Assembly (NCBI RefSeq): GCF_000816145.1
Contig: NZ_CP007141.1
Span: 1,860,001 to 1,924,000 of the forward strand
Length of the DNA: 64,000 nt
From: Pseudothermotoga hypogea DSM 11164 = NBRC 106472
GTDB taxonomy: Bacteria > Thermotogota > Thermotogae > Thermotogales > DSM-5069
Direction: 5' to 3'
Shown: positions 1 through 64,000 of the stretch, in pieces
Layout of the letters: every line of letters starts with the position of its first letter
How positions within the stretch are numbered: position 1 is the stretch's first letter
Notes under the pieces: generated by a model
What the model saw: only the letters and a program-made list of their open reading frames with translations
Told to the model about the DNA's origin: nothing
Database searches by the model: none
Program-made: the position numbers and the translations under genes

Positions 1-1
1 A

Positions 2-490
2 CTCGTCAAACGTGAGGTTCCCTCCGTCCAGCTTGCGATCGTTTCTGCAATGGCTTCGGACGATCCTGAAGGCTGGATCTTTTTCGAGAAAGTCCTACGC
101 TACGCCGGAACAGATGAGGACATAAAGTTTTGCACGAACCTGAAAGGGGTTGGAAGCAAAGAAGTGAACTCGATACAAAGGAGCAGCACAGTTGCGTTGC
201 ACACAGCCACCAGGGAAGGCTTCGGACTGGTTATCAGTGAAGCTTTGTACAAGAGAGTGCCCGTGGTGGCGAGACCCGTCGGAGGTGTGAAGATCCAAAT
301 CAAACACGGTGAGAACGGTTATCTAACGTGGGAGAAAGATGAACTTGCGGGATATATACTCGAACTGATGAAAGACGAGAATTTGAGAGGAAGAATGGGT
401 GAACAGGGAAGAAAAATCGTGCTGGAGAAGTTCATCACGACGGCGAACCTCATGAATTACTTGAAGACGTTTCTCGAAGTTTTGGGGTGA
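2..490 (+). CDS. treT: Trehalose synthase TreT, C-terminal part (partial)
   Basis: This is the end of a GT4-family glycosyltransferase whose 5' part lies outside the window; the frame is open from the first base. The visible part resembles the trehalose glycosyltransferring synthase TreT, which joins an NDP-glucose and glucose to make trehalose or runs the reverse reaction. It contains the segment SAMASDDPEGWIFFEK and the donor-site signature REGFGLVISEA, with the two glutamates of the E-x7-E motif, followed by a glycine-rich VGGVKIQI stretch. It ends four bases before the TTG start of a ROK regulator, so the two are probably one transcript. A related GT4 enzyme with another acceptor is possible, because the N-terminal half is not visible. 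Confidence 0.78.
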   Translation, partial: LVKREVPSVQLAIVSAMASDDPEGWIFFEKVLRYAGTDEDIKFCTNLKGVGSKEVNSIQRSSTVALHTATREGFGLVISEALYKRVPVVARPVGGVKIQIKHGENGYLTWEKDELAGYILELMKDENLRGRMGEQGRKIVLEKFITTANLMNYLKTFLEVLG

Positions 491-494
491 GAAG

Positions 495-1631
495 TTGCCG
501 GCCCCAGCTCTGAGAAAAGAGAACAAGTTGCGCGTGTTGAAGTGCTTGTTTGAGCATGGGCCCATGTCACGAGCGGAGCTTTCGAGCCTGACAGGCCTTT
601 CGGCAAGCACACTGAGTTACATCGTTCGAGAACTTTTGAACGAAGGTTTCATCGACGTCGCAGAGACCGAACCGAGCAGGGGAAGACCTTCGCAGTTGCT
701 CCGCATCGATGCTTCTCGCTGGTCTGTCATTGGTATCAAGGTAGGACGAGAAGAGGTGCGAGGAGTTCTCTTCGACGCAGCGATGCGTCCTGTAAGGAAA
801 AGCTCGATTCGCATCTTTTCGCACATGAGAAACAACGAAGGTTATGCTTCCGCAGTTTTAGGAATTGTTAAAGAGCTCAAGAGCGAAAGGTTGCTCGGTG
901 TTGGGATCTGTTCGTCCGGTATAGTTTCAGGTGGCGAGATCGTCGTTTCGCACCTCATGAACGTGAGAAGGCTCGATATCAAAAAACTTCTCGAGACTTC
1001 TTTGGACATCGGCAACGTTGTCTTGATGAACGACGTCGACGCACTCGCATATTTTTTGTCCAACCACGAAAAAAACGACTTCCTCGCGGTCAGTTACGGA
1101 ACGGGAATAGGTGCAAGTTTTTGGAACAACGGACACGCAAAACACTTTGAGATAGGACATGCGATCGTCGCGAGCGAAGGAAAATGCTACTGTGGGCAAA
1201 CTGGTTGTCTCGAATATCATTCTTCTGAATACGCCGTGATCAAATCTTACCTTGGAAAAGACATAGATTTCGAAGATTTTGCTATGAACGAGGAAGAAAA
1301 GTACAGATCCATCGTTGAGGAAATCAGGGCGAAGGCCCGATCGAATTTCAAGTCCATGGAAATTCATTACATTGAACCCTTCAGGAGGTTGTCTCTGGTT
1401 CTTGGAAATCTGATCATGGTGCTCAAACCGAGCTCTGTCGTGTTTCTGGGAGAAGGCATCGTGAACGACGATATGGTGAGGTTGTTAAAACGATGTGTTG
1501 AGGAAAAATTCAACGCGGAGTTCATAGGCGATGTGGATTTCCAGCTCGCTCACGCGAACTGGGAAGAAGGCGTTGCACTCGCTACTGTTCGAAAATTCCT
1601 GCCGAAAGTGTTGTCATCGTCCATTTGGTAA
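495..1631 (+). CDS. ROK-family transcriptional regulator, probable trehalose repressor
   Basis: This is a ROK protein of 378 residues. The first ~75 residues form a winged helix-turn-helix (MSRAELSSLTGLSASTLSY), so it is a DNA-binding regulator and not only a sugar kinase. The rest is the actin-like ROK fold, with the zinc site GH...CYCGQTGCLE near residues 218-242. The start is TTG, supported by GGTGAGA overlapping the treT stop codon. Thermotogae use many ROK repressors, each tied to a sugar pathway, and the link to treT suggests that it senses trehalose or glucose. That ligand is inferred from position only. Confidence 0.85.
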   Translation: MPAPALRKENKLRVLKCLFEHGPMSRAELSSLTGLSASTLSYIVRELLNEGFIDVAETEPSRGRPSQLLRIDASRWSVIGIKVGREEVRGVLFDAAMRPVRKSSIRIFSHMRNNEGYASAVLGIVKELKSERLLGVGICSSGIVSGGEIVVSHLMNVRRLDIKKLLETSLDIGNVVLMNDVDALAYFLSNHEKNDFLAVSYGTGIGASFWNNGHAKHFEIGHAIVASEGKCYCGQTGCLEYHSSEYAVIKSYLGKDIDFEDFAMNEEEKYRSIVEEIRAKARSNFKSMEIHYIEPFRRLSLVLGNLIMVLKPSSVVFLGEGIVNDDMVRLLKRCVEEKFNAEFIGDVDFQLAHANWEEGVALATVRKFLPKVLSSSIW

Positions 1632-1642
1632 AGATAGAGAGC

Positions 1643-1671
1643 GCAGGCTTTGACCTGCCCTTGCATTTTTT
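1643..1671 (+). terminator. Weak possible terminator after the ROK gene
   Basis: A 5-bp GC stem (GCAGG at 1643-1647 pairs with CCTGC at 1654-1658) is followed seven bases later by a run of T. The stem is short and the T tract is displaced, so this is only a weak intrinsic terminator. Confidence 0.3.
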
Positions 1672-1733
1672 GGGCGTGGGATCTTTACTTTTTGGTATGA
1701 GAGTAAACGTTGAGTGTTGTTATGTATACAATA

Positions 1734-1762
1734 TGAATCACCTCCATACCGTGGGGTATAAT
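1734..1762 (+). promoter_or_regulatory. Promoter of the peroxiredoxin gene with a small inverted repeat over the -10 box
   Basis: A perfect -10 box TATAAT lies at 1757-1762. The -35 box is poor (TGAATC at 1734-1739, 17-bp spacer). The bases ATACC (1746-1750) and GGTAT (1755-1759) form an inverted repeat that runs into the -10 box, which is where a repressor would bind. A second inverted repeat, TTTACT (1684-1689) and AGTAAA (1702-1707), lies upstream. A peroxide- or iron-responsive regulator would make sense here, but no consensus was recognised. Confidence 0.5.
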
Positions 1763-1794
1763 ATAACTGCAAAGCAAAACAGGGAGGTGTCCTT

Positions 1795-2427
1795 ATGGCG
1801 ATTCCGTTGATAGGTGAAAAGTTTCCAGAGATCGAGGTGGTCACGACACACGGCAAGATGAAGCTTCCAGATGCTTTCAAAGGTAAATGGTTCGTTCTGT
1901 TCAGTCATCCTGCAGATTTCACACCTGTGTGCACGACCGAGTTCGTGGCATTCCAAAAGAGGTACAACCAGTTCAGAGAACTCGGTGCAGAGCTGATTGG
2001 ACTGAGCGTGGATCAAGTGTTTTCGCACATCAAGTGGGTTGAGTGGATCAAGGAGAACATTGGCGTGGAGATCGAATTTCCAATCATTGCAGACACCGGA
2101 AAAGTTGCTGAGATGCTTGGAATGATTCATCCAGCAAAGGGAAGCAACACCGTCAGGGCCGTGTTCTTTGTCGATCCAAATGGTGTCATACGTGCGATAC
2201 TGTATTACCCCCAGGAAGTTGGAAGAAACATGGACGAGATAGTAAGGATCGTCAAGGCCTTCAAGGTTGCCGACGAAAACAAGGTTGCTATACCGGCGGA
2301 CTGGCCGAACAACGAACTGATCGGTGATGAAGTCATCGTTCCACCAGCGACGAGCGTTGAAGAAGCTGCCAAGAGGAAAGAACAGTACAAGTGCTTCGAT
2401 TGGTGGTTCTGCCACAAAAAAATATGA
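1795..2427 (+). CDS. Peroxiredoxin, archaeal-type Prx6 subfamily
   Basis: This thiol peroxidase of 210 residues reduces hydrogen peroxide and alkyl hydroperoxides in the cytoplasm. The peroxidatic cysteine is C46 in the motif [13 protein letters not shown]. The C-terminal extension ends with two further cysteines, C200 and C206 ([12 protein letters not shown]). This is the three-cysteine arrangement of archaeal thiol peroxidases, where a C-terminal cysteine resolves the sulfenic acid. The length and the long C-terminal arm fit the Prx6 subfamily and not AhpC. GGGAGGTG precedes the ATG. A strong terminator follows, then two ferritin-like genes, so this begins an iron and oxygen-defence neighbourhood useful to an anaerobe. 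Confidence 0.92.
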
Positions 2428-2432
2428 GATCG

Positions 2433-2453
2433 AGGCCCCGCTGGGGCCTTTTT
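2433..2453 (+). terminator. Intrinsic terminator after the peroxiredoxin gene
   Basis: A 7-bp stem AGGCCCC / GGGGCCT with a 3-base loop is followed by T5. The sequence CATATAATT follows directly and may give the ferritin gene a -10 box (TATAAT at 2456-2461), but no -35 box is visible. Confidence 0.88.
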
Positions 2454-2482
2454 CATATAATTCTGTTAGGAGGTGTTGAGTC

Positions 2483-2971
2483 ATGATCCCCAAGGAGATC
2501 GAAAAGGCTTTCAACGAGCAGATCAAGAAGGAACTCGATTCGGCTTATCTCTATCTTTCAATGGCCGCATACTTTGAACACGAAAATCTCGAAGGAATGG
2601 CCCACTGGATGAAGAAACAAGCCCAGGAAGAAGTTGGTCACGCGATGAAATTTTTCGAGCACATCAACGAGCGTGGTGGAAGGGTGGAGTTGTACGCACT
2701 GGACGAACCAAGGAAAGATTGGTCTTCGCCGTTGGAAGTCTTCAAACACACTTACGAGCACGAGCAAAAAGTTACGGCAAGCATAAACAACCTCGTTGAT
2801 CTTGCAAGAAAGTTGAACGACAGCGCTTCCCTTGTCTTTTTGAACTGGTTCGTTAACGAGCAGATTGAAGAAGAGGCAAATGCCCAGAAGATTTTGTCTT
2901 TGCTCGAGCGTATAAAAGATAGCTTTGCTGGTATAATAATGCTTGATGCACAATTAGCAAAGAGGGAGTGA
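2483..2971 (+). CDS. ftnA: Ferritin, non-haem iron storage protein
   Basis: This 162-residue bacterial ferritin oxidises Fe(II) at a diiron centre and stores the iron in a 24-subunit shell. The ferroxidase residues are all visible: E17, Y24, E50 and H53 in QEEVGHAMKF, then E94, Q127 and E130 in NEQIEEE. Length and spacing match FtnA-type ferritins, and there is no haem-binding methionine typical of bacterioferritin. The ribosome site TAGGAGGTG precedes the ATG. Its stop codon is followed within a few bases by a second ferritin-fold gene, so the two are co-transcribed. Storing iron beside a peroxidase limits Fenton chemistry. Confidence 0.93.
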   Translation: MIPKEIEKAFNEQIKKELDSAYLYLSMAAYFEHENLEGMAHWMKKQAQEEVGHAMKFFEHINERGGRVELYALDEPRKDWSSPLEVFKHTYEHEQKVTASINNLVDLARKLNDSASLVFLNWFVNEQIEEEANAQKILSLLERIKDSFAGIIMLDAQLAKRE

Positions 2972-2976
2972 TCTTC

Positions 2977-3462
2977 ATGTTCAACATCGATGAGATTTTC
3001 GAAATGGCCGAGCAGATCGAAAGAAACGGCGTTGTTTTCTACAATAAAGCTGCTGAGATGTTTCCAGAATACACCAAAAAGAACATCTTTTTGAAGCTTG
3101 CAGAGATGGAAAAAGAACACGAGAAGAGGTTTCATCAGATGAGACTCGATCTCGCTAACAAGGAAAGAGAGATCTCTCAGTTCCTCGATCCTCAAGGCGA
3201 GGCTGCAGCTTATCTGAGAGCGATGGTGAGTGGTAAGGTGTTCGACGCAAAGCTCGATCCAACAACGAGATTCAACCAGGTCAGATCGCTCTCGGAAGTG
3301 CTGAGAATAGCGATCGACGTTGAAAAAGATTCGATAATCTTCTACCTGGGCCTGAAAGAAATGATTCCACAGGGACTCGGTAGGGACAAGATCGGTCTGA
3401 TAGTTCGTGAAGAGATGTCTCATGTAACAATACTCAGCGATCTTCTCGAAAAACTTTCTTGA
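2977..3462 (+). CDS. Rubrerythrin-like ferritin-fold diiron protein, no rubredoxin domain
   Basis: This 161-residue protein has two E...ExxH-type half-sites of a ferritin-like four-helix bundle: AEQIERNG with EMEKEHEKR in the first half, and DVEKDS with REEMSHVTIL in the second. There is no CxxC rubredoxin domain at either end, so it is a stand-alone diiron module (the YhjR/Rbr-like class), probably a peroxidase or iron-binding protein. A GTG nine bases upstream overlaps the ferritin stop codon, but AGAGGGAG is spaced for the ATG used here. It sits between ferritin and a MIP18-type gene, which supports a role in iron handling under oxidative stress. Confidence 0.8.
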   Translation: MFNIDEIFEMAEQIERNGVVFYNKAAEMFPEYTKKNIFLKLAEMEKEHEKRFHQMRLDLANKEREISQFLDPQGEAAAYLRAMVSGKVFDAKLDPTTRFNQVRSLSEVLRIAIDVEKDSIIFYLGLKEMIPQGLGRDKIGLIVREEMSHVTILSDLLEKLS

Positions 3463-3474
3463 GGGGATGTTAGC

Positions 3475-3774
3475 TTGATCACGAAGGAAAAGGTACTTGA
3501 AGCTTTGAAACAAGTCATTGATTTCGAGATAGGTTTGGACATCGTGAACCTCGGGCTCGTGTACGATGTGGCCATAGACAACGAAAACAACGTGACGGTC
3601 ACGATGACGATGACAACACCAGCGTGTCCTCTGGCTGGGCTCATCTTGCAGGATGCTGAAGACAAGGTCAGGCAGATCGAAGGCGTGAAAGATGTCAAGA
3701 TCAACCTGACATTCGATCCACCCTGGACACCCGACAGAATGAGCGAGGAGATAAGAAAAAAGTTTGGGATATGA
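3475..3774 (+). CDS. MIP18-family (DUF59) protein, SufT-like Fe-S assembly factor
   Basis: This 99-residue MIP18-family protein is close to the small stand-alone DUF59 proteins of Thermotoga. The family assists iron-sulfur cluster assembly or delivery (SufT, PaaD). Visible landmarks are the conserved cysteine in PACPLAGLIL near residue 45 and the C-terminal DPPWTPDRMS. The start is TTG behind GAGGGGATG. The last codon overlaps the prmC start (ATGA), so translation is coupled. Its position after two iron-binding ferritin-fold genes fits an Fe-S role, although the exact client is not known from sequence. Confidence 0.87.
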   Translation: MITKEKVLEALKQVIDFEIGLDIVNLGLVYDVAIDNENNVTVTMTMTTPACPLAGLILQDAEDKVRQIEGVKDVKINLTFDPPWTPDRMSEEIRKKFGI

Positions 3775-4589
3775 AACTGAGAGAGCTTTACACGATTCTC
3801 AAAGACGTCCTGAAAGAGGCCTCCGAATCGCCAGGTTCGGAGGCTTTGTCCATACTCAGCAAAGTTACCTCCCAGACCCGCGAAAGGTTGCTGATGAACT
3901 TCGAAGAAGAAATTCCCGAGAAAGTGTGTCAAGTGGCGATCTCACTCGCGAAGAAACGCGCGAGTGGCTATCCACTACAGTACATAACAGAACGATGTTA
4001 TTTTTACGGCTTGGAACTCCACGTGTGCGAAGGGGTGTTCGTGCCACGCATCGAGACGGAAATCCTGGTCGACTTGGCTTTGGAACTCATCGAAGAAAGG
4101 CGTTTCAAGGTGGTGGCGGACATAGGCACCGGTACGGGCTGCATAGCTATAGCGATCGCGCTCAGAAGTGAAGGCGAAGTTTTCGCAACGGATGTGAGTG
4201 AAAAAGCCCTCGAGGTTGCCAAGCGTAACGTTGAACGGTACAGAGCACGTGTCCAGCTTCTGAAGGGTGCATATTTGACTCCCTTGCTGCCTGTCCTCAG
4301 TGATGTTCAACTCATCGTTTCGAATCCGCCGTACGTTCCAACAGGTGCCAAACTACCACTCGACGTTTTAAGAGAACCACACGAGGCACTCTTTGCCGGT
4401 GAAGATGGACTCGAGTTCTACCGAAATTTCTTTTCCGATCCTTCCCTCCTCACTCGAAAAACGATCATCATGGAGATGTCACCAGAACAGGAAGATCCAT
4501 TGAGGGCTTTGCTCAAAGATCTTGGAACGATCACTTTCTTTAAGGACCAGTTTAACAGAACGAGGTTCTTCAGACTCGACGTTGCATGA
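3771..4589 (+). CDS. prmC: Release factor glutamine methyltransferase PrmC (HemK)
   Basis: PrmC methylates the glutamine of the GGQ motif in release factors RF1 and RF2, using S-adenosylmethionine. The 272-residue protein has the N-terminal helical domain (~1-80), a SAM-binding motif I, VADIGTGTGCIAIAIA, near residue 115, and the diagnostic catalytic motif SNPPYVP near residue 183. Length is normal for the family. The ATG overlaps the upstream stop as ATGA, so it is translationally coupled to the MIP18-family gene. There is no functional link to that neighbour; co-transcription is probably due to genome compaction. Confidence 0.93.
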   Translation: MKLRELYTILKDVLKEASESPGSEALSILSKVTSQTRERLLMNFEEEIPEKVCQVAISLAKKRASGYPLQYITERCYFYGLELHVCEGVFVPRIETEILVDLALELIEERRFKVVADIGTGTGCIAIAIALRSEGEVFATDVSEKALEVAKRNVERYRARVQLLKGAYLTPLLPVLSDVQLIVSNPPYVPTGAKLPLDVLREPHEALFAGEDGLEFYRNFFSDPSLLTRKTIIMEMSPEQEDPLRALLKDLGTITFFKDQFNRTRFFRLDVA

Positions 4590-4627
4590 TAGAATAATTC
4601 GTGGAACTAACTTTTGGGGTGATCACC

Positions 4628-6355
4628 TTGAAAAGGTTACTCAAGTACGCAAAGCCCTACGCGTGGTTTTTTGTGCTTGCGATATTCGTGGTGCTCGTCT
4701 CAGCCGTGGTGGATCTGTTGCCACCACAGCTGATCAGAACGATCATAGACGGTTATTTGAACAACGAGGCTTTGTCCGAGTCTGAGAGACTCTCTGGGAT
4801 CTCCAGGCTTGGTTTCGCAGTGGTGGGTGTGTTCGCGGCACAATTCTTGTTTGGCTATCTCAGCACTTTTATCACGTCGTACTTAGGCAACAGGATCGTT
4901 CACGATGTGCGTACGGAGCTTTTTAGAAAGGTTCTTCGCTTGCCCATGTCCTTCTTTGACAGAAACCCATCGGGTAGGATCACCACCAGGATCGTCAACG
5001 ATACCCAGAACATACAAGAGTTCTTCACGAGCGTCATCACGGCGATGGTGAAGGATGTGTTTCTCCTCGCAGGTACGATATACTTCCTGGTTCGTCTCAG
5101 CCCGAGACTGTTCGCAACGAGCAGCTTCATTTTCCCCATCATAGCGGTTGCGATGATCCTGTTCAGATACTTCGATCTGAAAGTCTACAGAGAAGTGCGG
5201 ACCAACTTAGCGAAAGTGAATGCTTACCTTGCGGAGCACATCAGCGGGATGAGCGTGATAAAACTTTTCCTCGCTGAGGATTATAAAAGAAAAGAATTTG
5301 ACTCGGTGAACTCGGAACTCTATAGATCTCAGCTCAAACAGCTTTACGTGTTCGGCATCTTTCGACCTTTCATAAGCTTTGTGAGGCACATGGCCACGAG
5401 TGCGATCATTTACTTTGGAGCGAGAATGATCTTGCAGCAGAGCATCAGATTCGGTGAACTCTACGCCTTCATTTCCTATATAGACACCTTCATGAGACCG
5501 TTGGAAGATATTTCCGAAAAATACGACATAATCCAGAACACCACGGCCTCGTGCGAAAAGATATTCTCCCTTATGGACGAACAACCAGAACCGAGCGGAA
5601 AGAAAAACAGCGATCTGAGGATTGAAAAGGGCAAGCTGGAATTCGAAGATGTCTGGTTCAGTTACGATTCAGAAAGGTGGATCTTGAAGGGGATCAATGT
5701 CGTTTTCAATCCCGGAGAACTGACCGCAATTGTTGGCGAAACGGGTGCGGGAAAGACGTCCTTGATGAACCTTATCAACGGACTTTACGTACCACAGAAG
5801 GGACGGATCCTCATCGATGGGAAAGACATGTTCGAGTACGATCTGACGAGAATCAGGAAGCAAATAGCAGCAGTTCCCCAGGATGTGATTCTGTTCACAG
5901 GAACGATTCTTGACAACGTGAGATTGTTCGACGAATCCTACAGCGAAGAACAGGTCGTCGAGGCCCTCAAGAAGGTCCACGCTTACGACATCGTGTCTCA
6001 CCTGACTGATGGAATCCACACCAAGATCGTCGAAAGAGGTTACACGCTCTCCGCCGGTGAGAGACAGCTCATCGCTCTCGCGCGTGCCGTTTTGTTCGAC
6101 GCCAAGATCCTCATACTCGACGAAGCCACGAGCAACATCGATGTGGAAACTGAAACAAGAATAGAGGCAGCGATAAGAGAACTTTCCAAAGAAAAGACCA
6201 TGATCATGATCGCACACAGACTTTCCACCGTGAAGAACGCGGACAGAATACTGGTCGTGCATAACGGTAAGATAGTTGAAGAAGGCAAGCACGCACAGCT
6301 ACTGGCACGACAGGGCGTGTACTATCAACTTTATCAAATTCAGTTCGCCTCGTGA
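4628..6355 (+). CDS. ABC exporter half-transporter (permease fused to ATPase)
   Basis: This is a half-size type I ABC exporter of 575 residues that should work as a homodimer in the membrane. The N-terminal ~310 residues hold about six membrane helices, with an intracellular-loop region rich in DRNPSGRITTRIVND. The ATPase domain has Walker A (GETGAGKTSL), the Q-loop (VPQDVIL), the signature LSAGERQ, Walker B (KILILDEATS) and the H-loop (IAHRLSTV). A GTG at 4601 would add nine residues, but GGGGTGATC is spaced for the TTG used here. The substrate cannot be told. It ends three bases before a convergent kinase gene. Confidence 0.9.
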   Translation: MKRLLKYAKPYAWFFVLAIFVVLVSAVVDLLPPQLIRTIIDGYLNNEALSESERLSGISRLGFAVVGVFAAQFLFGYLSTFITSYLGNRIVHDVRTELFRKVLRLPMSFFDRNPSGRITTRIVNDTQNIQEFFTSVITAMVKDVFLLAGTIYFLVRLSPRLFATSSFIFPIIAVAMILFRYFDLKVYREVRTNLAKVNAYLAEHISGMSVIKLFLAEDYKRKEFDSVNSELYRSQLKQLYVFGIFRPFISFVRHMATSAIIYFGARMILQQSIRFGELYAFISYIDTFMRPLEDISEKYDIIQNTTASCEKIFSLMDEQPEPSGKKNSDLRIEKGKLEFEDVWFSYDSERWILKGINVVFNPGELTAIVGETGAGKTSLMNLINGLYVPQKGRILIDGKDMFEYDLTRIRKQIAAVPQDVILFTGTILDNVRLFDESYSEEQVVEALKKVHAYDIVSHLTDGIHTKIVERGYTLSAGERQLIALARAVLFDAKILILDEATSNIDVETETRIEAAIRELSKEKTMIMIAHRLSTVKNADRILVVHNGKIVEEGKHAQLLARQGVYYQLYQIQFAS

Positions 6356-6358
6356 TTC

Positions 6359-7801
6359 TCAAAGCTTCTCTGCCCACAACTCGTACAGTTTCTGATAATA
6401 AGGCACGAGCTTCTCGTCCGGTTCGTAGACCTCGAGCTCACCTTTCAGTGCTTCCATAGCCTTTTTTCTGTGATCTTCACCAAGCAGGTGCCAGATCGCT
6501 CCTAAGGCGGTTCCCTGTCTCTTGCTCTGTACGATAACCCTCTGATTGATGACAGTCGCGAGCATCTTGGTCCACACGTCGGCTCTGGTCAGGCCACCGG
6601 TCGAGTAGATCCGATCACACTGCTTGGGTAGAAGTTTCACCACATCAAAGATCCTTCTAAGATTCAGGATGATGCCCTCCAAAACGCTTCGTGCCACCAT
6701 CCATTCTGTCGTATCACCGCGAAGATTCAAGAATTTTGCGCTGAGTCTTGGATCCAGTTCCGGAAATCTCTCGCTGAACACGAACGGATAGAACAGAACA
6801 GCGCGCGAGATGTCCACGTTGTGGAAGTTCTCTTCGATCGATTTTATGATCTGTACATGGTCGTGTCTGGAGAACAGTTTCACGTACCAGTCGAAGACAA
6901 TCCCACCGTTGCTCGTCGCCACTCCATCGATGTAATGGTCTTCGTCCACAACGTAACACCACACACCAGGTGATGGATAATCCTTCGGTGGCTCACTCAC
7001 GATGGACCTTATCGCCGCACTGCTGCTCGAAGAGATGGTCACCGAATCGTCCACACCTGCGCCGGAACCTATGCTCGAAGCTGCGGCGTCCGAGATACCC
7101 GCAAAAACGATCGTGCCTTTGGAGAATCCCGTTCTTTCACACGCTTCCTTGATCATCTCTCTTGCGAAACGTGGCGAGACGAGCTCCGGCAACTTGGTTT
7201 CATCGACGTTTGCCAACGCTTTGAGAACGTCGGTCAACCAAACTTTTCTGTGAATGTCCAAGAATCCTGTTCCAGAAGCAACGGAAATATCACTGACCAG
7301 AGTTCCGGTGAGTCTGTAGAATATGTAATCCTTGATCGAGACGATCTTACACGCTCTTTCGATCTTTTCGGGTTGGTTCTGTGCGAACCACATGAGTTTG
7401 AAGAGAGGATACGCGAAGTTGCTTGCGCAACCTGCCGTGTTTTGGAGGAACTTTGTGAGTTCTCTATCCTTCTTCACCTGGAACACCTGGGGTATGGACC
7501 GTTCATCTACCCAAGGAACGACGTTACCCATGGGCTCAAAGTTCTTATCGAGAAAGAGCAGAGAATGCAGCATGCTGTCGAGAACGATACCATCAACGTG
7601 GTGAAACTCCTCTCCCACTCTCTTCAACGCTCTGAACACGGCGTTCTCGATCTGGAAAGGGTCCTGCTCGAACATAGAGGGACCAACACTGAACACATCG
7701 TAAGGTTCGCTGACGTCAAGCAAAACCTTCAACGCTTCAGAATCGTAGAGGATCACCTTCACAGCAGTCGTACCTATGTCTACACCGACGTATATTCCCA
7801 C
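6359..7801 (-). CDS. FGGY-family carbohydrate kinase, gluconokinase-like
   Basis: This is an FGGY sugar kinase of 480 residues. The phosphate-binding motif VGVDIGTTAVKVILYD is at the N-terminus, and the second ATP-binding region is at IYSTGGLTRADVW. The segment SVASGTGFLDIHRKVW resembles gluconokinases of this family more than xylulokinase or glycerol kinase. The start is GTG, with GGAGGTG six bases upstream; a GTG at 7816 lacks such a site. It is divergent from a TRAP transporter, an SDR and a 2-hydroxyacid dehydrogenase, which fits phosphorylation of gluconate made from imported keto-acids. The substrate is inferred from similarity and context. Confidence 0.82.
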   Translation of the reverse strand: MGIYVGVDIGTTAVKVILYDSEALKVLLDVSEPYDVFSVGPSMFEQDPFQIENAVFRALKRVGEEFHHVDGIVLDSMLHSLLFLDKNFEPMGNVVPWVDERSIPQVFQVKKDRELTKFLQNTAGCASNFAYPLFKLMWFAQNQPEKIERACKIVSIKDYIFYRLTGTLVSDISVASGTGFLDIHRKVWLTDVLKALANVDETKLPELVSPRFAREMIKEACERTGFSKGTIVFAGISDAAASSIGSGAGVDDSVTISSSSSAAIRSIVSEPPKDYPSPGVWCYVVDEDHYIDGVATSNGGIVFDWYVKLFSRHDHVQIIKSIEENFHNVDISRAVLFYPFVFSERFPELDPRLSAKFLNLRGDTTEWMVARSVLEGIILNLRRIFDVVKLLPKQCDRIYSTGGLTRADVWTKMLATVINQRVIVQSKRQGTALGAIWHLLGEDHRKKAMEALKGELEVYEPDEKLVPYYQKLYELWAEKL

Positions 7802-8404
7802 CTGCGACACCTCCACACGGCTATGTTACACCAAGCCAACCAGTGCGGCAAGACCTGGGCTGAGAAAACATCCAGACAAGCGATGCGAGTGTTTCCATGA
7901 GTGTTGTGTTTCTGCATGCGTCGGAACCGACAAACAGGTACATCGCATAAATTACTTCTACCGATTTCGAGTTTCTTGCTCGAGAAGAAATTGACCGATA
8001 CGCAGGTGATACAGTAACACTGCCTTACAGAGTGGTAGATTTAGAGCAACTGTTTTGAAGAAAAGCAAGAAGTCGACCTGAAAACCGCGCATGGGACTCG
8101 TTTCCAGGGTTTCCTATGATTCAAAGCAACATGCAAAATCCCCCAAATAAGAGTCAAAACTAACATAGAAGAGTCCACGCGGTCCAGCGAGATATCCTTA
8201 TCCTTATATCTTCGCTTCTTTGATAGTCAGACACCATGGTGTAGAAAAAATTCAGTGCAATCGCGAGATCGATGATTCTGCATCACGCTGACTGGGCTTG
8301 CACCATGAGACCTGTCAACAGAAACGAACGCAAAAGCGTTTCCGGTAAGCACTTCATAACGCTTTTACAGCTGGATTGGAAACCTTTGAGAAACGTTAAC
8401 AGAT
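7802..8404. other. 603-base gap without an intact gene; possible gene remnants
   Basis: No complete gene was found. Two short stretches read like real protein but have no start. On the plus strand 7951-8058 gives ~35 residues including REEIDRYAGDTVTLPYR. On the minus strand about 8284-8160 gives ~40 residues including DLAIALNFFYTMVSDY. Both are bounded by stop codons. They could be decayed gene ends. A plus-strand terminator directly after this gap also suggests that something here was or is transcribed. Confidence 0.3.
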
Positions 8405-8431
8405 GACCCCTGTTGCAAGGGGTCCCTTTTT
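8405..8431 (+). terminator. Intrinsic terminator upstream of the TRAP operon
   Basis: A perfect 7-bp stem GACCCCT / AGGGGTC with a 6-base loop is followed by T5. No intact plus-strand gene lies upstream, so it ends either an unseen RNA or the transcript of a decayed gene. Confidence 0.8.
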
Positions 8432-8441
8432 CATATATAAT
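8413..8441 (+). promoter_or_regulatory. Promoter of the TRAP transporter operon
   Basis: The -35 box TTGCAA (8413-8418) and -10 box TATAAT (8436-8441) are 17 bp apart. The -35 box lies in the loop and descending arm of the terminator hairpin. The predicted start of transcription, about 8448, falls at the left edge of a large inverted repeat. Confidence 0.6.
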
Positions 8442-8443
8442 TT

Positions 8444-8480
8444 TTTTGACATCCCACTACTTTGTGGGAGTTTGTCAAAA
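8444..8480 (+). promoter_or_regulatory. Large inverted repeat at the transcription start of the TRAP operon
   Basis: TTTTGACA (8444-8451) plus TCCCAC (8452-8457) pair with GTGGGA (8464-8469) and TGTCAAAA (8473-8480), with a 3-base bulge. It could be an operator for the RpiR regulator encoded in this operon, or an RNA hairpin at the very 5' end of the message. The choice cannot be made from sequence. Confidence 0.6.
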
Positions 8481-8505
8481 TATTTTTCTCAAAGGGGGAG
8501 TAGTT

Positions 8506-9507
8506 ATGAGAAAGCTGCTGGTCTTGACCATCGTGGCAATCGTTGTCAGCACATTGCTCGCGGCACCCAAGTACGTACTCAGGTTCAACCATGTTCTCGC
8601 GGCCACAGAACCTTACCACGAAGCGTTCTTGAAGTGGGCCAAAGCTGTGGAGGAAAGAACCAACGGAGATGTGAAGATCGAGGTGTTCCACAGCGCACAG
8701 CTCGGCGTGGAGGAAGACATACTCGAACAGATCAGGGCCGGTGCACCGGTGGGACAGAACACGGACTCGGCACGAATGGGCATGTACGTTCCCCCAATTG
8801 GTGTTATGAACATCGCTTACTTCATCGACTTCATGGGTGCGAAAACACCAGAAGAAGTCATTCAGGCTCTGCAGAAAGTGAAAGAGTCACCCTCCATGAA
8901 GAAGTGGCTCGACGAACTCGAGAACAAGTACGGCTTCAAAGTCCTCTCTTTCTTCTGGGTGCAGGGCTACAGACACTTCTTCACGAACAAGCCTGTCAGG
9001 CAACCTGCAGATCTGTCTGGATTGAGGATCAGAACACCACCGTCGCCAGCTTGGCAGGAGTCCATCAGGGCACTTGGAGCACAACCTGTAGCCATAGCCT
9101 TCGGCGAGATCTACACGGCGATTCAAACGAAGGCTTGCGATGGTGCCGAGCTGACATATGCAAACGTTTACAATGGCTCGCTGTACGAGGTCGTAAAGTA
9201 TGCCTCTGAGACGGGGCACATACTACTGATCAACTTCGAAGTTGTCAGTGCCAAGTGGTTCAGAAGCCTGCCACCCGAATATCAGAAGATCATCGAAGAA
9301 GAGTGCGACAAGGCTGGTATTGAAGTCTCGATGAAGATCATGACGGAACTCAGCGAGCAGTTCAAGCAGAAATGCATCGAAAAGGGCATCATAGTGATCA
9401 GCGACGTTGACAAGGCAGCGTTCATGGAGGCGGCGAAACAGGCTTACATCAAACTCGGCATAATGGACGCGTTGCAGCAACTCATCAAGGAAGTCAGAGG
9501 CGAGTGA
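8506..9507 (+). CDS. dctP: TRAP transporter solute-binding protein DctP
   Basis: This is the periplasmic solute receptor of a TRAP transporter, which drives uptake of an organic acid with an ion gradient. The 333-residue protein starts with a signal peptide (KLLVLTIVAIVVSTLLA). The DctP family region RIRTPPSPAWQESIRALGAQP contains the arginine that usually binds the substrate carboxylate. GGGGGAG precedes the ATG; a much longer frame opens upstream but has no such site. A terminator lies between it and dctQ, so the binding protein should be made in excess over the membrane subunits. Nearby enzymes suggest a sugar acid such as a keto-gluconate as ligand. Confidence 0.92.
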   Translation: MRKLLVLTIVAIVVSTLLAAPKYVLRFNHVLAATEPYHEAFLKWAKAVEERTNGDVKIEVFHSAQLGVEEDILEQIRAGAPVGQNTDSARMGMYVPPIGVMNIAYFIDFMGAKTPEEVIQALQKVKESPSMKKWLDELENKYGFKVLSFFWVQGYRHFFTNKPVRQPADLSGLRIRTPPSPAWQESIRALGAQPVAIAFGEIYTAIQTKACDGAELTYANVYNGSLYEVVKYASETGHILLINFEVVSAKWFRSLPPEYQKIIEEECDKAGIEVSMKIMTELSEQFKQKCIEKGIIVISDVDKAAFMEAAKQAYIKLGIMDALQQLIKEVRGE

Positions 9508-9511
9508 GTTG

Positions 9512-9541
9512 AACCCAGTCCCCCAGGGGGCTGGGTTTTTT
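9512..9541 (+). terminator. Intra-operon terminator or attenuator between dctP and dctQ
   Basis: The arms AACCCAG (9512-9518) and CTGGGTT (9531-9537) enclose a C-run facing a G-run and are followed by T7. Its place inside an operon suggests partial read-through that lowers expression of the membrane subunits. Confidence 0.85.
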
Positions 9542-9566
9542 ATACTCTTTTACGAGGTGAGAGATC

Positions 9567-10049
9567 GTGAAGAAGTTCGACGAGTATCTGGTGAGATTCG
9601 AAAAGACTGCGGCGAAGTTGTTGCTGATCGTTATGATCGTCATGGTGTTTTCTTCAGGTGTGGCAAGGTTTCTGAAGAACTCCATGAACTGGGCGGTTGA
9701 TTTCAGCTCCTTCCTGTTTGCGTGGGCTTGTTTTTTCGCAATGGATATTGCCTGGCGCGAAAACAAAATGATGTCGGTCGACCTGTTCGTTAAGAGGCTA
9801 CCAGCAAAGGTTCAGAGAGTGATCAGGATCGTCATGCTCTTAATAATTCTTGCCTTCTGTGTCTACATGATCATCTGGGGTGCTCAACTGACCTGGACAC
9901 AGAGGTTCAGAAAGTTCCAGGGGATGCCGAACTTCAGCTATGCATGGGTCACGATGGCAGTTCCTGTTGGCGCGGCTCTGTTGGCCAGATCAACGGTGCA
10001 AAAGATAATCAAGGAGTTCAGCAATAAAGTTGTCAAGGAGGCAAAATGA
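9567..10049 (+). CDS. dctQ: TRAP transporter small membrane subunit DctQ
   Basis: This 160-residue protein has four predicted membrane helices, the usual topology of DctQ, the small subunit that pairs with the large DctM channel. Hydrophobic segments are near residues 15-32, 45-65, 83-105 and 125-145, and the conserved DIAWRENKMMSVDLF motif follows the second helix. The start is GTG with GAGGTGAGA. It lies directly after an intra-operon terminator and one base before dctM, so it should be made together with DctM at a lower level than DctP. Confidence 0.9.
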   Translation: MKKFDEYLVRFEKTAAKLLLIVMIVMVFSSGVARFLKNSMNWAVDFSSFLFAWACFFAMDIAWRENKMMSVDLFVKRLPAKVQRVIRIVMLLIILAFCVYMIIWGAQLTWTQRFRKFQGMPNFSYAWVTMAVPVGAALLARSTVQKIIKEFSNKVVKEAK

Positions 10050-10050
10050 C

Positions 10051-11334
10051 ATGCTCTGGATGCTTGTAGCGTTTCTGGTTTTCATGCTCTTGGGTATGCC
10101 CATTGCGTTCGCCATAGGTATTGCGGGCTTCATATGGTTCTTGCAACATCCATACCTTCCGATCACCATCCCAATTCAGTTGGCGCTTTCACAGATCATC
10201 AATTTCACGTTGCTCGCCATTCCGATGTTCATCATCGCAGGCAGTGTGATGAATTCGGCGGGTGTGACGAAACGTTTGCTGGATTTTGCGTCCTCACTCG
10301 TGGGACACATGAGAGGTGGATTGGGACAGGTTTCAGCCGTCTTGTCAACCTTGATGGGCGGCGTGTCGGGTTCAAGCATCGCCGATGCAGCGATGGAGAC
10401 AAGGATGCTTGGTCCGGAGATGTTGAAGAGAGGCTATCCTCGAGGTTTCGCTGTGGCTGTCAACGTCTGGACGAGCTTAATCGTGCCGATAATACCGCCC
10501 GGTATAGCATTCATTCTGTATGGTACGATCGGTCAAGTTTCTATCGGAAGGTTGTTTGCGGCAGGTATCATACCGGGTTTGTTGCTCATGATGATCTACA
10601 TGTTCGTTATCCACTTGGTTGCGAAACGACTTGGGCTTCAACCTGAGAGGGAGAAGCGAGCTTCGAGGAAAGAAATCGCGCGAGCTTTGTCGGAGAGCAT
10701 TTGGGCTTTGATATTCCCCGTGTTGTTGATACTGGGTCTGAGAACGGGCATCTTCACACCATCAGAAGTCGGTTCCTTCGCAGTGATTTACGGCTTGATC
10801 GTCGGATTTTTGATACACAGAGAGATGAACCTGAAACAGTTCTTCAGCGAGACACTCGAGAACTCAATCGGGGACATTGGCGCAGTCCTGGCGATCTTAG
10901 CGATGTCGAACATCTTCAGTTACGGCATGGTGTGGGAGAGGGTGCCCGAAACGTTAGCCAGTTTCCTGCTCGGTATATCGAACAATCCTTACGTACTGAT
11001 GATAATCATCATGTTGTTCTTGATCTTCGCTGGCCTCTTCATCGATGCCACAGCTCTGATCCTGATGACCACCGCAGTGCTTCTGCCCGTGGCGCGAAGG
11101 TTGGAAATAGATCCAGTGCACTTTGGTCTGGTCTTCATACTCTCCGCGGCGATGGGTAACCAGACCCCACCCGTTGGCGCTTCGATGTACGCAGGCTGCA
11201 GCGTCCTGGGAGCCACCTTGGAAGAGTACACGAAGGCGTCCTGGCCGTTCTTGATAGCCACGATCATCGTAATACTTCTCGTCATTTTCTTCCCACAACT
11301 TTCACTGTTGATACCGAAACTCATATTCGGTTGA
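10051..11334 (+). CDS. dctM: TRAP transporter large permease DctM
   Basis: This is the large subunit of the TRAP transporter, the ion-coupled channel, with 427 residues and about twelve hydrophobic segments. Family landmarks are the N-terminal MLLGMPIAFAIG and LMGGVSGSSIADAA near residue 100. The C-terminal part contains GLFIDATALILMTTAVLLP and MGNQTPPVGASMY. AAGGAGG is placed for the ATG used here; a TTG 21 bases upstream would begin inside dctQ. The gene completes the dctPQM set. An SDR oxidoreductase follows 13 bases later, so transport and catabolism are linked in one transcript. Confidence 0.95.
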   Translation: MLWMLVAFLVFMLLGMPIAFAIGIAGFIWFLQHPYLPITIPIQLALSQIINFTLLAIPMFIIAGSVMNSAGVTKRLLDFASSLVGHMRGGLGQVSAVLSTLMGGVSGSSIADAAMETRMLGPEMLKRGYPRGFAVAVNVWTSLIVPIIPPGIAFILYGTIGQVSIGRLFAAGIIPGLLLMMIYMFVIHLVAKRLGLQPEREKRASRKEIARALSESIWALIFPVLLILGLRTGIFTPSEVGSFAVIYGLIVGFLIHREMNLKQFFSETLENSIGDIGAVLAILAMSNIFSYGMVWERVPETLASFLLGISNNPYVLMIIIMLFLIFAGLFIDATALILMTTAVLLPVARRLEIDPVHFGLVFILSAAMGNQTPPVGASMYAGCSVLGATLEEYTKASWPFLIATIIVILLVIFFPQLSLLIPKLIFG

Positions 11335-11347
11335 GGAGGTGTTCAGA

Positions 11348-12109
11348 ATGAACTTTGAGGGGAAAGTGGTTCTCATCACCGGTGCAGGTTCTGGCATAGG
11401 CAGGAAGGCTGCGATCATGTTCGCGGAGAGGGGTGCAAAGGTCGCAGTTAACGATATATCCGCTGAGAGGGGCAATGAAACTGTCGAGATGATCAAGAAG
11501 AATGGAGGAGTAGCGATCTTCGTCCACGGAGATGTGTCCAAGGTTTCGGAAGCGGAGAAAATAGTGAAGCAGACCGTTAATGAATTCAATCGGCTGGACA
11601 TACTCGTGAACAACGCGGGCATAGTCCCATCTGGAAAAGTAGAAGATCTCACCGAGGAAGATTTCGAGAGAACGATGGCCATCAACGTCAAAGGGCCCAT
11701 GTTCCTTGCCAAATACGCCGTTGCGGAGATGAAAAAGGTGGGTGGGGGTGTGATAGTGAACGTTTCCTCTGTGGCGGCACTCAAAGGGATACCGAATAGG
11801 TGCGTTTACAGCGTCTCGAAGGCAGCACTGCTGGGGTTGACCAAGTCGTTGGCCATCGACTATGTGAAAGACAACATCAGAGTGAACGCCGTGTGTCCTG
11901 GCACCACCTATTCTCAGGGTCTTGCAGAAAGAGTCAGAGCGTCTAAGGATCCGGACGCAGTGCTCGCAGAGATGATCGCAAGACAGCCCGTCGGAAGGCT
12001 GGCAAAGGAGGAGGAGATCGCCTTTGCTATACTATTCGCAGCGTGTGACGAAGCTGCTTTCATGACCGGTAGTTACATCGTGATCGACGGAGGTGCAACG
12101 ACGGCTTGA
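11348..12109 (+). CDS. Short-chain dehydrogenase/reductase, possible keto-gluconate reductase
   Basis: This is a classical SDR of 253 residues that transfers hydride between NAD(P)H and a carbonyl or alcohol. The cofactor motif TGAGSGIG is near residues 11-18, NNAG is near residue 88, and the catalytic Ser is followed by YSVSK near residue 155. It looks like the FabG/gluconate 5-dehydrogenase group, and fatty acid genes are absent here. GGAGGTG is spaced for the ATG used; a GTG nine bases upstream is less likely. Between a TRAP transporter and a 2-hydroxyacid dehydrogenase, a 5-keto-gluconate reductase role is reasonable but is inference. Confidence 0.85.
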   Translation: MNFEGKVVLITGAGSGIGRKAAIMFAERGAKVAVNDISAERGNETVEMIKKNGGVAIFVHGDVSKVSEAEKIVKQTVNEFNRLDILVNNAGIVPSGKVEDLTEEDFERTMAINVKGPMFLAKYAVAEMKKVGGGVIVNVSSVAALKGIPNRCVYSVSKAALLGLTKSLAIDYVKDNIRVNAVCPGTTYSQGLAERVRASKDPDAVLAEMIARQPVGRLAKEEEIAFAILFAACDEAAFMTGSYIVIDGGATTA

Positions 12110-12125
12110 AACTGGGGGGCGATGT

Positions 12126-12968
12126 ATGAACGTACTTCAAGCGATAAGGGAGAACTATAGGACGTTGACGAAGGCGGAGCGTCAGATCGCGGATACGATT
12201 CTTCAGAATCCGAGGGCAGTCTTGGAGTGTTCGATAAGCGAGTTAAGCCAAATATCGGGTGTGAAGAGCGAGGCGTCCGTAGTCAAGTTCTACAGAAAAA
12301 TAGGTCTGACGAGTTTTCAACAGTTCAAGGTCCTCTTGGCCCAGGAACTGTCGAAAGCACCTTTGGAGATAGTCTACGAGGACATTACCGAGGGTGACGA
12401 CACTATAACGATCACTCAGAAGATTTTTAAAGCCACTGTGAGAGCGATACTTGACACACTCGACACGATCGACGCGACGAGCTTGGAGAAAGCGACGGAA
12501 CTCTTTCTGAAGGCCAAGAGAGTCTTCTTCTTCGGCTTTGCCGCCTCGGCGGCCGTCGCGTTCGATGCGTTTCACAAGTTCTCTCGTCTTGGAAAGCACT
12601 GCTTGTTCTCGAACGACGAACACATCATGGTCACACTCCTTGCGAACGCGGCAAAAGACGATCTCGTTGTGGCAATTTCGCACACTGGCGAAACCAAATC
12701 GATAGTTGCTCTGTCGAAGAAGGCCATCGAGATGGGTATACCAGTGGTCGCAATTACGGGAAACGGCAAGTCCAGTTTGGCAAAGTTGGCCACGGTGGTG
12801 CTCGTGACGAACACGAAAGAAACGAAGATCCGGACCGATGCCATGACCTCCCGTATAGTACAGTTGGTCATTTTGGACACGATCTACACGTTGCTTGCCG
12901 TGAAAGATCCTTCGTCGATAGAAAATCTTAAAAAGAGCAGACTGGCAATATCCGAGTTGAAGTACTGA
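12126..12968 (+). CDS. RpiR/MurR-family transcriptional regulator (HTH plus SIS domain)
   Basis: This regulator of 280 residues has an N-terminal RpiR helix-turn-helix (~1-75, with LTKAERQIADTIL and the recognition region SGVKSEASVVKFYRKIG). A C-terminal SIS sugar-phosphate-binding domain (~110-260) contains FGFAASAAVAFDAFHKF and ISHTGETKSIVALSKKA. RpiR proteins sense phosphosugars, so it probably controls this sugar-acid operon in response to a phosphorylated intermediate such as 6-phosphogluconate. The inverted repeat at 8444-8480 is a candidate operator. GGGGGGC precedes the ATG; the frame is open further upstream without a good site. Confidence 0.9.
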   Translation: MNVLQAIRENYRTLTKAERQIADTILQNPRAVLECSISELSQISGVKSEASVVKFYRKIGLTSFQQFKVLLAQELSKAPLEIVYEDITEGDDTITITQKIFKATVRAILDTLDTIDATSLEKATELFLKAKRVFFFGFAASAAVAFDAFHKFSRLGKHCLFSNDEHIMVTLLANAAKDDLVVAISHTGETKSIVALSKKAIEMGIPVVAITGNGKSSLAKLATVVLVTNTKETKIRTDAMTSRIVQLVILDTIYTLLAVKDPSSIENLKKSRLAISELKY

Positions 12969-12984
12969 GACGGAGGCGATGTCG

Positions 12985-13965
12985 GTGAAGAGAGTCTTGG
13001 TTCTGGCCAGAACTTTTGGAAAGTACTCTAACGAACCTTTGAAGTTGTTGCAGGACAACGGTTTTGAAGTCGAGAGAAGAGAAAATGTGGATGCCGATGG
13101 TCTCAAAGGCTTCGACGCCGTGATAGTGGGTGTTCAGAAGATAACACGTGAGATGATGCAGAATTCTTCCGTCAAGATCATTGCAAAACATGGGGTAGGA
13201 GTCGACAACATAGATCTCGAGGCCGCCACCGAGCTTGGAATCCCCGTGACTGTGACACCCAACGCGAACGCAGTTTCTGTGGCTGAGCTAACGATAGGGT
13301 TCATTTTCGCTTTAAGTAAGAAACTCATCGATCTGCACAACACGCTCTATCAGAAGCGTCAGTTTGTCTCGAGCGTTGGTTTGGAACTCCACGGCAAGAC
13401 TTTGGGCGTCGTCGGATTTGGTTCGATTGGAAAAGAAGTCGCCAAGAGGGCGCTGTGCCTCGGTATGCGCGTGCTCGTGTACGATCCCTACGTAGAGGAA
13501 AGCGTTCTGAGAGAACTGGGCTTTGAAAAGGTGGAGCTCGATCAATTACTGAGGCAGAGCGATTTCGTCAGTCTGCACGTGCCTTTGAACGAAAGCACGA
13601 GACATCTGATCGATCGTGAGAAACTTTCTCTGATGAAGAAAACGGCGTATCTCATAAACACCGCGCGTGGTGGTGTTGTCGACGAGGAAGCCATCATTGA
13701 AGCCCTCAAGAACGGTCAGATCGCTGGTGCGGCGCTGGACGTGTTCAACGCAGAACCGCTTCCAGCAGACTCACCTTTCTTTGACTGTCCCAACGTGATA
13801 ATGACTCCACACGTTGGGGCACACACGTACGAAGCTATACTTCGCATGAACATGATAGCTGCCGAGTCCATTGTGGATTTCTTCAGCGGTAAGATACCGA
13901 AATATGTTGTGAACAACGAGGTGATCCCAAGGCTTCTCCAGAGGGGATTCGCCAGACAAACATGA
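12985..13965 (+). CDS. D-2-hydroxyacid dehydrogenase (phosphoglycerate dehydrogenase-like)
   Basis: This NAD(P)-dependent D-2-hydroxyacid dehydrogenase of 326 residues shows the cofactor loop VVGFGSIGKEVAKRA near residue 150, the catalytic arginine region NTARGGVVDEEAI and the catalytic histidine in TPHVGAHT. It has no ACT domain and is not near serine genes, so 3-phosphoglycerate dehydrogenase is less likely. Family members also include 2-keto-gluconate and glyoxylate reductases, which fits the TRAP/SDR/gluconokinase context. The GTG start is placed eight bases after GGAGG; an ATG at 12979 is only two bases away from that site. Confidence 0.85.
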   Translation: MKRVLVLARTFGKYSNEPLKLLQDNGFEVERRENVDADGLKGFDAVIVGVQKITREMMQNSSVKIIAKHGVGVDNIDLEAATELGIPVTVTPNANAVSVAELTIGFIFALSKKLIDLHNTLYQKRQFVSSVGLELHGKTLGVVGFGSIGKEVAKRALCLGMRVLVYDPYVEESVLRELGFEKVELDQLLRQSDFVSLHVPLNESTRHLIDREKLSLMKKTAYLINTARGGVVDEEAIIEALKNGQIAGAALDVFNAEPLPADSPFFDCPNVIMTPHVGAHTYEAILRMNMIAAESIVDFFSGKIPKYVVNNEVIPRLLQRGFARQT

Positions 13966-13985
13966 ATCAAAAGCTGTGCGTTTTC

Positions 13986-14576
13986 TCAATCAATCCCAAG
14001 TGAGGCCAGCTCTTGCTTCAACTTCTCGGCGCTCGTGAACAGCAACGAACGTATGTTTATTTCTCTGGCCGCCGCAACGTTCTCGATCGTATCGTCCACG
14101 AAGAACGTTTCTTCAGGTTTTGCCGATTCGCTCTCCAATATGTACAAGAAGAATTCTTTCTGTGGTTTCATCAGGCCGATCTGGTGAGACGCGTAGACTC
14201 GGTCGAACACGTCGTAATGTCCCTGCTGTGAATGGATCAGATAGTGTGACTCTATTGTGTTTGTCCCGGCGACGACTCTGTACTTCGTTTTCAACTCTTC
14301 TATCAGTCGCACTGTGTCTGGTTTGAGAACAGGCTTGAAGAACTCAGCCCAGAGATCTCGTTCGATCGTTCGGCCGAAAAATTTGGAGAAGTTTTTCCAA
14401 AAATCTTTGGCGGAGATCTTTCCAATTTGAAGCTCTCTGAGGCCCGCCTTCTGAGCCAGTGTGAGAAACTCTCGTTCGCTCAGGCCGAGGTGCCCAGCAA
14501 TCGGAAGGACAACTGAGGTACCGTCACACAGAACGCCTCCAACATCGAATATGAAGAGCTTCAACTTTTCAGCCAT
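13986..14576 (-). CDS. HAD-superfamily hydrolase, YihX/haloacid-type phosphatase
   Basis: This HAD hydrolase of 196 residues has motif I FDVGGVLCDG, in which the first Asp is the nucleophile and the usual second Asp is replaced by Gly. That replacement is typical of the YihX-like subgroup. A Thr/Asn follows in AGTNTIESH, a Lys in GLMKPQKEFF, and motif IV is FFVDDTIENVAAA. Small sugar phosphates are the usual substrates. It is the last gene of a minus-strand operon behind a UgpB-like ABC transporter, eight bases after the second permease. It may therefore dephosphorylate an imported phosphate ester, but that substrate is a guess. Confidence 0.85.
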   Translation of the reverse strand: MAEKLKLFIFDVGGVLCDGTSVVLPIAGHLGLSEREFLTLAQKAGLRELQIGKISAKDFWKNFSKFFGRTIERDLWAEFFKPVLKPDTVRLIEELKTKYRVVAGTNTIESHYLIHSQQGHYDVFDRVYASHQIGLMKPQKEFFLYILESESAKPEETFFVDDTIENVAAAREINIRSLLFTSAEKLKQELASLGID

Positions 14577-14583
14577 ATGTAGT

Positions 14584-15414
14584 TCACTTTTCCTCCTTCA
14601 TGCTGAAACCTTCCATGAAAGTCTTTTGGAATATGAGTAGCATCACGAGAGGTGGTAACATCGCCATAATCGTGCCAGCCATGATGACGTTCCAATCGGC
14701 CGCTTGAGCCTCCGAAGCGAGCAGCATCTTTATCCCTATCTGAACGACACGCATCTCTGGGGTCGTCGTGATGATGAGCGGCCAAAGATATTCGTTCCAT
14801 ATGTAGTTGAACTCTATCAAGAATAGTGCACCCATGTTCGTCTTCGACAGTGGTAACAACACGTGCCACAGGAATCTCATCGGGCCAGCACCGTCTATCC
14901 TCGCCGCATCAGCTAAGGAACCAGGGACAGTCAAGAACAGTTGTCTGAACAGCAAGGTACCCGTGGCGCTCGCAAAGAACGGTACCGTGAGCGCGTAATA
15001 GGTGTTGACCCACTTGAAAGCTTTCATGAGATCGTAGGTTGGCAAGAGTCTCACCGGTAGGGGTAACATGTGAGTAATGAGTATTAGAGAAAAGAAGAGA
15101 TACTTTCCTTTGAAATCACCAAAGTAGGTGAAAGCGAACGCGGCGAGAATAGAAAAAAGTATCTTCGCGAGAGCGACCACAATCGCAATGAAAGCACTGT
15201 TGAACATGAGCCTTCCCATCTTGGCTGACTTCCAGGCCTCTCTCATGTTCTGGATCAGGTGGAAACTCGGTAGGAATTTCGGTGGAAAACTGTAAGAATC
15301 CTTGTCATTGAGTGTCGCCATGACGAACGCATAATAAACGGGAAACATGACGACGACCAACAATATCGAAAGAACGACGTAGACTTGGATCTTCTGCCTT
15401 TTGTACACCTTCAT
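14584..15414 (-). CDS. Sugar or glycerol-phosphate ABC transporter permease (UgpE/MalG type)
   Basis: This is a CUT1-family permease of 276 residues with six predicted membrane helices. The cytoplasmic EAA loop, which docks the ATPase, reads DAARIDGAGPMRFLWHVLLPL near residues 180-200. It forms the heterodimeric channel with the permease encoded 10 bases upstream. The resemblance of the binding protein in this operon to UgpB suggests that it is the UgpE counterpart. No ATPase gene is present in the operon, so a shared MsmX/UgpC-like ATPase from elsewhere must power it. Confidence 0.9.
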   Translation of the reverse strand: MKVYKRQKIQVYVVLSILLVVVMFPVYYAFVMATLNDKDSYSFPPKFLPSFHLIQNMREAWKSAKMGRLMFNSAFIAIVVALAKILFSILAAFAFTYFGDFKGKYLFFSLILITHMLPLPVRLLPTYDLMKAFKWVNTYYALTVPFFASATGTLLFRQLFLTVPGSLADAARIDGAGPMRFLWHVLLPLSKTNMGALFLIEFNYIWNEYLWPLIITTTPEMRVVQIGIKMLLASEAQAADWNVIMAGTIMAMLPPLVMLLIFQKTFMEGFSMKEEK

Positions 15415-15424
15415 TTCCCATCAC

Positions 15425-16312
15425 CTAACCATAGAAGACTTTCTGCTGAGTGTAACGGAACTGCAAGATGGTCAAGACTGTGACGAAGACAAAGAGAACC
15501 ACAGACTGAGCTGAAGCGAAACCTATGTCGATCGATATGAAACCGTCCTTGTAAAGCTTGTAGACCAGCACTTCCGTTGCGTTCCCTGGTCCACCTTTGG
15601 TCATGATATCTATGAGACCGAACACTTCAAAGAATGCGTACAGCATGTTCATGATCAGCAGGAAGAACGTCGTTGGTGACAGGAGTGGAAAGGTCACTCT
15701 GAAGAAACGCTTGATGCCGTTCGCCCCATCTATGGATGCTGCCTCCAGTAACTCGGTTGGAATCGCCTGCAAACCTGCAAGGTAGAATATCACATTGTAA
15801 CCGAGCATCTTCCAAACAGCTGCCACGATTACAATGGCGAGGGCAAGCCTTCCGTCGTTCATCCAGTTGATGGATTTCCCCGACAACAATTTCACGAGGT
15901 AGACAACAGGACCGGTAGCCGGATTGAACATCAACGCCCAAATGGTGCCAGCGATCGCTGGTGATATTGCGTAGGTCCATATGAAGAAGGTTCTGAAAAC
16001 AGACATGCCTCTTATTCTCTGATTCAACAGCACAGCCACAATCATGCAGAACGATAGTCCAATCAAGACAACGGCTGTCGCGAATATCAACGTTCTGAGC
16101 AAGCTCTGGACGTAGGCTGGGGAATTGAAAAGCCTAACGAAGTTGTCGAATCCCACGAAAATTCGTCTGTCACCGAACGGGGAAACTCTGAAGAAACTTT
16201 GGTAGATCGACTTCACGGTTGGGATAATGAAGAACACAGCGATCACAACTATGGAAGGCGACAAAAGAATGTACGGAAGCAATTTGTTTGGGAACCTACT
16301 CTGAGCATGCAT
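15425..16312 (-). CDS. Sugar or glycerol-phosphate ABC transporter permease (UgpA/MalF type)
   Basis: This is a CUT1-family permease of 295 residues with six membrane helices and the EAA loop LLEAASIDGANGIKRFF. GGAGG lies eight bases before the ATG chosen here; a TTG 15 bases upstream would overlap that site. It is the first of two permeases and partners with UgpE/MalG. A strong GC hairpin lies between this gene and the upstream binding-protein gene, which should lower permease expression relative to the binding protein. Confidence 0.9.
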   Translation of the reverse strand: MHAQSRFPNKLLPYILLSPSIVVIAVFFIIPTVKSIYQSFFRVSPFGDRRIFVGFDNFVRLFNSPAYVQSLLRTLIFATAVVLIGLSFCMIVAVLLNQRIRGMSVFRTFFIWTYAISPAIAGTIWALMFNPATGPVVYLVKLLSGKSINWMNDGRLALAIVIVAAVWKMLGYNVIFYLAGLQAIPTELLEAASIDGANGIKRFFRVTFPLLSPTTFFLLIMNMLYAFFEVFGLIDIMTKGGPGNATEVLVYKLYKDGFISIDIGFASAQSVVLFVFVTVLTILQFRYTQQKVFYG

Positions 16313-16342
16313 CGAATCAGCCTCCAAAACTCGAAAGATGAG

Positions 16343-16364
16343 GAAGGGGGCGAAAGCCCCCTTC
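16343..16364 (-). terminator. GC-rich hairpin between the binding-protein and permease genes
   Basis: A perfect 9-bp stem (GAAGGGGGC with GCCCCCTTC) closes a 4-base loop just after the binding-protein stop codon. There is no T tract on the minus strand, so it probably stabilises the upstream message or blocks 3' exonucleases and is not a full terminator. Confidence 0.75.
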
Positions 16365-16367
16365 GCA

Positions 16368-17666
16368 TCATTTACCGTACAGTGAAACGTAGTCCTTCAG
16401 TATCTGGTTGCACTGTTTTGCTGCCTCGTCCAGAATCGCTTTGGCAGTCTTTTCGATGTCTGGGCCTTTGTACTGCAATGCTTTTTCGAATGCGGAATCG
16501 ACGACATCCCTTATCGCAACGAAATTGCCCAGTCTCACTCCTTGCGATTCCGGTCTGTTGATACCACTCAGTATCTGCAGGAATGCCGTGAGATAGTTTG
16601 GATGTTCGGAGAACCAACCTTCGTCAAGTAAACCTTTCAACGCACTGTTGCTCGTTGGGAAATAGCCTGTCGACTTGTGCCACTTCTGCGAGACATCCGG
16701 TCTTGCCACGAACTTGAGAAATTCCCAAACGGCCTTGTAATCTTCTTTGGGTTTACCCTTCATCACCCAAAGCGTAGCACCACCGATGACGGAGTTGCCA
16801 CGAGGATAGCCCGGAATTCTTGGGAGGAAAGTTGTGCCAACTTTGAAATTCGCTTTTGCTTCGATCGATCCGAGTGAAGATGTGGACTGAATCAACATTG
16901 CTACCTGACCTGCAATGAAAGCGTTGTTGGCGTTGTACTCCCTGCCACCGTAAATAAGGACACCGTTCTGCGCCCATTTGATCCATTCGCTGAACACCTT
17001 GACACCGAATTCTCTGTTGAAGTAAACCTCCGTGGCCTTGGCCTTCCTTCCATTTTCGTTGTTCGCATAGAACTGAGCGTGCAACGCGTGCATCTGTTCG
17101 AACACCCACGCCGGCCAACCAAAAGCGATACCACCAGGTGCCGCACCAGACTGAACTATTTTCTTACCGTACTCGAAGACCTCGTCGAAAGTCGTGGGCG
17201 GTTTGTTGGGATCTAAGCCTGCTTTCTCGAAAATGTCCTTGTTGTAGTAAAGCATCGCTGTTGATGAGTTGAACGGCATTGAGTAGAGTTTTCCATCCAC
17301 AGAGTAGTAATTGAGTATCGGGACAACAATGTCCCCCCAGTCAAAATTCGGTTCGGCAAGTTCATGGACCGGAACAATCGCGCCACTGTCGAGCATGGTC
17401 TGAAGTCCCACTTCGTAGACCTGAACGATATGTGGGTGCGTGTTGTTCCTGTAAGCTGCTATGGCTTTGGTGAGCGTTTCGGCATAACTTCCAGTGAACA
17501 CGGGTACGACTTCGATGTCCGGGTGGGTCTCGTTGAAGGCTTTCACGATATCTTCGAGAGCCTTGAGGTTCTGACCACTCATCGCATGCCACAGTGTGAT
17601 CGTGGTCTTAGAGAAGACAAGCAGTGCCAGTGCTGCCAGTAAGAGTGCCACCAGCCATTTCTTCAT
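16368..17666 (-). CDS. ABC transporter substrate-binding protein, UgpB-like
   Basis: This extracytoplasmic binding protein of 432 residues has a signal peptide (KKWLVALLLAALALLVFS). The mature part resembles UgpB, the sn-glycerol-3-phosphate receptor, in the region starting TITLWHAMSGQN and in VVPVFTGSYAETLTKAIAAY and HIVQVYEVGLQTML. GGAGGTGAGG is spaced for the ATG used; a GTG 15 bases upstream lies before that site. The gene leads a minus-strand operon with two permeases and a HAD phosphatase. The ligand could be glycerol-3-phosphate or a glycerophosphodiester, but many CUT1 binding proteins of this type bind other sugars. Confidence 0.88.
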   Translation of the reverse strand: MKKWLVALLLAALALLVFSKTTITLWHAMSGQNLKALEDIVKAFNETHPDIEVVPVFTGSYAETLTKAIAAYRNNTHPHIVQVYEVGLQTMLDSGAIVPVHELAEPNFDWGDIVVPILNYYSVDGKLYSMPFNSSTAMLYYNKDIFEKAGLDPNKPPTTFDEVFEYGKKIVQSGAAPGGIAFGWPAWVFEQMHALHAQFYANNENGRKAKATEVYFNREFGVKVFSEWIKWAQNGVLIYGGREYNANNAFIAGQVAMLIQSTSSLGSIEAKANFKVGTTFLPRIPGYPRGNSVIGGATLWVMKGKPKEDYKAVWEFLKFVARPDVSQKWHKSTGYFPTSNSALKGLLDEGWFSEHPNYLTAFLQILSGINRPESQGVRLGNFVAIRDVVDSAFEKALQYKGPDIEKTAKAILDEAAKQCNQILKDYVSLYGK

Positions 17667-17701
17667 GCCCTCACCTCCCACGAATGATTTGAACCAAGAA
17701 T

Positions 17702-17730
17702 ATTGTACAACTTAGAATCGCGAAAGACAA
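17702..17730 (-). promoter_or_regulatory. Promoter of the UgpB-like operon
   Basis: On the minus strand a -35 box TTGTCT (17725-17730) and a -10 box TACAAT (17702-17707) are separated by 17 bp. The palindrome TTGTACAA overlaps the -10 box and a second TGTACA lies at 17733-17738, so the two could bind a repressor. Confidence 0.65.
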
Positions 17731-17953
17731 AATGTACAGTGATTCGGGCATTGTCCGAAATTTTTGATTCAACAAAGTGAGGACTTTTCTTCTCACGTTC
17801 GTTCGAAACGAAAGGTTTTTAAAGATTACTCGCCGTTGTGAATGCACCGACCACTCGGGATAAAAATTGTAAACATGAGATTACCTTTCTCGCAGGGACA
17901 TAAATTCCACAACTGAGGAGGTTTTTCGTCATGTTAATGATGAAAGGGTCGAC

Positions 17954-17983
17954 TTGCTTTTCTAAAGAGTTTAGCTATATAAT
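17954..17983 (+). promoter_or_regulatory. Promoter of the rsmH-ftsI cluster
   Basis: The -35 box TTGCTT (17954-17959) and -10 box TATAAT (17978-17983) are 18 bp apart. The predicted start near 17990 leaves a leader of about 20 bases before the rsmH ATG. An inverted repeat GTGAG / CTCAC lies about 150 bases upstream; nothing else was recognised in the 330-base divergent gap. Confidence 0.6.
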
Positions 17984-18011
17984 ACAAAAGAAAGTCAGCG
18001 GAGCGGATTGG

Positions 18012-18884
18012 ATGGATATCGTTCATGTTCCTGTTTTGGTGAAAGAGGTCCTTGAGTTTTTCAAAAACATCGAAGGTGTGTTCCTTGATTGTACCGTGGG
18101 TTTGGGTGGACATGCCGAGGCGATATTGAGCAAGATTCCCAACAGTGTCGTTGTGGGATTGGACGTGGATGAAGAAGCTTTGGATCTGGCAAAGAAGAGG
18201 CTCGAGCGATTCGTACTCGCGGGGCGTGTCAAACTGTTCAAGAGCTCGTATGTGGATGCGGTAGAGGTTCTGAAGAATCTTGGTTTTGATCATGTTGATG
18301 CCATTTTGATGGATCTCGGAGTTTCGTCAATGCAACTGGAAAAAGCGGAGCGAGGTTTCTCGTTCAACAGAGATGGACCGCTCGACATGAGAATGGACAA
18401 ACGACAGAGTCTGACGGCGTACGAGATAGTGAACTCGTGGGATGAAGAGGACCTGAGCAGGATCATATTCGAGTACGGCGAAGAAAAGAGATACGCACGA
18501 CGTATCGCAAGGTTCATAGTTCGCAACAGACCCATACAGACAACGAAGCAATTGGTTGAAGTTCTTGCCAGAGCCATTCCGAACAAACACAGTAGAAAAA
18601 GACATTTCGCGACCAGAGTGTTTCAAGCGATAAGAATAGCTGTGAACTTTGAGCTTGAGAATTTGAAGAAATTTCTCGCTCAGGCTCCAGAGCTTTTGAG
18701 ACCGGGCGGTAGGATTGCGATCGTGTCGTTCCACTCTTTGGAAGACAGGATCGTCAAAGAGTTCTTCAGGAACGAGCCGAAGTTAAAACAACTGACGAAG
18801 AGGCCGATAACACCAAGTGAATCCGAGATAGCGTTGAACCCAAGAGCCAGGAGTGCCAAGTTGAGAGTAGCGGAGCGGGTGTGA
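18012..18884 (+). CDS. rsmH: 16S rRNA (cytosine-1402-N4)-methyltransferase RsmH (MraW)
   Basis: RsmH methylates N4 of C1402 in 16S rRNA and is usually the head of the division and cell-wall cluster. The 290-residue protein begins MDIVHVPVLVKEV, and carries the SAM motif FLDCTVGLGGHAEAIL, the MDLGVSSMQL motif and the C-terminal SFHSLEDRIVKEFF. An ATG at 17931 would add 27 unusual residues and has its own GGAGG, but it lies upstream of the predicted promoter, so the internal ATG is preferred. mraZ, which often comes before rsmH, is absent here. An FtsL-like gene follows 15 bases later. Confidence 0.93.
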   Translation: MDIVHVPVLVKEVLEFFKNIEGVFLDCTVGLGGHAEAILSKIPNSVVVGLDVDEEALDLAKKRLERFVLAGRVKLFKSSYVDAVEVLKNLGFDHVDAILMDLGVSSMQLEKAERGFSFNRDGPLDMRMDKRQSLTAYEIVNSWDEEDLSRIIFEYGEEKRYARRIARFIVRNRPIQTTKQLVEVLARAIPNKHSRKRHFATRVFQAIRIAVNFELENLKKFLAQAPELLRPGGRIAIVSFHSLEDRIVKEFFRNEPKLKQLTKRPITPSESEIALNPRARSAKLRVAERV

Positions 18885-18899
18885 GAGGAGGGGGGAGGT

Positions 18900-19187
18900 T
18901 TGACCCCTGCAAGATCAATAGCGAAGCGGAGGAGTCGCGCGGTTGAACGCACTTTGTCTCTGTACCTCGTGAGGCTCGTCTTGATAGGTGCCTTCCTTGC
19001 GATTATACTTGTGGCCACACTTCCGATGGTGAGATTGACGCACACCGTGGCAAACTTGTCCAGGGAAAACAGAGTTCTACAGATGCGCATCCTTGAACGT
19101 GAGCAGCAGTTGAACCAGTTACAGGCTGAACTGATACTGCTGATGTCCTCACGAGAGGTGATCAGTCCGAGATCTGATGGGCAATAA
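18900..19187 (+). CDS. FtsL-like small division protein
   Basis: This 95-residue protein has a basic N-terminus, one membrane helix (about residues 22-42) and a heptad-rich coiled coil (NLSRENRVLQMRILEREQQL). Its size, topology and place between rsmH and a transpeptidase gene match FtsL, which bridges the divisome across the membrane with FtsB and FtsQ. FtsL is poorly conserved, so context carries most of the call. The start is TTG behind AGGAGGGGGG. It overlaps the next gene by 11 bases, so translation is coupled. Confidence 0.72.
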   Translation: MTPARSIAKRRSRAVERTLSLYLVRLVLIGAFLAIILVATLPMVRLTHTVANLSRENRVLQMRILEREQQLNQLQAELILLMSSREVISPRSDGQ

Positions 19188-20967
19188 GTTAGTATCAAAC
19201 CGATTGAAATTCTTGATCTTCACCTTCCTCTTCTTCTCGGTGGGTTCTTTTGTGTTGCTCTCGCTGAGAAGTTCACATTTTCGTGTTGGACCAGTCTGGA
19301 CGATCCGAATTCCCGCCTCGAGGGGTAAGATTCTTGACGCTCAGGGTAGGCTCTGCGCGTACGACGGGTTCGTCAGCGTAGCATATCTGGACATCGATTA
19401 TCTGAAGAGTGCAAATCTGGATCGACTCAAACCGCATCTGGAACTTTTGTTGAAAAATTTCAACGTTGGCAAAACGGCCCAGGACGTTTTTGCGAGCCGG
19501 CAGAGATTTCTCAGACTCGGCGAAGCGACATCCCGAGATGAGATCCTAAGGTTGATACCCACAGAGTTGCTTCCCTACGTATCGATCGAACTTGAACCGC
19601 GAAGAAAGAGATTCACCGATTTCGGCATCGATAAGATCTTGGGCACGGTCATCGGCAATCGTGGAGTAGGTGGCGTGGAGGAAGCACTGGATTCACAGCT
19701 ACGGGGCAAGAAAGATGGTAGGGCTTTCTTGCGCTTTTCTGGATTCGTAACACTCTCACCCAAACTGGAATCGCTCAGAGAACCAATAGACGGAAAGGAC
19801 ATTCGATTGACGATAGATATGGAGTTTCAGCGTACATGTTACGAAGAGATTCTCAAGGCGAGGGAACAGAACCAAGCGGTCAGTGTTGGGGCCATAGTCA
19901 TGGAAACAAAAACTGGAAGAATCAGGGCCATGGTAACGACGAGAAGCTGGAACGACGCGGTACTTGGTTATTTTGAACCTGGCTCGTCTTTAAAACCCAT
20001 CGTTTACGCGATTGCGTTAGAGAGCGGTGTGATTAGCGGTGAAGAGACTTTCAACTGCACCGGGCAGATAAAGCCCGTCCCGGAAGTTGACGTAGTCGTG
20101 CGAGACATCGACGTGCATGGCGTCGTGAGCGTGAGTGAGGCGTTGATTCATTCTTGCAACAGTGCGACGATAATGATCGCCAAACGCATTAAAGAGCAAC
20201 TGGGCGACGAAGTGTACTACGAGTGGCTCAAAAGGTTCGGATTTGGTGAGAAAACCAACATCGAGATAGCTGGGGAAATACCCGGGGTGCTCAGAAAACC
20301 AAGCCAGTGGTCAAAGATAGATTTCGCGATGGTGAGCATTGGTCAGGGTATAGGAACACCACCTGTGCAGTTCTTAGCGGCGTTCAACGTGCTGGCAAAC
20401 TCTGGAAAATACGTCAAACCAACGATCGTCGAGGGTGGATCAGTGGAGGAAAAACGTGTCATCAGCGAGAGAACGAGTGATTTCATCCGCAAAGCTTTGC
20501 ATCGCGTTGTTCTCGAAGGGACCGGTAAGCGTGCTGACGTGTTCGAGGTGAGCGTGGCAGGTAAAACGGGAACCGCACAGAAGCTCGTGGGTGGAAAGGA
20601 CAAAGACAGGTACTTCTCCATTTTCGTGGGTTACTTTCCGGCCGAAGATCCTCTCTACACGATTCTGGTCTACATAGACGAACCCTCGGCAGGTGCATAT
20701 CTGGCAGGGGAAGTCGCCGCCCCGGTGTTCGCGGCGATAGTGAAGAGAATACTTCAGATCAGAAAGGAACATCCTTTGAAAGTTGTGGCGACTGTTATGC
20801 CAGATCTGAGAGGTCTGACGTTACGTGACGCCTTGCTGATACTGGAGCAAATAGGAATCAGAAAAGAAGACATCAGGTACGAAGGCGTGGGTACAGTGAA
20901 AGAACAGTATCCAGAGCCCGGTGCGATCGATTTCAGAGATAAAAGGATCTTTCTGAAACTACAATGA
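19177..20967 (+). CDS. ftsI: Division transpeptidase, penicillin-binding protein 2/FtsI family with PASTA domain
   Basis: This is a class B penicillin-binding protein of 596 residues that cross-links septal peptidoglycan outside the membrane. It has one N-terminal membrane anchor (residues ~10-30), a pedestal domain beginning RIPASRGKILDAQGR, and the transpeptidase motifs SSLK in FEPGSSLKPIVYA, SCN in LIHSCNSATIM and KTG in VAGKTGTAQK. A C-terminal PASTA domain (~530-596, MPDLRGLTLRDALLILEQ) is like that of SpoVD/Pbp2x proteins. The usual next genes (murE, mraY) do not follow; a TnpB element lies directly downstream. Confidence 0.92.
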   Translation: MGNKLVSNRLKFLIFTFLFFSVGSFVLLSLRSSHFRVGPVWTIRIPASRGKILDAQGRLCAYDGFVSVAYLDIDYLKSANLDRLKPHLELLLKNFNVGKTAQDVFASRQRFLRLGEATSRDEILRLIPTELLPYVSIELEPRRKRFTDFGIDKILGTVIGNRGVGGVEEALDSQLRGKKDGRAFLRFSGFVTLSPKLESLREPIDGKDIRLTIDMEFQRTCYEEILKAREQNQAVSVGAIVMETKTGRIRAMVTTRSWNDAVLGYFEPGSSLKPIVYAIALESGVISGEETFNCTGQIKPVPEVDVVVRDIDVHGVVSVSEALIHSCNSATIMIAKRIKEQLGDEVYYEWLKRFGFGEKTNIEIAGEIPGVLRKPSQWSKIDFAMVSIGQGIGTPPVQFLAAFNVLANSGKYVKPTIVEGGSVEEKRVISERTSDFIRKALHRVVLEGTGKRADVFEVSVAGKTGTAQKLVGGKDKDRYFSIFVGYFPAEDPLYTILVYIDEPSAGAYLAGEVAAPVFAAIVKRILQIRKEHPLKVVATVMPDLRGLTLRDALLILEQIGIRKEDIRYEGVGTVKEQYPEPGAIDFRDKRIFLKLQ

Positions 20968-20992
20968 CAGAAAATAGTGTTCCGCAAGCCCT

Positions 20993-21007
20993 TCTCCTTC
21001 AGGGGAT
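20993..21007 (+). repeat. Left-end copy of a 15-base element repeat
   Basis: TCTCCTTCAGGGGAT occurs here and again at 22267-22281. The left copy is followed by GGGTAAGGAG, so CTCCTT can pair with AAGGAG to form an end hairpin. Confidence 0.7.
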
Positions 21008-21062
21008 GGGTAAGGAGCTTGTTCGTTATTAGCATGTGTTATAAATTGTATAGGGCGAAACA

Positions 21063-22247
21063 ATGTCAAGATATATAGTCAGAACTTACAAAGTGCCTGT
21101 TCCGAGAGAATTGTATCCTCTGTGTTCTGAGCTGAACAGGCTCGCTGGTCGAATCTACAACAAAACCATGTCGCTGGTCAAGAAAGTAAAAAGCAAGAAA
21201 GGTTTCTGGCTTTCACCAGGAGCAGCACAAAAATATATCCTGCGTTGGAGTAGCACTATCAATATCCATACCCATTCCAAACAGGCTATAGTTCAGCAAT
21301 ACTTTCAGGCGCTTAACAGTTACTTTACTGCAGGCAAGACAAACCCACAGTTGAGACCACCACATAAGAAGAAAAGGTTTATGCCGTTCATCTGGAAAGA
21401 TACTGCTATAAAACTTTCACCAGAAGGGGTTCTGAAACTTTCAATGGGTAGTAGTCAAAAGCCAATTTTGATACAAACGACACTGCCAGCCGGTACAACA
21501 ATTAGGCAAGTAAGACTTGTGTATGAGGCTGAGAAATATTATCTTCACCTTGCAATAGAGGTGAAGAATGAGCATGAGGAGAAACAGTCTGTTGAAGTTA
21601 TGTCTGTAGACCTTGGCATACTCCGTCCAATAACTTGCTTTGATGGCTCTGAAGTGGTCTCGTATCACGGTGGTATTCTCAACAGTCTAATCAGATATCG
21701 CAATAAGAAGTTGGCAGACTTTCAGCAAACGTTAAGCAAATGCAAGAAAGGTTCCAAGAGGTATAGAAAACTGTTGAAAGCAAAGCAGCGAATGCTGAAA
21801 CGAACAAAGCATCAAATAACGGACATACTGCACAAGATAACCAGCAACTTTCTTGGCATATGTGCACAAAGAAAGATTGCAACCATCATGATTGGCGATG
21901 TCACAAACATTCGAGAGCGTGTAGAAGGGAACGATAACTTTAATCAAAAAGTTCATCAGTGGTGTTTCAGAAAGATGGTGGACATGATAACCTACAAAGC
22001 ACAGCTACTGGGGATTCAGGTCTGTCCTGTATGTGGTAGCAAGAATCATGCGGTTGGTCGCAACTATGAGTGTAAAAGTTGTGGATTTAGGTATCACAGG
22101 GACGGAGTAGGAGCGATAAACATCTGGCAGAGGTATCTTGGGAAGAAGTTCCAAGTAGTAGCGGGATTGGCACCCGTCAGAGGTGTAAGGTTCAAACCAC
22201 ACCTCTGTGGCCATGGAGTATCAAACGCTCCGTGGAAGGCAGCCTAA
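21063..22247 (+). CDS. tnpB: TnpB, IS200/IS605 family RNA-guided nuclease homologue, likely impaired
   Basis: This protein of 394 residues is homologous to TnpB, the RuvC nuclease ancestral to Cas12. RuvC-I is intact, with D183 in VMSVDLGILRP, and RuvC-III has D347 in RYHRDGVGAINIW. The zinc ribbon cysteines are C321, C324, C337 and C340. At RuvC-II the usual glutamate is replaced: the motif reads IMIGDVTNIRE, with G278 where E is expected. The segment between GIQ and VCPVCG also lacks about a dozen residues, usually containing TS and in some TnpBs a relocated glutamate. The frame is open, but cleavage activity is doubtful. Confidence 0.9.
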   Translation: MSRYIVRTYKVPVPRELYPLCSELNRLAGRIYNKTMSLVKKVKSKKGFWLSPGAAQKYILRWSSTINIHTHSKQAIVQQYFQALNSYFTAGKTNPQLRPPHKKKRFMPFIWKDTAIKLSPEGVLKLSMGSSQKPILIQTTLPAGTTIRQVRLVYEAEKYYLHLAIEVKNEHEEKQSVEVMSVDLGILRPITCFDGSEVVSYHGGILNSLIRYRNKKLADFQQTLSKCKKGSKRYRKLLKAKQRMLKRTKHQITDILHKITSNFLGICAQRKIATIMIGDVTNIRERVEGNDNFNQKVHQWCFRKMVDMITYKAQLLGIQVCPVCGSKNHAVGRNYECKSCGFRYHRDGVGAINIWQRYLGKKFQVVAGLAPVRGVRFKPHLCGHGVSNAPWKAA

Positions 22248-22266
22248 TGAGCTGCTAAGAATCCCA

Positions 22267-22281
22267 TCTCCTTCAGGGGAT
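22267..22281 (+). repeat. Right-end copy of the 15-base element repeat
   Basis: This is a direct copy of 20993-21007. With flanking bases it can fold as CCCATCTCC facing GGGGATTGGG. In such elements this region also forms the 3' end of the guide (omega) RNA. Confidence 0.7.
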
Positions 22282-22330
22282 TGGGAGTGTCAAGTAGTCA
22301 ACGTGATAGAATCTAAGTCGAGGTGCTTCG

Positions 22331-22936
22331 GTGAATCTGGAGACGCTTTTCAGACAGATCGTGACAGGATTCTTGGCCGTGGTTTTGACGATCGTACCAC
22401 GCGAGTATTTCAAGGCGAGGCTGGCGGTCAGGCTGGGTGATCAAACGCCTGCGAAGGTTGGACGCACCAGCTTGAATCCTTTTGTTCATCTCGATCCGAT
22501 CGGTACTCTGGCCTTCATCTTTCTCAACTTTGGTTGGTCCCGCCCTGTTCCGGTTAGACCATGGAATTTGAGAAAGAGAAGAAAGCATTTCCTTCTGGTG
22601 TCCTTAACTGGCCCGGCGATAGGAATGGTTTGTTTTCTCCTGTATGGTGTTTTTGCAAGATTCTTGAACAATTCCGAGTTGGTCTTCGAGACGCTCAGCA
22701 AAGCTGCGAGGTTCAGTCTGACCTATGCACTGTTTTCCCTCTTTCCCATACCACCCTTAGACGGTTCGAGAATACTCGGTGCACTGTTGCCTGAGAGTTA
22801 CACCGAATGGTACTTGAAGTACGAAGTTTACGGTGTTCTCTTCATGCTGGCATTGCTTTTTCTGTGGATCATGCCGTTGATCATGAATCCGTTCGTGAAG
22901 TTCATTGAAAAACTGACGATCATCTTCACAGGTTGA
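22331..22936 (+). CDS. M50 (site-2 protease-like) membrane protein without the HExxH motif
   Basis: This 201-residue protein follows the plan of short bacterial site-2 proteases. After the first helix comes ARLAVRLGDQTPAKVGRTSLNP, then VHLDPIGTL, and the third-helix motif FPIPPLDGSRIL, with D144 of the LDG zinc ligand kept. In active enzymes HExxH precedes the LGD region. Here it reads REYFK (R24-K28): the glutamate is kept but both zinc-binding histidines are lost. It is therefore probably a pseudoprotease. The GTG start follows GAGGTG. A TGATAGAAT extended -10 lies about 30 bases upstream, beyond the TnpB element. Confidence 0.8.
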   Translation: MNLETLFRQIVTGFLAVVLTIVPREYFKARLAVRLGDQTPAKVGRTSLNPFVHLDPIGTLAFIFLNFGWSRPVPVRPWNLRKRRKHFLLVSLTGPAIGMVCFLLYGVFARFLNNSELVFETLSKAARFSLTYALFSLFPIPPLDGSRILGALLPESYTEWYLKYEVYGVLFMLALLFLWIMPLIMNPFVKFIEKLTIIFTG

Positions 22937-22948
22937 AAGGAGCAGTAA

Positions 22949-23440
22949 ATGATGTTGTTCATCAAGTATCCAGTGTCACTGAATGTGGTCAGAAAACTGA
23001 AAGCGTCAGATCAGATCGTTTTCACGGGAAGGTTCGTCATCTTGGGTGAAGCAGCCTTTCAACGGATCATCAACTACGAGCGTGCCGAGGGATTGATACC
23101 GGATTTCATCAAGAATGAACTCATCTGTCTTGGCCGCATCGAGCAAAGTTTTGTGAAACCGATTCCTTCAAAGAGCTGTGAGCAGTTCCTGGAAAAGGCA
23201 TTTCTGTATGGTGCAGTGTCTGTGATAGCATTCGACACGAATTTGAACGAGACCACGTTCAGGAGGTTCTCTCGAGTACTCTTCGTCCCGGAGTCCGAGA
23301 TTCGTCCAATCTCTGAGAGAATTCTCGCATACTCAGACCTCGATCAGGATGCCGTGTACGAGGTCGAAGTGGAACGACTCGTGATGCGCGTGGCGATAGA
23401 CAGCAAAGGAAACAAAACGTCATTGGAGGTTCGAAAATGA
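22949..23440 (+). CDS. Orphan protein resembling the fumarase beta-subunit domain
   Basis: The function is not known. The 163-residue protein has the layout of the C-terminal (beta) domain of class I fumarase/tartrate dehydratase. An early VRKLKASDQIVFTGRFV matches the family's GD-V-x-L-S-G region, and a late YEVEVERLVMRVAIDSKGN matches the family's end. The catalytic Arg-Asp-x-x-His stretch after the first strand is replaced by LGEAAFQRI, and no alpha subunit is nearby, so hydratase activity is unlikely. AAAGGAG is spaced six bases before the ATG. It overlaps the epimerase start as ATGA. Confidence 0.65.
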   Translation: MMLFIKYPVSLNVVRKLKASDQIVFTGRFVILGEAAFQRIINYERAEGLIPDFIKNELICLGRIEQSFVKPIPSKSCEQFLEKAFLYGAVSVIAFDTNLNETTFRRFSRVLFVPESEIRPISERILAYSDLDQDAVYEVEVERLVMRVAIDSKGNKTSLEVRK

Positions 23441-24516
23441 AGTACTGCTTTGTGTTCGGTACCAGGCCAGAGGTGATAAAGGTCGCACCCGTGTACAAGT
23501 TTTTCATCGAAAAGAACGAAGAAGCGTTCATCGTGGCAACGGCACAGCACAGAGAGATGATGGACACGATGATGAACGTGTTTGGCATAGAAGCAAAGTA
23601 CGATCTTAACGTGATGACGCACGATCAAACGCTCGACAGCGTTGTTGCAAGCATCATGCAAAGACTGCCACCAATTCTGCAACGAGAAAGACCAGATATT
23701 CTGTTTGTTCAGGGAGATACGACGACCGCGATGAGTTGTGCGATCTGTGCATTTCATTCGAAAGTTCAGGTGGCGCACATCGAGGCAGGCTTGAGAAGCC
23801 ATGATCTCTACGATCCGTTTCCTGAGGAGATGAACAGGAGAGTCATCGATGTTGTCAGCACTTATCTGTTCGCGCCGACGGAGAAAGCGAGAGATAACCT
23901 GATCAAAGAAGGTATAGCAGAGGATCGCATCTACACGGTTGGTAACACCGTGGTTGACGCTTTGAAGATGATAACAAACAGCTTCGATCTACCACAGATG
24001 AGATCCCGGATCGTTCCTTTCGAAAGATATATTCTGTTGACTTTGCACAGGCGGGAGAACATAGGCGAGAGGATGGTGTCGATACTCTCGGCTGTCGCGA
24101 AATTTGCCGAAGAGAGAAACATCCACGTTGTGTTGCCTGTGCACAAGAATCCCAATGTCAGACGAATCGTTTTCGACACCGTGGGGTCTAATCCACACTT
24201 CAAATTGATCGAACCTGTTGATTACGTTTCCTTCCTCGCGCTATTGGAAGGCTGCTGGTTTGTGGTCACCGATTCCGGTGGGGTCCAGGAAGAAGCACCG
24301 TCGTTCGGTAAGTTCGTTGTGGTCGCCAGGCGCACGACGGAAAGACCTGAACTCATAGAGTCGGGATTTGGAATACTTGCGGGGACCGAGGAGAACTCGA
24401 TACACGAGGCTATGGTTTCAGCGAGCGAGACGAAACTCGATACTGCGGAAAATCCCTTTGGTGATGGGAAAACTTCTGAGCGAATCTGGCGCATCGTGAG
24501 AGGTGTTTCACAGTGA
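23437..24516 (+). CDS. wecB: UDP-N-acetylglucosamine 2-epimerase (WecB/WbpI family)
   Basis: This 359-residue enzyme belongs to the non-hydrolysing UDP-GlcNAc 2-epimerase family. It has GTRPEVIKVAPV at the start, the region VQGDTTTAMSCAICAF, HIEAGLRSHD, FPEEMNRR and the C-terminal TDSGGVQEEAPSFGK. It would make UDP-ManNAc for surface polysaccharide. The downstream gene resembles the WbpB/WlbA dehydrogenase, so the enzyme may act as WbpI on a UDP-diacetamido-uronic acid. Both flanking genes overlap it by four bases, giving a tightly coupled unit with an orphan fumarase-like gene. Confidence 0.9.
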   Translation: MKYCFVFGTRPEVIKVAPVYKFFIEKNEEAFIVATAQHREMMDTMMNVFGIEAKYDLNVMTHDQTLDSVVASIMQRLPPILQRERPDILFVQGDTTTAMSCAICAFHSKVQVAHIEAGLRSHDLYDPFPEEMNRRVIDVVSTYLFAPTEKARDNLIKEGIAEDRIYTVGNTVVDALKMITNSFDLPQMRSRIVPFERYILLTLHRRENIGERMVSILSAVAKFAEERNIHVVLPVHKNPNVRRIVFDTVGSNPHFKLIEPVDYVSFLALLEGCWFVVTDSGGVQEEAPSFGKFVVVARRTTERPELIESGFGILAGTEENSIHEAMVSASETKLDTAENPFGDGKTSERIWRIVRGVSQ

Positions 24517-25589
24517 AGCTGAGAATGGCTCTGGTAGGTTGTGGTAGAATTTCTTCCAAACATGTCGAGGCGATCGAGAAAAATTCTCGTATGCTCGAGC
24601 CAGTGGCGGTGTGTGACATTATCGAAGAGAGGGCACAAAAGACTGCGGACGTCATCGAAAAGAAGCTTGGCAGGCGGCCAGAGGTTTTTACCTCGTACGT
24701 CGATGTTTTGCGTCGGACTGACGTAGACTTCGTCTCCATAGCCACACCGAGCGGTCTTCATTATGAGATGACGATGCAAGCACTGGAGTTCGGCAAACAT
24801 GTCTTGGTCGAAAAACCTCTCGCGCTCGATACAAGGCATTTGAAGGAGATCGTCGAAACCTCGAAGCGCAAAAAGTTGAAAGTTGGAGTGTGCCACCAGA
24901 ACAGGTTCAACCCCCCGATTCAAGAGCTTCGTAAGAAGATAGAAGACGGCTCTTTTGGAAGGTTGTTCCATGGCACCGTTTCGGTGCGCTGGAACAGGAA
25001 CGAGAGCTACTACAAGCAGGACGCTTGGCGTGGAACGTGGGAACACGACGGTGGTGTGCTCATGAACCAGTCGATCCACGGAATAGATCTGTTGCAGTGG
25101 ATGCTCGGTGAAAAACCGAAACGCGTACTGGGATTGATCAAGAATATGAATCATCCTTACATTCCGGTGGAGGATCTTGGGATCGGGATAGTGGAATTCG
25201 AATCGGGTTGCGTTGGTATCATAGAGACAACTTCGAACGTTTTCGACAGAAACCTGGAAGAGGTGCTCACGATTTTCGGTGAGAGGGGAACGGTAAAAGT
25301 CGGAGGGCTTGCCGTGAACAAGATTTTGGTGTGGCGTTTTCCAAATGAAGAAGCTCATCCTTTTATGAACTTGCCAGATCCAGAAACTGTGTACGGGCAC
25401 GGTCACGTTCCACTTTACGAAGATTTTTGTCGTGCAATTTTGGAAGACAGAAAACCGTACATAGATGCACAATCGGCCTCAAAAGCAGTCGAGATCGTTC
25501 TGGCAATATACAGATCCTCTCTGGAGAAGAAGTGGGTGGAGTTTCCGTTCGAGTTCTCGACCCTGGACATGAAGGAGTGGAAGAGTTGA
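24513..25589 (+). CDS. Gfo/Idh/MocA-family oxidoreductase, WbpB/WlbA-like sugar-nucleotide dehydrogenase
   Basis: This NAD-dependent dehydrogenase of 358 residues has a Rossmann start ALVGCGRISSKHVEAI, the family lysine in HVLVEKPLALD near residue 100 and the C-terminal substrate region DGGVLMNQSIHGIDLLQWMLG with its histidine. The match to ESYYKQDAWRGTW and the adjacent epimerase suggest a UDP-N-acetyl-glucuronate 3-dehydrogenase (WbpB/WlbA), part of diamino-uronic acid synthesis. No aminotransferase or acetyltransferase gene is nearby, so the assignment is tentative. The GTG start overlaps the epimerase stop codon. Confidence 0.85.
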   Translation: MKLRMALVGCGRISSKHVEAIEKNSRMLEPVAVCDIIEERAQKTADVIEKKLGRRPEVFTSYVDVLRRTDVDFVSIATPSGLHYEMTMQALEFGKHVLVEKPLALDTRHLKEIVETSKRKKLKVGVCHQNRFNPPIQELRKKIEDGSFGRLFHGTVSVRWNRNESYYKQDAWRGTWEHDGGVLMNQSIHGIDLLQWMLGEKPKRVLGLIKNMNHPYIPVEDLGIGIVEFESGCVGIIETTSNVFDRNLEEVLTIFGERGTVKVGGLAVNKILVWRFPNEEAHPFMNLPDPETVYGHGHVPLYEDFCRAILEDRKPYIDAQSASKAVEIVLAIYRSSLEKKWVEFPFEFSTLDMKEWKS

Positions 25590-27187
25590 AAAAAACGCTC
25601 CTTCTAATTGTTCCAGCGACGTTGCTCACTTACTTTTTGAGGCCCTTCAGTTTAACGACTCTGGACCTCGCTTTTCTTCTGTACAGCATCGCTGTCTTCA
25701 GCATAAGGAGATCTGACAGGACCGCTTCACTCGGCTTGTTCGTTGCTTTGCCACACGCCTTGTTTGGATCTGAAAGTTTGGTTCCCCTGATCGTTGCACT
25801 CGGTGCATCGATGCGAATGGATAAAACCGCCTTCAGAAAGAGGTTGAGCGAGTTTCTCAAATATTACTGCGTTTACGCGTTGACTGTCGTGTTCTTCGTT
25901 CGGGCAACGGATCCCGTGTGGAAATCGCTTTTGTTAAGCTTTCTTCCTTTCTCACTGATGTTCTCGATTCAATTCAACAAGTGCAAGTGGTTCTTCGTGG
26001 AAGACGCAGTCTTTGTCTCGTGTTTGGCATGCCTCCACATCATCGGTCAATATGCACAAAGTTGGTGGATCTTGATCGCCTTCGCACTGAACTTCGTCGT
26101 CTACAGGTGGTTGCTCCACTACAAGATGAAGACTAAAGAACTCTCAAACTTCGAATCCAATTACAGAGATTTCAGGAAGAAACTCGCAAAACTGGTGGAA
26201 ATGGTAGACAGCACATCACAGAGTTCTTCCATCTATGAGAGTTTGAACAAGCTCGCCGAAGCGATCAGCGACTTGACGGGTTTCAAGCACGTGCTGATCA
26301 ACGTTTTGAACAGGGACCTTGGCGTGATCCAGCGCGTGGCGTATCATGGTATGAGCGAGGAGGAGTTCACAAGACTGAGACAGAATCCTCCACCGATCGA
26401 ATACGTGCTACGGTTCACCCAAGAACGTTTCAGAATAAGCAACTCGTTTTTTATACCCGAAGGTGCGATCGAATTGCCCGCAGAATACGTCGCGATTCTG
26501 TTGAATGGACCAATGGAGGACGAGCCCGAGGCGTGGCGACCGAACGATATGCTGATCGTTCCCATACGCAGCCCGATGAACGAAATGGTGGGTTACATCT
26601 CGGTGGATGCGCCACAGAGCGGGAAAAGACCCAGGCTGGAAGACATACAGATCATCGAGTTAGTGGCCGATCAAGTGTATAAGCTTTTGGAACGATCACA
26701 GCTGTACCACGATATCGTCACGAGAGTTTCTTACGATCCGCACACGCTCTTGTTGACACACTCAGCCTTTCTTGGTGTGCTGGAAGCTGAAATTGAAAGG
26801 GGGAATCGCTTCGCGGTCGTGATACTCGACGTGGACGATCTCTCAAGCATAAACGCGCGTTTCGGGCACGAAGCTGGCGATCAACTGCTGGAAAAGATCT
26901 CCGACATCCTTCGCAACAGAACGAGAAAGACCGACGTTGCGGCGAGGTTTGGGGGAGAAGAGTTCGCGTTGCTCTTGAGGAACGTCACCAAGTCCAAGGC
27001 CATAGAGATCACCGACAGGTTGCTCGAGGAAGTGCGCAGGATCGAGTTCAACGTGAGAGTATCTTTGAGCGCCGGTATCGCAATGTTCCCCGAGCACGGG
27101 CGAACCACGCAAGAACTCATCAAGATTGCGACTCAGGCGCTCCAAATTGCCAAGATGTCGGGGAAAGACAGGCTCATGATCCTTTAG
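25586..27187 (+). CDS. Membrane diguanylate cyclase with GAF and GGDEF domains
   Basis: This 533-residue protein should make the second messenger c-di-GMP from two GTP. The first ~190 residues hold several membrane helices. A short coiled linker follows (KTKELSNFESNYRDFRKKL), then a GAF-like sensor (~230-385). The C-terminal GGDEF domain has an intact ARFGGEEFALLL active site near residue 455 and an inhibitory RxxD site (RKTD) five residues before it. The TTG start lies nine bases after AAGGAG and overlaps the upstream stop; longer frames start inside the dehydrogenase gene. It ends one base before a convergent gene. Confidence 0.9.
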   Translation: MKKTLLLIVPATLLTYFLRPFSLTTLDLAFLLYSIAVFSIRRSDRTASLGLFVALPHALFGSESLVPLIVALGASMRMDKTAFRKRLSEFLKYYCVYALTVVFFVRATDPVWKSLLLSFLPFSLMFSIQFNKCKWFFVEDAVFVSCLACLHIIGQYAQSWWILIAFALNFVVYRWLLHYKMKTKELSNFESNYRDFRKKLAKLVEMVDSTSQSSSIYESLNKLAEAISDLTGFKHVLINVLNRDLGVIQRVAYHGMSEEEFTRLRQNPPPIEYVLRFTQERFRISNSFFIPEGAIELPAEYVAILLNGPMEDEPEAWRPNDMLIVPIRSPMNEMVGYISVDAPQSGKRPRLEDIQIIELVADQVYKLLERSQLYHDIVTRVSYDPHTLLLTHSAFLGVLEAEIERGNRFAVVILDVDDLSSINARFGHEAGDQLLEKISDILRNRTRKTDVAARFGGEEFALLLRNVTKSKAIEITDRLLEEVRRIEFNVRVSLSAGIAMFPEHGRTTQELIKIATQALQIAKMSGKDRLMIL

Positions 27188-27188
27188 A

Positions 27189-29693
27189 TCACGACAGATA
27201 GGCCACAGGTTGTACCTTCAAGAAATCCACCAGCTGTCTGTCGCTCGTCAGAAGTACCACTTGGCGCCTTTGGGAAAGCTCCTGCAAGAGCTCAGCGACG
27301 GTCCTCAGACGCTCCTCGTCGAACCTTATCATGAAGTTGTCAACGATTAGAGGGAGCGGTTCGGAGAGTTCGAGGACATCGTGTAGGGCGAGCTTGTAAC
27401 AAAGAACCATCTGATCGAGCGTGGCCCTGCTCAGTACACTTTCTGTTCTTTGCAGATCGGTGCCCACCGCGATCTTCACGGAAAGATCTCTGTCCACGAT
27501 GACATTGTTGGCCAGTTTTGAAAACCTCCTGAAAGTACCCACAAAGAGGTTCGCGAAACTCTTCACGTAGGAACCTGTGAGGTTCTCAAGCTCAGAGCTC
27601 AAAAACTGTGAGAAAGAAGGCAATCTTTCCAGCTTCATGTTCAGCGTGGAGATTAGAAGCTCAATTAAGGATCGTTCCCTCAACAGTTCCACCGTTCTTT
27701 GAAGTATCGACTCGTCGTCAATGTGTTTTTCCAGTTCGGCGAGTTGGGATTGCAGATCAAAAAGGTCTCCATCAACTTTCTTCAGAAGGCTTTCGAGTTT
27801 GGTTTTCTCGCCCAACAAGTTCGACAAGGCTGCGTATTGCTTCGACAGACACTCCAAGTCAAGCTTCTCCAAACAGTTCTTCACACGTTCGAGCTTCTCC
27901 TTCTCAGCCGTCAAATTTTCGACACGATGGTACCGCTCATGTGCCTCCTGCGCTTCGTCGTAACTCTCCAAGCCAAAACTGTGCAGCAGCCGCTCGAATT
28001 CGATCTCCCTCAGTTGTCTTTCCCGATCCAGAGCGTTCAATTCGCTCCTAAGATGCTCGATCGTTTCTCTCAGCTGTGCGATCTTGAGGGTTTTTTCGTC
28101 GAAGAGCGAAACCTTTTCTTCGAGTCGCAGTATCACGGTGGGAACGTCGGAAAACTCGTGCGCCCCGTGCTGTCTGAGTTCTCTCAGTAGATCTTCAACC
28201 TCTCTTTGCAGTTCTGACTTCATGCGCTCGAATCTTTCTTTCTCTTTCGACCAATCTCTGTATTCTTCGTAGATCTGCCTCAACTGTGTGGCATCCTTTA
28301 CCCCAAACGATTCAAGAAACTTTTGCACGGTCGTCGCCCTTTTCTTCTCAATCATTCGCAACTCCAACTGGCATTTCAACATCTCTTCTTCGAAGTGGGA
28401 CACACGCTTGTCCAAACTTCGAGCGCTCAACATAGAGATGAGCGCACCGAGACCGAGCACTGCCGAAAAGGCAAACCACCAGCGAGCTATGCTGAAACCA
28501 AGGACCACCGAGACCGCGGCCACCAAGAGCAGGATTATCGCTGTCAAACGCAACTTTCCAATCTTTCTTTTGTCTTTCGACACGTTTTCTTCCAAGACCT
28601 TCAACTTGCTCCTCAGCTGTGCCTCTTCTTGATCTTGAACGCGCATCTTCTCGTTTGTCAGTTCATCCAAGAAGTTTTCGCCGAACTTTTCAAAGTATTT
28701 CCAGCTCTCTCGATAACTCGATTCGAACTCACGAATCTGCTGAAACTTGGCCTCCAAAAGCTTGTAAGTGAGGCGAAGGTTCTTCAGCTTGAGCTTGAAC
28801 GTTTCTATGTCCCTGTGTCCCAAAGAGTTCAACAATTCCTCACGTTCCTTGATGGTCTCTTGGAGCAATTTCGACACTTCTTCCAGCTTCATTGAACGTT
28901 CCTCAAAGAGCATAATCGCTTCGTCCAGTTGTTCCTTCGCGTGGCAAATACGTTCACGCTGCGGTTCATCGATGATCGTATATTTTTTCTCCTGTTCTAA
29001 GCGATCCTCGAGTTCTTTCAACTCTCGCTCCAGCTCACGTCCCAACTGCTTCAAAGATTCCTCTATCTTCTGGTTCAATCGTTCAATTTGAGCCTTAAGC
29101 TTGGCTTGCTCTCCACGCAACGTCGAAATCTTTTGCGCCAACTTCGAAGCTTCTGCAGACCTCACGAAGCTTTCCTGTCTCGCTCTCTGAAATTCCTGAA
29201 GTTCGTTCTCTATCTGCTTCAGTTTGAGCTCCAGCTGTCTCTTCTCCGACAGGAGCTTTTCACCGTAGCTCGCAGCCTTGGCCAAGGCGAGTCTCAAAAG
29301 TTGTGCCTCTTCGACGCGTTGGAGGTTGTTCCTCATCCTCGCAACGAGGGAATCCTCGGCCTTCCTTAGTTCCACGTCCTCCTCATCGCTCAAGAACATC
29401 AAACTGTCGGCGAAGCTTCTCTCGAAGGGTTTTTCTGCGGAAAAGCTCGAAAGCACGACCTCTTCTTTATCCCTGTAGATGGAGATCTCACCGCCAAACT
29501 CTTCACCGTCCCATGGTTCATACTTTTTCAGTTCCGATTCGTCCAGGTTGCAGAGGCACGAGCGAACGAAGTTGTACAGCGTCGTTTTCCCAGACTCGTT
29601 GGGACCGTAAATGACGTTCAAACCCTCATTGAATGAAATTTCAAGACGCTTGAGTTTACCAAAGCCTTCGATTTTCAGTTTTCGTATCTGCAC
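27189..29693 (-). CDS. SMC/SbcC-like ATPase (YhaN-type AAA domain with long coiled coils)
   Basis: This ATPase of 834 residues has its ATP site split between the two ends. Walker A is GPNESGKTTLYNF near residues 30-42. A C-terminal signature and Walker B region is spread over LSRATLDQMVLCYKLAL and PLPLIVDNFMIRFDEE. Between them lie ~550 residues of coiled coil, interrupted by two hydrophobic segments near residues 380-425 that may be membrane helices. This plan fits YhaN, a RecF/SbcC relative usually paired with a nuclease. Here no nuclease is adjacent; the partner is an unknown 207-residue protein nine bases upstream. A DNA-repair or membrane role is possible. Confidence 0.83.
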   Translation of the reverse strand: MQIRKLKIEGFGKLKRLEISFNEGLNVIYGPNESGKTTLYNFVRSCLCNLDESELKKYEPWDGEEFGGEISIYRDKEEVVLSSFSAEKPFERSFADSLMFLSDEEDVELRKAEDSLVARMRNNLQRVEEAQLLRLALAKAASYGEKLLSEKRQLELKLKQIENELQEFQRARQESFVRSAEASKLAQKISTLRGEQAKLKAQIERLNQKIEESLKQLGRELERELKELEDRLEQEKKYTIIDEPQRERICHAKEQLDEAIMLFEERSMKLEEVSKLLQETIKEREELLNSLGHRDIETFKLKLKNLRLTYKLLEAKFQQIREFESSYRESWKYFEKFGENFLDELTNEKMRVQDQEEAQLRSKLKVLEENVSKDKRKIGKLRLTAIILLLVAAVSVVLGFSIARWWFAFSAVLGLGALISMLSARSLDKRVSHFEEEMLKCQLELRMIEKKRATTVQKFLESFGVKDATQLRQIYEEYRDWSKEKERFERMKSELQREVEDLLRELRQHGAHEFSDVPTVILRLEEKVSLFDEKTLKIAQLRETIEHLRSELNALDRERQLREIEFERLLHSFGLESYDEAQEAHERYHRVENLTAEKEKLERVKNCLEKLDLECLSKQYAALSNLLGEKTKLESLLKKVDGDLFDLQSQLAELEKHIDDESILQRTVELLRERSLIELLISTLNMKLERLPSFSQFLSSELENLTGSYVKSFANLFVGTFRRFSKLANNVIVDRDLSVKIAVGTDLQRTESVLSRATLDQMVLCYKLALHDVLELSEPLPLIVDNFMIRFDEERLRTVAELLQELSQRRQVVLLTSDRQLVDFLKVQPVAYLS

Positions 29694-29702
29694 CGCTTCA
29701 TC

Positions 29703-30326
29703 TCACCCCTGTAGGTCCAATATCTCCACGAACAAAGCTCTGAACTTTTCTGGAATCCTTCCCAAGAGCCTTCTCTCAAGATCGTTCTTGGGGACACGAT
29801 AGGAGTTCAAGACGTGGAAGTGTATCTTCGCAAATTCTTCGATCTTGTCCTCCGAAAGCGGTTCGATCGTGTATAAAACCTGCCCATCTTCAAATGTTGA
29901 GAAACTTTCCCTCAGGACAGGTTTACAACCTCTCACCGAGCTCTCAATGAAAACACTCAGCTCGTCCTCCTTCACGCAGAAAAGAGGTTTCTCCACTTCC
30001 ACAGGATTTGAAGAGAACTTATCGAACTCAGAATCGTGTACTTCCAAGACGGATACGTTGGAAGGGAGTGTGAGATGCTCCAGCGAGACGTTCTCTTCTC
30101 TCAATCGGAGCGTCTTGTCGGCTGGAACGAGCGATAGGATCTGCTCGATCTGCTGTGGCATCGCAAGGTCACCGAAGAGATTCCAAGCGAGAAGTTCTCG
30201 TGCATCCAGACTCAGAAACTCCACGAATATCGCTTTCTTTTTCCCCAACACCTGATGAAAATCGAGCGGGAAACGAGCATCGGGAGAATCGTAGAGCTTC
30301 AGATTCGAAAGATACGCCTTCTTCAA
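29703..30326 (-). CDS. Unknown protein upstream of the YhaN-like ATPase
   Basis: I do not recognise this 207-residue protein. It is soluble, acidic and rich in leucine, without cysteine clusters, membrane helices or a clear nucleotide site. It begins MKKAYLSNLKLYDSPDARF and ends in a helical region RVPKNDLERRLLGRIPEKF. The start is taken as the TTG that overlaps the maltosyltransferase stop codon, with GTGAGG six bases before it. A longer frame exists inside the upstream gene but has no ribosome site. Its place directly before the coiled-coil ATPase suggests that the two act together. Confidence 0.6.
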   Translation of the reverse strand: MKKAYLSNLKLYDSPDARFPLDFHQVLGKKKAIFVEFLSLDARELLAWNLFGDLAMPQQIEQILSLVPADKTLRLREENVSLEHLTLPSNVSVLEVHDSEFDKFSSNPVEVEKPLFCVKEDELSVFIESSVRGCKPVLRESFSTFEDGQVLYTIEPLSEDKIEEFAKIHFHVLNSYRVPKNDLERRLLGRIPEKFRALFVEILDLQG

Positions 30327-32332
30327 CGATTCCTCACCCACCTGAACTTGAGAGCGTAGAGTTTGAAACCGAGTGGCGAAAGGGTGCAATCGATGACGTT
30401 CGAAACCTTTTCTACCCTCCAACCAGATTCGTCCCAGCTTTGCAGTTCCATCACCTCGATGGCATCGTTCACGGTTCGATCCAGAAGAACGCTCACGGTA
30501 CACTCACTCATTTTCAGATTTGCGAGTGCGATGACGGCCGTGTCCGACGTCCAATAGGAAGCGTTGCATATCGTACCATCCTGCCAGCTCAGATAGACCG
30601 GCCTGTATTCTCCCTTCAGCAACACATTCAAAAACTGGTTTCTCACAGCCGTGAGCTTCGCAAGGAAGTCGATGAGCTCCGTCCTTCTCCAGTGGAGAAC
30701 GTAATGGTCGAAGAAGGCGAGCTTACCCTGAAACTCATCGTCGCAAGTCAGGGTGAACCTACCACACGCATCGCTGTCGAGACCGAGGTTCATCGGCTGT
30801 GTTTCCTCTATCTCTTGGCCACAGTTCAGCGTGAGAACGCCGTTCTTCGCAAAGGCGCACAGGAACGGAAGAAGTTTTTTGAGTCTTTGGCCTTCGTTCC
30901 TCGCAATCGTTCTGGGTGTATCGGGAGTCTCTGAGGCCGCCAAGAATGGAAGCTGCATGTTGCATGAGAGGTTCTGAAAGAATTCGTAGGTCTTTTCGGG
31001 AAATCTTGGAAGCATCCACCAGCTGTTTCCAACGACGACGTCGTACCCAGCTCGTGCCGCCTCGATCACCCTGTGTGGTTCGAGCTCTTCTGCGATGAAC
31101 ACGAAAGCTGGATCGATCGATCTGGCATTGTTCATGATCATTCCCTGCAACTCGTTGGGAAGTGCGTGTCCCATATCCAACCTCACGCCGTCTATGCCAT
31201 ACTTTCGTTGGAATTCTGGCAACACGGACGCGATGTATTCCCAGAGCTGAGAATTCTTTTTTTCACCGGGAAAACGACTCGCCTTGATCACGTCGAACAA
31301 CACGTAAGGTGGCTGATCTTCCCCCACTTTTCCCTTAGCTGTGATCGGATGGTCTAGATACAATCTCAAAAACGTCACATCGTCCCAGGTTGGTTGTGGA
31401 TCGTTGAGCCAGTCAGAAAAACCCGGTGCGGTGATGATCCCAAAGGTCTTCGCGATCTCGTACATGAAGTTCTCTTCATCGCAGTTTTTCACGAAATTGT
31501 CCCACTTTTCTGGATCGAGCCTGGAAGGATCTGGCGAGAACTTCTTCAAATGTTCACGAACAGCCGTTAGATCGTACAACTCACACATCTGCTCGAAACT
31601 CGGTTGACAGAACCCCAAATGTTCAACCCTCGGTGGTGCATAGCCTGAAAGCTTTTCGAGTTTCACCCAGTAGAACCAGTCTGGGTGCTTCAGTATGAGA
31701 TTACAGTCCCGTGCTGCGGTGCGTGGAATGAAATCGAGCACCACTCTGATTTCCAACATGTGGCACGCTTGAACGAACGCGGCGAACTCGTCCGCAACGT
31801 TCCAGCCATCGAGCAGTGGATCGTGGTAGCTTTCATCTATCTTCAAAAAATCCTTCACCGCGTACGGTGAACCGATCTCTCCTTTTTTGAACATGTTGCT
31901 CGATTGGGTGATCGGCAGCAAGTAAAGCACGTTGACTCCGAGCTTCTTAAAGTGTGGAAGCAAAAGAGTCATCTTCAAGAACGTGCCACCCTCGCGATAA
32001 CCCAGCACATCGTCCTGCTCGAATCTACCAAAACCCTTGTGGTTGTAGGCACTGTTGGTGCGCACCAAGCTGCTGTAAAGCACAGCCTTCTTGATCCAAC
32101 TTCTGTCTGGCTCACCCTTCTGAAGGGCCAGAGACGCTCCGACCTTCGCATCGAAGTTTCTGTTGCACTGCAACCATTCTCGAAGCTTTGAATAGACGAT
32201 GGCAGGATCAACGAAGATCCTCTCACCATCTTCTTTCGAAGGTCCATCGTACCAACCTTCAAGCCAGACTCGAGGCAAGCAATAATCCATTCTTCCTCGC
32301 GAGCGAACACTGTTGAGCATTTCGAATATCAC
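30323..32332 (-). CDS. mmtA: Maltosyltransferase, GH13 family
   Basis: This cytoplasmic GH13 enzyme of 669 residues closely follows the Thermotoga maltosyltransferase, which moves maltosyl units between malto-oligosaccharides. Shared landmarks include SAYNHKGFGRF, DFIPRTAARD, and GIDGVRLDMGHALP with nucleophile D386. The acid/base E415 lies in FIAEELE, and the transition-state Asp is in SETPDTPR (D471). There is no signal peptide, and the length is close to the known ~640 residues. The GTG start follows GAGGTGAGA. The gene lies between ahcY and the ATPase pair, away from other starch genes; the pullulanase is 18 kb downstream. Confidence 0.92.
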   Translation of the reverse strand: MIFEMLNSVRSRGRMDYCLPRVWLEGWYDGPSKEDGERIFVDPAIVYSKLREWLQCNRNFDAKVGASLALQKGEPDRSWIKKAVLYSSLVRTNSAYNHKGFGRFEQDDVLGYREGGTFLKMTLLLPHFKKLGVNVLYLLPITQSSNMFKKGEIGSPYAVKDFLKIDESYHDPLLDGWNVADEFAAFVQACHMLEIRVVLDFIPRTAARDCNLILKHPDWFYWVKLEKLSGYAPPRVEHLGFCQPSFEQMCELYDLTAVREHLKKFSPDPSRLDPEKWDNFVKNCDEENFMYEIAKTFGIITAPGFSDWLNDPQPTWDDVTFLRLYLDHPITAKGKVGEDQPPYVLFDVIKASRFPGEKKNSQLWEYIASVLPEFQRKYGIDGVRLDMGHALPNELQGMIMNNARSIDPAFVFIAEELEPHRVIEAARAGYDVVVGNSWWMLPRFPEKTYEFFQNLSCNMQLPFLAASETPDTPRTIARNEGQRLKKLLPFLCAFAKNGVLTLNCGQEIEETQPMNLGLDSDACGRFTLTCDDEFQGKLAFFDHYVLHWRRTELIDFLAKLTAVRNQFLNVLLKGEYRPVYLSWQDGTICNASYWTSDTAVIALANLKMSECTVSVLLDRTVNDAIEVMELQSWDESGWRVEKVSNVIDCTLSPLGFKLYALKFRWVRNR

Positions 32333-32341
32333 GTTCTCACC

Positions 32342-33547
32342 TCAGTAGTTTTCAAGATAGCTTCTCTGCTCTTCACTCAACTCATCTATCTCTATTTTCA
32401 TACTTGCGAGTTTCATTCGTGCTATCTTTTCGTCGATGTGGGAAGGCACAGGATACACACCAGGTTCGAGGTTGGTTTTTGCAAGGTGGATCAGAGACAG
32501 AGCTTGGACGGCGAAGGAAAGATCCATTATCTCCACGGGATGTCCATCTGCAGCCGCCAGATTCACCAATCTTCCCTGAGCCAATAAATACAGCACTTTG
32601 CCATTCGCAAGCCTGTACGCTGTCACGTTCGGTCTGGCTTCGTACTTCTCCACACAGATTCTTTCCAAGGCTCTCACGTCCACCTCGACATCGAAGTGTC
32701 CCGCGTTCGCCAGTATCGCCCCATCCTTCATTTCAAGGAATTCTTTCTCGCTTATCACTTTCGTGTTCCCCGTCGCTGTGATGAAGAAATCGCCCAATTT
32801 TGCAGCTTGCGAAATCTTCATAACCTCAAAACCATCCATGACCGCTTCCAGCGCCTTCACGGGATCGACCTCGGTGACGATGACTCTCGCACCGAGCCCC
32901 CTCGCACGCATCGCGATGCCCTTACCACACCAACCATAACCACACACCACGGCGATCTTACCCGCAACGTTCAGATTCGTGTTCCTCATGATGCTGTCCC
33001 ATGTCGATTGACCTGTGCCGTAACGATTGTCGAACAGATGTTTTGTGAAGGCATCGTTCACCGCGATCACCGGTACTTTGAGTAAACCTTTCTTGTGAAG
33101 CGCACGAAACCTTCTGAGCCCCGTCGTGGTCTCCTCGGTAACGCCTCTCAGATTCTTCAAAGCTTCTTGGTACTCTGTATGCGCGGTCACGGTCAGGTCT
33201 GCTCCGTCATCGAGGATCAAGTGAGGCTGAGTTGTCAAAACCTTTTTTATGTTGTCCATGTACACTCTTTCGTCTTCGGTGCGCTTCGCATAGACCGTTA
33301 AACCTCTTTCTCTCAACGCTTCTGCAACATCGTCTTGCGTACTCAAAGGATTGCTTCCAGTCACTATCACCTCTGCTCCAAGATCTCTCAGCAGCAGCGC
33401 GAGCCTCGCAGTCTTGGCTTCGAGATGGATCGACATGCCTATGCGAAGTTCCTTCAAAGGCTTCTGAGGACCGTACTCTTCTTCTATGGATTTGAGCAAC
33501 GGCATGAACCTGTAAACCCAATCGATTTTCACATGACCCGACTTCAA
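32342..33547 (-). CDS. ahcY: S-adenosylhomocysteinase (adenosylhomocysteine hydrolase)
   Basis: This NAD-dependent hydrolase splits S-adenosylhomocysteine into adenosine and homocysteine and so clears product inhibition of methyltransferases. The 401-residue length and sequence match the short Thermotoga-type enzyme. Visible parts are MSIHLEAKTARLALLLRDLGA, GSNPLSTQDDVAEAL, the NAD site GYGWCGKGIAMRARGLGA, LANAGHFDVEV and the C-terminal DGHPVEIMDLSF. The TTG start follows AAAGGAGTG. It lies in a minus-strand run between a DUF362 protein and maltosyltransferase. No SAM or SAH riboswitch was seen upstream. Confidence 0.95.
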   Translation of the reverse strand: MKSGHVKIDWVYRFMPLLKSIEEEYGPQKPLKELRIGMSIHLEAKTARLALLLRDLGAEVIVTGSNPLSTQDDVAEALRERGLTVYAKRTEDERVYMDNIKKVLTTQPHLILDDGADLTVTAHTEYQEALKNLRGVTEETTTGLRRFRALHKKGLLKVPVIAVNDAFTKHLFDNRYGTGQSTWDSIMRNTNLNVAGKIAVVCGYGWCGKGIAMRARGLGARVIVTEVDPVKALEAVMDGFEVMKISQAAKLGDFFITATGNTKVISEKEFLEMKDGAILANAGHFDVEVDVRALERICVEKYEARPNVTAYRLANGKVLYLLAQGRLVNLAAADGHPVEIMDLSFAVQALSLIHLAKTNLEPGVYPVPSHIDEKIARMKLASMKIEIDELSEEQRSYLENY

Positions 33548-33562
33548 AGATCTTCACTCCTT

Positions 33563-34603
33563 TCAGAAAATTCGTCTGACCAGGCTTATAGCTCCCTGCG
33601 GACAAACTTCATGACAAACGTAGCACTTTATGCACTTTTCGTAGTTGATCTTCATCTGGTCTATGTTTATCGCTTTTGCGGGACATCTCTCTTCACATAT
33701 TTTACAGCGAACACACTTGGTTTTAGATATCCTCGGTGAACGTGCCAACCTCCTCGCGAGCATTCTGAGAGCCTCCGGTACTGGCAGCACGGGTGTCGTG
33801 ATTGGAAGCTGTATTTGACCCGTCCAATCCCCTTCAACATCATGTTCGACGATGAGATTTCTCAGCAGCGACTCACGCACGGTGTAGATGAGCAGTGGAT
33901 CGACGTTCAATCTCTTACAAAGCACAAAATCGAGCACGAAACCGTTGGTGCTCAGCGCTATCACTCCGAATCGCTTTGTCTTGCCGTTGGCTGGTCCGTT
34001 ACCCTCCATGCCCACGACTCCGTCGACGATGTTCAGAGTGGGGTTCACCAACCTGTGCAAATCAACCAAGAAAGCAGCAAAATTCTCGTTCGTGCCACAG
34101 CGCATGTGCCAACCAGATTTCTCCAAGCCTGGGACACAACCGAAGGTGTTCTTCACAGCGAGCGTGAGGATCATTTGAGAATGCGTTTTCAACTTGGCCA
34201 CGTTGATGATCTTGTCAACCTCGAAGATCCTTCTGTCCAAGTTTATCTTCTTATAGATTTGTCCAGCGACCGTGATGGGTTGATCCAGTTCGAAAATCGG
34301 TACGTTCATTTCCTCACACACATCTTTTATGCCCGTCTTCTCGGCTACCCTTTGAAAACTGCCCGAAGCGGGACTGTCTGCGACCATCGCGTGGCACTTC
34401 AGATCTTTGAGAAAAATCAGAACGGCTTTCAATATTGCTGGATGCGTTGTTACGGCCTCTTCCGGTCTTCTCGCTGAAAGCATGTTGGGCTTGACCAAGA
34501 CCGAATCTCCCGGTGTGAACAGGTGCGAGAAGCTTTTCAGAGAACTTCGCAATTGCTCCATGGCGTATTCGTACGAGTCGCAACGTAGCAGTGATACCTT
34601 CAT
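33563..34603 (-). CDS. DUF362 protein with two C-terminal [4Fe-4S] clusters
   Basis: This 346-residue protein has a DUF362 domain (~1-275, with VLVKPNMLSARRPEEAVTTHP and VADSPASGSF). A ferredoxin-like tail has two CxxCxxCxxxCP motifs, CVRCKICEERCPAKAI and CIKCYVCHEVCPQGAI. The first motif keeps all four cysteines in the usual order. The DUF362 family has no firmly known reaction; some members are linked to cofactor or anaerobic redox chemistry. AGGAGG precedes the ATG; a longer frame upstream lacks a site. It heads the minus-strand run with ahcY. Confidence 0.88.
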   Translation of the reverse strand: MKVSLLRCDSYEYAMEQLRSSLKSFSHLFTPGDSVLVKPNMLSARRPEEAVTTHPAILKAVLIFLKDLKCHAMVADSPASGSFQRVAEKTGIKDVCEEMNVPIFELDQPITVAGQIYKKINLDRRIFEVDKIINVAKLKTHSQMILTLAVKNTFGCVPGLEKSGWHMRCGTNENFAAFLVDLHRLVNPTLNIVDGVVGMEGNGPANGKTKRFGVIALSTNGFVLDFVLCKRLNVDPLLIYTVRESLLRNLIVEHDVEGDWTGQIQLPITTPVLPVPEALRMLARRLARSPRISKTKCVRCKICEERCPAKAINIDQMKINYEKCIKCYVCHEVCPQGAISLVRRIF

Positions 34604-34696
34604 AGCGACCTCCTGATATGAAGATGTTGTATCTTTACTTGAACAGAGTGATTCACAGGCTCGACCATAGTTTATCATCATTTTCGGAGGATTGGG

Positions 34697-35608
34697 ATGA
34701 CGCACGTGGTGCTGAACCAAGTTCTGGCGATCTTCCTTTTGACGGCTTTCGGGTTCGTTTTGAAGAAGATAAATCTCCTGAACGATGGATTCACCAAGAG
34801 CAGTTCGGATCTCATCGTTTATGTGACACTGCCGGCGATGATAATAAATTCCATGGACAGGGAGTTCTCAAAAGACGTTGCAACGACCTCGTTGCAAGTC
34901 TTCCTCACCGGAGCAATAATGTACGGCTTCACGATCTTGCTCGCGATCTTGCTCGTTCGCTTCAGAAAGTACGAAGAAACGCAGCGCGGGGTTTACATGT
35001 ACATGGTCATCTTCGGAAACGTTGGTTATCTGGGTTATCCCATAATGAACGTTCTCTATGGAGAGATAGGCGTCTTTTACTCGGCGGTCTTCAACATCTG
35101 GTTCAACATTCTCACTTGGACGATCGGCGTGAGCATCATGGCGCGTGGCAGGCTCAATTTCAGAAGGATATTGATCAACCCAGGTTTGTTGTCGACACTC
35201 TTCGGTCTATTCATTTTTCTGACACCGTTGAGATTGCCCACGCTGGTCAAGTCCGTTCTCGACAGCGTCGGGTCGATGACGACACCGCTCGCGATGTTCT
35301 TGGTGGGGGCTTTCTTGGCGGAGGCACATTTGAAAGACTTCGTCGCAGAGATAGATCTGTACCTCGCCTCCATATTGAAACTGGTCGTCGCACCAGCTTT
35401 GGTGTATCTGGTCATGTCGTACACAGACCTGCCAACGATCGTGAAAGTCTTGCCCGTCGTGATGGCGGGAATGCCTTCGGGTGTGAACACGGCCATCTTC
35501 GCGAGGATGTTCGACAAGGACTACAAACTCGCGGCCCAAGGTGTGGTGCTTTCCACCGCTTTGTCGATGATCAGTCTGCCCGTTCTCATACTCATGGTTG
35601 TGAGATGA
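34697..35608 (+). CDS. AEC-family (auxin efflux carrier-like) transporter
   Basis: This is a membrane protein of 303 residues with about ten helices, of the AEC/MdcF family that moves small organic acids or related anions. The broken-helix motif regions are near GNVGYLGYPIMNVLYGE (~residue 115) and VMAGMPSGVNTAIFA (~255). GGAGG lies a few bases before the ATG. It is divergent from the DUF362 gene and stands alone before a tRNA gene, so its substrate cannot be inferred. Confidence 0.87.
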   Translation: MTHVVLNQVLAIFLLTAFGFVLKKINLLNDGFTKSSSDLIVYVTLPAMIINSMDREFSKDVATTSLQVFLTGAIMYGFTILLAILLVRFRKYEETQRGVYMYMVIFGNVGYLGYPIMNVLYGEIGVFYSAVFNIWFNILTWTIGVSIMARGRLNFRRILINPGLLSTLFGLFIFLTPLRLPTLVKSVLDSVGSMTTPLAMFLVGAFLAEAHLKDFVAEIDLYLASILKLVVAPALVYLVMSYTDLPTIVKVLPVVMAGMPSGVNTAIFARMFDKDYKLAAQGVVLSTALSMISLPVLILMVVR

Positions 35609-35620
35609 AGTCAAAAGCAC

Positions 35621-35649
35621 TTGATCGGTTGCACTGTGTGTGATAAAAT
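35621..35649 (+). promoter_or_regulatory. Promoter of the tRNA-Leu gene
   Basis: The -35 box TTGATC (35621-35626) and -10 box TAAAAT (35644-35649) are exactly 17 bp apart, about ten bases before the mature tRNA. The position leaves a very short leader, as expected for a tRNA transcript. Confidence 0.7.
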
Positions 35650-35659
35650 TTGTGTGTAC

Positions 35660-35750
35660 GCCGAGGTGGCGGAACTGGCAGACGCGACTGACTCAAAATC
35701 AGTTGAGGGTTGACCCCCTCGTGCGGGTTCGACTCCCGCCCTCGGCACCA
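35660..35750 (+). tRNA. tRNA-Leu (anticodon CAA)
   Basis: The acceptor arm GCCGAGG pairs with CCTCGGC, followed by ACCA, so the CCA end is encoded. The anticodon stem ACTGA / TCAGT holds the loop CTCAAAA, giving anticodon CAA for codon UUG. A long variable arm (TGAGGG...CCCTC) marks a class II tRNA. The T arm is GCGGG TTCGACT CCCGC. Confidence 0.96.
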
Positions 35751-35773
35751 AACCCGCCGTGAGGCGGGTTTTT
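35751..35773 (+). terminator. Intrinsic terminator after tRNA-Leu
   Basis: An 8-bp stem AACCCGCC / GGCGGGTT with a 4-base loop runs into a T tract. It starts immediately after the encoded CCA. Confidence 0.9.
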
Positions 35774-35861
35774 GTTTGAAATTCGTCGAGAAGAAAACTA
35801 CTTCCGCAGGCGTTAGTAACTTCCGCCCCCGAAAGTGATACAATACCATCGGGGTGGTTCA

Positions 35862-36953
35862 ATGTTGTTCTCTTCTACACCAAAAGCGACCAGAGAAGAA
35901 CTTTTCGACAGAGAGGAAGAACTCTCTGAGCTCGAAAAGCTTTTGAACATCTATCCCATCGTGGTGGTCACTGGCCTTCGCAGGGTCGGAAAGTCTTCCT
36001 TGATAAGGGTCTATCTCAACGAGCATGAGAATTACTTCATGTCGATCGACGTGAGAAAGCTGTACGAGATGTCTTTTGGGAACATCTCATCGCTGCATCT
36101 GACGAGGCTGGTCGGTGAAGAGCTGAACAAGATTTCGAAAATCGAGAAACTCTCGTCGTTCTTGAGAAAGATTCGAGGAATCAGTATCCATGGGAGCTCA
36201 GTGGAAATCGATGCGAAACAGTTCGAACTTTCCGACATGTTCGAAAAGCTCGAAGCCTTCGCCGCGAAAAACAACAAGAATTTCATCGTCTTCTTCGATG
36301 AAGCCCAGTATTTGAAATTCTACGGCGCAAGGGGCGGGGAAGAGATACGGATGTTGTTGGCGTACAGCTACGACAATCTGCCCCACGTGAGGTTTATCTT
36401 CACAGGTTCGGAAGTTGGTATGCTTCACGATTTCTTGAAGTTCGAAGATCCCGATTCGCCTTTGTACGGCAGAGCCATGGGGTTCCTCACAGTGAAGCCT
36501 TTCAGCTTTGAACTGTCACTGGAGTTCCTCAGGAAAGGTTTCGAAGAACTCGAAGAAAAAATCGATTTCGATCTCTCCGAGGTTGTGAAACAGTTAGACG
36601 GCATTGTGGGCTATCTGGTTCTGTTCGGACTCAAGTACATGACGATGAAGAACAAGGATAAGGCCCTTCAGGAAGTCTTCTCAACGATGAGCGTGTTGTT
36701 CGAAAAAGAACTTTCAGAGATCACCAAAAGAAGTCCACGTTACATGACAGTTTTGAAATCGATCGCCATTGGCATCAACACGTGGACAGGATTGAAGAAC
36801 GTGCTCCACGCCAGGGGAGACTTCGTGAGCGATTCAAGACTTTTCTCCGTGCTCGAAACGCTTCAAAAGCTGTCTCTCGTAGAAAAATTCCAAGATCGTT
36901 ACAGAATCACCGACCAAGTTCTCGAGAGGATCCTCAGAGAGAACAGGGTATGA
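35862..36953 (+). CDS. Archaeal-type AAA ATPase (Arch_ATPase family)
   Basis: This ATPase of 363 residues has Walker A GLRRVGKSSLIRVY near residue 38 and Walker B FIVFFDEAQYL near residue 140, followed by the sensor region FIFTGSEVGML. A C-terminal winged-helix-like region (~280-363) is present, but the DUF234 nuclease-like domain found in some relatives is absent. Such STAND-like ATPases are common in archaea and thermophiles, often as mobile or orphan genes of unknown function. GGGGTGG precedes the ATG. It lies next to a tRNA gene, but no att-like duplication was seen. Confidence 0.83.
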   Translation: MLFSSTPKATREELFDREEELSELEKLLNIYPIVVVTGLRRVGKSSLIRVYLNEHENYFMSIDVRKLYEMSFGNISSLHLTRLVGEELNKISKIEKLSSFLRKIRGISIHGSSVEIDAKQFELSDMFEKLEAFAAKNNKNFIVFFDEAQYLKFYGARGGEEIRMLLAYSYDNLPHVRFIFTGSEVGMLHDFLKFEDPDSPLYGRAMGFLTVKPFSFELSLEFLRKGFEELEEKIDFDLSEVVKQLDGIVGYLVLFGLKYMTMKNKDKALQEVFSTMSVLFEKELSEITKRSPRYMTVLKSIAIGINTWTGLKNVLHARGDFVSDSRLFSVLETLQKLSLVEKFQDRYRITDQVLERILRENRV

Positions 36954-37044
36954 AAATCATCACTCGAACTGTTCAGAGTGATACAACTTTCGATAGTCTT
37001 GTAGTATAATTGCTTCAGTAAATCACGCTCGAAGGGGGATGCAT

Positions 37045-37542
37045 GTGAGGTACGGTAGGTTGGTGTTTGTCAGTGTCGTCACAGTTACGCTGATCTTGGC
37101 TGGGTGTACCATGCTCGATCTGTTCGGGAAATCACCAACACAATTGGCAAAGGATCTTTTGGACATCGTATTTACAGCCAGCGCAACAGAGTTGGTCTAC
37201 GTCGAACCCGATGACTCCGAAATGTCGGACTACGCCAGCAGCGTCGTTTATTGGTTTCGACAATTTCTAAAGTTTGGCGGTACAGCCACTCCCACCAAGA
37301 TAGAGGTCACCAACGTCGTTGAGTATACGAACTACAAGTTTTATCAAGTGAGTGGTGCACCGGACTTCGTTGAAAAGGTCTACATGATCAACATCGCACT
37401 GACCTACTCAGCTACGAAAGTGGCAACAGAGATTCCCATGATCACGATCAAAAACGTTCAGAACAAAGCTTACTTTTTCACGGTATATTTAGACAATGAG
37501 CAACCAACTCTTTATCCGAGTCCGACGTTTCTGCCCCACTAG
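37045..37542 (+). CDS. Predicted lipoprotein of unknown function
   Basis: The function is not known. The 165-residue protein has a lipoprotein signal peptide ending in the lipobox LILAGC, so it should be anchored to the outer face of the inner membrane or to the toga. The rest is a soluble domain without recognisable motifs. Start choice: AAGGGGG touches an ATG at 37039 but is spaced six bases from the GTG used here. A -10 box TATAAT lies upstream and a strong terminator follows, so it is a single-gene unit. Confidence 0.75.
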   Translation: MRYGRLVFVSVVTVTLILAGCTMLDLFGKSPTQLAKDLLDIVFTASATELVYVEPDDSEMSDYASSVVYWFRQFLKFGGTATPTKIEVTNVVEYTNYKFYQVSGAPDFVEKVYMINIALTYSATKVATEIPMITIKNVQNKAYFFTVYLDNEQPTLYPSPTFLPH

Positions 37543-37617
37543 ATCGGTTAGATGCGCCAGACTCTTTGATTTCTGACAGCGGAACTCTAAACGAATTCCA
37601 AATGAACGATCAAGACG

Positions 37618-37647
37618 GCGGCATCCCTCTGAGGATGCCGCTTTTTT
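37618..37647 (+). terminator. Intrinsic terminator after the lipoprotein gene
   Basis: A 9-bp stem GCGGCATCC / GGATGCCGC with a short loop is followed by T6. It also separates this gene from the convergent aminotransferase gene. Confidence 0.9.
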
Positions 37648-37657
37648 AGTGAGGAGT

Positions 37658-38827
37658 TTAGCACTCGAAATCGCGGCCAAATCGAGTTAATAGATCGTAA
37701 GCTCTCTTCAACGATTCGAGGATCTTCTTCAGATTCTCAGGACAACACGCGAAGTTCAATCTTACACCCTTGGGTTCACCAAAATCCGCACCGTTGTTCA
37801 GATAGACCTTAGCTTTTTCCAAAAAGAACTTCTGCGGATTCTCTAATCCGAGGTTCGAACAATCCAGCCACATCAAGAAAGTCGCTTCTGGCAAGGGAAC
37901 GTCGATCAGCGGCATGTTTTGTTTTATGAAACTGTACGCGAAATCTCTGTTTTGACGAAGTTTCTGTAGCAAAGCTCTGAGCCATTCTTCACATTCCGTG
38001 TAGGCGATTTGCAAAGCCAAAGCTCCGAAGATGTTCGGTGTTGTCAGTTCAAAAGCTTCCAAAGCTTCGTTGTAAAGCTTTCTCAACTTCTCGTTCGGCA
38101 CTATTCCATACCCGTTCGTCAAGCCAGGCACGTTGAAGCTCTTGCCAGCGGAGTTCAAAACGATCACGTTTTCAAGACCAGCCTTGAGGATCGTCGTGAA
38201 TCGGAACGGTTCGTACACGATGTCTGCGTGTATCTCGTCGCTGATGATGATGGTCCCATACCTCGAACAAAGTTGAGCAAGTTCCTTCAACTCCTCGTAC
38301 ATCCACGCCCTTCCAACAGGATTGTGTGGGTTTGAAAGGATGATCAACTTGATCTTCCTTCTGGACAAAGTGCCTTCGAGATCCTCAAGGTCCATGACGT
38401 ATCTATCGTTCACTCTTTTCAGTCTGTTCTCCACGATCCGTCGCTTGTTTCTTCTGATCACGTTGAAGAAAGGTGGGTACACAGGTGGTTGAATGACGAT
38501 CTCATCGTTGGGTTCTGTGAGAACGTTGATGAACAACGCCATCATGGGCATAACATTGGGGCCGTCTACGATCCAACTCTTTTCCACGGAGAAACCATGC
38601 CTCTTCTCGTACCACTGAGCGATCGCTTCGTAGTATTCGCTCGGTCTGAACGTGTAGCCGAAGACCGCGTGTTCGACTCTCTTACGGAACGCCTCGAGCA
38701 TGTTGGGGCACACCTTCACGTCCATGTCCGCGATCCATGCCGGTAAGACGTCATCACCGTACTTGGCCCTGATGGCATCATACTTGACACAGTTAGAATG
38801 ACTTCTGTCTACGTACTCGATCTGCAC
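37658..38827 (-). CDS. PatB/MalY-type aminotransferase, probable cystathionine beta-lyase
   Basis: This fold-type I PLP enzyme of 389 residues belongs to the PatB/MalY group, most of which are C-S lyases that cleave cystathionine to homocysteine. It carries LPAWIADMDVKVCP near the start, SNPHNPVGRAW, and the PLP lysine in LNSAGKSFNVPGL near residue 230. The C-terminal WLDCSNLG is also typical. The GTG start lies eight bases after AAAGGAG; an ATG six bases upstream is too close to that site. It stands alone, so a role in methionine or cysteine metabolism is inferred from family only. Confidence 0.88.
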   Translation of the reverse strand: MQIEYVDRSHSNCVKYDAIRAKYGDDVLPAWIADMDVKVCPNMLEAFRKRVEHAVFGYTFRPSEYYEAIAQWYEKRHGFSVEKSWIVDGPNVMPMMALFINVLTEPNDEIVIQPPVYPPFFNVIRRNKRRIVENRLKRVNDRYVMDLEDLEGTLSRRKIKLIILSNPHNPVGRAWMYEELKELAQLCSRYGTIIISDEIHADIVYEPFRFTTILKAGLENVIVLNSAGKSFNVPGLTNGYGIVPNEKLRKLYNEALEAFELTTPNIFGALALQIAYTECEEWLRALLQKLRQNRDFAYSFIKQNMPLIDVPLPEATFLMWLDCSNLGLENPQKFFLEKAKVYLNNGADFGEPKGVRLNFACCPENLKKILESLKRAYDLLTRFGRDFEC

Positions 38828-39002
38828 AAGCATTCTCCTTTCGCAAAGTTTGGCAAGCTTTCTAACAGAAAGATAGCACACCCCGAACAGAATCAAAAAG
38901 TCTTCATTCGGAGGCAATACAACTTTGCGAAGATTGGACTTTGAACGGATACAACGATGCCTTTTTCGCCCGTTCCTCTGGTAAAATCCATTCGGTGAGA
39001 AC

Positions 39003-39443
39003 ATGTGGATCTACGATGAAGGGTTGATCAGATCGCTCCTCGTTTCCATGATAATGCAATGGATCTTTTCGTTTGTCTTCCTCGCTGTAATGTACTTCGC
39101 TGGCGTAACGTGGTTCGTGTTGGTTTTCTTTTTGCCCATCATCGCTCTGACGAACATTTTCGAGACTTTACAGTACTTCGCTTACGCGAAAGGGATCTTC
39201 ATCAGTGATTTCGAATTGGTCCTTCCAGGCGTTGGAAGAAGAAAATTCAACGCGCAGGAACTTGAAAAGATAATACTACCAAGAATGCAAAGTAAAGGCC
39301 GCTACTCAGCCACGTTCGTGTTCAAGAAAGGTTCGCGCAGTGTGATGTTTTCAACTTTGGAAAAGAGACAGGAAGTCGTTGAGCTGGTTTCAGATTTCTG
39401 CCCACACGTGCAGATCATCGACAAGTCCAAAAAATCACGCTGA
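39003..39443 (+). CDS. Small membrane protein of unknown function
   Basis: I do not recognise this 146-residue protein. Two hydrophobic helices occupy about residues 10-55, followed by a basic cytoplasmic domain resembling a PH-like/YcxB-type fold (VLPGVGRRKFNAQELEKIILP). The ATG follows GGTGAGA. It ends two bases before the convergent chemoreceptor gene. There is no functional clue from its neighbours. Confidence 0.7.
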   Translation: MWIYDEGLIRSLLVSMIMQWIFSFVFLAVMYFAGVTWFVLVFFLPIIALTNIFETLQYFAYAKGIFISDFELVLPGVGRRKFNAQELEKIILPRMQSKGRYSATFVFKKGSRSVMFSTLEKRQEVVELVSDFCPHVQIIDKSKKSR

Positions 39444-39445
39444 AC

Positions 39446-40279
39446 TCAGAGCTTCACATCTTTGAGCTTCTGTTGCGCCTTCACCACTGAGCTTATGACC
39501 CTGAGCATGGCGTTGAACTTCTCGTTGGCATTCTGCAAGACTCGGTAGGTCTCTTCAATGGACTCACCTTGTCTTTCGAAATTCTCTTGTGCCTCTTTGA
39601 ACGTTTCACTGGTCTGAACGATCACATCAGCGTTTTGCCTCAAGAAAGACAGCATCTGCGCGGTGGAATTCTTGAAGACCTCAAAGATTTGACCAACCAC
39701 TCTCAGACCCTCGATGGACTTCTCTATCATCTCACTGAGCTGTTGGACCTTCTTCGTTATCTCCTGCGCAGCAACACCCGACTCGGTGGCGAGCTTCTGT
39801 ATCTCTGCTGCCACCACGGCAAAGCCTCTACCGAACTCACCAGCCCTCGCAGCCTCAATCGAAGCGTTCAGTGCCAACAACTTGGTCTGTTTCGCGATGG
39901 TGTTGATCTTCTCAACCATCGTTTGAGCTTCCCTGAAGCTCTCGATCGTCATAGAAGTTTGTTCCAGTGCACTTTCGAACTTCTCGCTCGCCTGTTCCAA
40001 GCTGGCACCAGACTGGGACAGCTGAGATTCCATCTGGCTACCGACTTTCTTTATGGCCTCGAAAGCCGACTCGAGCGCCTCACTGTCTCTGGAGAACTTC
40101 GTTTGCAGTTCCGACAGCTCTCCGCTCATCTTGGAAAATTTCTCCATCACCGAACCGATCTGCCTTTGAAGATCGAGAACCCTCGAGACGAGCGCTTCGT
40201 CCAGCTGATTCATGAAACTGGTCATCAAGTTTTCCGCAAAGAACGCAGAAGAAATTTTGTCAAAGGTCTTCTTGTCCAA
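39446..40279 (-). CDS. Soluble methyl-accepting chemotaxis protein signalling domain
   Basis: This cytoplasmic chemoreceptor of 277 residues has no membrane helix and no sensor domain of its own. It is almost entirely coiled coil, with the CheA/CheW-binding hairpin tip [19 protein letters not shown] followed by [16 protein letters not shown] near residues 130-155. The TTG start follows GGAAGTGA and lies just after the stop of the ODP-like gene, so both proteins are made together. In Treponema and Thermotoga an oxygen-binding diiron ODP protein serves as sensor for such a soluble receptor, which is the likely arrangement here. Confidence 0.9.
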
Positions 40280-40283
40280 GCTA

Positions 40284-41045
40284 TCACTTCCCGTAGAATT
40301 GATCTATCAAGTCAACTCCACATTTGAGATCCCTGAGCCAATCGAAGAATTTTCGAACACAAGCGCCTTTCATCACTGCGCCATGCTGTGGTGCAATCTG
40401 TTGAATCTGCTTCTTCGAAACGATCTCTACCCATTTTCTGCATGCGACGCTGCTCGTCATGTACCTTCTGTGGAACAGTTCCATGTTCTTCACGTGCGAT
40501 TCGAAATCTTCGGTCTCTCGATACCTCTTTCCAGCCGGAAAAACACAAGTACCGATGTCACCTGAGAAGAGTATCTTGGCAGTCGGATCGTACAACGTGA
40601 AATTCCCAGTTGAATGCAAATAGTGCGATGGTATCAACTCGAGTACATTTCCACTCTTGAGCCTGATAACATCCCCATGATCTGGTATGGCGACCACCCT
40701 TCTTTGATCGAACACCCCGAAGTGTGGCAAAAAGCGGATCCAGAGGTTCGAGATGTAGACTTTGCTGTTCTCGGCGATCGAGAGCCACAGGATGATACCA
40801 CTCGTCACGTCGGGATCTTGGTGGGTGTAAAAGATGTGGGTTATTCTCGAGGGATCCACCACTTCGGAAACGTTCGCCAGCACTCTTGGAAACACGTGGG
40901 CACCACCTGGATCGAGCAAAACAGCTTCGTTTCCGTCGACTATCAAGTACTGGTTCGTCTGAACGATCTCTTCTTCCTTCTCTTCCCACCCAAGAAAGTA
41001 GAATTTGTGAGTTCCGTTGTCGAAGAGTAAGCTGTTCTGGATCAT
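40284..41045 (-). CDS. ODP-like diiron metallo-beta-lactamase-fold protein, probable oxygen sensor
   Basis: This 253-residue protein of the flavodiiron/ODP branch of the beta-lactamase fold lacks a flavodoxin domain. Candidate metal ligands are H75, D77 and D79 in THQDPDV, H144 in [10 protein letters not shown]163 in LFSGDIG and H221 in APQHGAV. The usual HxExDH of flavodiiron proteins is changed to HxDxDV, as in sensor-type ODPs. Such proteins bind iron and oxygen and do not need a reductase. It is translationally coupled to the soluble chemoreceptor downstream. The GAGGAGG site supports the ATG. Confidence 0.85.
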
Positions 41046-41090
41046 GAGAAATCTTCCTCCTCGATATAAATTATGCCACGTCGAGTCCTA

Positions 41091-41762
41091 TCATCTCTCC
41101 CCAACGACCGTTCCAGGTATTCTGAGCTTTCTCTCCAACCACGCGAAGAAGAAAGATGAGATCCAAACGACTGTCAGATAGATCAGAGCGGTGATCAGAT
41201 AAACTTTGAAGAACTCGAAGTTCCTGCTCGCGATGAACTTGGCTTGTGCCATCATCTCGGGTGCGCCTATGATGTAAGCCATGGAGGTGTACTTGAGCAG
41301 GTATATGAACTCGTTCGTCCAAGCTGGAATGACGCGTCTCAACGCTTGCGGTAGGATGATCAACCTCACCGCTTGCCACTTGCTCATCCCGATGGACAGA
41401 GCTGCCCTCATCTGTCCTGAACCTATCGACTGTATCGCACCCCTTATGTACTCAGCTTGATAAGCTGCACTGTTCATTGTGAAGCCGATGAGAGCCGCAA
41501 CCAGCGGGGAAAACCTTATCCCATAGACTGGAAGACCGTAGTAGAGGATGAAGAGCTGAACAAGCATAGGAGTACCTCTTATGAGTTCTATGAACGTTGC
41601 GCTGAGAAAGCTCACCACTTTGTTGGCGTAAACACGCCAGACACACAGGAGCGTTCCAAACAGAAGTCCGAAGATCGCCGCGAAGGCGGTCATGTAGAAT
41701 GTGACGATCAGACCGTTCAAAAGCTTTGGGATCGCTTGAACGAACACCTCGGCAAAACTCAT
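41091..41762 (-). CDS. Polar amino acid ABC transporter permease
   Basis: This permease of 223 residues belongs to the HisM/GlnP family, with five predicted membrane helices and the EAA loop AALSIGMSKWQAVRLIILPQA. It ends with a basic ERKLRIPGTV tail. It overlaps the ATPase gene by four bases. This operon has two different permeases, one on each side of the ATPase, so the channel is probably a heterodimer like HisQM. GAGGAG precedes the ATG. Confidence 0.92.
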   Translation of the reverse strand: MSFAEVFVQAIPKLLNGLIVTFYMTAFAAIFGLLFGTLLCVWRVYANKVVSFLSATFIELIRGTPMLVQLFILYYGLPVYGIRFSPLVAALIGFTMNSAAYQAEYIRGAIQSIGSGQMRAALSIGMSKWQAVRLIILPQALRRVIPAWTNEFIYLLKYTSMAYIIGAPEMMAQAKFIASRNFEFFKVYLITALIYLTVVWISSFFFAWLERKLRIPGTVVGER

Positions 41763-42514
41763 CTTCTCTCCTCACCGTAAAGCTCTGTGAGCCTTCTGAG
41801 AAACTGTCTAGTCCTTTCAACCTTGGGATTCGTGAAGATCTCAGACGGAGGTCCCTGTTCGACGATCACACCGTTCTCCATGAACACGATCTCGTCCGCC
41901 ACGCTCCTTGCAAATCCAAGCTCGTGAGTGACCACGAGCATCGTCATGCCACTCTTTGCAAGGTCTATCATGACCGAGAGCACCTCGCCTATCAACTCTG
42001 GATCCAATGCGGACGTTGGTTCATCGAAGAGTATCAACTTCGGTCTCATCGCCAAAGCCCTCGCTATGGCGACGCGCTGTTTTTGACCACCAGAAAGTTG
42101 CGACGGATAAAGGTGTGCTTTATCTGCCAAACCCACCTTTCTCAACTGTTCCAAGGCTATCTGAGTCGCTTCGTCTTTCGGAAGTTTTTGAACCTTGATC
42201 AATCCTATCCTCACGTTGTCGAGGGCCGTCAAGTGATTGAACAGGTTGAAATCCTGAAAGACGAAACCGATCTTCTGTCTCATCCTGTGGGCGTTCTTAG
42301 ATGTTATCTCCTCTCCTTCCAGAAAGACTTTCCCAGAGTCTGGTTCGACCAACCTGTTTATGCACAACAAGAGCGTGCTCTTTCCAGTGCCACTCGGGCC
42401 GATTATCACCTTGGTTTCTCCTTTCTTCAACTCGAGCGACACACCCTTCAAGATCTCTGTTGCTCCATACTTTTTCCTCAGATCCACAACCATGAGGACT
42501 GGTTCCTGATTCAA
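41759..42514 (-). CDS. Polar amino acid ABC transporter ATPase (GlnQ/HisP type)
   Basis: This ATPase of 251 residues powers amino acid uptake. It has Walker A GPSGTGKSTLLLCIN near residue 40, the Q-loop FVFQDFNLF, the signature LSGGQKQRVAIARAL, Walker B LILFDEPTSALDPE and the H-loop VVTHELGFA. The TTG start overlaps the upstream permease stop and follows GGGAGG eight bases away. All four parts of the transporter are present in this operon, unlike the two CUT1 operons in this window, which lack an ATPase. Confidence 0.94.
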   Translation of the reverse strand: MNQEPVLMVVDLRKKYGATEILKGVSLELKKGETKVIIGPSGTGKSTLLLCINRLVEPDSGKVFLEGEEITSKNAHRMRQKIGFVFQDFNLFNHLTALDNVRIGLIKVQKLPKDEATQIALEQLRKVGLADKAHLYPSQLSGGQKQRVAIARALAMRPKLILFDEPTSALDPELIGEVLSVMIDLAKSGMTMLVVTHELGFARSVADEIVFMENGVIVEQGPPSEIFTNPKVERTRQFLRRLTELYGEERR

Positions 42515-43179
42515 TGCACAACCTCCCTCGTCTCGAATCCAGGTATTCTCAACTTCTTCTCAACGAAGGTCAAGATTCTGTTTGCAAAGACCGTTAATGC
42601 AAGGTATATCCCGGCGCAGAGGAGGAATATCACCATGGGTTCGTAGGTTCGCGCGATGATGTAGCTTCCCTGTCTCAACAGCTCAACCACTCCGAGCGCG
42701 TAGGCCATGGAGGAGTCTTTCAAGACAACCGTGAGTTCGTTGGTCCAAGGAGCGATGGAGAAGCGAAGCGCTTGTGGAAAGACGATGTATCGAAAGGTCT
42801 GAAAGCGCGTCATGCCTATTGAGAGGGCCGCAACGGTCTGGCCCTTGCCCACGGAAAGGATTGCCCCACGAAAGATTTGGGACTGATAGGCAGAACTCCT
42901 CAACCCCAGTCCCAGAACGCAAGCCACGAAAGGATCGAGCCTCACACCAACTTCAGCTAAACCGTAAAAGATGAGCATCAAGAGGACCAACAATGGGATG
43001 CTCCTGAAGGTCTTTTCATATATGGAACAAACGAGGCGCGGTACACGCGCCCCATAGACCTGAAAGAAACTCACCGGGATGGCTATGACGAGCCCGAGCG
43101 CCAACCCCGCCAACGTCAGCTGGATCGTCACCAACGTACCCTTCAGGAGTATCGGTAAAGACTCGACGATCAATATCAA
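42511..43179 (-). CDS. Polar amino acid ABC transporter permease
   Basis: This second HisM/GlnP-family permease of 222 residues has the EAA loop AALSIGMTRFQTFRYIVFPQA and a basic tail EKKLRIPGFE. It is clearly related to the other permease in the operon, which suggests an old duplication. The TTG start has only a weak AAGGGA site 12 bases upstream; expression may depend on coupling with the binding-protein gene 31 bases upstream. Another TTG six bases further in is also possible. Confidence 0.9.
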   Translation of the reverse strand: MILIVESLPILLKGTLVTIQLTLAGLALGLVIAIPVSFFQVYGARVPRLVCSIYEKTFRSIPLLVLLMLIFYGLAEVGVRLDPFVACVLGLGLRSSAYQSQIFRGAILSVGKGQTVAALSIGMTRFQTFRYIVFPQALRFSIAPWTNELTVVLKDSSMAYALGVVELLRQGSYIIARTYEPMVIFLLCAGIYLALTVFANRILTFVEKKLRIPGFETREVVH

Positions 43180-43210
43180 GCTGTCTATCCCTTAACCCCC
43201 CACGCACTCC

Positions 43211-43936
43211 TCAAAAGTATTTGTCGATCAACTCGTTGATCTTGCCCGTTTCGATCAGAGTTTTCAAAGCTTGATTGATCTTGTCCAAAAGCTCCTTGTT
43301 ACCCTTTCTGACGGCTATACCGTACTGTTCTCCCGTTACAATGATGCCCACGACCTTCACAGGCTTCGTCGCGGCGAATCTGTTCGCAACCGGTGAATCC
43401 AAAACTATCGCGTCGATGTTACCGTTCAAAAGATCGCTGAGAGCAAGAATGAAGGTGTCGTACCTCTTCAAGTTTCGCTCAGGTAAAAGTCCTTTCTGGA
43501 CCAAGTTCTCCGTGCACCACAGATCACCCGTCGTACCTGTTTGAACACCTATTCTGTACTTTCCAAACAGCACTGTGATCGTGAAATCCGAATCTGCCTT
43601 CACGATTATGCTCTGATCTGCAGACCAGTAAGGCATCGAGAAATCCACGACCTTTTTCCTTTCTTCCGTTATCGTCATTGCCGCGGCAGCAACATCGATT
43701 TGGCCTGCCCTCAGAGCTGGTATGAGTGAATCAAAGCTCATGTCCACGAACTTCAGTTCGAAGCCTGCGATCTTGGCTATCTCGCGCATGAGGTCCATAT
43801 CGAAGCCGACGAACTGTCCGTTCTCGATGTACTCGAAGGGTGGAAAGTCTGCACTCGTTCCCACGGTGACGGTTCTGGCGAAGAGTACGAACGAAATCAG
43901 AAGAAGCACACTTAGAAACACCTTCACTTGTTTCAC
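43211..43936 (-). CDS. Polar amino acid ABC transporter substrate-binding protein
   Basis: This is an extracytoplasmic family 3 binding protein of 241 residues. A signal peptide (VKVFLSVLLLISFVLFA) is followed by TVGTSADFPPFEY, FVGFDMDLMREIAKIAG, the ligand-binding ALRAGQIDVAAAAMTIT and ERKKVVDFSMPYW. The conserved Arg and Asp contacts for an alpha-amino acid are likely present, but the exact amino acid cannot be told. The GTG start follows GGTGAGA. It heads the four-gene operon. Confidence 0.93.
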   Translation of the reverse strand: MKQVKVFLSVLLLISFVLFARTVTVGTSADFPPFEYIENGQFVGFDMDLMREIAKIAGFELKFVDMSFDSLIPALRAGQIDVAAAAMTITEERKKVVDFSMPYWSADQSIIVKADSDFTITVLFGKYRIGVQTGTTGDLWCTENLVQKGLLPERNLKRYDTFILALSDLLNGNIDAIVLDSPVANRFAATKPVKVVGIIVTGEQYGIAVRKGNKELLDKINQALKTLIETGKINELIDKYF

Positions 43937-43966
43937 GCTCTCACCTCTCCTTCATCTGTTAACCAA

Positions 43967-43997
43967 ATTATATCACCACGTCCATCACGAAGGTCAA
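43967..43997 (-). promoter_or_regulatory. Promoter of the amino acid transporter operon
   Basis: On the minus strand an extended -10 box TGATATAAT has its core TATAAT at 43967-43972. TTGACC (43992-43997) lies 19 bp upstream, longer than ideal, so the extended -10 probably carries most of the strength. Confidence 0.6.
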
Positions 43998-44142
43998 CCA
44001 CGCTCGTGCAAACGTTACAAGAACTGAGATCTTCGCAGAACATCTTTTTCATCACGCTGAATTCAGTATAAACGGGGGAACCTCACGAAGGAAACAAAGA
44101 TGTTTCTTTCAGCCGCTTTGGCCACCAGAAATCTTTGATCTT

Positions 44143-45585
44143 TCAACCTCCTGCAACGAGTGACGCAAAATCGTTCCACAGCTTTTTCAGACTCTCTTCT
44201 ATGAAAATCTTCGTCTCCTCGATCACGCGTTCACCCCTTCGAATGCGTTCTCGCAGTTTTTCAAGCATCTCTTCGATACTTTTTTCACCCGGCCCACCCA
44301 TCACCTGCCTGACTCGCACAAAGTTCTCCACCGAAAGCACCTCAGCGACCTTCGAGGGGCTCATTGTGAATCTCTTCCCCGTGAGCCTTTCAAAATTCTC
44401 CACCAATGAACCGTACCGCATGCCACTCTTGATGTACTCGGAGACTATCTGGTGCGCTTGGCGAAAACTGATTCGAAACTCTCTCACGAGATGATCGGCG
44501 AGTTCCGTCGCTGTGGAACCTGTGGAGAGTGAGAGTTCTTTGACTCTGTCTTCGTTCACGGTCATCTTCTCGATGATCTCCTTCGTCAGTTTCAAGGCTT
44601 GCTTCAAGACCTCGGCTCCATCCAAAAACTTGAACAAGACAAAATCTCCGTTCTCGTTAACGTCCTGGTACGGCGTGTTGAGAAAAGCAACCTCCACGGC
44701 ATTGAAGAATCCAAAAGAAACACTCGATCTTATCCTCAAATGTTCAAGGATAACAGGATTCCTCTTCTGTGGCATTATACTGCTGATCTGTACCAGTTCG
44801 TCAGGAAAGCTGAAGATACCAACCTCACAGGAAGCTTTATGAAGAACGTCTTGAGCAAACCTCGCCAGATCGATCGCAAGAACTTTGAGTGGATCAAGAG
44901 CCATGTTGATCCAGTTCGATGTGACGATCGCCCTGTAGGAATTTTCGATAGGCTCGAAGAAACCGAGATAATCACTCACGATCTCTCTGTCGATTCTGAA
45001 ACCTGTCGTCGTTATGGCGGCAGATCCCATGGGACAGAGGTTCACAACACGTGTGGCCAAGATCAATCCTTCCAGAACCTCCAGAGAATCGAAGGCCAGA
45101 GAGAGCAAATAATGTGCTAAGGTCGAAGGTTGGGCGGGTTGACCATGCGTGTACATGAGCAGGAATGTTCGAACGTTTTGTTCGGCCTTTTTTGATAGCC
45201 TTTCCACCAGATCGATCAATTCAGCCGCGATCTCCAGGAGCTTTTCGCGAACGCACATTCTGAAAATGGTTGCATCTATGTCGTTCCTGCTGCGCGCAGT
45301 GTGGAGGAAACCAGCCTTTTCAATACCTATCTTCTGCGATAACTTTCGCTCAATCAGAAAAACGAGGTCCTCTACGCCATCTGGTAATTTCTCATCGATC
45401 TTTTCATTTTCGAGCTCTGAAAGCGCCTGTGCAATCTCTACGACAAGCGATTTCGGTAGAATCTCAGTTTTCGCCAGCATGAGCAGGTGAGCCTCGTTGA
45501 TTCGAAAGTAATGGTTCAAGAGCTTCTTCCAGTTTTCGAAAGAGCTGTCCAGGACCGTTTCTTTGTAAACTCTCGAAAAACTCAC
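44143..45585 (-). CDS. Argininosuccinate lyase-like enzyme of the fumarase/aspartase superfamily
   Basis: This lyase of 480 residues has the superfamily signature SSIMPQKRNPVILEH near residue 270, with the catalytic serine loop. HTARSRNDIDATIFRM and THGQPAQPSTLAHYL are like those of argininosuccinate lyase. The length is close to ArgH. It is not beside argG or other arginine genes. It is the last gene of an operon with a CUT1 ABC transporter and an amidohydrolase, so it may cleave a different imported compound. Start and stop overlap with the amidohydrolase. After its stop a short open stretch (27 codons) continues without a clear start spacing. Confidence 0.82.
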   Translation of the reverse strand: MSFSRVYKETVLDSSFENWKKLLNHYFRINEAHLLMLAKTEILPKSLVVEIAQALSELENEKIDEKLPDGVEDLVFLIERKLSQKIGIEKAGFLHTARSRNDIDATIFRMCVREKLLEIAAELIDLVERLSKKAEQNVRTFLLMYTHGQPAQPSTLAHYLLSLAFDSLEVLEGLILATRVVNLCPMGSAAITTTGFRIDREIVSDYLGFFEPIENSYRAIVTSNWINMALDPLKVLAIDLARFAQDVLHKASCEVGIFSFPDELVQISSIMPQKRNPVILEHLRIRSSVSFGFFNAVEVAFLNTPYQDVNENGDFVLFKFLDGAEVLKQALKLTKEIIEKMTVNEDRVKELSLSTGSTATELADHLVREFRISFRQAHQIVSEYIKSGMRYGSLVENFERLTGKRFTMSPSKVAEVLSVENFVRVRQVMGGPGEKSIEEMLEKLRERIRRGERVIEETKIFIEESLKKLWNDFASLVAGG

Positions 45586-46457
45586 TTGACCATCTCCAAG
45601 ATGGTATTCATATTCTTGTATAGGACTTTTTCTATCTCCTCGTCACTGTAACCGACCTCGATCATCGCCCTCAGCTGTTCTTCCAGATAGACCTTCGCAA
45701 ATCCCCGTGGGAACCAACTCGAATCGGTACCGAAGATGATTCTGTCTGCACCAATGGTTTCTCTGAATTTCCTGAAGAGCGTCTGCAAAGTGACCTCGTA
45801 AGGCATCCATCTCATCCACTGGTTCGAGCCGCTCGTATCGATATACACGTTCGGACACGCCCAACAGAGGTTGAGCGTTTCGAACACGTAACCACACCCG
45901 AAGTGTGGCACGATGAATTTGATCCTCTTGAACTGCTTCGCAACGTCGTGTATGATCAACGGATTTATGTTAACGTGGTACGCGATCCCACCGGCTGCAC
46001 CCAAGATACCGAAGTGAATCAAAACGGGTATCTCGTGCGCGTTGGCAACCTCCCAAACGGGACACAGCGACCTGTCGTTCAGAGGCGTGTTGACCTTGGG
46101 TCCCAAGATTTTGTACCCCTTGAGCCCTTTTTCGATGCACCTTTCGAGCTCTTCCGCAGCACCTTCATTTGACGGATCGTGATGAGCATAACCAACGAAC
46201 CTGTCTGGATGACTCGCGACGAGTCTTATCATGTTCTCGTTACCGTTCGCTGTCACGAAGACGATCTTTTCTATGTTGTACTTCTGCGCTTCCGAGTACC
46301 ACAGTCTACAGAGTTCGTCGAAATCGTCTATCCGTTGTGGCTTGGGGAAATTCCACGCTTTCAACCATTTTTCCTTGTTTCTTTTCAACCATGGATCGTC
46401 TTCGGACTCTCTGACGAAATCCAGCGGGAAATGAACGTGTGAATCGATCAGTCTCAT
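45582..46457 (-). CDS. Amidohydrolase-family protein (COG2159 type)
   Basis: This metal-dependent hydrolase of 291 residues starts MRLIDSHVHFPLDF, the first metal motif. It continues with ANAHEIPVLIHFGI, FIVPHFGCGYVFETL and the late Asp in RIIFGTDSSWFPRGF, the usual TIM-barrel ligand order. COG2159 members include decarboxylases and lactonases acting on small acids. The second ATG is used because AAAGG is spaced eight bases from it. It overlaps the lyase gene by four bases, so the two enzymes probably act one after the other on the imported compound. Confidence 0.87.
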   Translation of the reverse strand: MRLIDSHVHFPLDFVRESEDDPWLKRNKEKWLKAWNFPKPQRIDDFDELCRLWYSEAQKYNIEKIVFVTANGNENMIRLVASHPDRFVGYAHHDPSNEGAAEELERCIEKGLKGYKILGPKVNTPLNDRSLCPVWEVANAHEIPVLIHFGILGAAGGIAYHVNINPLIIHDVAKQFKRIKFIVPHFGCGYVFETLNLCWACPNVYIDTSGSNQWMRWMPYEVTLQTLFRKFRETIGADRIIFGTDSSWFPRGFAKVYLEEQLRAMIEVGYSDEEIEKVLYKNMNTILEMVK

Positions 46458-46462
46458 CGATA

Positions 46463-47284
46463 TCATCCTTTCAGACCAGACAGCATTATGCCCCTGATGA
46501 TTTGCTTCTGGAAGATCAAAAAGACGATTATCAACGGGATCGTTGAAACTGTCGCTCCGGTCATGATCAGCTCCCAGTGCATCAGATTTTCACTCGAAAA
46601 GGTTGCCAAGCCAACAGGTAAGGTGTACATCCTGGGCTTTGAAACAACTATCAAAGGCCATAGGAACGCGTTCCAGTTGCCTATGAAATTCAAAATTGCA
46701 AGTGAAGCCAGAGCAGGTTTGACGAGTGGAAGGGCTACTCTCCAGAAAATTCCAAATTCAGATACTCCGTCGATCCTGGCGGCGTCCAAAAGATCGTCTG
46801 GTATCGTCTCCATGAACTGTTTCATGAGAAAAATCCCGAAGGCGGTGATCATACCAGGGAACATGATACCCCAGTAGGTATCTATCCAACCGAGCCTGGA
46901 CGACATCACGTACCACGGTATTATCAGCATCTCGGTGGGGATCATCAATGTGCTCAGGATGAACAGAAAGATGATGTTTCGTCCTGGAAAGCTGTACTTG
47001 GCTATCGTGTAGCCAACCAAAGAATCGAAGAACATCACAGAAAAGGTGGTCGACAGCGCGACAATCAAACTGTTGAGAAACCATCTCGGAAACAATGAAG
47101 CGCTCATTATCTTCTGGTAGTTAGCCAAGGTGGGAGACTTTGGAAACAGATAGGGCCTGTAGATCTCCCTGAACGGTTTCAAAGACGACAGAACCATCCA
47201 GAAGAAAGGGAAGATCATCACTATCGCCAGAGCAGTCAAAACGATGTAACTGACCAACTTTACCATTCTGTCGGATCTGGCCAT
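46463..47284 (-). CDS. CUT1 sugar ABC transporter permease (MalG type)
   Basis: This is a permease of 273 residues with six membrane helices and the EAA loop LLDAARIDGVSEFGIFWRVALPL near residue 180. GAGGTGGTGA precedes the ATG. It pairs with the MalF-type permease nine bases upstream. The amidohydrolase gene begins five bases after its stop codon. Confidence 0.92.
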   Translation of the reverse strand: MARSDRMVKLVSYIVLTALAIVMIFPFFWMVLSSLKPFREIYRPYLFPKSPTLANYQKIMSASLFPRWFLNSLIVALSTTFSVMFFDSLVGYTIAKYSFPGRNIIFLFILSTLMIPTEMLIIPWYVMSSRLGWIDTYWGIMFPGMITAFGIFLMKQFMETIPDDLLDAARIDGVSEFGIFWRVALPLVKPALASLAILNFIGNWNAFLWPLIVVSKPRMYTLPVGLATFSSENLMHWELIMTGATVSTIPLIIVFLIFQKQIIRGIMLSGLKG

Positions 47285-47293
47285 GTCACCACC

Positions 47294-48181
47294 TCAATAT
47301 TGAACTCTTCTGTTCAGTACTTTGAGCTGTAGTACAGTGATACTGAGTATCATGAGGAAGAGCACGACAGTCGCAGCTGCCGCTGTGCCCATGTCGAAGG
47401 ATTTGAAAGCCTTTTGGTAGATGTAGAGGACTAAGGGTAGTGTCGAGTTGAGCGGTCCGCCCGAGCCTTGATCGGTCATGTTGTATACCTGTGTGAATAT
47501 TCTCAGAAACATTATAGTCTCCATCACAGACAAAAACACTATCACTGGGTTCAGCAAGGGAATCGTTATCTTGAACAACAACTGTCTTCGATTTGCGCCG
47601 TCCACCCTTGCGGCCTCGAGGTATTCTTTTGGTATGTTTTGAAGCCCCGCAAGAAAGATGATCACACAATATCCGATCTCGACCCACACTGTCGTCGCCA
47701 CTATGGATGGCAATGCTTCCGTCGTACTCATAAGAAAATTTCTCGCTGGTAATCCTAGGAAGCTGAGAAAGTTGTTTATGACGCCGGTCGGTGGCTTTTG
47801 GTACATCCAACGCCAAACCCAACTCGTGGCAACGATCGGCGTTATGTACGGCATAACGTAGATTAGCCTGTAGAAACTTTGAAACTTTGTCACGTTGTTC
47901 AACAACAGCGCAAGTGCCAACGAGAGCACTATCACGCTTGGAACACCATAAAGAACGTACTTGAGCGTGTTGAAAAGACTGATCATGAATACCGGGTCCT
48001 TGAATATACCCACATAGTTCGATAACCCAACGAGTTTCCTGACGGGAGATATGATGTTCCAGTTGGTGAAGCTCATGTAAAATGCGGAAATCATCGGATA
48101 GAACCGTATGAAGGCGAAAAACAAAAGGGGTATCGAGAGAAAAAGGTACGCGGTCAGCACTTTCTTATGCCTCAACTTCAC
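47294..48181 (-). CDS. CUT1 sugar ABC transporter permease (MalF type)
   Basis: This is a permease of 295 residues with six membrane helices and the EAA loop YLEAARVDGANRRQLLFKITIPL. The GTG start follows GGGGTGAGATC directly. A frame open further upstream would run through a GC hairpin and has no ribosome site. No ATPase gene is in the operon, so a shared ATPase is needed. Confidence 0.92.
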   Translation of the reverse strand: MKLRHKKVLTAYLFLSIPLLFFAFIRFYPMISAFYMSFTNWNIISPVRKLVGLSNYVGIFKDPVFMISLFNTLKYVLYGVPSVIVLSLALALLLNNVTKFQSFYRLIYVMPYITPIVATSWVWRWMYQKPPTGVINNFLSFLGLPARNFLMSTTEALPSIVATTVWVEIGYCVIIFLAGLQNIPKEYLEAARVDGANRRQLLFKITIPLLNPVIVFLSVMETIMFLRIFTQVYNMTDQGSGGPLNSTLPLVLYIYQKAFKSFDMGTAAAATVVLFLMILSITVLQLKVLNRRVQY

Positions 48182-48196
48182 GATCTCACCCCAAAG

Positions 48197-48217
48197 GGGC
48201 GCGACCGAGTCGCGCCC
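48197..48217 (-). terminator. GC-rich hairpin between the binding-protein and permease genes
   Basis: A perfect 9-bp stem (GGGCGCGAC with GTCGCGCCC) closes a 3-base loop, directly after the binding-protein stop codon and just before the permease ribosome site. The minus strand lacks a long T tract, so it probably acts as an attenuator or mRNA stabiliser. Confidence 0.78.
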
Positions 48218-48222
48218 ACGTT

Positions 48223-49467
48223 TCACTTACCAACCGACTTCCAGAACTTGTCGAGAATCACTTGCTCCTCCTGTGCGGCCTCCCTGAAGGCTTGCTCGGG
48301 AGATACACCCTTGAGCCACACTTTGTCGACGGCGTCCATCATGACTTTTCTTTGAGCCGTTTCGTCCACGAAGAAGGTCGCATGTGCGTACTCGAGTCCT
48401 CTCAAGAACGGGCCGTATATCGGGTCGTTGTAGTATTTCTGAGCCACGGCAGGGTTAGCGGGAAGTTCTCCAACTTTCTCAAGCCACATCTCCATGACCT
48501 TTTCGCTCGCGAGGAACTTCAAGAACTTAATTGCAGCATCCAGTTTCTCTCCGGTGCAGTTCTTCGTGATCCCGTTCGCCCAGAAGGAAGCAAAGTTCGA
48601 TCTGATACCGTTGTGTTCGGGCAGTTCAGCTACACCGAAGTTTATACCAGCTTTCTTGAGTGCCGAGATTCTGAACGATCCATCGATGTTCATGGCTGCC
48701 GCTTGTGACGTGAAGGCAGTTATATCGTCGTTCATGAATCCTGGATAACCGACCTTGTGAACAGTTATGAGGTCGGTGTAGAACTTCAATGCTTGTGATA
48801 CTTCGTAGTACGTTACCTTTGTGTAGTCTTGGTTGTAAGGTGCTCCTCCAAACTGCCTGACGAGGACTTCCCTTATCCAATGATGGCCCTGCCCGGATGG
48901 CTGGGTCGCCAGACCGGCTTGAACTATGTTGCCCTGTTTGTCGTACTTGGTGAGCTTCTTCGCCATTTCTACCAGTTCTTGCAAGGTCCTTGGTGGCTTT
49001 TCAGGATCGAGTTTGGCTTCCTTGAAGAGATCTTTGTTCCAGAACAACGCGAGGCTTCTCACGGCTATGGGTATGGCGTATCTTTTACCCATGAACTCGA
49101 CACCTTTTGCCACGAACGGGAAGAAGTTTTTCTGGAAGTATTCATCGGAGAACTCGTTTTCTGGAAGTGGTTGCAGATAACCTGACGTGACGTACTTCGG
49201 TATCCATCCGTAGTAGAGATTCACGACATCTGGTCCGGTACCAGCCGGGACAGATGCCGCCACCTTTTCGTTGAAGGCTTCGTAAGGGAACGTCACGTGT
49301 TCGACCTCGATGTCTGGATAGAGTTTCTGAAATTCCTTGATGAGCTCGTCGATGGCTTTGACTTTCGTTTCGAAGTAGTACTGCCAGTAGACGATCTTCA
49401 CTTTGCCAAAGACTGAAACCGACAGAATGAGGATTACCACGAGAGCCGCCAGCAGAGACCTCTTCAC
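48223..49467 (-). CDS. CUT1 ABC transporter substrate-binding protein
   Basis: This extracytoplasmic family 1 binding protein of 414 residues has a signal peptide (RSLLAALVVILILSVSVFG). The mature part begins KVKIVYWQYYFETKVKAIDEL, with GTGPDVVNLYYGWIPKYV and the AFTSQAAAMNIDGSFRISAL segment typical of sugar receptors. The operon it heads encodes an amidohydrolase and a lyase and no glycosidase, so the ligand may be an amino sugar, uronate or other carbon-nitrogen compound. The GTG start follows GGGAGGTGG. Confidence 0.92.
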   Translation of the reverse strand: MKRSLLAALVVILILSVSVFGKVKIVYWQYYFETKVKAIDELIKEFQKLYPDIEVEHVTFPYEAFNEKVAASVPAGTGPDVVNLYYGWIPKYVTSGYLQPLPENEFSDEYFQKNFFPFVAKGVEFMGKRYAIPIAVRSLALFWNKDLFKEAKLDPEKPPRTLQELVEMAKKLTKYDKQGNIVQAGLATQPSGQGHHWIREVLVRQFGGAPYNQDYTKVTYYEVSQALKFYTDLITVHKVGYPGFMNDDITAFTSQAAAMNIDGSFRISALKKAGINFGVAELPEHNGIRSNFASFWANGITKNCTGEKLDAAIKFLKFLASEKVMEMWLEKVGELPANPAVAQKYYNDPIYGPFLRGLEYAHATFFVDETAQRKVMMDAVDKVWLKGVSPEQAFREAAQEEQVILDKFWKSVGK

Positions 49468-49561
49468 AACGCCACCTCCCTTTGGATTAGGTGGTACTCA
49501 GAGTGCGAGATTTGCAGAACTCCATCGAGATTTGGTTTGTTAAGCGACTTTACTAACACAA

Positions 49562-49590
49562 TGTTAAACTGCGAAAGACACACTGTCAAG
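49562..49590 (-). promoter_or_regulatory. Promoter of the CUT1-lyase operon
   Basis: A consensus -35 box TTGACA (49585-49590) and a -10 box TAACAT (49562-49567) are 17 bp apart on the minus strand. The predicted leader is about 85 bases. Confidence 0.75.
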
Positions 49591-49592
49591 TC

Positions 49593-49616
49593 GAGTCGTC
49601 AGTACTGTCGACTCGT
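49593..49616. promoter_or_regulatory. 24-bp near-perfect inverted repeat upstream of the CUT1 operon promoter
   Basis: CGAGTCGTCAGT faces ACTGTCGACTCG; 11 of 12 positions pair. It lies two bases upstream of the -35 box, where an activator, or a repressor that blocks the -35 region, would bind. The rest of the gap to the pullulanase gene at 49777 shows nothing else recognisable. Confidence 0.65.
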
Positions 49617-49776
49617 TCTTACCACTCGCTGACTGTCGTCGGTGATTAACATGAACGATCGACGTTTTTCTTCTGTTTTCTCCTTTTATCTTCTTGTTGC
49701 GTCATCAAAAGTTCAGTTAAACTTCAAAGCGAAAGGCTTATGAATCAGAACTTCTCGTTGCACTGGTTCAATCACT

Positions 49777-52302
49777 TCACTCCTTGAACATCACCAGCGC
49801 GCTGATCGGTTTGAGCTCGATCTTTCCAGCGAGCTTGTACAGAGCTTCCACACCCGCGCTTTCATCGTCCACCGCGACGTTCCATTCTCCTTCCGGCAGT
49901 TCGAATTCCACCGGTTGCACGTTGCCGTTGTAGATCACCAAGATCTCTTTCCAAGGATCGTCGTTTGCATGATCTTTCAACATGAACGCAACGACGCGCC
50001 TTGGTGCGTCCAAAAAAACCAGATGCTTTTTGATCTGCTCTGCATCTCTCATTCTGAAGGCGGGATGTGTTCTTCTGAGTTCTATCAAACCTTTATGGTA
50101 TTCGAACACGTCTATGAACTGCGCCTTCCTTCCGTAATCGAGCGCGTTCAAAGAGATCGGGGCGTTGTAAGAGTTGTCGTTGAAGTTCTTCGTTCTGCAG
50201 AAGTCTTGACCCGCGTGGAGGAACGGAACGCCTTGGCTCGTCAGAAGGATGACTCCGGCGAGTTCTTGCGCGTTCTTGAGCTCTTCTTCCGTCCAAGTCC
50301 TCGTTCTGTCGGCCTTCGCGGCAAGGTAATTTTTGTCCCAAAGCGTGTGGTTGTCGTGACATTCAGCGTAGTTTATGGTCTGCTCGGGTGAAGATGCGAA
50401 GTCTTTGATCGTTCCACCGTAATCTATACTTCCCACGACACCGCGCTTCAATCTCGTCTCGGCACCGATCGTTCCAAGCACGAAGCCTTTCACCGTTGGA
50501 TTGAACACAGAACCACGGATCGCATCTCTGATGGAATCGTTGAACACTGCGATTTTCGCATCTCCAAGATGATGTTTTCCAAACCTCGGCTGTGTACCCC
50601 AGCCACCCCAAGGCTCACCGTAGATGATCACGTTTGGATTGATCTCTCTCAGAGTTTTTTCGACCAAAAGCATCGTCTGCTTGTCTATCAAACCCATCTG
50701 GTCGAAGCGAAAACCATCCACGTGGAATTCCTTCGTCCAATAGACCACCGTGTCGACTATGAGTCTTCTCATCATCAACCTTTCGCTCGCCGTGGTGTTT
50801 CCAACGCCACTCTCGTTGACGTACTGTCCCGTTTTGTCCACGCGGTAGTAATAGTAAGGCACGGCCTGATCCAGCGGTGAAAGGTCACCTACACCGTAGG
50901 TGTGCGGGAATACCACGTCCAAGATCACGCCGATGTTGTTCCTGTGGAAGGCCTGAACCATCCTTTTGAACTCTTTTATTCGCTCAGCTGGATCGAACGG
51001 ATTCAAACTGTACATGCCTTCCACTGCCATGTAGAGGTACGGATCATAACCCCAGTTGTAGTGGTTTTCGAAGTCTCTGTTGATCTCATCTCCAGTGTAG
51101 AAATCGTTCACAGGCAGGATGTGAACGTGCGTCACACCGAGTTCTTTGATGTGATCCAACCCAGTGGTGACGCCGTTTGGACCTCTCGTGCCTTCCTCTA
51201 TCAAACCGAGGTAACTGCATTTGTTTTTCACACCACTCGTTGGAGAACCTGTCATGTCGGCTACGTGTATCTCGTAGATGATCGCATCCACGTACGAATC
51301 GAGCTTCACCCAAGTGTCTTTCTCCCAATCAGAAGGATTAGTCTTTTGAAAGTCTACGATCGCGCTGTAGCGACTCTTCACAGAAACAGCTTTTGAATAC
51401 GGATCGACCGATTCTCTTTCTTTGCCGTAATTGAAGTATCTGTATCTGTAGAGCCAGCCTTCGAGGTCTCCCTCCAGCTTGGCATACCAAGAGCCTTTTT
51501 CGAGTCTCTGCATGTCCACGATCAAGTCTGGCTCTTCCTTTTCATCCTTGTAGAGCAAAAGCTTCACCCATTTGCTCACGGGTGACCAAACGTAAAACTC
51601 GCTGAACTGAGGTGTGTAGAAACAACCCAACGGACCGTCGTAGTAGAGTTGGTCCAAAACCTCGATCGCGTACACCCTCGCAGGCTTGAAACCTTCCACG
51701 TGCAAGAAGATGTCCCTCGAGAGGTCTTCTTCACTGAGTGGTTCTGCCAGATTCACCAAGAAGTGTCTGGTTCTGGTTATATCGGTTGGATCGGCTTTTT
51801 CTAAACTTGCAAGTTTCACCTCTCTTTCATCGACGAAGAGCTTCACCCTGTCGAGATAGGTTTTCGTTTCGATCGGATTGGTGGCGTAGGCTTCTATCGT
51901 CGAAAAGTCTTTGAGTCTTGCAAAGAAAATTCTTGGACTCGTGTCCGGCCTTTGTTTGAAAATCTCCTCCACCCCCTGCAGGATCCAGACTTCAGCGAAG
52001 TTATTCTCGATCTCTATGAACCTGTCCTTTGCGACATCTTTGGCTTCCCACTCTTTGAGTCTGACGATGATTCCGACCTTTGTCAAGTCCATGTCCAGAA
52101 CGACCGTAGCTTTGAGGCCAAAATCGTCGGCCTCGGTGAATTGGTAGGCTTTCCCTTCTTGTCCTATCGGCTCAACGGGCCAGATCCAGAGGTTCCAACC
52201 TTCGTAGTTTCCATCGAACCTGTGGTAGTGAACAACGATCGTGGTGGCTGAAAAGAGGACGGTCACGTAAAGAGCAAGTATGATCGAAAAGATCTTTCGC
52301 AT
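49777..52302 (-). CDS. pulA: Pullulanase type I, secreted or surface (GH13_14)
   Basis: This debranching enzyme of 841 residues hydrolyses alpha-1,6 bonds in pullulan and branched starch. It has a signal peptide ([17 protein letters not shown]), a CBM41-like starch-binding domain (~20-110, with [17 protein letters not shown]) and a CBM48-like domain near 225-320. The GH13 barrel has the pullulanase signature [11 protein letters not shown], the nucleophile in [10 protein letters not shown], the acid in [11 protein letters not shown] and HDNHTLWD. It works outside the cytoplasm; the maltosyltransferase elsewhere in this window would act on the products inside. Confidence 0.95.
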
Positions 52303-52434
52303 TAGATCACCCCCAAGTTCATTCTATCCAATTCGGCTTGCGAATTCACAACGGACAGAGCATGAGTGTTGACGATTCAGCGATGATCGCCAGATGTCAC
52401 AAGGGTTACAACTGAAAATTCATTCGGAGCGAGT

Positions 52435-54999
52435 TCAGCTGAAGTCTTTGTTCTCGAAGACAACGATCGTTCTCTCGTCTCCCTGGGTGGTTCGCCATTT
52501 ACCTAACACAAAGTAATTCAGACCGAAGTGATCGAACAATTCTTTCTCCGTTTTGAAGTGCTTCTGCATTTCCTTTATCCAACCCTGCCTGTAAAGTCCA
52601 GATTCCTCAGGGTGCCCCGAGTCGAAAACAAGAAAGCGACACTGTTTGAAGAGCCTGTGGAAAACCTCATCTGCCTTGTCTTTACCATGGTTGTAAAGTA
52701 TGTGGTGATAAACGCTCAGGAAAAGTATCACATCGGCTATCTGTGGGAGATCTTGCTTAACTACGTCCAACTGTATGAATTTGTAGTCAGGGGGTAGGTT
52801 GAGCTTCTCCCTTGGTGAGATATCTACACCCAGAACGTCCACACCATACATTAGAAAACGATAGGAAAGCTCACCTCTGTTGCAACCTATGTCTATGAGA
52901 GTTTTAGGTTTCACTCTGAGAACAAACTTTTCGACAATTTCTTTTTTCGCCTGATCGATGGTGCTTTGATAGCTTCCATCAAACGCTCCGACATACGCCT
53001 CCTGGATATATTTCACGTAAACCGGCAAAGCTTCTTGCAAATAAGGTTGCCAATACGTTATCAAGATTCCTAGAGCACCTTCGTCGCCGACGAACTGATT
53101 TGATACAACGTACGTTGGAACTGTTCTCATACCCAGAAACTTTGCGATTGCGACTCTGTGGTGGCCACTAGCAACTAAAAGAGAAACGCTATCAGGGATT
53201 CTAACTTGTTGTCGCTTCAAAGGATCAAAAACCATCAGGTTTCCATCGTTGTGAAAAGCGACTATGGGTTTCAATATTTTTCCTGTGCGTTTGATCGACT
53301 CAAAAACTTCGAGAAACTTCGAAATGATCGGTTCTGGTGGCTGCTTGTAGTATCCCTTTTCATGGAGATCCTTGAGAAATGCGTAGTAAACGGTTTTCTG
53401 ATATGGTATCCCTTTTCCAATGAACTCCTCCAAGAAATCGATGATCAAAGGCACAACGTTGTTGATGAGGAGATCCGTCGGAACCTGATTAATGAAAGCC
53501 TTAGCTTGGTTGAGTTTCATCTCAAGTTCATCTTCATAGTTGCTGATGTTCACTTTGATACCATACTCGAGAGGATTAAAGATTCTATAGCTCTTCCTGA
53601 TTTCACAATTGATTTCCGAAACTGTGTTGGAGGATACGGATACACGTTGAAGCAAGACTCTGAAAATCTCGGAGATTTGTTTTTCTAGGGAACAAACATC
53701 CTCAATGAATCTTCTATACCTTTCAGAATCATAATCATTGGACGTTATCATCTCGACGGCTTCATCAACTGTGTTGAAGATCCAGTCTTTCGGATAGAAT
53801 TCCTCTGCCACATAAAAGTTGTGGATGACTGGTTTTATACCTTTCGCCATGGCTTCCATAATAGCTACTCCATAGCCTTCGTGTATACTGGTCGAGAGAA
53901 AGAAGTTTTTATTTTCCAGAAACGAATTGATGTCGTCTTTCCACCCGACAAAATGAAACTTTTCTCTTATTCCCATCCTCTCAAGGATGTATCCAATATA
54001 CCTGTACATACGCTCATCTTGAATGGTGCCAGCCCATTGAAGGTTGTACCGTTCGTCCAGTGAGACAAGTTTTTTCAGAATTTGCACAGCTAAAACTGGA
54101 TTCTTTTTATAATTGAAATGTCCTGCAAAAGCGAGATTTGGTCCCTTGGATCTTTGCTTAAAAGTGTACTTGTTCAAATCCAAGCCATTATGGATTAAAG
54201 TCCTTTCTTTTCGTTTTAAATGATCACAATTCTGAATGGCCGTCTCTAAAACGTTTTGAGCAACAAAGATCACTTCGTCAATTTTTTCCCATTTTATAGA
54301 TCTGAGAAAATCCGGTCTGAGAGATTCATAACCATGAAGTCTGCACAGAATCCGTTTCCCCATCTTCTCCAACTTGTTCGTGATCTCCACCGCCAGCTCG
54401 TTCGCCCATTCGAGCCAGACGATGTCGGCCCACTTGTAGGCTTGAACTATCTGATTTCCATCTGTCGTCACGATCAATTTCACTTCAAAAACGTTCGAGA
54501 GCACCTGTGCGATGTCCTTTATGAAGTTGTCCAAACCTGGCAAGCAAAAGATCGCGATTTTCTCAGGCCTTTTGAATTTTATCTTTGCTTGCTCGAACTT
54601 CTCCTTCATCTGTGGTAGGTCGCTCAATTGTGCGGCTTTCGAATAATAATGCAACGCCATGGGAACGTTGTTCTGTGCGAGTTGTGTGTCTCCCAAAAGA
54701 TCGTACACTTCCCAAGTTTTGTCTTTGATCCTCGTCAGATAGCGCCAAGATTCGAAGAAATTCTTCTTCTCGAACAAGACCTTCGAAAGATTGAAAAGCA
54801 CATCGTCGTTGGTCGGATCGAGCTTCAAAGCTTTTTGAAAGTGTTCCAAAGCTTTGTCCAACTCATTTTCTTGGTAGAAAAGAACTCCAAGCATGTTGTG
54901 CCTCATCGACTCGGGTTCGATCTTTTGGGCGAGCTCCTTTGCCTTGGAAAAATCTTTCAAACTGACACACCTTTCGATCTCTCTAAACAGTTCTTCCAT
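52435..54999 (-). CDS. TPR / GT4 glycosyltransferase / ParB-like / SAM-methyltransferase fusion
   Basis: This 854-residue protein combines several domains. Residues ~1-140 are TPR-like repeats (ELDKALEHFQKALKLDPTND). Residues ~148-430 are a GT4 glycosyltransferase with donor motif HEGYGVAIMEAMAKG. A helical linker follows. Residues ~575-640 resemble a ParB/sulfiredoxin-type domain, with SGHHRVAIAKFLGMRTVP. Residues ~690-854 are a SAM methyltransferase with motif I TLIDIGCNRGELSYRF. It lies directly after the flagellin gene, so it may glycosylate and methylate flagellin or another surface glycan. The middle of the gene is visibly richer in A+T than its neighbours, a sign of transfer. The ATG is seven bases after GAGG. 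Confidence 0.85.
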   Translation of the reverse strand: MEELFREIERCVSLKDFSKAKELAQKIEPESMRHNMLGVLFYQENELDKALEHFQKALKLDPTNDDVLFNLSKVLFEKKNFFESWRYLTRIKDKTWEVYDLLGDTQLAQNNVPMALHYYSKAAQLSDLPQMKEKFEQAKIKFKRPEKIAIFCLPGLDNFIKDIAQVLSNVFEVKLIVTTDGNQIVQAYKWADIVWLEWANELAVEITNKLEKMGKRILCRLHGYESLRPDFLRSIKWEKIDEVIFVAQNVLETAIQNCDHLKRKERTLIHNGLDLNKYTFKQRSKGPNLAFAGHFNYKKNPVLAVQILKKLVSLDERYNLQWAGTIQDERMYRYIGYILERMGIREKFHFVGWKDDINSFLENKNFFLSTSIHEGYGVAIMEAMAKGIKPVIHNFYVAEEFYPKDWIFNTVDEAVEMITSNDYDSERYRRFIEDVCSLEKQISEIFRVLLQRVSVSSNTVSEINCEIRKSYRIFNPLEYGIKVNISNYEDELEMKLNQAKAFINQVPTDLLINNVVPLIIDFLEEFIGKGIPYQKTVYYAFLKDLHEKGYYKQPPEPIISKFLEVFESIKRTGKILKPIVAFHNDGNLMVFDPLKRQQVRIPDSVSLLVASGHHRVAIAKFLGMRTVPTYVVSNQFVGDEGALGILITYWQPYLQEALPVYVKYIQEAYVGAFDGSYQSTIDQAKKEIVEKFVLRVKPKTLIDIGCNRGELSYRFLMYGVDVLGVDISPREKLNLPPDYKFIQLDVVKQDLPQIADVILFLSVYHHILYNHGKDKADEVFHRLFKQCRFLVFDSGHPEESGLYRQGWIKEMQKHFKTEKELFDHFGLNYFVLGKWRTTQGDERTIVVFENKDFS

Positions 55000-55048
55000 C
55001 TTCACACCTCACACATCAATTTTCTATCCCGGCGAAGAACTTTCCTTC

Positions 55049-55080
55049 AAAAACAAAAGGCGGGCGTGAGCCCGCCTTTT
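55049..55080 (-). terminator. Intrinsic terminator after the flagellin gene
   Basis: An 11-bp stem (AAAAGGCGGGC with GCCCGCCTTTT) closes a 4-base loop and is followed on the minus strand by a T-rich stretch. It ends the highly expressed flagellin message, so the fusion gene downstream probably depends on read-through or its own promoter. Confidence 0.88.
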
Positions 55081-55095
55081 GTGTCCTTGGAAGTG

Positions 55096-56649
55096 TTATC
55101 GCAACAGCTGCAGCACCGTCTGTGGCAATGCGTTGGACTGTGCCAACATTGCCATGCTGGATTGCATCAGGATCTGTTGTTTGGTGAACTCCATCATTTC
55201 TTTGGCCATGTCCGCATCTCTGATTCGAGACTCTGCAGCGGTCAAGTTCTCTGCAGCTACTCCAAGGTTGCTTATCGTGTGTTCTAGCCTGTTCTGCACT
55301 GCTCCAAGTCTTGCGCGTGCAGTGCTGACTTTGTGGATCGCTGCGTCTATGACCATTATAGTTCTTTCCGCACTGTTCTGATCCGTGACGCGCAAAGAGT
55401 CTTCCGTAAGTCCAAGCGCGGCTGCTCTCATGTCGTCCAATCCAGCTATCATGTTGTGTCCTTCGTTCGCTCCTATCTGGAAGATCAACGAAGTGTCTTC
55501 ATACCACCTTCTTTCCGCCCTCACAACACCGCTGTCTATCACTTCTTCCAATGGCAAGGCTCCACCGAAGGAGTTGATGTTGTAAACATTAGTTAGCCAA
55601 GTGAAGATAATACCCCTGGGACCAGCTGCAATGTTTATGTTGAATGATTGATCGGTAGTATTGTAGCTAATGGATCCTGAGACTGTCCCATAGATAGCCA
55701 GACCATCGCTGAAATCAACTATGGGTGGGGTCGCAAGGCCTGTCTCGCTGAAGTAGTTGATTCTCACGTCCAGAAGGCTCGTGGCGGCTCCAGCAAACTG
55801 GCCCACCTCAACGACGTAGGAACCTTCGTTCACATCTTCAAAAGCTAAGATGAGCGATGTTGCAAGCGTGACTCTGAACGAATTCACAACGGCAGTTACC
55901 GTATTGATGCCTATGCTGGCATCAGAAACAACGAATTCGAATCTGAGACCACCGACTGTCGTTGCATATGACACAAAGTTTGCCTCATTAGACACAGTGA
56001 ACGAAGCCACGGTTGCCCCGCCAGCGAGTAAAGACACGGTTGCACCTGAGATTTGTATTGACAATGCTCCCAAAGATCTGCCAGCAATGTTAAAGCTAAT
56101 CACTCCACTGCCAGTAACATTGGAACCGCTTGCAAGTTCGATCCCTCTTAGGTTGGCAGACTGCGAAGCTTTCAGATCGAAGTTACCACCGGTCACCACT
56201 TTCACGTCTGGATTGTGCCTGAAGCTTTCTATCTTCCCATCCAAAAGCTTCATCGTGTTGAACTCGGTCGTTCTGGCGATCCTGTCGATCTCTTCTCTGA
56301 GTTGGTCGAGCTCGGCTTGGATCTGGTTCCTATCAACGTTGGTGTTGGTGTCGGATGCGGCTTGAACTGCGAGCTCTCTCATCCTCTGAAGGATCGAATG
56401 GACCTCTGTCAGTGCTCCTTCTGCTGTTTGGATCAACGATATGGCGTCCTGTGCGTTCTTGACTGCCATGTTCAAACCTCTGATCTGGCCTCTCATCTTT
56501 TCGCTTATCGCAAGACCAGCTGCATCGTCTCCCGCTCTGTTGATCCTCAGACCAGAGGAGAGTTTCTCGAGCGTTTTGCTCATCGAGTACTGTGTCTCAC
56601 TCATGCTCCTCCAAGCGTTCAATGCGTTGATGTTGTGGTTGATACGCAT
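55096..56649 (-). CDS. fliC: Flagellin
   Basis: Flagellin of 517 residues is the filament subunit, exported by the flagellar type III system. The conserved D0/D1 N-terminus begins MRINHNINALNAWRSM and contains SSGLRINRAGDDAAGLAISE. The C-terminal D1/D0 part contains RARLGAVQNRLEHTISNL and ends ALPQTVLQLLR. The centre (~170-400) is a serine-, threonine- and asparagine-rich variable domain that could carry glycans. GGGAGGTG precedes the ATG. Expression is set by a sigma-28 promoter about 80 bases upstream. Confidence 0.96.
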   Translation of the reverse strand: MRINHNINALNAWRSMSETQYSMSKTLEKLSSGLRINRAGDDAAGLAISEKMRGQIRGLNMAVKNAQDAISLIQTAEGALTEVHSILQRMRELAVQAASDTNTNVDRNQIQAELDQLREEIDRIARTTEFNTMKLLDGKIESFRHNPDVKVVTGGNFDLKASQSANLRGIELASGSNVTGSGVISFNIAGRSLGALSIQISGATVSLLAGGATVASFTVSNEANFVSYATTVGGLRFEFVVSDASIGINTVTAVVNSFRVTLATSLILAFEDVNEGSYVVEVGQFAGAATSLLDVRINYFSETGLATPPIVDFSDGLAIYGTVSGSISYNTTDQSFNINIAAGPRGIIFTWLTNVYNINSFGGALPLEEVIDSGVVRAERRWYEDTSLIFQIGANEGHNMIAGLDDMRAAALGLTEDSLRVTDQNSAERTIMVIDAAIHKVSTARARLGAVQNRLEHTISNLGVAAENLTAAESRIRDADMAKEMMEFTKQQILMQSSMAMLAQSNALPQTVLQLLR

Positions 56650-56671
56650 ATCCGCACCTCCCTGTTCTTCT

Positions 56672-56690
56672 CACCGCCTCCCTGGCGGTG
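56672..56690 (-). promoter_or_regulatory. Hairpin in the flagellin 5' untranslated region
   Basis: CACCGCC pairs with GGCGGTG around a 5-base loop, in the leader just upstream of the ribosome site. It may stabilise the message or affect its translation. Confidence 0.6.
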
Positions 56691-56699
56691 GATTCTTCC

Positions 56700-56717
56700 A
56701 CCAACGGGCCCGTTGGT
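56700..56717 (-). promoter_or_regulatory. Perfect 18-base palindrome at the 5' end of the flagellin message
   Basis: ACCAACGGG is followed by its exact reverse complement, and the centre is GGGCCC. It starts within about five bases of the predicted sigma-28 transcription start. A 5'-terminal hairpin would protect the message from decay; a protein operator is the alternative. Confidence 0.65.
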
Positions 56718-56728
56718 TTTCATTAGTT

Positions 56729-56755
56729 ATATCGGCAAGACGAAGGAGGATTTTA
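56729..56755 (-). promoter_or_regulatory. Sigma-28 (FliA) promoter of flagellin
   Basis: On the minus strand TAAA (56752-56755) and GCCGATAT (56729-56736) are separated by exactly 15 bp, matching the FliA consensus TAAA-N15-GCCGATAA at all but one position. This is the late flagellar promoter class. Confidence 0.9.
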
Positions 56756-56811
56756 GAGGAATGGTCGTGAGCGTGTATCGATGGAGAAGAATTTTCTCTA
56801 CGGTGAAAGAA

Positions 56812-56843
56812 GAAAAAATAAAGGTCCCATCGTTGGGGACCTT
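56812..56843 (-). terminator. Minus-strand intrinsic terminator without an assigned gene
   Basis: AAGGTCCC pairs with GGGACCTT around a short loop and is followed on the minus strand by TATTTTTTC. It would end a transcript entering from the right, but no minus-strand gene was found there. Confidence 0.7.
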
Positions 56844-57249
56844 GAAACTCTATGTACAGTTCGAAGTTCGGTGCTGGTTGGAAGAACTTGACTCGAAGAA
56901 AAACTTTCGTCGGTGAAACAGCTTTATTTGGAAATTTGAGCCCATGTTGATAAAGGCTGGTTGGAATGTCGATTTCACTCGGGAGCGCTGGATATCTTTT
57001 AAGGATATAACTCGCAGGACCAGACGAATTAGAATGAAACCAATGTAGGTTCCCACTTCCGGCCGGATGATCTTTCCTCTGGAGCGCCCCCATTGATATG
57101 TATACGGGCATAAACATTGAGAATTCGAAACAAAATTATGAACATCGAAGGACGGTCCCGTGAAAAGGGATGATCTTGTTGGCGCAGGTGGGATAACAGC
57201 TTCAAGGTGGTAGGATTTGAATACAAAAGATCTCGAGGAGGCGAACGGT
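56844..57249. other. 406-base gap between the orphan terminator and the DapA-family gene
   Basis: Frames are open on the minus strand here, but their translations have no family likeness and no good start site. No tRNA or riboswitch was recognised. The region may hold a small RNA ending at the terminator at 56812-56843, or it may be the decayed end of a gene. Confidence 0.35.
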
Positions 57250-58167
57250 ATGGAACAGCTCGTCAGGCCTTCGGGTTCTTGGGTCGCGCTCGTGACACCA
57301 TTCACCGAGAGAGACGAAGTCGACATCGATGGTTTCAAGAAGCTGGTGGATTTTCATGTAGCGAATGAGACGGACGGGTTGATATTCATGGGTTCAACGG
57401 GAGAAGCGACTTCGTTGTCGATGGAAGAGAGGAAGTTGATCATCCAAGAGATGGCGAAGTATTGCAAAGGAAAGATCAAAGCCTTCTTCGGAACGAGTTG
57501 CTCAACGACGAAAGACACCGTGGAACTCTCGCAGTTCGCTGAAGCGTGCGGCGCGGACGGAATTCAACTCGTGGTTCCTCCTTATATAGTGCCTCCACAG
57601 GAAGCGATCTTCGAGTTCATCGCAACGGTGGCAAGATCTGTGAACATAGCCGTGACGATCTACAACAATCCATCCAGAGTCGTGGCGAACATCGATCCTT
57701 CAACCATAGCGAAACTCTTGGACATAGGTAACATCGTTGCGATCAAGGAAGCGTCGCCGAGTTTGACGCAGTTGATGGGAGACATCGAGGTGTCGTCAGG
57801 AAGGTTGAACGTGCTGTGTTGCGATTCACCAAAGTTCGGTTTGATCTTGCCTTTGATGGCGATGGGAGGACACGGCACTGCGAACGTAACGGGTAACGTC
57901 TTACCGAAAGAGTTCGCATTGATGTCGAAGCCTTGGGGGAGTTGGGAGGATGCCGTCAGGTGCAGGGAACTCTTTTTCAAGTACAAACCCGTGATGGAAG
58001 CGGCGTACCTTCTGGTCAACCCCGTCGGGATCAAGGCGATGATGAAACTTTTAGGAATGCCCGCGGGAGATCCGAGGCCACCGCTTCAGCCACTGAAAGG
58101 AAGTCTACTGGACAAAGTCAGAGAGATCATTGAAGAGTTCAAGCTGAGGGAAAAATGTGTTGTGTGA
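57250..58167 (+). CDS. DapA-family (dihydrodipicolinate synthase / N-acetylneuraminate lyase) aldolase
   Basis: This class I aldolase of 305 residues has the family's GSTGEATSLS motif near residue 47, the catalytic tyrosine in IYNNPSRVV near residue 135 and the Schiff-base lysine in VAIKEASPSL near residue 163. The arginine after the tyrosine (NPSR) is the one DapA uses to bind aspartate semialdehyde, which favours a 4-hydroxy-tetrahydrodipicolinate synthase. No lysine genes surround it, so a 2-keto-3-deoxy acid aldolase role is not excluded. AGGAGG lies eight bases before the ATG; a frame opening 33 bases earlier has no such site. Confidence 0.85.
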   Translation: MEQLVRPSGSWVALVTPFTERDEVDIDGFKKLVDFHVANETDGLIFMGSTGEATSLSMEERKLIIQEMAKYCKGKIKAFFGTSCSTTKDTVELSQFAEACGADGIQLVVPPYIVPPQEAIFEFIATVARSVNIAVTIYNNPSRVVANIDPSTIAKLLDIGNIVAIKEASPSLTQLMGDIEVSSGRLNVLCCDSPKFGLILPLMAMGGHGTANVTGNVLPKEFALMSKPWGSWEDAVRCRELFFKYKPVMEAAYLLVNPVGIKAMMKLLGMPAGDPRPPLQPLKGSLLDKVREIIEEFKLREKCVV

Positions 58168-58215
58168 GACGTTGTTGTAAAATCGTTTTTGAGAAAAGAA
58201 CAAGGAGGATTCACG

Positions 58216-59127
58216 GTGGACGAGATTTTGAAAGACTCACTGCTTTTGAAAATCTTCGAAAACGTTTCAGACGGTGTCTACTGCATTGACCGCGAAAGGA
58301 AAATCCTGTACTGGAGCAAGAAGAGTGAAGAGATAACTGGGTACGAAGCGAAAGAAGTCTTGGGAACGCGTTGTCAAGACAACATCCTCAAACACGTGGA
58401 TGACAAAGGCACAGAGCTCTGTTTGGAAAAGTGTCCATTAGTGAAAGCGATGGAGGAAGCAACTGTTCAGACTGCGGAAGTATTCCTGCACCACAGGGAA
58501 GGTTACAGAGTGCCTGTGATCGTTGTGGGTATACCTGTGGTGAATGAGTCTGGAGATGTCGTGGGAGCCATCGAGTTGTTCAGAGAAAAGGTTGAAAAGA
58601 GCTTTCTTGAAAACGAAATAAAGCAACTGAGAAAACTCGCGTTCGTGGACGAGCTGACGCAGGTTTTGAACAGAAGAGGTTTGGAATACTATCTCAAGAT
58701 GAAGCTGAGCGAGGTTGAGAGGTTCGAGAGGATCATAGGTGTGCTGTTCATCGACGTGGACGATTTCAAGTCGATCAACGATCGTTTTGGACACCACGTT
58801 GGGGACAAGGTCTTGCGGTTCGTCGCTGGTACATTGAAAAAGAATTTGAGAGTCAGCGATCTGGTGGCCAGGTACGGTGGTGACGAGTTCGTCGCGGTCG
58901 TGGAATTGAAGGAACAGAAGGAAATAGAGGAGATAGCAGAAAGACTGAAAAATCTGATAGCCGCTTCTTACATTGCCGAGAACGATCAGATCGTTCGTGT
59001 GACCGTCTCGATAGGCGGTATCGTTGTGAAAGAACGCACAGACGTGGATGAGATACTCAAACGCTCCGACGAATTGCAGTACGAGAGTAAAAAGAAGGGT
59101 GGCAACAGTTGCTCCGTGAGCTTCTAA
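58216..59127 (+). CDS. Cytoplasmic diguanylate cyclase with PAS and GGDEF domains
   Basis: This c-di-GMP synthase of 303 residues has no membrane helices. The PAS sensor (~5-130) begins IFENVSDGVYCIDRERKIL, with CQDNILKHV and two cysteines that could bind a metal or redox cofactor. The GGDEF domain has VARYGGDEFVAV near residue 220 and an inhibitory RxxD site (RVSD) five residues before it. The GTG start follows AAGGAGG by seven bases. This is the second cyclase in the window, alongside a membrane-bound one. It ends close to the convergent thiI gene. Confidence 0.9.
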   Translation: MDEILKDSLLLKIFENVSDGVYCIDRERKILYWSKKSEEITGYEAKEVLGTRCQDNILKHVDDKGTELCLEKCPLVKAMEEATVQTAEVFLHHREGYRVPVIVVGIPVVNESGDVVGAIELFREKVEKSFLENEIKQLRKLAFVDELTQVLNRRGLEYYLKMKLSEVERFERIIGVLFIDVDDFKSINDRFGHHVGDKVLRFVAGTLKKNLRVSDLVARYGGDEFVAVVELKEQKEIEEIAERLKNLIAASYIAENDQIVRVTVSIGGIVVKERTDVDEILKRSDELQYESKKKGGNSCSVSF

Positions 59128-59132
59128 AGGTC

Positions 59133-60233
59133 TCAGCCTTGCCAGAGAGATTTTGACTTGAAATGTTCGAGTATTTTGTTCAGCCCATACGTTGAACCTC
59201 TGGTTACAACAGAAGATGGTCTGAAAGGGCAAGAGTGCCTTGCGGCTTCGACGAAGATTTCGAAAGTCCCAATCTGTCTGGCGATTCTCACAGTTTCGTC
59301 CTTGTCCATGCCTATGAGTGGTCTGTAGATAGGCATTTTCACAACGCTGCTTTCGAGAAACAGATTCTCCAAAGTTTGTGATGCAACTTGACCGAGCGAA
59401 TCGCCTGTGACTATACCGAGTGCAGATCTTTCCTTGGCGATTTCCTCAGCTTTTTTGAGCATGAGCACCTTGCAGATGACACATGTCCATTCTCTTTTTC
59501 CCATTCGCTCGAGTTCCGTGACGTAAGGTTGAAAGTATTCCAAATGATTCACAACGATCAGTTCGATCGGTTCTGAACTGTACTGGTTCAGCACGTCGAT
59601 CATTTGTCGTGCAAGGTCCGCGTGACCTTGATCGAAATGCAAAGCCGTCAGGCTGACGCCCCTTTTGAGCATCAAGAAGCCTGCGACGGGTGAATCTATG
59701 CCAACGCTCATGAGCAGAACAAGTCTTCCTTGAGTGCTCGACGGTAGACCTCCGACGCCTTTCTTAGTTTCAAAGAACACGTAAGCCTGACCTTCTATCA
59801 TCTCGATGCCTATCGCGAGTTCGGGTTGATTCAAGTTCACCTTCCAACCGAAGCGTTGCACGACGAAGGCACCTATCTCTTCGTTGATCTGTTGAGAAGT
59901 CTTGTGGAAAGCCTTGTTGATCCTGCGCGCATCGATCTTGAACGAAGCGGGATTCATGTTGCGAAGATGTGTGGAAAGAAACTCTGGAATCTCTTCGTAC
60001 TCCATCTTCCACGCTGGGGAAACGGAAACAACGCCTGGGACCTTCCTGATGATCTCGGAGAACTCGTGTGAAGCATCGACGATCAATCTACCTTGAGTGG
60101 AACGAACTTTCGCGTCGACACCTTTTCTTGCGAGCGTCTTTTTTATGTTCTCGATCAACTTGTTCTCGAACGTCTTCCTGTTCTTCCCTTTCAGCGCTAT
60201 CTCACCGTAGCGAACGATGATCAAGTTTTTCAT
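59133..60233 (-). CDS. thiI: tRNA 4-thiouridine synthetase ThiI
   Basis: ThiI makes 4-thiouridine at position 8 of tRNA and can donate sulfur for thiamine. The 366-residue protein has the N-terminal ferredoxin-like and THUMP domains (~1-165) and a PP-loop LMSVGIDSPVAGFLML, where the usual second Gly of SGG is Val. CVICK and AARHSCPFRP supply cysteines near the active site. There is no C-terminal rhodanese domain, as in most non-enterobacterial ThiI proteins. It overlaps the upstream hydrolase gene by 32 bases. Confidence 0.92.
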   Translation of the reverse strand: MKNLIIVRYGEIALKGKNRKTFENKLIENIKKTLARKGVDAKVRSTQGRLIVDASHEFSEIIRKVPGVVSVSPAWKMEYEEIPEFLSTHLRNMNPASFKIDARRINKAFHKTSQQINEEIGAFVVQRFGWKVNLNQPELAIGIEMIEGQAYVFFETKKGVGGLPSSTQGRLVLLMSVGIDSPVAGFLMLKRGVSLTALHFDQGHADLARQMIDVLNQYSSEPIELIVVNHLEYFQPYVTELERMGKREWTCVICKVLMLKKAEEIAKERSALGIVTGDSLGQVASQTLENLFLESSVVKMPIYRPLIGMDKDETVRIARQIGTFEIFVEAARHSCPFRPSSVVTRGSTYGLNKILEHFKSKSLWQG

Positions 60234-61143
60234 CCTCCAGTAAGAATTTCAGCGATCTTCTCAGAATGAGACGTCTGAAGAAGTACGAGGATCTGTGACC
60301 ACATGGAAGCGAGATTTTACGAACATCGGACAGACGCTTGATCAGTTCGTCTGAGCTTCTGGAAATGATCACCCTGTCGAACAAGCCTTTGAAGAAGAGC
60401 ACAGGTTGTCTGACGAACTTCGCGTAAGAGATAGGATCGTAGTGGAAACACGCGGGTTCGAGCTGGAATATGTCTTCTATTTTCTCGAGTTGGCCAAGCT
60501 TTTCGAAAGCGTTGGATCTGTTCTTCACGCACGTTGCTTCGTCACGGCAGTTGTATTCATTGCTCTTCTCCATGTAATCTTTTCTGAGTTGTTCCGTGTG
60601 GGGTGCGTACCAGTTGATCCAACGCCAATCTCCACCAGTGAAGGCCAAAATGCCTTTTTTAAGTCTTTCATCGATCGCGAGAGCCATCGTCGCGATCATA
60701 CCTCCGAAGCTGAAACCCATGATGGCCTTTGGAAGATGGGAACTTTGTTCAACGTAGTCCAAGGTCCTTCGAACGTCCTTCACAGATTGGTGGAACATCA
60801 CACTGCAGTGTTTTGGAGAAGTCGAGAAGAACGGTTCACCACCACGCCATGAGCTGGGCGCGCGGAACCAATGGTATGGAAGTATCACGAAGTAGGTGTT
60901 GATACCGTGCTTTTTGAAGTTCTCGGCGAACCAGAGAAGGTAAGAGATGTTTCTGTTTCCTATGCCGTGCACAAAAATCAAATCGAGCTTCGGCTCATTT
61001 GCGAGGAATTCGTAGACGTACACGCGCTTGCTTTCTTCGATATGTGGTTCGTACACTGCGTCGAAGGAGATCAAATTGAAGTTCATGAACGACTTCTTCT
61101 GAACGTTCAAGGCTTTGTGCTTGTCGTACTCGAATGGAAGCAT
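60202..61143 (-). CDS. Alpha/beta-hydrolase family protein
   Basis: This 313-residue alpha/beta hydrolase has an oxyanion-region motif IFVHGIGNRN, the nucleophile elbow AIMGFSFGGMIATMAL near residue 148 (Ser in GFSFG), a likely acid in FKGLFDRVI and a histidine in LPCGHRSSYFF. No signal peptide is present. It could be an esterase or peptidase; the substrate is not known. Its ATG lies just after the pheT stop, and its end overlaps thiI, so it is part of the phe-thiI run. Confidence 0.83.
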   Translation of the reverse strand: MLPFEYDKHKALNVQKKSFMNFNLISFDAVYEPHIEESKRVYVYEFLANEPKLDLIFVHGIGNRNISYLLWFAENFKKHGINTYFVILPYHWFRAPSSWRGGEPFFSTSPKHCSVMFHQSVKDVRRTLDYVEQSSHLPKAIMGFSFGGMIATMALAIDERLKKGILAFTGGDWRWINWYAPHTEQLRKDYMEKSNEYNCRDEATCVKNRSNAFEKLGQLEKIEDIFQLEPACFHYDPISYAKFVRQPVLFFKGLFDRVIISRSSDELIKRLSDVRKISLPCGHRSSYFFRRLILRRSLKFLLEDEKLDHRSLR

Positions 61144-61144
61144 T

Positions 61145-63511
61145 TCAGAACCTTCGCCTCACGTTGAAGGTTTCTTCAACCTTCCTGATCGTGTTTTCGA
61201 ACAGCTCGTTGACTTCTTCGTCGGTGAGAGATCTGTCCGGGGCACGATAGATCACGTAGAAAGTTACGCTGATCGTGTTTTCAGCCAAACCCTTGCCCGT
61301 GTACACGTCGCTCACACCCACGCTTTCGACGAACTCGTGTGACGTTCTCAAGAACTTGAGTATGTCACCGGCCCTGCTTCCCACCGGAAGCAACAAGGAA
61401 ACGTCCCTTCTCACGTACGGAAATGGTGCAGGAGTAACGATCCCACGGGCTGGATTGAAGTTCTCGTACAGGGTCTGTAGGTCCAGTTCGGCGAAGTAGA
61501 CCTCACCTTTGAAGTCGTAAACTTCGTTGAAGGATCGAGTCAACATGCCAAGACAACCCACTTGTTGGTTGTTCACGTAGATGAAGGCTCGACGGCCGGG
61601 CGTGAGCCAATCGATGGTCGCAGGTTCGAATTCGAAGTTCAAATTCAAATGCCTTCCAATCTCCTCGATCACACCTTTCAACCAGAGCAAAGATACGGAT
61701 CTTGTGTCGGTGTAATCGTCTTCTTCGAGCTTTCCCGAGGCGATCATGCCGAGTTTTTCACGTTCGAAGATGGAACCATCTTTGAGACCATAGATCTTCG
61801 CGATCTCGAAGAACTTGACGTCCCTGTTCTGCCTTCTGATGTTGTACGCAACACAGTCGATCAATCCAAAGAGCAGAGAAGGCCTTAGACTGTCCATGTC
61901 CTCGACCATAGGATTGTTCAGCATGAGAGGTTCTTGTTTGGTCAATTCTTTGACGACGGAGGATTTACAGAAGGAGAGGTTCACGACTTCGTTGAACCCG
62001 CAGGATCGTACCAGCTGTTTGATATTTCGTCTGAACTTCTGATAATCGCTCCAACCCCCGGCTGAGGCAAGGATGCGTGGAGCTTCACTTTGAACTTTGT
62101 CATAGCCGAAGATTCTACCGACTTCCTCGATGAGATCCTCCTCGATCGATATATCGGGTCTGTGAGTGGGAACGAGCACGGTCCAACTATCCTGTGTGGT
62201 TCGAACTTCCATACCGAGTGATTCGAGTATGCGGAAAACTTCACCGTTTGGCACGTCGATACCAAGGACCTTTCTCAGTTTCTCTCTTCTCAACGTCACA
62301 GACTTTCTTTCGATCCTTCGTGGATAGACATCGACTAAGCCTCTCGCGCTCACACCGCCTGCGACCTGCTGGATCGTGTGGATCAATAGATTCATCACGT
62401 AGTCCGCGTCGTTGGGATCGACTCCCCTTTCGAACCTGTGTGACGCGTCTGATTTTATGTTCAGTGCTCTACAAGTTCTTCTTATCCTCACCGGATCGAA
62501 GTAGGCCACTTCGAGGAGCAATTCTTCGGTGCTTTGCGCCACGCCAGAATCCTGCGCGCCCATGACGCCTCCAACCGCAAGGATGTTCTCACCATCCGTG
62601 ATGAGCGTCTCGATGCCTGTCAATCTGTACGTTCTCTCGTCGAGCAGAACCACCTCTTCGTCCTTCTTGGAGCATCTGACGACGATTCTCCCGTCTTTGA
62701 CCTTCGAATAGTCGAAAACGTGAACTGGATGTCCCGTGAGCAACATGACGTAGTTTGAGGCATCGACAATGTTGTTTATGGGTCTGACACCGCAAGCCAT
62801 GAGACGTCTCTTCATCCACAGTGGACTGTCCTTCACTTTCGAAGAACGGACATAAGCTACACAGTATCTGGGACAACCTTCAACATCTTCTATCTGGACC
62901 GAAACGAACTTTTCCACAGGTTCGTCAAAGATTTCAACTTTCGGCTCAGGCAGCTTCAATTTCTTGTTGAGCAGGACGGCGACTTCTCTCGCAACACCAA
63001 TGACTCCGAGACAGTCCGGTCTGTTCGGAGTGATGTCGAGATCCAGAACGGACTCATCCAATTTCCAGTGTCGGACCAGATCGACCCCCACTTCGAGATC
63101 TTCATCTATGAGGTAAACGTGGTCGGATTTTTCTTCCAGACCAAGCTCTTGAAGAGAGCACATGACCACTTCTGAGAGCACTTCTCTGATCTTAGTCTGA
63201 CGAACCTCGGTGCCATCGGCGAACCTCGTGCCGGGATAGGCTATCGCAACGAGACAATTCTCTTTCACGTTCATGTCCGAAGTGATCGTCGTGTGGTAGG
63301 CTGAGCCATCGAAGACTTTGCAAACCTTCAGTTTCTCGGCGTTGGGATGTGGACGAGTCTCAACGACGATCGCGGAAACGATCTTTCCCGAGGCGAAGGG
63401 ATTGAAAATCCTCTCGACGCTCACTCCTGCCATGGTGAGTCTGTGAGCGAGTTCTTCAACGGAAACATCTATATCGACCAGCTCTTTTAGCCATTCCACA
63501 GGCACCTGCAT
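61145..63511 (-). CDS. pheT: Phenylalanyl-tRNA synthetase beta subunit
   Basis: PheT forms an alpha2-beta2 enzyme with PheS and carries the tRNA-binding and editing parts. The 788-residue protein starts MQVPVEWLKELVDIDVSVEEL. It has the EMAP-like tRNA-binding domain (~40-150), the B3/B4 editing domain, the B5 domain, a catalytic-like core and a C-terminal FDX-ACB anticodon-binding domain beginning FPYVRRDVSLLLP. AAAGGGTGATC precedes the ATG. It follows pheS closely. Confidence 0.95.
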   Translation of the reverse strand: MQVPVEWLKELVDIDVSVEELAHRLTMAGVSVERIFNPFASGKIVSAIVVETRPHPNAEKLKVCKVFDGSAYHTTITSDMNVKENCLVAIAYPGTRFADGTEVRQTKIREVLSEVVMCSLQELGLEEKSDHVYLIDEDLEVGVDLVRHWKLDESVLDLDITPNRPDCLGVIGVAREVAVLLNKKLKLPEPKVEIFDEPVEKFVSVQIEDVEGCPRYCVAYVRSSKVKDSPLWMKRRLMACGVRPINNIVDASNYVMLLTGHPVHVFDYSKVKDGRIVVRCSKKDEEVVLLDERTYRLTGIETLITDGENILAVGGVMGAQDSGVAQSTEELLLEVAYFDPVRIRRTCRALNIKSDASHRFERGVDPNDADYVMNLLIHTIQQVAGGVSARGLVDVYPRRIERKSVTLRREKLRKVLGIDVPNGEVFRILESLGMEVRTTQDSWTVLVPTHRPDISIEEDLIEEVGRIFGYDKVQSEAPRILASAGGWSDYQKFRRNIKQLVRSCGFNEVVNLSFCKSSVVKELTKQEPLMLNNPMVEDMDSLRPSLLFGLIDCVAYNIRRQNRDVKFFEIAKIYGLKDGSIFEREKLGMIASGKLEEDDYTDTRSVSLLWLKGVIEEIGRHLNLNFEFEPATIDWLTPGRRAFIYVNNQQVGCLGMLTRSFNEVYDFKGEVYFAELDLQTLYENFNPARGIVTPAPFPYVRRDVSLLLPVGSRAGDILKFLRTSHEFVESVGVSDVYTGKGLAENTISVTFYVIYRAPDRSLTDEEVNELFENTIRKVEETFNVRRRF

Positions 63512-63525
63512 TGTCGATCACCCTT

Positions 63526-64000
<475 letters not shown>

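Follow-up and report, generated by a model that had tools for sequence, protein, structure and literature searches.

A conserved CUT1 transporter operon with an argininosuccinate-lyase-like enzyme distinct from ArgH may break down an amino-sugar/C4-dicarboxylate conjugate

A tightly packed five-gene operon on the minus strand (49467 to 44143) of Pseudothermotoga hypogea appears, on balance, to import and break down a compound in which a C4-dicarboxylate is joined to an amino sugar (probably glucosamine), with fumarate and the amino sugar as the resulting products. Its argininosuccinate-lyase-like (ASL-like) enzyme is not an enzyme of arginine biosynthesis. All positions refer to the window, the whole stretch of 64,000 nucleotides that was analyzed. 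The features are as follows.

49561..49589, minus strand: possible sigma-70-type promoter upstream of the operon, TTGACA-17-TAACAT, 10/12 matches, weak
48223..49467, minus strand: CUT1 solute-binding protein (SBP), 414 aa, GTG start, signal-like N-terminus, PF13416/PF01547
47294..48226, minus strand: CUT1 permease F, UgpA/MalF type, PF00528; UgpA model 138.9 bits, under its cut-off
46463..47284, minus strand: CUT1 permease G, UgpE/MalG type, PF00528; UgpE model 147.1 bits, under its cut-off
45582..46466, minus strand: Amidohydro_2 TIM-barrel enzyme, 294 aa, PF04909, 130 bits
44143..45585, minus strand: ASL-like lyase, 480 aa, GTG start, predicted to release fumarate, not ArgH, PF00206 + PF14698 (ASL_C2)

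The initial annotation had described a CUT1 transporter with an ASL-like enzyme and an amidohydrolase, and all five genes were confirmed at these coordinates. The intergenic gaps along the operon are -4, +9, -4, and -4 bases. The four-base overlap of the two enzyme genes, which had been singled out before, is real, and the same overlap is found at three of the four junctions. The promoter candidate is weak because the whole scan gave 8 hits, little above the shuffled mean of 6.2 (sd 2.3). The downstream neighbours (41091-43936) encode an ABC transporter for polar amino acids. Its binding protein scores under the cut-offs of the lysine/arginine/ornithine and glutamine binding-protein models that it matches. 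This transporter serves uptake, not biosynthesis.

The second argH that the initial annotation proposed to look for was found elsewhere in the genome, directly behind argG and about 0.9 Mb from the operon, and the operon lyase is thus not the only argH-type gene of this organism. The remark that no arginine genes lie nearby also holds, as an inspection by eye of the ORFs between about 37.6 and 56.6 kb showed none. Across the phylum, 20 genomes bear the lyase. An argG over the cut-off was detected in five of them, the window's genome included, and all five also carry a separate ArgH. No argG over the cut-off was detected in the other 15; several of these assemblies are incomplete, whereas G056 and G072 each consist of one contig with 99% completeness. 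Within these 15 genomes, every other argH-profile match stayed below 100 bits, the sole exception being a second fragment of the lyase in G073. The genuine argG-argH pair elsewhere, the absence of argG from most carriers, and the separate clade described below lead to the rejection of an arginine role. They also support the general idea, raised from the start, that the operon serves to take up and degrade an unusual compound rather than to make arginine.

The lyase carries the SSxMPQKxNP signature and the conserved Thr-His, Ser, Lys, and Asn of the fumarase/aspartase/ASL superfamily. R100, N101, H147, S268, S269, K274, and N276 are kept in all 33 aligned clade members, and T146 in 32. The YNKDxQED loop of ArgH, which contacts the arginine half of the substrate, is lost in the clade. 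A D-x-N-(E/D) motif stands instead, with D308 in 33/33 and N310 in 32/33 members. In the phylogenetic tree, the lyase clade (33 rows, support 100/98) is separated from genuine ArgH (14 rows, 100/100); the program flagged long branches in the outgroup and an uneven composition, and the alignment and tree took in 15 of the phylum's 20 lyase-bearing genomes. The sampled clade members come from the window's phylum, spirochaetes, Alphaproteobacteria, and Deinococcus, with the same transporter alongside. The lyase itself exceeds the NCBIfam argH equivalog cut-off (TIGR00838; 285.5 vs 279.5 bits). In all, the lyase exceeds it in five of the 20 genomes (G000, G008, G009, G010, and G071), and 12 of the 14 annotated plasmid clade members examined bear the name argininosuccinate lyase.

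The gene-neighbourhood search that had been suggested for the lyase and amidohydrolase pair revealed the identical five genes in identical order in 20 genomes of the phylum and in spirochaetes. This recurrence indicates that the set is beyond chance. Plasmid sampling covered 16 of the 278 records matched by the lyase, taken from the 40 matches listed, plus L042 and L054 reached via binding-protein matches. L042 has the transporter with no lyase beside it, and L043, L050, and L053, which have no adjoining CUT1 transporter, served as outgroups. Because the plasmid gene tables have gaps, a gene missing from them is soft evidence of absence. An exact-peptide-pattern scan of genome contigs gave four loci.

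One indication of the reaction comes from fumarase. Class I fumarase alpha and beta genes directly follow the lyase at 13 of 14 informative loci (12 of 13 genomes) in three other families of the phylum; this is a raw tally, like the amino-sugar neighbour counts below, and the 13 loci come from three related families and hence are not 13 independent events. L072 was scored as positive on a fumarase truncated by the end of its contig, and L070 and L079 were left out since their contigs stop right where the lyase does or no more than 170 bases from there. The one counter-example is L031, with 663 bases past the lyase and no fumarase. HMMs confirmed fumarase in L029 and L030 and identified the malic enzyme that follows in L071 and L078. 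No fumarase lies beside the lyase at the five loci of the window's own family, the three spirochaete, the 11 alphaproteobacterial, or the four Deinococcus loci. The adjacency of fumarase and lyase, together with the active-site residues, supports well that the lyase product is very probably fumarate.

The other product was approached through the remaining neighbours. Among the 11 alphaproteobacterial loci, a PIG-L deacetylase lies beside the lyase and transporter in six, a same-strand kinase of the PfkB or ROK type in seven, and a NagB or NagB-II-like (glucosamine-6-phosphate-deaminase-like) protein in three. A GlmD-like protein follows fumB in L069 (113.7 bits, sub-cut-off); the NagB-II, GlmD, and small PIG-L matches all lie under curated cut-offs. 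A ROK protein (regulator) is upstream in 17 of the 20 loci of the phylum. A GH84 neighbour was identified by HMM in L029, NagA-like genes were named by eye in L033 and L036, and annotated nagZ and GH20 genes lie about 6 kb or more away. A review states that all LmbE/PIG-L enzymes identified by its time have a GlcNAc or N-acylglucosamine core as substrate (PMC4101496). The PIG-L, sugar kinase, NagB-like, and ROK neighbours point to glucosamine as the other half of the substrate. In the window's genome, NagB (PF01182) was absent over the cut-off, the one match to a GlmD-like query was weak and fell in a 617-aa GlmS-like frame, and the sole other deaminase candidate is an SIS protein at 64.9 bits, far under the cut-off. 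Sulfur genes occur near few loci only. One of them, between fumB and malic enzyme in L078, is a homologue of the E. coli cysteine desulfidase CyuA (28% over 429 columns), and it had no significant match to the serine deaminase TdcG.

CUT1 transporters carry sugars or sugar conjugates. The importer found here consists of a family-1 solute-binding protein and two MalF/MalG-type permeases. The SBP shares 44-91% identity with the binding proteins encoded close to the lyase elsewhere, and its nearest solved chain is 5ci5 (91 bits). A structure model of the SBP was dropped as too poor (pLDDT 51). The operon has no ATPase gene; a UgpC-type ATPase gene follows the lyase in all 11 alphaproteobacterial loci. 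In the proposed mechanism, the binding protein and the two permeases would import the conjugate with an ATPase supplied from elsewhere in the genome. The lyase would then act by beta-elimination, splitting off the C4 unit as fumarate so that the amino sugar remains. Through fumarase and malic enzyme, fumarate could pass via malate to pyruvate, and glucosamine could be phosphorylated and then deaminated to fructose-6-phosphate. The initial annotation had suggested a sugar-amino acid adduct or an amino-uronate. The first was near: the comparative context suggests an amino sugar bearing a C4-dicarboxylate unit; the second finds no support in the neighbourhoods examined.

The amidohydrolase shows the HxH...H...H...D pattern of Amidohydro_2 (PF04909, 130 bits). 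H10, H12, H151, H188, and D248, which we take to be the metal ligands, are invariant in the 14 aligned members, drawn from the 23 loci having the amidohydrolase. The nearest folds are ACMSD, gamma-resorcylate decarboxylase, LigW, and LigJ-type structures (model mean pLDDT 68, used at fold level only). The predicted fold is closer to decarboxylases, hydratases, and lactonases than to amidases, and any assignment of its reaction is speculative. As a guess, it would most probably take an N-acyl group off the sugar, the role proposed for PIG-L in Alphaproteobacteria. A simple one-for-one swap of the two enzymes was rejected as a mere tendency, since both are present in L071, L074, and L077 and neither in five of the 11 alphaproteobacterial loci.

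Among known compounds, the substrate that would fit best is bacillithiol, which is Cys-GlcN-malate (PMC4360819), or its GlcN(Ac)-malate core. Bacillithiol itself as the substrate is speculative and rather doubtful. Of its three parts (Cys, GlcN, and C4 acid), genes for two recur, namely fumarase and GlmD/NagB/kinase, and the cysteine desulfidase homologue is found in one locus. The lyase would then be a C-O lyase cutting the malyl glycoside. A full catabolic pathway, with CUT1 import, an amidase (Amidohydro_2 or PIG-L, depending on the phylum) freeing cysteine or acetyl, and an ASL-family glycosyl-malate lyase that breaks the glycoside open from its malate side through beta-elimination, giving fumarate and glucosamine, is offered as a rather improbable scheme. 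In none of 103 genomes of the phylum did BshC pass the cut-off; two weak matches lay near 18 bits, and the Bacillus, Thermus, and Deinobacterium controls scored. Recycling of the host's own bacillithiol was therefore rejected; the BshC absence does not argue against scavenging. The same source describes Deinococcus radiodurans as a maker of bacillithiol (PMC4360819), and on that account a cytosolic GlcN-malate lyase in Deinococcus would endanger the cell's own precursor unless tightly regulated, which counts against this substrate. Neither the operon nor bacillithiol breakdown is described among the literature matches listed.

The substrate could instead be an N-substituted aspartate of a sugar, such as the fructosyl-aspartate Amadori product or the glucosamine-N-succinate Heyns product, from which a C-N lyase like ASL would give fumarate and an amino sugar. 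This chemistry is the nearest to ASL, and the kinase, SIS/NagB, and fumarase neighbours would serve it equally. The fructoselysine-6-kinase and deglycase models match the PfkB and SIS neighbours weakly, but these matches rank under the ribokinase and NagB-II/GlmD models, and the PIG-L, the amidohydrolase, GH84 (L029), and the cysteine desulfidase homologue are left without a role. We judge this explanation unlikely. GlcNAc-Asn, a remnant of N-glycans, is a still less probable substrate. The amidohydrolase would cut the glycosylamide bond and the lyase would act like aspartase on Asp or the conjugate, which accounts for the GlcNAc-type neighbours (GH84, nagZ, GH20, and NagA-like), fumarate, and the amidase. 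However, the lyase is nearest to ASL and not to aspartase (285 bits for the argH model vs 55), N-substituted groups are what ASL removes, and neither an aspartylglucosaminidase nor an asparaginase appears in the annotation around the clade's 14 plasmid loci, whose gene tables are incomplete.

An aminopolycarboxylate (EDDS or iminodisuccinate) or S-succino-cysteine as the substrate, with the sugar genes as bystanders, is very improbable. The PDB entries 6g3d and 6rx8, listed as 'Argininosuccinate lyase' and presumably EDDS lyase, match the lyase at 120-122 bits, but ASL scores higher (149 vs 122 bits), CUT1 cargo is expected to be sugars or sugar conjugates, and amino-sugar genes recur beside the lyase. 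The fumarate-releasing S-(2-succino) lyase 2SL of the lyase class I family (PMC9706529) lends this explanation some plausibility. Finally, an ordinary or spare argininosuccinate lyase sitting in a sugar operon by chance is scarcely credible: the argH score (shared with the lyases of G008, G009, G010, and G071) and the plasmid annotations favour it, but the true argH behind argG, the 15 of 20 carriers without argG over the cut-off, the separate clade, and the missing ArgH loop all contradict it.

The preferred reading, an amino-sugar/C4-dicarboxylate conjugate as the substrate, would have wider consequences. An operon that is conserved, patchily distributed, and devoted to such an unrecognised conjugate would extend the ASL superfamily by one reaction. 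If bacillithiol were the substrate, the operon would provide a route returning a major bacterial thiol to the carbon, nitrogen, and sulfur cycle, and non-makers of bacillithiol would feed on makers.

In EDDS lyase, an ASL-like enzyme has come to act on a non-arginine substrate, from which it releases fumarate. The operon lyase is less similar to it (6g3d/6rx8) than to ASL, and we know of no sugar transporter in an EDDS lyase context. 2SL shares with the operon lyase the lyase class I family, a breakdown operon, and fumarate release, and differs in acting on a C-S bond, in its yxe locus, and in preferring N-acetyl-2SC (PMC9706529). For 2SL, breakdown is disfavoured by the equilibrium except at low fumarate (PMC9706529), and this would account for the linkage of fumarase to the operon lyase. 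Bacillithiol metabolism (BshA/B/C and the Bca amidase) shares the Cys-GlcN-malate chemistry and the action of PIG-L on a GlcN core (PMC4360819, PMC4101496). Its known enzymes serve synthesis or conjugate processing, unlike the proposed pathway, and no GlcN-malate lyase is described among the literature matches listed. The Amidohydro_2/COG2159 enzymes (ACMSD, gamma-resorcylate decarboxylase, LigW, LigJ, and PDC lactonase) share the fold and the metal-ligand pattern with the operon amidohydrolase, with 12-19% identity in the 50 structural matches listed and a different gene context. ArgH (TIGR00838) shares the superfamily, the PF00206 + ASL_C2 layout, the signature, and the catalytic residues with the operon lyase, and annotation under its name credits an arginine step to organisms without argG. 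The operon lyase differs from ArgH in its separate clade, its replaced YNKDxQED loop, its mostly argG-less carriers in the phylum, and its linkage to a CUT1 transporter, an amidohydrolase, and often fumarase.

The CUT1 operon with an argininosuccinate-lyase-like enzyme and an amidohydrolase that was reported in the initial annotation was found as described, and its five genes lie packed on the minus strand.

49467 to 44143, minus strand: packed operon of a CUT1 binding protein, two permeases, an Amidohydro_2 enzyme (the amidohydrolase) and an argininosuccinate-lyase-like enzyme (the lyase)

The intergenic gaps are -4, +9, -4 and -4 bases, and there is no ATPase among the five genes. The genome is a single contig of 2,165,416 bases, and a pullulanase gene lies about 310 bases upstream of the operon. 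About 200 bases 3' of the lyase, a complete polar-amino-acid ABC transporter begins on the same strand (41091-43936). Its binding protein was assigned by HMM, its ATPase and both permeases by eye, and it might share a transcript with the operon or serve amino-acid uptake. Farther downstream on this strand are an ODP-type metallo-beta-lactamase-fold protein (40284-41045) and a PLP aminotransferase class I/II protein (37658-39004) that presumably resembles C-S lyases of the MalY/PatB type. At 52435-56649, a flagellin-like gene stands beside an 856-aa protein combining TPR, glycosyltransferase and methyltransferase regions (by eye), a possible case of flagellin glycosylation.

Three PF00206 genes are present in the genome: a putative purB-type gene with an argH-profile score of only 62.6 bits, a genuine argH, and the lyase. 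The initial annotation asked whether another argH sits with argG elsewhere, and the genuine argH indeed directly follows argG (argG assigned by HMM) and precedes an argC-like gene (by eye). The identity between the lyase and this ArgH is about 31%. The genuine ArgH (L002, the argG-argH locus, 1468-2655) is short, with 395 aa vs 457 in E. coli, and it forms a very long branch with its relatives in the lyase/ArgH tree.

At E<=1e-60, the lyase was found in 20 of the phylum's 103 genomes; in the genus it occurs in one of five genomes, the window's own. An argG over the cut-off was found in five of the 20 carriers, all in the window's family, and was absent from the other 15, three of which give weak matches near 20 bits. 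Other argH-profile matches in these 15 stay below 100 bits, save a second lyase fragment in one genome, G073. The two lyase pieces of G073 lie on different contigs (L072, L080), perhaps as two copies or a split assembly. In five genomes, among them the window's, the lyase scores over the NCBIfam cut-off for argH and is therefore a ready source of misannotation. The genuine argG-argH pair elsewhere and the carriers missing argG make arginine biosynthesis a very unlikely role.

The alignment comprised 33 lyases encoded beside all or part of this transporter: 15 from the phylum (out of its 20), 3 from spirochaetes, 11 from Alphaproteobacteria and 4 from Deinococcus. To these were added three ArgH sequences, namely those of E. 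coli and of the window's genome plus one more, and three outgroup lyases. A tree was built with 11 further ArgH rows. The transporter-linked lyases form one clade (100/98) and the 14 ArgH rows another (100/100); the program warned that the outgroup branches are long and the composition is uneven. The superfamily residues are kept: R100, N101, H147, S268, S269, K274 and N276 in 33/33, and T146 in 32/33. In contrast, the ArgH loop YNKDxQED, which in ArgH presumably contacts the arginine half of the substrate, is missing from the lyase clade, with mostly N-x-P-(Y/F)-x-D-x-N-(E/D) in its place. Q266, R275, V278 and H282 are also present in all 33.

Neighbours were mapped by tblastn around 39 loci. 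Fumarase genes lie 3' of the lyase in 13 of the 14 phylum loci with enough sequence outside the window's family (12 of 13 genomes; the exception is L031); these 13 loci stem from three families of one class, are not independent, and include one partial gene at a contig end. The fumarase was confirmed by Pfam and NCBIfam scans in L029 and by Pfam in L030. Malic enzyme comes next in L071 and L078 (HMM), L073 and L074 seem by eye to have this same neighbour, and L068 has an Ldh_2-type malate/lactate dehydrogenase in its place. The mapping placed no fumarase next to the lyase in the window's family (0/5 loci), spirochaetes (0/3), Alphaproteobacteria (0/11) or Deinococcus (0/4). Of the evidence that the lyase would produce fumarate, this gene chain of lyase, fumarase and malic enzyme is the strongest.

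The other half of the substrate was approached through the remaining neighbours. The alphaproteobacterial operons run SBP (binding protein), two permeases, lyase, UgpC ATPase and often a sugar kinase, which is on the same strand in 7 of 11 loci; in L045 the binding-protein gene is on the opposite strand, away from the permeases. A divergent ROK regulator is found in 7/11, a PIG-L protein of 776-816 aa with no signal-like N-terminus (by eye) in 6/11, and NagB in 2/11; 1/11 has a NagB-II-like protein that scores below the cut-off. Deinococcus actinosclerus has two PIG-L proteins, a small one (best matches to MshB, Mca and BshB2 models, all below cut-off) and a larger one that includes carbohydrate-binding domains, and its operon contains a PfkB kinase. 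In the three remaining Deinococcus loci, only lyase, SBP and permeases were seen. A GlmD-like protein (below cut-off) follows fumB in L069, and in L029 a GH84 N-acetylglucosaminidase gene lies upstream on the other strand. According to a review, a GlcNAc or N-acylglucosamine core is what all LmbE/PIG-L enzymes identified by its time have as their target (PMC4101496). Together, these neighbours and the review point to glucosamine or a derivative as the other half.

In two spirochaete genomes (L033:3160-11670, L036:10613-13902), HAD phosphatase-like, NagA-like and alanine racemase-like genes, named by eye and homologous between both loci, follow the operon. On a Thermus oshimai plasmid (L042:8935-11889), two permeases and a binding protein sharing 51% identity with that of the window occur without an adjoining lyase; the genes next to them carry annotations for aromatic-compound degradation.

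The amidohydrolase gene is directly 5' of the lyase in all 20 phylum loci whose sequence covers this position (L080 is truncated) and likewise in 3/3 spirochaete loci; by tblastn it was found in 0/11 alphaproteobacterial and 0/4 Deinococcus loci. Its presumed metal ligands are invariant in 14/14 aligned members. This distribution is partly complementary to that of PIG-L, which suggests an N-deacylase. The structures that the amidohydrolase model (pLDDT 68) resembles are ACMSD, gamma-resorcylate decarboxylase, LigW, LigJ and ones of the lactonase type. However, the named members listed for this fold are mostly decarboxylases, hydratases and lactonases, so an N-deacylase role is speculative.

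The window's genome contains one class I fumarase alpha match, two PIG-L proteins and a SIS protein that scores weakly for NagB-II; no NagB over cut-off was found there, and the GlmD-like query gave only a GlmS-like match. None of the fumarase, PIG-L, GlmS-like and SIS genes is linked to the operon, so the downstream steps in this host would rest on unlinked genes.

The best explanation is that the operon imports an amino-sugar/C4-dicarboxylate conjugate and releases fumarate. The boldest candidate for this substrate is bacillithiol (Cys-GlcN-malate), which Deinococcus radiodurans makes (PMC4360819). Across the operons there are genes suited to the C4 and GlcN parts. One locus, L078, also has a homologue of CyuA, the cysteine desulfidase of E. 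coli, located between fumB and malic enzyme (28% over 429 columns, E 2e-40); its comparison with serine deaminase TdcG gave nothing significant. Within about 9 kb, an Aminobacter locus has an MBL protein scoring 561 bits with a sulfur-transferase/dioxygenase model (below the 625 cut-off), and a Roseinatronobacter locus has a gene annotated as cysteine dioxygenase for which the scan gave no NCBIfam match. These cysteine genes are few, and the bacillithiol link is suggestive only. Why Deinococcus, which includes a species that makes bacillithiol, would carry such a lyase calls for an explanation. BshC over cut-off was found in 0 of the 103 phylum genomes, and control genomes score; the pathway in the phylum would therefore be scavenging. 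As an ASL-family lyase with a CUT1 importer, the operon is a variant on known protein kinds and not a new kind of system.

Follow-up and report, generated by a model that had tools for sequence, protein, structure and literature searches.

A TPR-GT4 protein with exchangeable C-terminal modules beside flagellin in Thermotogota, and its predicted glycan-methylating form in Pseudothermotoga hypogea

Described systems and the gene in Pseudothermotoga hypogea

By domain layout, the closest described counterpart of the protein reported here is FlmG of Caulobacter crescentus, in which a TPR domain binds flagellin and a GT-B domain transfers the sugar, both being needed (PMC7591256). The two proteins share an N-terminal TPR part fused to a GT-B glycosyltransferase and a link to flagellin, but FlmG has 596 aa and transfers pseudaminic acid, and the accessible portion of that report describes no C-terminal tailoring module. 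Hypervariable glycan genes beside flagellin and TPR-bearing flagellin glycosyltransferases are also known from the Clostridium flagellar glycosylation islands and Maf proteins (PMC13317340); whole genes vary in those islands, whereas here a single open reading frame changes its C-terminal half at a fixed place. A purely evolutionary analogy is offered by polymorphic toxin systems (PMC3482391), which likewise keep their N-terminal part and exchange the enzymatic domains at the C terminus, although the domains exchanged here are glycan-tailoring enzymes and nothing suggests immunity genes or secretion. For the C-terminal half in P. hypogea, the relevant comparisons are WbdD of Escherichia coli O9a, which phosphorylates a terminal mannose and then methylates the phosphate through a site formed by H132, H133, and R203, each of them required (PMC3482155), and the fusions of ParB-CTPase folds to S-adenosylmethionine (SAM) methyltransferases (PMC12704722). 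Our searches of the open-access literature yielded no report that deals with these Thermotoga genes or describes flagellin glycosyltransferases exchanging their C-terminal part.

The stretch of DNA analyzed as a whole (the window) is 64 kb long and covers bases 1,860,001-1,924,000 of the single-contig, 2,165,416-bp genome of Pseudothermotoga hypogea DSM 11164, a member of the Thermotogota. The gene starts with an ATG at 54999, preceded by a GAGGTG ribosome site, and its stop is at 52435. The gene, its neighbor, and the features of its N-terminal half are as follows.

52435..54999, minus strand: whole gene, 854 aa, TPR-GT4-ParB/Srx-methyltransferase (open reading frame, Pfam scan)
55096..56649, minus strand: flagellin, 517 aa, 96 bp upstream of the gene (Pfam Flagellin_N 6e-50, Flagellin_C 6e-29)
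55049..55082, minus strand: terminator-like hairpin between the two genes (13 pairs, loop of 4, then TTTT; read by eye)
54574..54999, minus strand: TPR solenoid, residues 1-142 (Pfam TPR_2 1.2e-13)
53650..54567, minus strand: GT4 (GT-B) glycosyltransferase, residues ~145-450 (Glycos_transf_1 3.1e-14, residues 286-402)
53854..53880, minus strand: EX7E motif of the GT4 domain, E374 to E382 (both Glu invariant in 40 of 40 aligned sequences)

The original prediction placed TPR, GT4, ParB/Srx-like, and SAM methyltransferase modules in one protein, and all four are supported, by Pfam, by AlphaFold with Foldseek and VIA, and by the match to WbdD. The TPR part was modeled with pLDDT values of 84-94 and reached VIA Z scores of up to 19.4 against TPR proteins; these values come from the full-length AlphaFold model, which was built from 3 sequences and whose VIA search was filled by TPR proteins. 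Membership of the second domain in GT4 is clear from PF00534 (53.3 bits against a cut-off of 26.4), and W195, R220, H222, and K299 are among the further residues invariant in all 40 sequences.

The enzyme gene had also been described as directly following flagellin. The two genes do lie on the same strand 96 bp apart, but the hairpin with its T tail, which is absent from the list of a consensus scan, stands between them and makes cotranscription doubtful. The hairpin suggests that the two genes are not obligatorily cotranscribed in this genome, where the enzyme gene may form a separate transcription unit. The other neighbors, named from their translations, are a pullulanase-like gene and sugar-transport genes, and no polysaccharide cluster was found beside the gene among the open reading frames of the window.

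Linkage to flagellin across Thermotogota

The TPR-GT4 half is present in 49 of 103 Thermotogota genomes, and Flagellin_N in 81 of the 103. All occurrences fall in genomes with flagellin (49/81, against 0/22 without it; Fisher p 5e-8, a value inflated by relatedness). For example, the sole flagellin-bearing genome of genus g8 has the TPR-GT4 half, which is missing from the three genomes of that genus without flagellin. Homologues also recur next to flagellin, as the original prediction expected: a flagellin gene lies within 5 kb of the TPR-GT4 gene in 26 of 40 loci, often within less than 500 bp, where chance would give about 1-2% with a few flagellin genes in 2 Mb. Among plasmid relatives of the GT4 domain, no flagellin appeared in the neighbors listed.

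Adjacency is not universal, however, since flagellin is out of reach of the TPR-GT4 gene in genus g32 and at some other loci; where no flagellin is nearby, the acceptor could be another surface protein. Such loci would also agree with a different target altogether, the outer sheath (toga) or a secreted polysaccharide, with the neighborhood of flagellin acting as a neutral hot spot for surface genes, and several of the C-terminal tails described below do resemble capsule or teichoic-acid enzymes. We consider a polysaccharide target distinctly unlikely given the co-occurrence with flagellin, the recurrence of adjacency across several families, and the lack of a polysaccharide cluster beside the gene. 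Instead, the protein is probably a cytoplasmic, FlmG-like flagellin O-glycosyltransferase with a plug-in tailoring tail, which in P. hypogea is predicted to methylate the glycan. A sugar-adding, methylating flagellin enzyme is a reasonable prediction, and the extended and methylated flagellin glycan originally proposed is likewise a sensible one.

The ParB/Srx-methyltransferase half is much rarer than the TPR-GT4 half. When the domain order of the window was sought in other Thermotogota genomes, as had been proposed, this half was found in four genomes only (those of the window and of loci L034, L035, and L006). A search of 84,980 species genomes gave one match to the tail, L073, on a 4,202-bp contig of a Thermotogaceae MAG that resembles L006. 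In IMG/VR there were only 3 weak matches and on plasmids a single one, in each case to the methyltransferase part alone, and no phage sequence matched the whole protein.

The ParB/Srx-fold domain and the methyltransferase

The features of the C-terminal half in the window are listed here.

53005..53586, minus strand: ParB/Srx/SerK-fold domain with inserted helices, residues 472-665 (AlphaFold, Foldseek, VIA; PHROGs)
53155..53169, minus strand: S-G-H-H-R, residues 611-615, the GxxR nucleotide signature (P-motif, Box II; S611, G612, and R615 invariant in four copies)
52450..52953, minus strand: class I SAM methyltransferase, WbdD-like, residues 683-850 (hmmsearch to WbdD E 2.3e-5; global hhalign)
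52702..52707, minus strand: H765-H766, aligned with WbdD H132-H133 (hmmsearch and hhalign alignments)
52471..52473, minus strand: R843, aligned with WbdD R203 (hhalign and MAFFT agree)

No Pfam model detected residues 472-665 even at an E value of 5, and NCBIfam was likewise silent. PHROGs gave sub-significant matches on the SGHHRVAIAKFLG box, mostly to ParB-like families, with which weak ParB-like matches among phage proteins agree. The ParB region has pLDDT values of 20-45 in the full-length AlphaFold model (3 sequences), and modeling residues 472-665 alone from 4 sequences gave a pLDDT of 82.9 and a pTM of 0.82. In a Foldseek search of the PDB, the best 44 matches of this model were all ParB/Noc/KorB/PadC proteins, sulfiredoxin, SerK (with its Pyrococcus furiosus homologue 1vk1), or SbnI, the best with an E value of 4e-4. 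VIA-align Z scores reached 6.8 and dropped to 2.2 beyond the ParB/Srx/SerK superfamily; although Z values under 8 are modest, nearly all matches listed belong to that one superfamily. The modeled structure thus supports a ParB/Srx fold for this region, in line with the ParB/Srx-like domain first read from the sequence. Searching the PDB by sequence matched only interferon gamma, which we dismissed as a fortuitous hit to helical sequence, at odds with the result of the fold search.

As in the described ParB-CTPase-fold fusions, a ParB fold that keeps the GxxR signature is followed by a Methyltransf_23-type methyltransferase, although the fusions covered in the available part of PMC12704722 are mostly from phages or prophages or related to DNA or RNA, with no glycosyltransferase fusion described there, and the domain in P. 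hypogea escapes every Pfam ParB model. The Pfam match of the methyltransferase itself is weak (Methyltransf_23, 2.3e-5, residues 682-770). Its best PDB match and closest solved relative is WbdD, with 22% identity over the 150 columns of the global hhalign alignment, for which the WbdD query was identical letter for letter to the PDB sequence. The residues corresponding to the phosphate site of WbdD, H765, H766, and R843, are kept in every copy of the tail that reaches that far, R843 in 3 intact copies. WbdD and the present protein thus resemble each other in this methyltransferase and in its joining to a nucleotide-binding partner domain. However, the substrate of WbdD is the O antigen and its other parts are a eukaryote-like kinase and a coiled coil, whereas a ParB/Srx fold and a TPR-GT4 half stand in their place here, and the Pfam scan of the protein found no kinase domain. 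Methylation of DNA by the tail was considered and rejected, as its sequence has no NPPY/DPPY motif.

From these aligned residues, a glycan methylphosphate would be a fair hypothesis. In its specific form, the ParB/Srx domain would act as a sugar kinase (compare SerK and SbnI), with a kinase fold different from that of WbdD, and the WbdD-like methyltransferase would then methylate the phosphate. The kinship with WbdD, the alignment of H132, H133, and R203 with H765, H766, and R843, and the invariant GxxR motif are consistent with such a cap, and the ParB fold does include ADP/ATP-dependent serine kinases, SerK itself being among the best structural matches. On the other hand, the structural model is that of a single domain without ligand, the O8 WbdD methylates a sugar without phosphate, and the His-His pair is common in other methyltransferases as well (PMC3482155). 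Similarity to SerK in sequence is slight, as model NF053625 matched the protein with an E value of 0.005 and 16 bits against a cut-off of 380. Furthermore, the position of Glu30 of SerK (in KPHE), the catalytic base, in line with the E30 mutant entries among the structural matches, is occupied by V, E, R, or K, depending on which of the four hand-aligned copies is considered, and the D that precedes GHHR in SerK is replaced by S in P. hypogea. The catalytic Glu is therefore not conserved, and judged by sequence a SerK-type kinase mechanism is not supported for the ParB/Srx domain; we regard the methylphosphate cap as possible but doubtful.

The safer reading is a predicted NTP-binding role by analogy with the fusions of ParB folds to SAM methyltransferases, some of which bind ATP (PMC12704722). 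The domain might then serve only as an NTP-binding regulator or substrate-positioning module, and the methyltransferase would act directly on a sugar hydroxyl by O-methylation. The lack of the SerK catalytic residue fits direct methylation, as do the plain methyltransferases without a ParB domain in other tail classes, but it leaves the conserved phosphate-site residue R843 unexplained. We would place it close to an even call, slightly on the doubtful side. Both the cap and direct O-methylation are sub-cases of the flagellin O-glycosyltransferase with a tailoring tail, which is our preferred reading.

Exchange of the C-terminal half and the proposed mechanism

The original prediction took the order of the four modules as distinctive. 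That order is present, but the conserved unit is TPR-GT4, and the ParB/Srx-methyltransferase half is just one of many tails that can follow it. The change takes place at the end of the GT4 domain.

53641..53682, minus strand: module junction, codons ~440-453, where sister loci of other genomes diverge into unrelated C-terminal modules (DNA comparison of sister loci)

All-against-all BLAST and Pfam place about ten unrelated glycan enzymes in this slot. Beyond residue ~450, the tails with methyltransferases are the ParB/Srx-methyltransferase itself, a methyltransferase with a GT2, a methyltransferase alone, two types in which a methyltransferase follows a domain that we call X, and FkbM (L061). 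The transferase tails are GT2, GT2-GT2, three GT4-like types, a polysaccharide pyruvyltransferase (L055), and a CDP-glycerol glycerophosphotransferase (L068). The tail of L058 has no Pfam match, and nine loci have no C-terminal module, which implies that the core function does not depend on the tail. Domain X, a conserved domain without a Pfam name, takes up about the first 130 tail residues before two different methyltransferases (L038, L044, L047, L056, and L062).

DNA comparisons locate the exchange precisely. Loci L061 and L062 are 98% identical over more than 4 kb upstream and 96% identical through nt 1320 and then share nothing, one continuing into FkbM and the other into X-methyltransferase. 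Between L035 and L036, identity is 89% to nt 1313, nothing is shared beyond, and similarity returns at 85% some 150 bp ahead of flagellin. In six more sister pairs, the break falls at about nt 1338-1360 after correction for N-terminal extensions. When the 16 tail labels (counting "none") are mapped onto a maximum-likelihood tree built from the TPR-GT4 halves, they require 25 changes, against a minimum of 15 and a shuffled mean of 29.1; the ParB/Srx-methyltransferase label accounts for 4 changes, all forced by well-supported branches. The A+T-rich middle of the window gene, earlier read as a sign of acquisition, was confirmed: G+C is 34% at codons 251-300 and about 42% for the whole gene, compared with 50% in both flagellin and the next gene. 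However, low G+C alone is no proof of acquisition, and the A+T-rich stretch (codons ~250-600) overlaps the breakpoint of the sister loci only partly. The sharp breakpoint is the better evidence.

Misassembly or faulty gene calling could in principle mimic such diversity, as L061 ends close to a contig edge and L035 contains a frameshift and a stop. However, the breaks recur at one place within single-contig genomes (G058, G037, and G039) and large contigs, and most tails are intact in-frame open reading frames, making an artefact highly improbable. In L035 (genome G059, a close relative), the TPR-GT4-ParB/Srx-methyltransferase gene is broken by a frameshift at the junction (10080-10100 of the locus) and by a stop at 11157-11160, before the last strand of the methyltransferase, and its sister L036 has another tail. 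We rejected the view that the ParB/Srx-methyltransferase reading frame of L035 is a gene of its own, since a frameshifted, decaying fused gene is the better reading.

In the glycosyltransferase that we favor, the N-terminal TPR solenoid would capture flagellin in the cytoplasm, and before export the fused GT4 domain would attach to it a first or early sugar. With flagellin still bound, the glycan just added would then be modified by the C-terminal module. In P. hypogea the NTP-binding ParB/Srx domain and the WbdD-like methyltransferase would yield a methylated glycan, perhaps methylated on phosphate, and in other Thermotogota second glycosyltransferases, other methyltransferases, or a pyruvyl- or glycerophosphotransferase would act from the same slot. 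The pattern of the L035/L036 and L034/L039 pairs, a variable slot between two conserved blocks, points to replacement in one step by homologous recombination; the slot would be refilled by recombination between TPR-GT4 sequence and, where flagellin follows the gene, flagellin sequence. Because flagellin precedes the enzyme in the window, the right-hand anchor must differ there. The data show the domain architecture, the fold, the linkage to flagellin, the fixed junction, and the swaps, from which flagellin as the acceptor, the catalytic activity, the sequence of steps, and any selective cause such as phage escape are inferred.

Taken together, a dedicated Thermotogota plug-in locus for flagellin glycan variation, with a TPR-GT4 scaffold and an exchangeable enzyme recombining between two conserved anchors, and in P. 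hypogea a new ParB/Srx-WbdD-like enzyme that builds a methylphosphate cap, is a combination that we think rather unlikely to hold in full. If it did, a single open reading frame by flagellin would be a modular device for altering flagellar surface chemistry with about ten interchangeable natural enzymes, and these thermophile flagellin-tailoring enzymes could be tested directly. It would also offer a natural experiment on why flagellar surfaces vary, evasion of flagellum-binding phages being one example, and would point to a use of the ParB/Srx fold in glycan chemistry, one that we did not find described in the open-access literature.

Variation extends beyond the tail. Loci L037 and L041 share 92% identity over residues 1-215 but 44% over 215-430, with about 91% in the tail, and a second exchange segment of this kind inside GT4 (residues ~215-430), with flanks about 90% identical, is seen among L037, L041, and L042 and between L047 and L062. 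This segment swap suggests that donor or acceptor specificity may be exchanged too. At L065:6864-9461, a sulfatase-like domain stands N-terminal to TPR-GT4, and immediately after it comes another TPR-GT4 gene, whose tail is GT4-like.
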